From assembly GCA_023512255.1 (NCBI GenBank), contig JAILZY010000111.1, positions 1-10,425 of the forward strand: a stretch of 10,425 nucleotides of DNA, in the 5' to 3' direction. Positions 1 through 10,425 of this stretch are shown piece by piece. The notes beneath the pieces are model-generated. The model had not been told where the DNA came from, did not search any database, and saw nothing but the letters and a program-made list of their open reading frames with translations. Within the stretch, counting starts at the first letter, position 1; each line of letters begins with the position of its first letter. The translations under genes and the position numbers were made by a program. The DNA is from a bacterium (GTDB lineage: Bacteria > SZUA-182 > DTGQ01).

Positions 1-200
1 GAATTAACCACCCGCAACACCTTGGCGACCAGAGCCTGATCTACCCGGACAGCCTCGTAAAGGTCTTTGATTGAGCTCCTGTCATCCAGAATGATGCTCA
101 AAATATGAGCTACAACGCTTGGCAGAGTTGGAATTTGTTCGCTGATTAGAGAGTTAATTTCGACAAGGGCGTGCATCCTTTTTGATTTCACCATGCTCAT
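1..200 (-). CDS. HDOD-domain protein, N-terminal fragment (cut by the window edge)
   Basis: Reading the minus strand from the ATG at 200 gives 66 codons open to the window edge. After about 20 residues comes a stretch with the order expected at the start of an HDOD domain: IPTLPSVVAHILSIILDD, then SSIKDLYEAVRVDQALVAK, then VLRVVNS. HDOD domains (InterPro family related to HD-GYP) are non-catalytic HD-like modules. They are found in bacterial signalling proteins, often with response-regulator or EAL/GGDEF partners. The C-terminal part lies outside the window, so any output domain is unknown. An AAAAGG motif sits 3 bases before the ATG at 200 and 9 bases before a second in-frame ATG at 194. The second start has the better ribosome binding site spacing, so the true start may be 194. 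The family call is strong for a fragment; the cellular role is unknown. Confidence 0.8.
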   Translation of the reverse strand, partial: MSMVKSKRMHALVEINSLISEQIPTLPSVVAHILSIILDDRSSIKDLYEAVRVDQALVAKVLRVVN

Positions 201-453
201 ATGCCTTTTTAATGATTAATTTTTGATGTATATTTTTTGATCTATCATGCGCATCTTTTATATACTAGATTACTAAGCAGATTATATGCCAACGGAAGGT
301 CAGAAGAATCAGACAGAGTCGATTTGGGATTAATTATACAAACTTACAAATACTTAGATAGATACCGATACTAACTGTTTATGCCGACTGGTTGAGAAAA
401 TTTTGAACAGGTAAACTATGTTGACGAAAACCCTACCCTATTTTCTCCCCTCC

Positions 454-467
454 CTCTCCGTGGAGAG
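454..467. repeat. small inverted repeat containing a Shine-Dalgarno-like GGAGAG
   Basis: CTCTCC and GGAGAG form a perfect 6-base inverted repeat with only GT between the arms. The right arm is a plausible ribosome binding site for the small ORF that starts 6 bases later at 474. A 2-base loop is too tight for a fully paired hairpin, so at most about 5 pairs would form. It could equally be a decayed dispersed repeat. Confidence 0.3.
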
Positions 468-473
468 AAAAAT

Positions 474-533
474 ATGATAGACCAAAAACAACTGCAGGAA
501 AAATCAGAACAATTTCAAGGGGAAATCCTATAA
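474..533 (+). CDS. possible 19-residue leader peptide ORF
   Basis: An ATG at 474 follows GGAGAG by 6 bases and opens a 19-codon frame, MIDQKQLQEKSEQFQGEIL, ending in TAA at 531-533. The peptide is hydrophilic and Gln/Glu-rich, with no run of one amino acid that would mark a classical attenuator. It ends just before the inverted repeat at 536-562 and lies 168 bases upstream of the flavin reductase. A frame this short can arise by chance. The call rests only on the binding site, the spacing and the position. Confidence 0.2.
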   Translation: MIDQKQLQEKSEQFQGEIL

Positions 534-535
534 AT

Positions 536-562
536 AAACAAGTAAACAACGTTTACTTATTT
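536..562. repeat. inverted repeat, possible operator
   Basis: AAGTAAAC (540-547) and GTTTACTT (551-558) are perfect 8-base inverted arms around AAC. One mismatch outward, AAA/TTT adds three more pairs. No T-run follows, so it does not look like an intrinsic terminator. A palindromic binding site for a dimeric regulator of the flavin reductase gene is possible but unproven. Confidence 0.4.
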
Positions 563-599
563 CTCCCAAACACTCTTTCCAGTCGTAATTCTCCAATCT

Positions 600-633
600 T
601 ATACCGAAAAAGCATCTATACCGAAAAAACATC
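600..633. repeat. tandem duplication, 17-base unit x 2
   Basis: Two abutting 17-base copies of TATACCGAAAAA(G/A)CATC at 600-616 and 617-633 differ at one position. The block lies directly upstream of the 14-base repeat block that leads into the flavin reductase gene. No function is evident. Confidence 0.85.
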
Positions 634-634
634 C

Positions 635-694
635 TTGATTAGGGAATAATACTTGGTTAGGGAATATTGGTTAGGGAATATATGATAGGGAACA
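635..694 (+). repeat. tandem 14-base repeats carrying Shine-Dalgarno-like AGGG
   Basis: The unit TTGGTTAGGGAATA occurs as two perfect abutting copies (653-666, 667-680). A 13/14 copy lies upstream (635-648), and a more diverged copy (681-694, 10/14) lies immediately downstream. Every copy contains AGGG. In the last copy, AGGG (687-690) lies 10 bases before the flavin reductase ATG at 701 and is its best ribosome binding site. The array therefore presents several spare binding-site-like sequences upstream of the real one. Confidence 0.85.
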
Positions 695-700
695 TACGAC

Positions 701-1225
701 ATGGATGAAAGCAAGCTCGATAACAGAGCCCTTATGATGTTGACCTATGGTCTCTACGTTATCACCTCGCATTACGGTGATAAGCTAAACGGCCTGATCT
801 GTGACGCCGCTATGCAGGTTGCACGAAACCCGGCTCGTCTAGCCATCAGTATCAATAAAACCGGGCTTACCCATGACTACATTGTCCAAAGCGGCGAATT
901 TGCTCTCTCCATCCTGGAAGAGTCTACTCCTATGACCTTTATCGGACTCTTTGGATTCAGATCAGGCCGTGATATTGACAAACTATCTCAGGTCGCCTTT
1001 AAAAAAGGGGTCAGCGGCTGCCCGTTGGTTACTGAACACTGCCTGGCCGTCCTGGAGGCTACAGTATGCCAGCAGGTCGATGTAGGCTCACACACCCTGT
1101 TTATCGGTGAGGTCATAAGCAGTGAGGTTTTAAAAGAAGGCACTCCCATGACTTACATCTACTATCGCCAGCAGCTTAAGGGGAAAACGCCGAGCAATTC
1201 GCCTACCTACTCTGGTGAAAAGTGA
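701..1225 (+). CDS. flavin reductase-like domain protein (FMN-binding split barrel)
   Basis: The 174-residue protein matches the flavin reductase-like family, which binds FMN and passes electrons from NAD(P)H or partner proteins. Visible landmarks are the N-terminal ALMMLTYGLYVITS, then NGLICDAAMQVARNPARLAI with INKTGLTHDYI, the segment SGEFALSILEE, and the C-terminal half CPLVTEHCLAVLEATV...GSHTLFIGEVISSEV. It ends YYRQQLKGKTPSNSPTY. In high-molecular-weight rubredoxin (Hrb) proteins of anaerobes, as I recall, a similar segment precedes a fused rubredoxin domain. Here a stop follows within seven residues and no CxxC pair is present, so the protein is stand-alone. It is probably cytoplasmic, with a role in oxidative or nitrosative stress or general flavin reduction (inference). 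The start at 701 is supported by AGGG 10 bases upstream. The gene stands 200 bases before the next one and may be monocistronic. Confidence 0.85.
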   Translation: MDESKLDNRALMMLTYGLYVITSHYGDKLNGLICDAAMQVARNPARLAISINKTGLTHDYIVQSGEFALSILEESTPMTFIGLFGFRSGRDIDKLSQVAFKKGVSGCPLVTEHCLAVLEATVCQQVDVGSHTLFIGEVISSEVLKEGTPMTYIYYRQQLKGKTPSNSPTYSGEK

Positions 1226-1257
1226 GAGGTTTTAATAAAAGGCAATAATATCTTCTC

Positions 1258-1285
1258 TCCTTAAATATCCGTCCTTAAATATCCG
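1258..1285. repeat. perfect tandem duplication, 14-base unit x 2
   Basis: TCCTTAAATATCCG is present twice head to tail (1258-1271, 1272-1285) without a mismatch. It lies in the 200-base spacer between the flavin reductase and YbaK-like genes. Perfect identity in non-coding DNA suggests a recent duplication. Confidence 0.9.
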
Positions 1286-1288
1286 GGC

Positions 1289-1333
1289 CAGGAATATCCG
1301 CGTCAGGGTAACAGGAATATCCGCGTCAGGGTA
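1289..1333. repeat. perfect direct repeat, 22-base unit x 2, period 23
   Basis: A 22-base unit beginning CAGGAATATCCG and ending GTCAGGGTA occurs at 1289-1310 and again at 1312-1333, separated by one base, with no mismatch. The AATATCCG core also occurs as AAATATCCG in the preceding 14-base tandem, so the two blocks may be derived from one another. There is no dyad symmetry and no evident function. Confidence 0.9.
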
Positions 1334-1385
1334 GTTGGCTAAGGGCAAAGGTTCCGAAGAGATAATGCCATGAGAAACAAACAAA

Positions 1386-1406
1386 TCGCCAGATCGAACA
1401 TGGCGA
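1386..1406 (+). promoter_or_regulatory. short hairpin just upstream of the ybaK-like start
   Basis: TCGCCA (1386-1391) and TGGCGA (1401-1406) are perfect 6-base inverted arms around a 9-base loop. The hairpin ends 6 bases before the ribosome binding site AAGGAG (1413-1418). It could be a 5' leader hairpin or an operator, but a 6-base stem is weak evidence. Confidence 0.3.
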
Positions 1407-1425
1407 CAATGTAAGGAGTAAGGGT

Positions 1426-1884
1426 ATGCCAATACGGAAATTAAGAGAATTTTTGGATCAAAATAATATCAAGTATGTAACTATAACTCATTCGCCCGCC
1501 TACACTGCTCAGGAGATCGCGGCCTCAGCTCACATTCCGGGTCGGGAGATGGCCAAAACCGTAGTGGTGAAAATTGATGATACTATGGCCATGGTTGTTC
1601 TGCCTGCCAATGCCCAGATAAACCTCGATTTTCTAAAATGTATCACTGGAGCCCAAAGGGTTTCGCTCGCCAGTGAGGAGGAATTCAAAGATAAGTTCCC
1701 CGACTCTGAGATTGGGGCCATGCCGCCCTTTGGCAATCTGTATGGAATGCAAGTTTTTGTATCGGAGGCTTTGAGCCGAGAGAAAGAGATCGCCTTCAAT
1801 GCCGGCTCTCACTCAGAGTTGATCAAAATGTCGTATAAAGATTTCGAGCGCATCGTAAAGCCAAGGGTGATCGTAACGTCCTAA
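1426..1884 (+). CDS. YbaK/ProX-family aminoacyl-tRNA deacylase (trans-editing)
   Basis: This family hydrolyses mischarged tRNAs, for example Cys- or Ala-tRNA(Pro), and is related to the editing insert of prolyl-tRNA synthetase. The 152-residue length is normal for a stand-alone member. Visible motifs are HSPAYTAQEIAASAHIPG (residues 22-39) and the AKT segment with the conserved lysine at K44, followed by VVVKIDD. Next come VVLPANAQINL (57-67), GAMPPFG (97-103) and the closing FNAGSHSELIKM (124-135). The lysine corresponds by position to the essential lysine of YbaK (family knowledge, alignment by eye). The substrate tRNA cannot be read from the sequence. The start is well supported by AAGGAG at 1413-1418, 7 bases upstream. 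The stop codon lies inside a tandem duplication (1881-1928). The enzyme is expected to be cytoplasmic. Confidence 0.88.
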   Translation: MPIRKLREFLDQNNIKYVTITHSPAYTAQEIAASAHIPGREMAKTVVVKIDDTMAMVVLPANAQINLDFLKCITGAQRVSLASEEEFKDKFPDSEIGAMPPFGNLYGMQVFVSEALSREKEIAFNAGSHSELIKMSYKDFERIVKPRVIVTS

Positions 1885-1928
1885 GTACCAGCTGCTGCAG
1901 CATTCTAAGTACCAGATGTTGCAGCATT
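1881..1928. repeat. tandem duplication, 24-base unit x 2, spanning the stop codon
   Basis: Copies at 1881-1904 and 1905-1928 (CTAAGTACCAG...TGCAGCATT) match at 22 of 24 positions. The first copy contains the TAA stop (1882-1884) of the YbaK-like gene, so the duplication has repeated the gene's last bases into the spacer. Confidence 0.88.
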
Positions 1929-1944
1929 ATTGGGCAACATTATC

Positions 1945-1974
1945 TTGACTATTACCCCCTGATACTGCTATTTT
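1945..1974 (+). promoter_or_regulatory. candidate sigma70 promoter for the giant exported protein
   Basis: TTGACT (1945-1950) matches five of six bases of a -35 box. After 18 bases comes TATTTT (1969-1974), four of six for a -10 box, preceded by TG one base away, which makes an extended -10 element. Initiation near 1981 would leave a leader of about 55 bases before the ATG at 2036. It is the best promoter-like pair in this spacer. Confidence 0.4.
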
Positions 1975-2035
1975 ATTTAATAATTACTCTTATTTTAATA
2001 ATCATAATATACTTATAGGATAGTATCTCTCGATT

Positions 2036-5000
2036 ATGATCGCTAAGATCAGCCTTAGCCCATCCTGCCTAAGTAGGCCAAGGGGCATCCCTATTATCAT
2101 CATCCTTATCATTATTGCCCTCCATCTTATTACTATCCTGATGCTCCATCGGCCCGCTTTCTCAGCCTCGCTGGGATTCACAGCAACAGCATCATCGGCG
2201 ACCTCTCTCCTTGAGGCCGCGGCGGTAGCCGAGTCAACCCTCAGACAGCCTCTGAAAAATTGTCTAGAAGATAATTCAGGAAGCCTTGATATCGGAGGGC
2301 TCAAGGCCAAGGTGGGTGATGAGATTCTTATCCCGGTGAGGATACAGGCTGCACCAAGGGCCGTATCTTCCTTTGGCTTCGAAATTGTCTATGAGGCCAG
2401 GATCTTAGAATATACGGGTTTTAGTAGAGGAGAGCTAGCCGCCTCACTCAGCAATTTCGAGGTCTATCCCGTAAACAAGGGAAGAGTCCGCGCCGCCGGT
2501 ATCGCTATCGGCAGCGGCATCCGCCGGGGGGCATCTGGCTATCTGCTTTGGTTAAAGTTTACGGTTCGAGCAGGCCTTGAGGGTGAGTGTTACCCGCTGT
2601 GGTTTGAAGGTCTGGTAGATGATGTAGCTTCTTTCTCTACCAGTCGGGGATGTCTATGCATTACGATTGCCAAGATGTGGTATAAAGATGCAGACGGTGA
2701 TGGATATGGGACCAAGAGCATGGTCAAGATCCAATCTGATCAGCCGCAAGGGTATGTATCCAATGCCGATGATTGCGATGACAGCCAGGCCAGAATCAAC
2801 CCAGCCACGGTATGGTATCAAGATAAGGATGGCGATGGATATGGGGATCAGGCGGTGACCAAAATCCAGTGCAGCCAGCCAGAGGGCTACACCCTGAAAG
2901 CTCCGGACAACTGCCCGCGGGTGTTTAATCCTGACCAGAAAAACAGTGATCAGGATTTTTGGGGAGATGCTTGCGACAATTGTCCTTTTGTGGCTAATGA
3001 GGATCAGGCGGATCAAGACCAGGACGGGATAGGGGATGTCTGCGACCCTTGCCCAAATTACTACAACCCGGATCAGGATGATGTCATCCCTCTGGTTCCA
3101 GAAAAAGCATCCTTGCCCAAGCTAACCCTAATTTGTGGTCAAGCAGTGAAGCTCTCCCCTCCATCGGCTATCGATCCTTGCACTGGCAAAAAGATAGTGG
3201 CTACCTGCGACGATGCAGACAAAAATCTAGCCTCCTGGGGACCGGGCACCTATACCATCACCTGGAGCTACAGGAGAGGGGCAGAGCAGATCCTGACCCA
3301 GCAGCAGACGATCGTGGTGGTCGATACCGAGCCGCCAGTTCCCAAACAGGACAAACTCCCTCCGATCATTATCGAGTGTGAGATCAACCCTTCTGCCCAG
3401 CCTGGTGAAAAAAAATGGAGCTGTGAACAAAAATCTATTGATTATCCAAAGGCTATTGACCTATGCAGCGGAAGGGAAATAGTGGCCAAACCTCAGACCC
3501 CCTTGATCTTTGAAAACCCAGGCACATATCAGGTAATTTGGACCTATACGGATGATGCCGGCAATACCTCCAGGCAGACGCAAGAGGTCTTGGTGCAGCT
3601 TGTTACCCGGGTTGGGCCAGGCCAGGCCTTCGAAAGATTGACAGACGGGATTGAGGCCGCAAGCGCCGCATCTGCTATGACAAGTGCCATAACTGCTATG
3701 AGAGAAGAAGATATATTGAGTAAGATCAAGGTAGCCAGGGGTGAATACCGGCTTGAGCCAAAAATCTATATTAAAAGTAAAGTAACCCTTGAAGGTGGAT
3801 GGGATCCAAACTTCACTGCCAGGGATCCTAAGACCAATAAAACCTTGCTATCTGGAAGCTCGATAATTTTTATTGATACTAATGCCGCTAGGCTAGATGG
3901 ATTTATTATCGAAAACTCAACTGCCGACCATGACAAAAATATCTCTCTACCCGATATTCTTTCCCCTCTCCTTCCGCCATCCCTGATAAGGTTTAGAGAG
4001 ACTGTCTCAGGCAATATTGCCTCATGTGGCGGTGGGATATACTGCCGAAATTCCTCACCGATGATCTCAAACTGCGAAATACGCAATAACCTAGCCTATG
4101 AGGCTGGCGGAGGTATCTTTTGCCTCAACTCCTCACCGACCATCATTAACTGCACTATTTCAAAAAACAGATCAGACTTTTTCGGCGGCGGAATATGCTG
4201 CCTCAATTCCTCACCGATCATTCAAAACTGCACCATCTCAGAAAATACCGCCAAGTATGGTAGCGGAATATCCTGCGATAGCTCATCCTCACCGACCATT
4301 ATCAACTGCACCATCTGGGGAAATACGGCCTCTGGCAACGGCAGCGGACTATTTATCAGGGACTCAAATCTCAAAGCCGTAAACTGCACCCTATGGGGAA
4401 ATAAGAGCGCAAGCCTAGGGGGCGGCATCTATTCTAAACAGGCTACCGTCACGGTCATAAACAGCATCCTGTGGAATGATACCCCGGATGAGATCTGGTT
4501 CGATAGCGGATCAAACTGCCAGATAACCTATTGCGCTATTCAAGGAGGGTTTGGCGATCCGGCCACTACTCATAATATTCAAACCGATCCCTTATTCAAG
4601 GACCCCAACGGGTACAATTTTCATCTTTTCGCCAGCCCGCAGCAGCGCTCTTCCTGCATTGATGCCGGCACAGACACTGAGGCGCCTGAGCAAGACAAGG
4701 ATGGCCAGTCAAGACCCTATGATGGAGACTGCGACGGGCAGTCCAAGGTTGACCTTGGTGCCTACGAATACTGGGATGATCAGCCGCCGGTGCCTGCTCT
4801 CGATCCCCTGCCTGTGGCCAAAGGAGAGTGCCAGGTGGTCTTGACTCCGCCAACAGCCTTCGATGACTGCGCCGGATCAATTATAGCCAAAACCGATGAC
4901 CCGCTTGTCTACAGCAGTCAAGGCACTTTTTCCGTAACCTGGATTTATGACGATGGGCATGGAAATACGAGCCAGCAAAAGCAAACAGTTTTGGTCCAAG

Positions 5001-6220
5001 ATACCACTCCTCCTACGCCTGATCAGAATCCTTTGCCGCAGCTTTGCTTTGAGTGCGGGTATCCAATCGAGCTCCCCCCCCCAACAGCCACTGACCGCTG
5101 TAGCGGCTCCATAGTGGCCACTACCAGCGACCCTCTGCCCTCAACCGTAGGCACCACTACTTTGACCTGGCGCTACCAGGATCAATATGGCAATATCTCA
5201 TATCAGACCCAAAAGATTAAGGTAATTGATACCCAAAAGCCAATCCCTGACCTTGCCCAACTGCCCGAGATCGTGGCTGAAAATAGCATCACCCTCACCC
5301 CCCCGACAGCCACTGACCGCTGTCGGGGAAAAATCACCGCCTCAGCCGATCGGCTCACCTATACGGAAAGAGGGAGTCATACGGTCATCTGGACCTATGA
5401 TGATTCAAGTGGCAATATAGTCCAGCAGGAGCAGAAGGTAACGATCAGACGGGTGCTATTTGCAAATCCCAGCGGACAGGGAGGATATTTGAATCTTCAG
5501 CAGGCTATCAACAGTGCAGACTGCGAATATACCATCAGGCTGGCTGAAGGCTCTTATGCTGATGTTCATCTTACCATTCAGAAGGGAATCAGACTAGAGG
5601 GGGGGTGGAGCTTTGACTTTACCCAAAGGGATCCGGGCCGCTACCTAACCATCCTGGTCGGTGCGGCCAATGGCGGTCCAGTGATAAGTTTCGTCGACTG
5701 CAATCAGGCAATGATCGACGGGGTAACCATCACCCATCTTGGCAGTCTGAGACGCCCATTGACAGACTGTGGGATCTACTGCCGCGGGGCTTCGCCCACC
5801 ATATCATGGTGCATCATCTCAGGAAACACCGCCTCTTATGGTGCTGGAATCTATTGTCAAAATTCCCATCCCCTAATTAGCCGCTGCCTAATCAAAGATA
5901 ATACTGCCCATGTGGCTGGAGGAGGAATCTACTGGACATCGGACTCGCGGCCGACCATCCTAGGCTGCCGCTTTTATCATAATACTGGGCAGGGAAAGCC
6001 CAGCCATATTTGTTTGGGAAGTGAGGTAGACCCTTGTGTTTCAAGCACCTCCTGTAATCTTGAGTTGCTAGACGAGCAAAGCTTGAGGCAAATTCAGCTT
6101 CTCATCTCAGACAGTCTAAGCGGTCGGGGGAAAGCCGCCTATCGGCTATTTAACCAGCCGTGCGGGTTAAATTATACTCTTGGTGATGATGATCCTGTAG
6201 TCATCTGGCTTCAGCCGTAA
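2036..6220 (+). CDS. giant mosaic exported protein: cohesin, MopE/TSP3, HYR x2, beta-helix, HYR x3, beta-helix
   Basis: The N-terminus has a basic stretch (K4, R14, R16) and a hydrophobic core (about 18-37). A possible signal peptidase site follows near residue 44 or after A52 (ATA); otherwise the segment could stay as an anchor. A cohesin-like domain follows (about 83-210: VGDEILIPVRIQ, SFGFEIVYE, GASGYLLWLKF). Next are MopE/thrombospondin-3-like Ca2+ motifs (about 214-349: DADGDGYG, DCDD, DKDGDGYG, DNCP, DQDQDGIGDVCD). Two HYR-like domains come next (about 352-521), then a right-handed beta-helix (about 525-912) with six clear 25-27-residue rungs, GGGIYC-type starts at 665-795. It closes with VDLGAYEY, as in choice-of-anchor Q proteins. 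Three more HYR domains (about 913-1137) and a second beta-helix (about 1138-1340) follow. The tail has no PEP-CTERM, LPXTG or GlyGly-CTERM signal. The probable role is extracellular or cell-surface binding or adhesion (inference). No catalytic residues were recognised and no dockerin is visible. AGGA at 2017-2020 is 15 bases from the ATG, so the start is only moderately supported. Confidence 0.85.
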   Translation: MIAKISLSPSCLSRPRGIPIIIILIIIALHLITILMLHRPAFSASLGFTATASSATSLLEAAAVAESTLRQPLKNCLEDNSGSLDIGGLKAKVGDEILIPVRIQAAPRAVSSFGFEIVYEARILEYTGFSRGELAASLSNFEVYPVNKGRVRAAGIAIGSGIRRGASGYLLWLKFTVRAGLEGECYPLWFEGLVDDVASFSTSRGCLCITIAKMWYKDADGDGYGTKSMVKIQSDQPQGYVSNADDCDDSQARINPATVWYQDKDGDGYGDQAVTKIQCSQPEGYTLKAPDNCPRVFNPDQKNSDQDFWGDACDNCPFVANEDQADQDQDGIGDVCDPCPNYYNPDQDDVIPLVPEKASLPKLTLICGQAVKLSPPSAIDPCTGKKIVATCDDADKNLASWGPGTYTITWSYRRGAEQILTQQQTIVVVDTEPPVPKQDKLPPIIIECEINPSAQPGEKKWSCEQKSIDYPKAIDLCSGREIVAKPQTPLIFENPGTYQVIWTYTDDAGNTSRQTQEVLVQLVTRVGPGQAFERLTDGIEAASAASAMTSAITAMREEDILSKIKVARGEYRLEPKIYIKSKVTLEGGWDPNFTARDPKTNKTLLSGSSIIFIDTNAARLDGFIIENSTADHDKNISLPDILSPLLPPSLIRFRETVSGNIASCGGGIYCRNSSPMISNCEIRNNLAYEAGGGIFCLNSSPTIINCTISKNRSDFFGGGICCLNSSPIIQNCTISENTAKYGSGISCDSSSSPTIINCTIWGNTASGNGSGLFIRDSNLKAVNCTLWGNKSASLGGGIYSKQATVTVINSILWNDTPDEIWFDSGSNCQITYCAIQGGFGDPATTHNIQTDPLFKDPNGYNFHLFASPQQRSSCIDAGTDTEAPEQDKDGQSRPYDGDCDGQSKVDLGAYEYWDDQPPVPALDPLPVAKGECQVVLTPPTAFDDCAGSIIAKTDDPLVYSSQGTFSVTWIYDDGHGNTSQQKQTVLVQDTTPPTPDQNPLPQLCFECGYPIELPPPTATDRCSGSIVATTSDPLPSTVGTTTLTWRYQDQYGNISYQTQKIKVIDTQKPIPDLAQLPEIVAENSITLTPPTATDRCRGKITASADRLTYTERGSHTVIWTYDDSSGNIVQQEQKVTIRRVLFANPSGQGGYLNLQQAINSADCEYTIRLAEGSYADVHLTIQKGIRLEGGWSFDFTQRDPGRYLTILVGAANGGPVISFVDCNQAMIDGVTITHLGSLRRPLTDCGIYCRGASPTISWCIISGNTASYGAGIYCQNSHPLISRCLIKDNTAHVAGGGIYWTSDSRPTILGCRFYHNTGQGKPSHICLGSEVDPCVSSTSCNLELLDEQSLRQIQLLISDSLSGRGKAAYRLFNQPCGLNYTLGDDDPVVIWLQP
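5074..5323 (+). repeat. in-frame repeated segment within HYR4/HYR5 with C9 and C7 tracts
   Basis: The 18-base string ACAGCCACTGACCGCTGT occurs at 5084-5101 and 5306-5323, exactly 222 bases (74 codons) apart, in equivalent positions of two adjacent HYR domains. Each copy is preceded by a cytosine run: nine C at 5074-5082 and seven C at 5298-5304. Identity at DNA level points to a recent domain duplication or gene conversion between HYR4 and HYR5. Confidence 0.8.
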
Positions 6221-6247
6221 GGCTTCCAAAGGCTACACAATGCCTGT

Positions 6248-6298
6248 GCGCGCTTTGCGCTTAGGAAGAAGCGGCCAGGGCGTTATTTGAAAGCGCGC
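6248..6298. terminator. possible structured terminator between convergent genes
   Basis: GCGCGCTTT (6248-6256) and AAAGCGCGC (6290-6298) form a perfect 9-base inverted repeat. A smaller nested stem, CGCTT/AAGCG (6258-6262, 6269-6273), lies inside. It sits between the converging giant-protein and cupin genes, and the right arm includes the last base of the cupin stop codon. There is no T-run on either side, so factor-independent termination is uncertain. Confidence 0.35.
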
Positions 6299-6307
6299 TA
6301 TTTGAAA
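6284..6307. repeat. short direct repeat at the cupin stop codon
   Basis: TATTTGAAA occurs at 6284-6292 and 6299-6307, a period of 15 bases. The second copy encodes the last cupin residues and most of its stop codon on the minus strand. It looks like a small duplication of the gene's 3' end into the spacer. Confidence 0.6.
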
Positions 6308-6576
6308 TTGTAATGCTTCCTAACCGGCTCTTTGATATCCCAGGTGCAGGCTAGACCGTCAGGGAAAGTGACAAAATCGCCCTTACCAAATTCCACTCTT
6401 TTCCCATCCTTGGTCTCTACCACTACCTTGCCTTCCAAAAAATAGCACTCCTCTGTACCATCGTACTGCCAGTCAAAGCGGGAGACCCCCTTTTCCCAAA
6501 CTGGCCAGGAAAATACCCCTCTTTTTTCCAACTCATCCTGGGTCAGCCTATTAACTTTAATCTCCATCTTTTCCAT
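6298..6576 (-). CDS. small single-domain cupin (DUF861 / Cupin_3 type)
   Basis: The 92-residue protein matches the EutQ/ureidoglycine-type cupin family (Pfam Cupin_3, formerly DUF861). Seen in order are WPVWEKGVSRFDWQYD (residues 24-39), TEECYFLEG (41-49), the GDFVTFPDGLACTWD segment (66-80) and the closing EPVRKHYNF. Length is typical for the single-domain members. The His cluster that binds metal in many cupins is absent from motif 1, as is common in this subfamily, so its ligand and reaction are unknown. I set the start at 6576. GAGGAGG (6592-6586 on the minus strand) lies 9 bases upstream of it, whereas the longer frame would start at 6594, upstream of and overlapping this site. The gene is convergent with the giant-protein gene and divergent from the GDPD gene. 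A role in small-molecule metabolism is only inference. Confidence 0.88.
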   Translation of the reverse strand: MEKMEIKVNRLTQDELEKRGVFSWPVWEKGVSRFDWQYDGTEECYFLEGKVVVETKDGKRVEFGKGDFVTFPDGLACTWDIKEPVRKHYNFK

Positions 6577-6860
6577 CACTTGCTTCCTCCTCATAATATT
6601 ACAGAATAACAGAATAATATAATATATAATATATTTAATATAATATATAATATATTACAGAATTTATATTACAGAATTAATATATTACAGAATAACATAA
6701 TATATTACAGACTAGAATATTACAGAGACTAAGAATATTACAGACTAGCAGAATAACATTATAATAGAACAACGTCATAGCAATAGTCAGTATATTCAGT
6801 ATATAATAAGAGAAGGCTGAAGGCAAGAGTTCAGATTGATATAAGGGAGGGAGCTATTTT
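6577..6860. other. divergent intergenic spacer, 284 bases, strongly AT-rich
   Basis: Besides the ATTACAG copies, it holds TATAAT hexamers at 6760-6765 and 6802-6807 on the plus strand and a 9-base duplication, CAGTATAT(T/A), at 6788-6805. In such AT-rich DNA TATAAT is weak evidence, and neither hexamer has a good -35 box. The GDPD ribosome binding site ends the region. I see no RNA gene or ORF. Confidence 0.5.
6598..6743. repeat. seven direct copies of ATTACAG in an AT-rich divergent spacer
   Basis: ATTACAG occurs at 6598, 6654, 6668, 6684, 6704, 6719 and 6737, all in the same orientation and most within a longer AATATTACAGA context. Spacings are 56, 14, 16, 20, 15 and 18 bases, so they are neither strict tandem units nor fixed to the helical turn. 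The array lies between the divergent cupin and GDPD genes, and their promoters must be within or beside it. It may be a cluster of regulator sites or simply a slippage-expanded region. Confidence 0.75.
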
Positions 6861-7550
6861 ATGTTACTCATGGGACATCGTGGGGCTGCGGCTCTTGAGC
6901 CTGAAAATACCCTACGATCAATCAGCCGCGCCTTAGAAATCGGGGTCGATGCGGTCGAGATTGATGTTCATCTGACCAAAGATCGGGAGCTGGTGGTCAT
7001 TCATGATGATACCCTCGATCGAACCACCAATGGAGTTGGGCGGGTAGCCAGCTATACACTTTCGCAGATCAAAGAGTTTGATGCTGGCAAGGGTGAGCGT
7101 ATTCCTAGCTTGCAGGAGGTAATTGATCTGGTTAGGGGCCGGGCCACTCTGGTCATCGAGCTGAAGGAGGAAGGCACCGAGCAGGGAGTGGTTGAGCTGA
7201 TCAGAAAGGGTGGGCTCCGTGATCGGGTTTATGTCATTTCCTTCTGGCACATACTGGTCAAGAGGGTAAAGGAGATGGACAAAAGGGTGAAGACAGGGGT
7301 TCTTCTGGTTGGCTGTCCGGTGGATGCCTGTGTTGCTAAAGCTGCCTTTGCGGACGCCCTGGTCATGAACTATGCTTTCGTCAACAAATCTTTGGTTGAT
7401 CTTGCTCACCAGGAGGGAGTTGCGGTTTTCATCTGGAATATTGATTCTCCTGATCTTCTGAAACCTTATGAGGAGATGGGAGTTGATGGTATTGCCAGCA
7501 ATGATCCCAGGATACTGGTTGATTACTTCAGGGCAGGTCATGGTAATTAA
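6861..7550 (+). CDS. glycerophosphodiester phosphodiesterase (cytosolic GDPD)
   Basis: GDPD enzymes hydrolyse deacylated phospholipids (glycerophosphodiesters) to sn-glycerol 3-phosphate and an alcohol, usually with a divalent metal. The 229-residue protein lacks a signal peptide and is the length of compact cytosolic UgpQ-like members. Visible motifs are GHRG (5-8, H6 and R7 catalytic), ALEPENT (11-17), AVEIDVHLTKD (31-41, metal ligands E33 and D35) and VVIHDDTLDRTTNG (45-58, catalytic H48). LVIELKEE (97-104) carries the third acidic ligand E100. The C-terminus has FIWNIDSP and GVDGIASNDP, the closing segment of the barrel. All expected active-site residues are present. The start follows a GGGAGGG-type ribosome binding site at 6845-6851, about 10 bases upstream. 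It stands alone, with no glycerol-phosphate transporter beside it, and is followed by a strong hairpin. Confidence 0.95.
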   Translation: MLLMGHRGAAALEPENTLRSISRALEIGVDAVEIDVHLTKDRELVVIHDDTLDRTTNGVGRVASYTLSQIKEFDAGKGERIPSLQEVIDLVRGRATLVIELKEEGTEQGVVELIRKGGLRDRVYVISFWHILVKRVKEMDKRVKTGVLLVGCPVDACVAKAAFADALVMNYAFVNKSLVDLAHQEGVAVFIWNIDSPDLLKPYEEMGVDGIASNDPRILVDYFRAGHGN

Positions 7551-7566
7551 AGTTTTAGGAGGATGG

Positions 7567-7604
7567 TTTGGAAGGAACCCTTTTTCAAAAGGGTTCCTTC
7601 CAAA
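7567..7604. terminator. perfect 18-base-pair hairpin between convergent genes
   Basis: TTTGGAAGGAACCCTTTT (7567-7584) and its exact complement (7587-7604) flank a two-base TC; in RNA a few T:A pairs would open to make the loop. It lies 17 bases after the GDPD stop and about 120 bases from the convergent kinase stop. Seven T at 7622-7628 come 17 bases after the stem, too far for a textbook terminator. AAAAAG (7602-7607) can also pair with CTTTTT (7621-7626), giving a second hairpin directly before the T-run. It is probably a transcription terminator or 3'-end processing barrier, or a member of a dispersed repeat family. Confidence 0.7.
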
Positions 7605-7628
7605 AAGCATTCTGGAGATTCTTTTTTT

Positions 7629-7717
7629 ATAATATTATTTATTTATAATATTATTTATTTTATATTTATAATATCACTTATTTTATAATATCATATTTTA
7701 CTTATTTTATAATATCA
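7629..7717. repeat. AT-rich tandem and direct repeats after the hairpin
   Basis: ATAATATTATTTATTT is perfectly doubled (7629-7644, 7645-7660). ACTTATTTTATAATATCA occurs at 7676-7693 and 7700-7717, six bases apart, also perfect. The stretch fills most of the gap between the GDPD and kinase stops and carries no ORF or RNA signal. The repeats are low in complexity, but both pairs are exact over 16-18 bases. Confidence 0.8.
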
Positions 7718-7725
7718 CTTATCGC

Positions 7726-10197
7726 TTACCCTAAGTTAACCTTCTCTCCCTCCTGGATGACCTGCGACAAGATTTTGCTCAATTCCTCAATCTCGTACGG
7801 CTTGGCCACAACCCCTTGAAATCCGTGCTCCCGATAATCAGACATGATGGGATCGTCGGCATAGCCGCTTGATACGATCGCTTTCACCCCTGGATCGATT
7901 TCGTGTAGTCTGCGAACGACCTCTTCGCCTCCCATCCCTCCGGGGATGGTCAAGTCCAAAATAACCGCGGCAAAGGCGCATCCCCTCTCCTTTACCCTCT
8001 TGTAAAGCTCTATCGCTTCATCACCCTCTTTGGCCAGTACAACTTCATAACCAAGATTGGTCAATATCCTGCCAACTATATCTCTTACCATTTTCTGATC
8101 ATCCATGAACAGAATACGCCCTCCGGCCGCGGCTTTTGTCTCTCTCACGGTCCACACCTCCTTGGCCGAAATCTCTCTCTCCACAGCAGGAAGATAGATG
8201 TGAAAACTGGTTCCAACTCCCGGCCTGGATTCGACCGTTATATGCCCGTTATGTTTTTTGATGATTGAATAAGTAATGGCCAGACCAAGACCGCTCCCCT
8301 TTTTCTTGGTGGTAAAGTAGGGATCGAAGATCTTCGGAAGGTCCTTCGGGCTTATGCCGACCCCATTATCTTTAACTGAGATCTTAACATATCTTCCCGG
8401 CTCAAGAGGAAGATGTTTATCCTCTGGCCTGACTACGATATTTTGAGCCTGGATGTCAATTATCCCGCCATTGGGCATAGCTTGGCTGGCATTGAGAACC
8501 AGGTTGTTGATGACCTGGCTGATTTGTCTTGCGTCAACTTCGGCTGGCCAAAGATCATCAGGCAAGGTAAATTCACAGCGTGCTCTAGAGCCGCTTGAGG
8601 CAAAGATGGCCGCCTCCTTGATCAAGGGGGCAAGGTAAAGTGGTTTTTTAACCGGCTCCCCACCACCCTTGCTCAGGGTAAGTAACTGCTGGGTTAAACC
8701 CTTGGCCTGCCGGGCTGCCTTTTGAATTTCATCTACTATTCCAGCCAAGGGATATCTTGCTGATCGGCTATACTCTTGGAGTAAGGATGCGTTGCCGGTG
8801 ATGGCGGTGAGTAAGTTATTGAAGTCATGGGCAAGACCGGCGGCTAAAACCCCAAGAGATTCAATTTTCTGAAGCCTCTCGATCTCATTCTCCCTTCTTT
8901 TCTGCTCGGTAATGTCATGAAGAATAAACATAACCACAGGTTTTCCCTGATAATGAATGAGACTTGCGGAAACCTCAACATCCTTGATCACACCCTCCTT
9001 ACTCACGATTTTTGTATCAAAGGTAGAGGGAATTTTTTCACCAGCCAACAGCAATCGGTACAAATGCCTAACCCCTTTCCTCACCTCAGGAGCAAGAAAG
9101 CGAAAAAAAGCACTGCCGATCAGCTCTTCGACTGAATAGCCGGTCAAATTGCTGGCTGCCTTGTTGGCGAAGGTAATGATTTCCCCATCAATAATCCCGA
9201 CCATATCCTTGGCCTGCTCAATCAGGGTCGAATACTTCTCCTCTGATTCTCGAAGCAGTTCATCTGCTCGCTTGCGCTCGGTAATATCTCTGAAATTCTC
9301 AATCACTCCGATCAGCTCTCCATCAGGTCGACGCAAGGGTTTTGCTGTCAGCTCAAAGAATAATTTCTGGCCACTGCGGCTTTCTATCTCAACACTTCCC
9401 TCGTACTGCTCTATCTTACCGCTGCGGATAAGGCCTATCGGGCATTGGGAGGGGGCATGGCAGAAGGGGCAGCAGATCACCTGACAGCATTTTTTGCCCT
9501 CTGCCTGGCTCCGGCTGATACCAAAAAGACGGCAGAATGTGTCACTTACCTTAAGTATATTTGATTCTATGTCAGTTACACACATGCCGTCAACTGCGGT
9601 GTTAAGTATCTGATTGAGCTGCGCATAGGCGGAGCGGGTTTCTTCAAGCAGATACCTAAGGCGCTTTCGGCTGAAGGTGATTTCCTCCTCGGCCTGCTCT
9701 TTTTCTCTAATCTGCCGCTTGAGTTGCTCTGTGCGCTCCTGCACAAGCCGCTCAAGATGCTGACGATATTGCCTCAATTCCTCCTCAAGCTTTCGGCACT
9801 TCGTAATATCGATGATGATCCCATCTATATAGAGAGGTTTTCCATCCTCAGCGTAAATCGGTGTTCCCCGCTCAGTAACATAGCGTATCTCTCCCCATTT
9901 GGTCTTCAAACGGTATTCGACCTCAAAGGGGCGATGGCCGCTTACGGCCTGCCTGATCGCATCGACCACCCTGGGCCGATCTTCGGGCAGGATAAGGGAG
10001 TCGATTCGACAGAGCTCTCCTGCTTCAAGCTCCTCGGCCACAAAGCCGGTTAGTGGCTTGAGCATGTTATTGAAAAACTGCATCCGGTTATTCTCCCTGA
10101 TGAATACCCGATAGACAATCCCAGGGAGATTTTGGGCTAGTGTCCGATAAGGATCTTTTTCTTCCGGTCTTATCCCTTCTTCTGCCTGTTCAGTCAT
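7726..10197 (-). CDS. soluble hybrid histidine kinase, PAS-PAS-PAS-HisKA-HATPase-REC
   Basis: The 823-residue protein has no membrane segment and should sense a cytoplasmic signal. PAS1 spans about 17-134 (LPGIVYRV ... IDGIIIDIT) and leads into a charged coiled coil (135-190). PAS2 (about 192-308) ends IENFRDITERKR and carries a cysteine cluster, C237, C238, C242, C243, C246 and C252. PAS3 (about 318-432) ends ILHDITEQKR. The HisKA box is LAAGLAHDFNNLLTAI, with phospho-acceptor H457. The ATPase domain shows NNLVLNASQAM (564-574), DNGVGI (610-615), FDPYFTTKKKGSGLGLA (624-640) and GTSFHIYLP. The receiver has acidic D699/D700, phospho-acceptor D748, S776 and K799, so all phosphorelay residues are intact. 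No DNA-binding output is attached, so it probably passes phosphate to an unlinked partner. The start at 10197 has AAGGAAGA about 10 bases upstream. The divergent neighbour at 10353 is the only adjacent candidate target. Confidence 0.93.
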   Translation of the reverse strand: MTEQAEEGIRPEEKDPYRTLAQNLPGIVYRVFIRENNRMQFFNNMLKPLTGFVAEELEAGELCRIDSLILPEDRPRVVDAIRQAVSGHRPFEVEYRLKTKWGEIRYVTERGTPIYAEDGKPLYIDGIIIDITKCRKLEEELRQYRQHLERLVQERTEQLKRQIREKEQAEEEITFSRKRLRYLLEETRSAYAQLNQILNTAVDGMCVTDIESNILKVSDTFCRLFGISRSQAEGKKCCQVICCPFCHAPSQCPIGLIRSGKIEQYEGSVEIESRSGQKLFFELTAKPLRRPDGELIGVIENFRDITERKRADELLRESEEKYSTLIEQAKDMVGIIDGEIITFANKAASNLTGYSVEELIGSAFFRFLAPEVRKGVRHLYRLLLAGEKIPSTFDTKIVSKEGVIKDVEVSASLIHYQGKPVVMFILHDITEQKRRENEIERLQKIESLGVLAAGLAHDFNNLLTAITGNASLLQEYSRSARYPLAGIVDEIQKAARQAKGLTQQLLTLSKGGGEPVKKPLYLAPLIKEAAIFASSGSRARCEFTLPDDLWPAEVDARQISQVINNLVLNASQAMPNGGIIDIQAQNIVVRPEDKHLPLEPGRYVKISVKDNGVGISPKDLPKIFDPYFTTKKKGSGLGLAITYSIIKKHNGHITVESRPGVGTSFHIYLPAVEREISAKEVWTVRETKAAAGGRILFMDDQKMVRDIVGRILTNLGYEVVLAKEGDEAIELYKRVKERGCAFAAVILDLTIPGGMGGEEVVRRLHEIDPGVKAIVSSGYADDPIMSDYREHGFQGVVAKPYEIEELSKILSQVIQEGEKVNLG

Positions 10198-10226
10198 TGG
10201 TATTGGCTCTTCCTTCAGTTATCTTG

Positions 10227-10245
10227 GTTATCAATGTTATCAATG
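10227..10245. repeat. 9-base tandem repeat in the divergent spacer
   Basis: GTTATCAAT is repeated head to tail (10227-10235, 10236-10244) and followed by another G. It lies 30-48 bases upstream of the kinase start on the minus strand, within its probable 5' leader. It is another small tandem duplication without evident function. Confidence 0.6.
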
Positions 10246-10322
10246 GCAAGTTAATAAAATATACCATAAATTTGATTATTAATTATAAATAATATAAATT
10301 TAATTTAATACGCATTTCTTAT

Positions 10323-10328
10323 TATAAT
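10323..10328 (+). promoter_or_regulatory. weak -10-like TATAAT before the terminal gene
   Basis: A perfect TATAAT lies 25 bases upstream of the last ATG, but no -35 box is seen about 17 bases before it. The surrounding spacer is so AT-rich that the hexamer is expected by chance. Confidence 0.2.
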
Positions 10329-10352
10329 CATACACTAAAAAGGTGAGCTCAG

Positions 10353-10425
10353 ATGTTCCCCATGTTTAAATTAGGAGGAGGAGATAAGCCGCAGGGGAAG
10401 GGTATTGAGGTAAAAGATAATAGTA
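10353..10425 (+). CDS. start of an unrecognised gene (cut by the window edge)
   Basis: An ATG at 10353 follows AGGTGAG (10341-10347) by five bases and opens a frame that stays open for 24 codons to the window end. It begins MFPMFKLGGGDKPQGKGIEV. A second in-frame ATG lies at 10362, also within reach of the same site. The peptide is too short to place in a family. The strong binding site and divergent position relative to the kinase make a real gene likely. Confidence 0.5.
   Translation, partial: MFPMFKLGGGDKPQGKGIEVKDNS

Follow-up and report, generated by a model that had tools for sequence, protein, structure and literature searches.

What might a single cohesin do in a secreted protein built mainly from other modules? 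The window, a whole stretch of 10,425 nucleotides from a bacterial genome (G000), holds an open reading frame at positions 2036-6220 of the + strand whose 1394-aa product, here the window protein, poses this question.

Modular layout of the window protein

Profile searches bore out the domains that an initial annotation had read from the DNA (a signal, a cohesin, MopE/TSP3 motifs, five HYR-like domains and two beta-helices), with Pfam matches obtained for cohesin, HYR and beta-helix alike. Its order of two HYR domains, a helix, three HYR domains and a second helix was also correct. The full layout, preceded by an upstream gene, is as follows.

1426..1884, + strand: YbaK/tRNA-edit-type gene upstream of the window protein gene (PF04073, 5.3e-27)
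2036..2164, + strand: putative signal peptide (approximately residues 1-43) with a basic start, a hydrophobic core and a PAFSA/S-like cleavage site, then a short linker (sequence inspection)
2261..2665, + strand: cohesin domain (residues 76-210; PF00963, structure-profile match, predicted fold)
2666..2899, + strand: two MopE-like Ca2+ motifs (residues 211-288; phmmer alignment to the MopE stretches of L126, L128, L136 and L141)
2900..3085, + strand: thrombospondin type 3 (TSP3) repeats (residues 289-350; COMP 3fby, PF02412)
3089..3601, + strand: HYR1 and HYR2, diverged HYR-like domains (residues 352-522; HYR_4C, alignment with HYR3-5)
3602..3955, + strand: helix 1 lead-in (residues 523-640), with LEGGWDPNFTARDP at 585-598 (alignment with many family lead-ins)
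3998..4555, + strand: beta-helix 1 coils, about 26 residues per coil (PF13229; 78-nt DNA repeats)
4637..4771, + strand: choice-of-anchor Q segment ending in VDLGAYEY (residues 868-912; NF041518, 33.9 bits, cut-off 25)
4775..5449, + strand: HYR3, HYR4 and HYR5 (residues 914-1138; HYR_4C)
5450..5989, + strand: lead-in and beta-helix 2 (residues 1139-1318), with LEGGWSFDFTQRDP at 1187-1200 (PF13229; lead-in nearest G000:C45)
5954..6217, + strand: conserved C-terminal tail, YRxFxxPCG (residues ~1307-1394; also C-terminal in G004:C137 and G002:C131)

A full-length, partly syntenic orthologue in a second species of the genus is 65% identical over 1394 aa and has the identical domain order; its signal peptide, predicted by eye from sequence like that of the window protein, is similar and ends in KPALSA. 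The YbaK/tRNA-edit-type neighbour is likewise present in the same-genus relative (L036:501-965). Because the orthologue keeps both the domain order and the upstream gene, we rejected an assembly chimera; the upstream gene itself is context, outside the cohesin-dockerin system. The protein had been called giant, an overstatement given that the genome also encodes ORFs of 1646-2479 aa. An Rfam search of the window gave no match.

Among solved structures, the TSP3 region matched COMP (3fby, 2.4e-26) and thrombospondin-2 (4.4e-21), with the Pfam TSP_3 profile (PF02412) scoring 24.7 bits, slightly below its cut-off of 25. The MopE-like motifs align with MopE stretches in other ORFs of the genome and occupy the position taken by the dockerin in related cohesin-dockerin proteins. 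In a scan of genome contigs that picked up MopE patterns, most matches were MopE/HYR proteins from Bacteroidota and Deltaproteobacteria, unrelated to the window protein. HYR_4C (PF23237) scored 73.2 bits on the whole window protein against a cut-off of 27. Taken singly, HYR3 (28.4 bits, E=1.9e-6) and HYR4 (31.2 bits, E=2.6e-7) passed this cut-off and HYR5 (26.9 bits, E=5.6e-6) fell 0.1 bit short of it, while HYR1 (E=0.011) and HYR2 (E=0.0014) gave weak matches below it, yet could be aligned with the other HYR domains.

Both beta-helices matched PF13229 when each half was scanned separately (helix 1, 3.4e-17, 63.0 bits; helix 2, 4.2e-11, 43.2 bits; cut-off 25.9), and a DNA repeat family (D3, spacing 78) underlies the coils of helix 1. 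AlphaFold modelling of residues 346-1394 from a two-sequence alignment yielded a pLDDT of 42, too poor for use.

The cohesin and the dockerins of its genome

PF00963 matched residues 84-181 of the window protein (E=1.4e-8, 35.4 bits, Pfam cut-off 24.1), and a profile built from 31 cohesins matched the solved cohesin 4ums at 1.1e-9. AlphaFold predicted the cohesin beta-sandwich with high confidence (pLDDT 95.4). The best Foldseek matches of this model (E 5.1e-10) were 5nrm, 5nrk and 4ums together with the archaeal 2xdh, the closest structures being type I cohesins; VIA-align superposed it on 5nrm with Z 17.6 and an rmsd of 1.9 over 127 aligned residues. By profile, solved-structure profile match and predicted fold, the domain first described as cohesin-like is thus a genuine cohesin.

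A dockerin search of the genome found matching dockerins: 19 by Pfam, or 20 with a lineage profile, alongside 21 cohesins. Genome G001 has 33 dockerins, and relatives outside the genus have 0-4. The dockerins of G000 are of one genus-level type (GDLNGDG.ITPADAL..F.CYL...C..C.DV..DG.VTPADALC.F.KYL..PSCLD), usually ending in PSCLD, with SCLD-stop the exact end in 9 of the 19; even those of unrelated proteins are 55-81% identical to the first row of the alignment. The proteins that bear them range from peptidases and a γ-carbonic anhydrase to propellers and other folds, and our literature search found no paper on a γ-carbonic anhydrase combined with a dockerin. No glycoside hydrolase, lyase or esterase was found on G000's 19 ORFs with a Pfam dockerin or on nine C-terminal parts from G001. 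The window protein itself has no dockerin (PF00404), nor was there a dockerin match on its contig (C125).

The cohesin directly precedes a dockerin in 13 ORFs, mostly at the C-terminus, and five cohesin ORFs, the window protein among them, have no dockerin. The pairs might therefore fill their sockets within or between those 13 proteins, which counts against an acceptor role for the window protein. Alternatively, the cohesin-dockerin pairs could act mainly within or between tandem proteins, as a tail for polymerisation or sorting, with the window protein capping chains. That the cassette is joined to N-terminal parts of unrelated kinds, in the manner of a sorting tag, is consistent with such a role; the dockerin, however, keeps two canonical Ca2+ loops, which suggests binding rather than cleavage, and we regard this explanation as doubtful.

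The window cohesin could instead be a relic of a cohesin-dockerin cassette that has lost dockerin binding; the protein would then be an ordinary secreted adhesin or glycan binder of beta-helix/HYR type. Such an origin would fit a protein with one cohesin, no dockerin and MopE motifs where a dockerin would sit, and made up mostly of beta-helix and HYR domains. We nevertheless find it unlikely, as the domain retains 31 of the 33 positions conserved among the dockerin-linked cohesins of the genome, like the cassette cohesins, and is 61% identical to the orthologue's cohesin, close to the level of the whole protein. In the cohesin tree it falls within a clade of dockerin-adjacent cohesins, apart from the stand-alone ones (branch 100/100), but constraining the window pair to group with the latter was not rejected (AU p=0.32), so that its placement is not firm. 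To judge from its sequence, the window cohesin is of the dockerin-linked type although its own protein lacks a dockerin.

Origin of the two HYR-helix halves

The initial annotation proposed that the gene grew by duplication of an HYR-helix block. Both LEGGW lead-ins on which this drew are present at residues 585-598 and 1187-1200, and an alignment over 164 aa (36.6%, 91 bits) shows the helices to be homologous. Internal duplication also occurs in the lineage, as in G002:C131, a relative in which the starts of the two helices share 61% identity. However, LEGGW..F..RDP is a family motif present in other beta-helix proteins; the helix 2 lead-in scores 54.3 bits to an unrelated ORF (G000:C45) versus 48.5 to the helix 1 lead-in, and the helix 1 coils score 171-189 bits against other proteins versus about 91 bits against helix 2. 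In a tree of lead-ins, those of the two helices group together with weak support (59/85) and some 3.5 changes per site between them, versus 0.44-0.75 between orthologues; this grouping was not rejected. The HYR copies, unequal in number (two versus three), could not be paired between the halves in their tree. Neither tree settled the matter. With a family-wide lead-in, helices that resemble other family proteins at least as closely as they do each other, and unpaired HYR domains, block duplication is not supported and appears improbable, although an ancient event is conceivable.

A second suggestion was that another protein had been appended after a complete first one, marked by an internal VDLGAYEY. 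Helix 1 with its DLGAYEY end fits the choice-of-anchor Q/right-handed beta-helix surface proteins (NF041518, PF13229), and the motif does lie mid-protein; its position is ordinary here, because several class members carry DIGAYEY mid-protein and, like the window protein, have an internal Q segment. Helix-Ig-helix-tail layouts also occur elsewhere in the lineage. Fusion as such receives limited support: a peptidase C10 protein (G004) and a helix-PKD-helix protein (G002) likewise finish in a beta-helix followed by the tail seen here. This conserved tail after helix 2 had been overlooked in the initial annotation; its profile matches G004:C137 at 5.8e-42 (a profile member) and G002:C131 at 4.9e-19 (a non-member).

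A proposed docking partner outside cellulosomes

Since it carries a true cohesin and about 20 other secreted proteins of the genome carry a matching dockerin, the window protein probably belongs to a non-cellulose surface-assembly system. On balance, we favour its being a secreted, Ca2+-dependent docking partner that would act as an acceptor with one socket within a cohesin-dockerin network of non-cellulosomal type. Such a protein would be extracellular, non-catalytic and modular: the N-terminal cohesin may be the socket that receives the near-uniform dockerin found at the end of many other secreted proteins in the genus, the TSP3/MopE and HYR domains may form a Ca2+-stiffened stalk, and the two beta-helices may be the part displayed, with a glycan or another cell's surface as our guess for their ligand. 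Counting against this reading, no dockerin gene lies beside the window protein gene, and Pfam and NCBIfam searches at E<=1 gave no C-terminal anchor or barrel (LPXTG, PEP-CTERM or autotransporter barrel) that would account for surface attachment. The earlier proposal of a Ca2+-dependent scaffold or adhesin holds in that the protein is signal-bearing, rich in Ca2+-type motifs and equipped with a genuine cohesin in a genome with dockerins; no evidence for an adhesin was found. A cellulosome-type scaffoldin for plant-polymer degradation is very improbable and was set aside: the cohesin fold is nearest to type I cellulosomal cohesins, but the protein has one cohesin and no CBM (Pfam and NCBIfam scans), and the scanned dockerin proteins include no glycoside hydrolase, lyase or esterase partner.

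A close parallel is found in ANME archaea, which have dozens of cohesins and dockerins outside cellulose breakdown, with HYR domains noted as enriched alongside; a function in extracellular assembly or in cell contact has been proposed for them (PMC5244752, PMC9012536). Frequent dockerin partners there include ABC-transporter binding proteins, and S-layer/dockerin proteins are also present (PMC5244752, PMC9012536); in the present bacterium a single near-uniform dockerin type stands at the C-terminus, and its partners are peptidases, a γ-carbonic anhydrase, propellers and beta-helices. Candidatus Stygibacter (Cloacimonadota), also of an uncultured bacterial lineage, has peptidases, including C25, with C-terminal dockerins, but its cellulosome-like system combines a scaffoldin of 3755 aa, with several cohesins and CBMs, and GH18/GH57 enzymes that bear dockerins (PMC8542988), neither of which was found here. 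The Archaeoglobus fulgidus cohesin 2xdh, one of the top fold matches (Z 16.7, rmsd 2.7, 123 aligned), is likewise non-cellulosomal, although it is a lone archaeal module. HycP of Clostridium cellulolyticum, another large secreted many-HYR protein of a cohesin-using bacterium, differs in having 23 HYR domains and a CBM3 but no cohesin; its knockout showed no role in cellulose adhesion (PMC3723904), which calls for caution in naming HYR proteins adhesins.

More tentatively, one C-terminal PSCLD cohesin-dockerin cassette could serve the genus as a general plug-and-socket tag. Secreted proteins of unrelated kinds (peptidases, a γ-carbonic anhydrase, beta-propellers, VWA proteins and RHS proteins) would thereby be linked outside the cell in a network that depends on Ca2+ and has no part in polysaccharide breakdown, with the window protein as a cohesin-only beta-helix end-piece. 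The function of cohesins and dockerins outside cellulosomes is stated to be unknown (PMC5244752, PMC9012536). The 21 cohesins and approximately 20 near-alike dockerins on non-cellulolytic secreted proteins of this genome offer a compact, defined set for testing that function with recombinant domains, in which the window protein, with one socket and no plug, would be the simplest bait.

Architecture and conservation of the window protein

The ORF at 2036-6220 encodes a product of 1394 aa whose domains and their order are as the initial annotation listed them.

Domains of the window protein, from N- to C-terminus (ORF 2036-6220, + strand)
N-terminus: signal peptide
Residues 84-181: cohesin (PF00963, 35.4 bits; cut-off 24.1)
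After the cohesin: MopE-like and TSP3 Ca2+ motifs (COMP 3fby, 2.4e-26)
Between the TSP3 motifs and beta-helix 1: two diverged HYR-like domains
After this pair: beta-helix 1, its C-terminal end a choice-of-anchor Q segment
Between the helices: three HYR_4C domains
C-terminal end: beta-helix 2, then a conserved tail

The protein is large, but the label "giant" needs tempering, as other ORFs examined in the same genome reach 2479 aa. The window is one entire contig of a 172-contig assembly. The ORF is a real gene, since a same-genus genome (G001) encodes a full-length orthologue (65% identity across the whole length) that keeps every domain in unchanged order, with a YbaK-type gene upstream in both loci. 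The rest of the 60-genome panel gave no full-length match, and the domain order is therefore genus-restricted as far as tested.

Other features of the window
1289-1333: exact 22-nt direct duplicate, one base apart, between flavin-reductase-like and YbaK-like genes
1881-1928: two 24-nt tandem copies, CTAAGTACCAG.TG.TGCAGCATT, from the end of the YbaK-like gene
6590-6780: AT-rich intergenic DNA with several ATATTACAGAAT copies, between divergent cupin and GDPD genes
7567-7604: perfect inverted repeat of 18 bp, arms 2 nt apart, between the ends of the GDPD and hybrid histidine kinase genes, which converge; possibly a bidirectional terminator

Cohesins and dockerins in the genus

The cohesin-like domain proved to be a genuine cohesin. 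Besides the Pfam match, a profile built from 31 cohesins of these two genomes matched solved cohesins (4ums, 1.1e-9; archaeal 2xdh, 6.5e-6), and the AlphaFold model (pLDDT 95.4) retrieved cohesins throughout its top Foldseek matches and aligned with 5nrm by VIA-align (Z 17.6, rmsd 1.9, 127 residues).

The source genome holds 21 cohesin matches over 17 ORFs, plus one weak cohesin (C15) under the curated cut-off. Thirteen ORFs, C15 included, combine cohesin and dockerin, with the cohesin first and the pair mostly C-terminal; five carry a cohesin without a dockerin (the window protein and those on contigs C134, C122, C89 and C153), and six a dockerin without a cohesin, one of them (C133:15925) with a dockerin of a different kind. 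The dockerin search proposed by the initial annotation returned 19 Pfam dockerins, which share a signature ending PSCLD (stop directly after SCLD in 9/19), and 20 matches to a PSCLD-type profile. This profile had 33 matches in G001. Three further genomes of the order gave 2-4 each, almost all of them far weaker, and the remainder of the class gave none; one match in a relative, G002, scores level with the genus dockerins, but its frame is 77 aa with an internal stop.

N-terminally, these proteins carry, among other parts, C1 and C25 peptidases, PQQ propellers, VWA, DUF1566, a terpene-cyclase-like toroid, RHS repeats, beta-helices and a gamma-carbonic anhydrase. In the dockerin proteins scanned, no domain was recognised as a glycoside hydrolase, lyase or esterase; CHB_HEX_C_1 and Fn3_assoc, matched on two, are accessory domains. 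On contig C65 (L143:1061-1978, - strand), a secreted Cam-type gamma-carbonic anhydrase (PDB 3ou9, 1.5e-60; NCBIfam carb_anhyd, 1e-77, under that model's cut-off) is fused to a C-terminal PSCLD dockerin and keeps VVLHGLE and LAHQAQVHGP, which surround the usual Zn histidines; the fusion recurs in G001 (L212, partly masked). On C122 (L129:10814-16497), a dockerin-ending beta-helix/HYR protein lies directly upstream of a two-cohesin, six-HYR protein, a possible plug-and-socket pair. On C81 (L128:3056-10492, - strand), the MopE-cohesin-dockerin cassette is internal, lying ahead of the RHS part of a 2479-aa RHS-repeat protein.

The cohesin tree separates a stand-alone group from one mostly adjoining a dockerin. 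The window cohesin, which retains 31/33 conserved positions, falls in the latter (100/100); its exact position is soft, because forcing it with stand-alone cohesins was not rejected (AU test, p=0.32). After the cohesin, a dockerin begins in related tandem proteins and MopE-like motifs begin here. The simplest account would be that a cassette-type cohesin moved to an N-terminal location and left its dockerin behind.

Origin of the two helix halves

The initial annotation had the gene growing by duplication of an HYR-helix block. The lead-in motif, LEGGW..F..RDP, is shared across a family: LEGGW with F..RD occurs in G000:C45 (source genome), G001:C45 and G003:C374 (a further relative), and a looser version in a Myxococcales protein (YGGYDTTFANRD). 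The helix 2 lead-in scores 54.3 bits to G000:C45 against 48.5 to that of helix 1, whose own best partner is the helix 2 lead-in (50.4), then G001:C45 (46.6). Whole helix 2 pairs best with helix 1 (91.7), C38 being a close second (85.5); whole helix 1 finds its best partners in other proteins (171-189). The lead-in tree joins the two at 59/85 over ~3.5 changes per site, with orthologue distances of 0.44 and 0.75, and the tree of HYR copies gave no resolution. The similarity is thus real homology, with no privileged link between the halves, and does not show the proposed duplication; an ancient one may still lie behind it. Duplication does occur in the lineage: G002:C131 (L225) is clearly duplicated internally, its two helices sharing 61% identity at their starts.

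The internal VDLGAYEY motif had also suggested a second protein appended to a complete first one. Internal DIGAYEY is common in the lineage (L157, L158, L162, L151). More informative is the recurrence of helix plus tail at C-termini. In G002:C131, a 650-aa frame has a PKD-like spacer between two helices, the first followed by DMGAYEY and the second by the tail seen in the window protein, and helix and the same tail terminate a peptidase C10 protein in G004:C137 (another relative). Helix plus tail therefore behaves as a mobile C-terminal unit, in partial support of a different form of the appended-protein idea.

Relation to known systems and proposed role

Non-cellulosomal cohesins and dockerins are known from ANME archaea, their role stated as unclear (PMC5244752, PMC9012536), and cellulosome-like sets from Cloacimonadota (PMC8542988). 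Here, by contrast, a single and nearly uniform C-terminal dockerin, in most cases adjoining a cohesin, is found on many non-carbohydrate proteins that are unrelated to one another. HYR domains are no proof of adhesion, since HYR-rich HycP of C. cellulolyticum did not contribute to the attachment of cells to cellulose (PMC3723904). The window protein is a new member of this genus's cohesin-dockerin set, and we infer that it is a secreted single-socket acceptor: the cohesin would take up the dockerin type shared across the genus when Ca2+ is present, and the TSP3/MopE and HYR domains would make a stalk stiffened by Ca2+, on which the beta-helices would be displayed.
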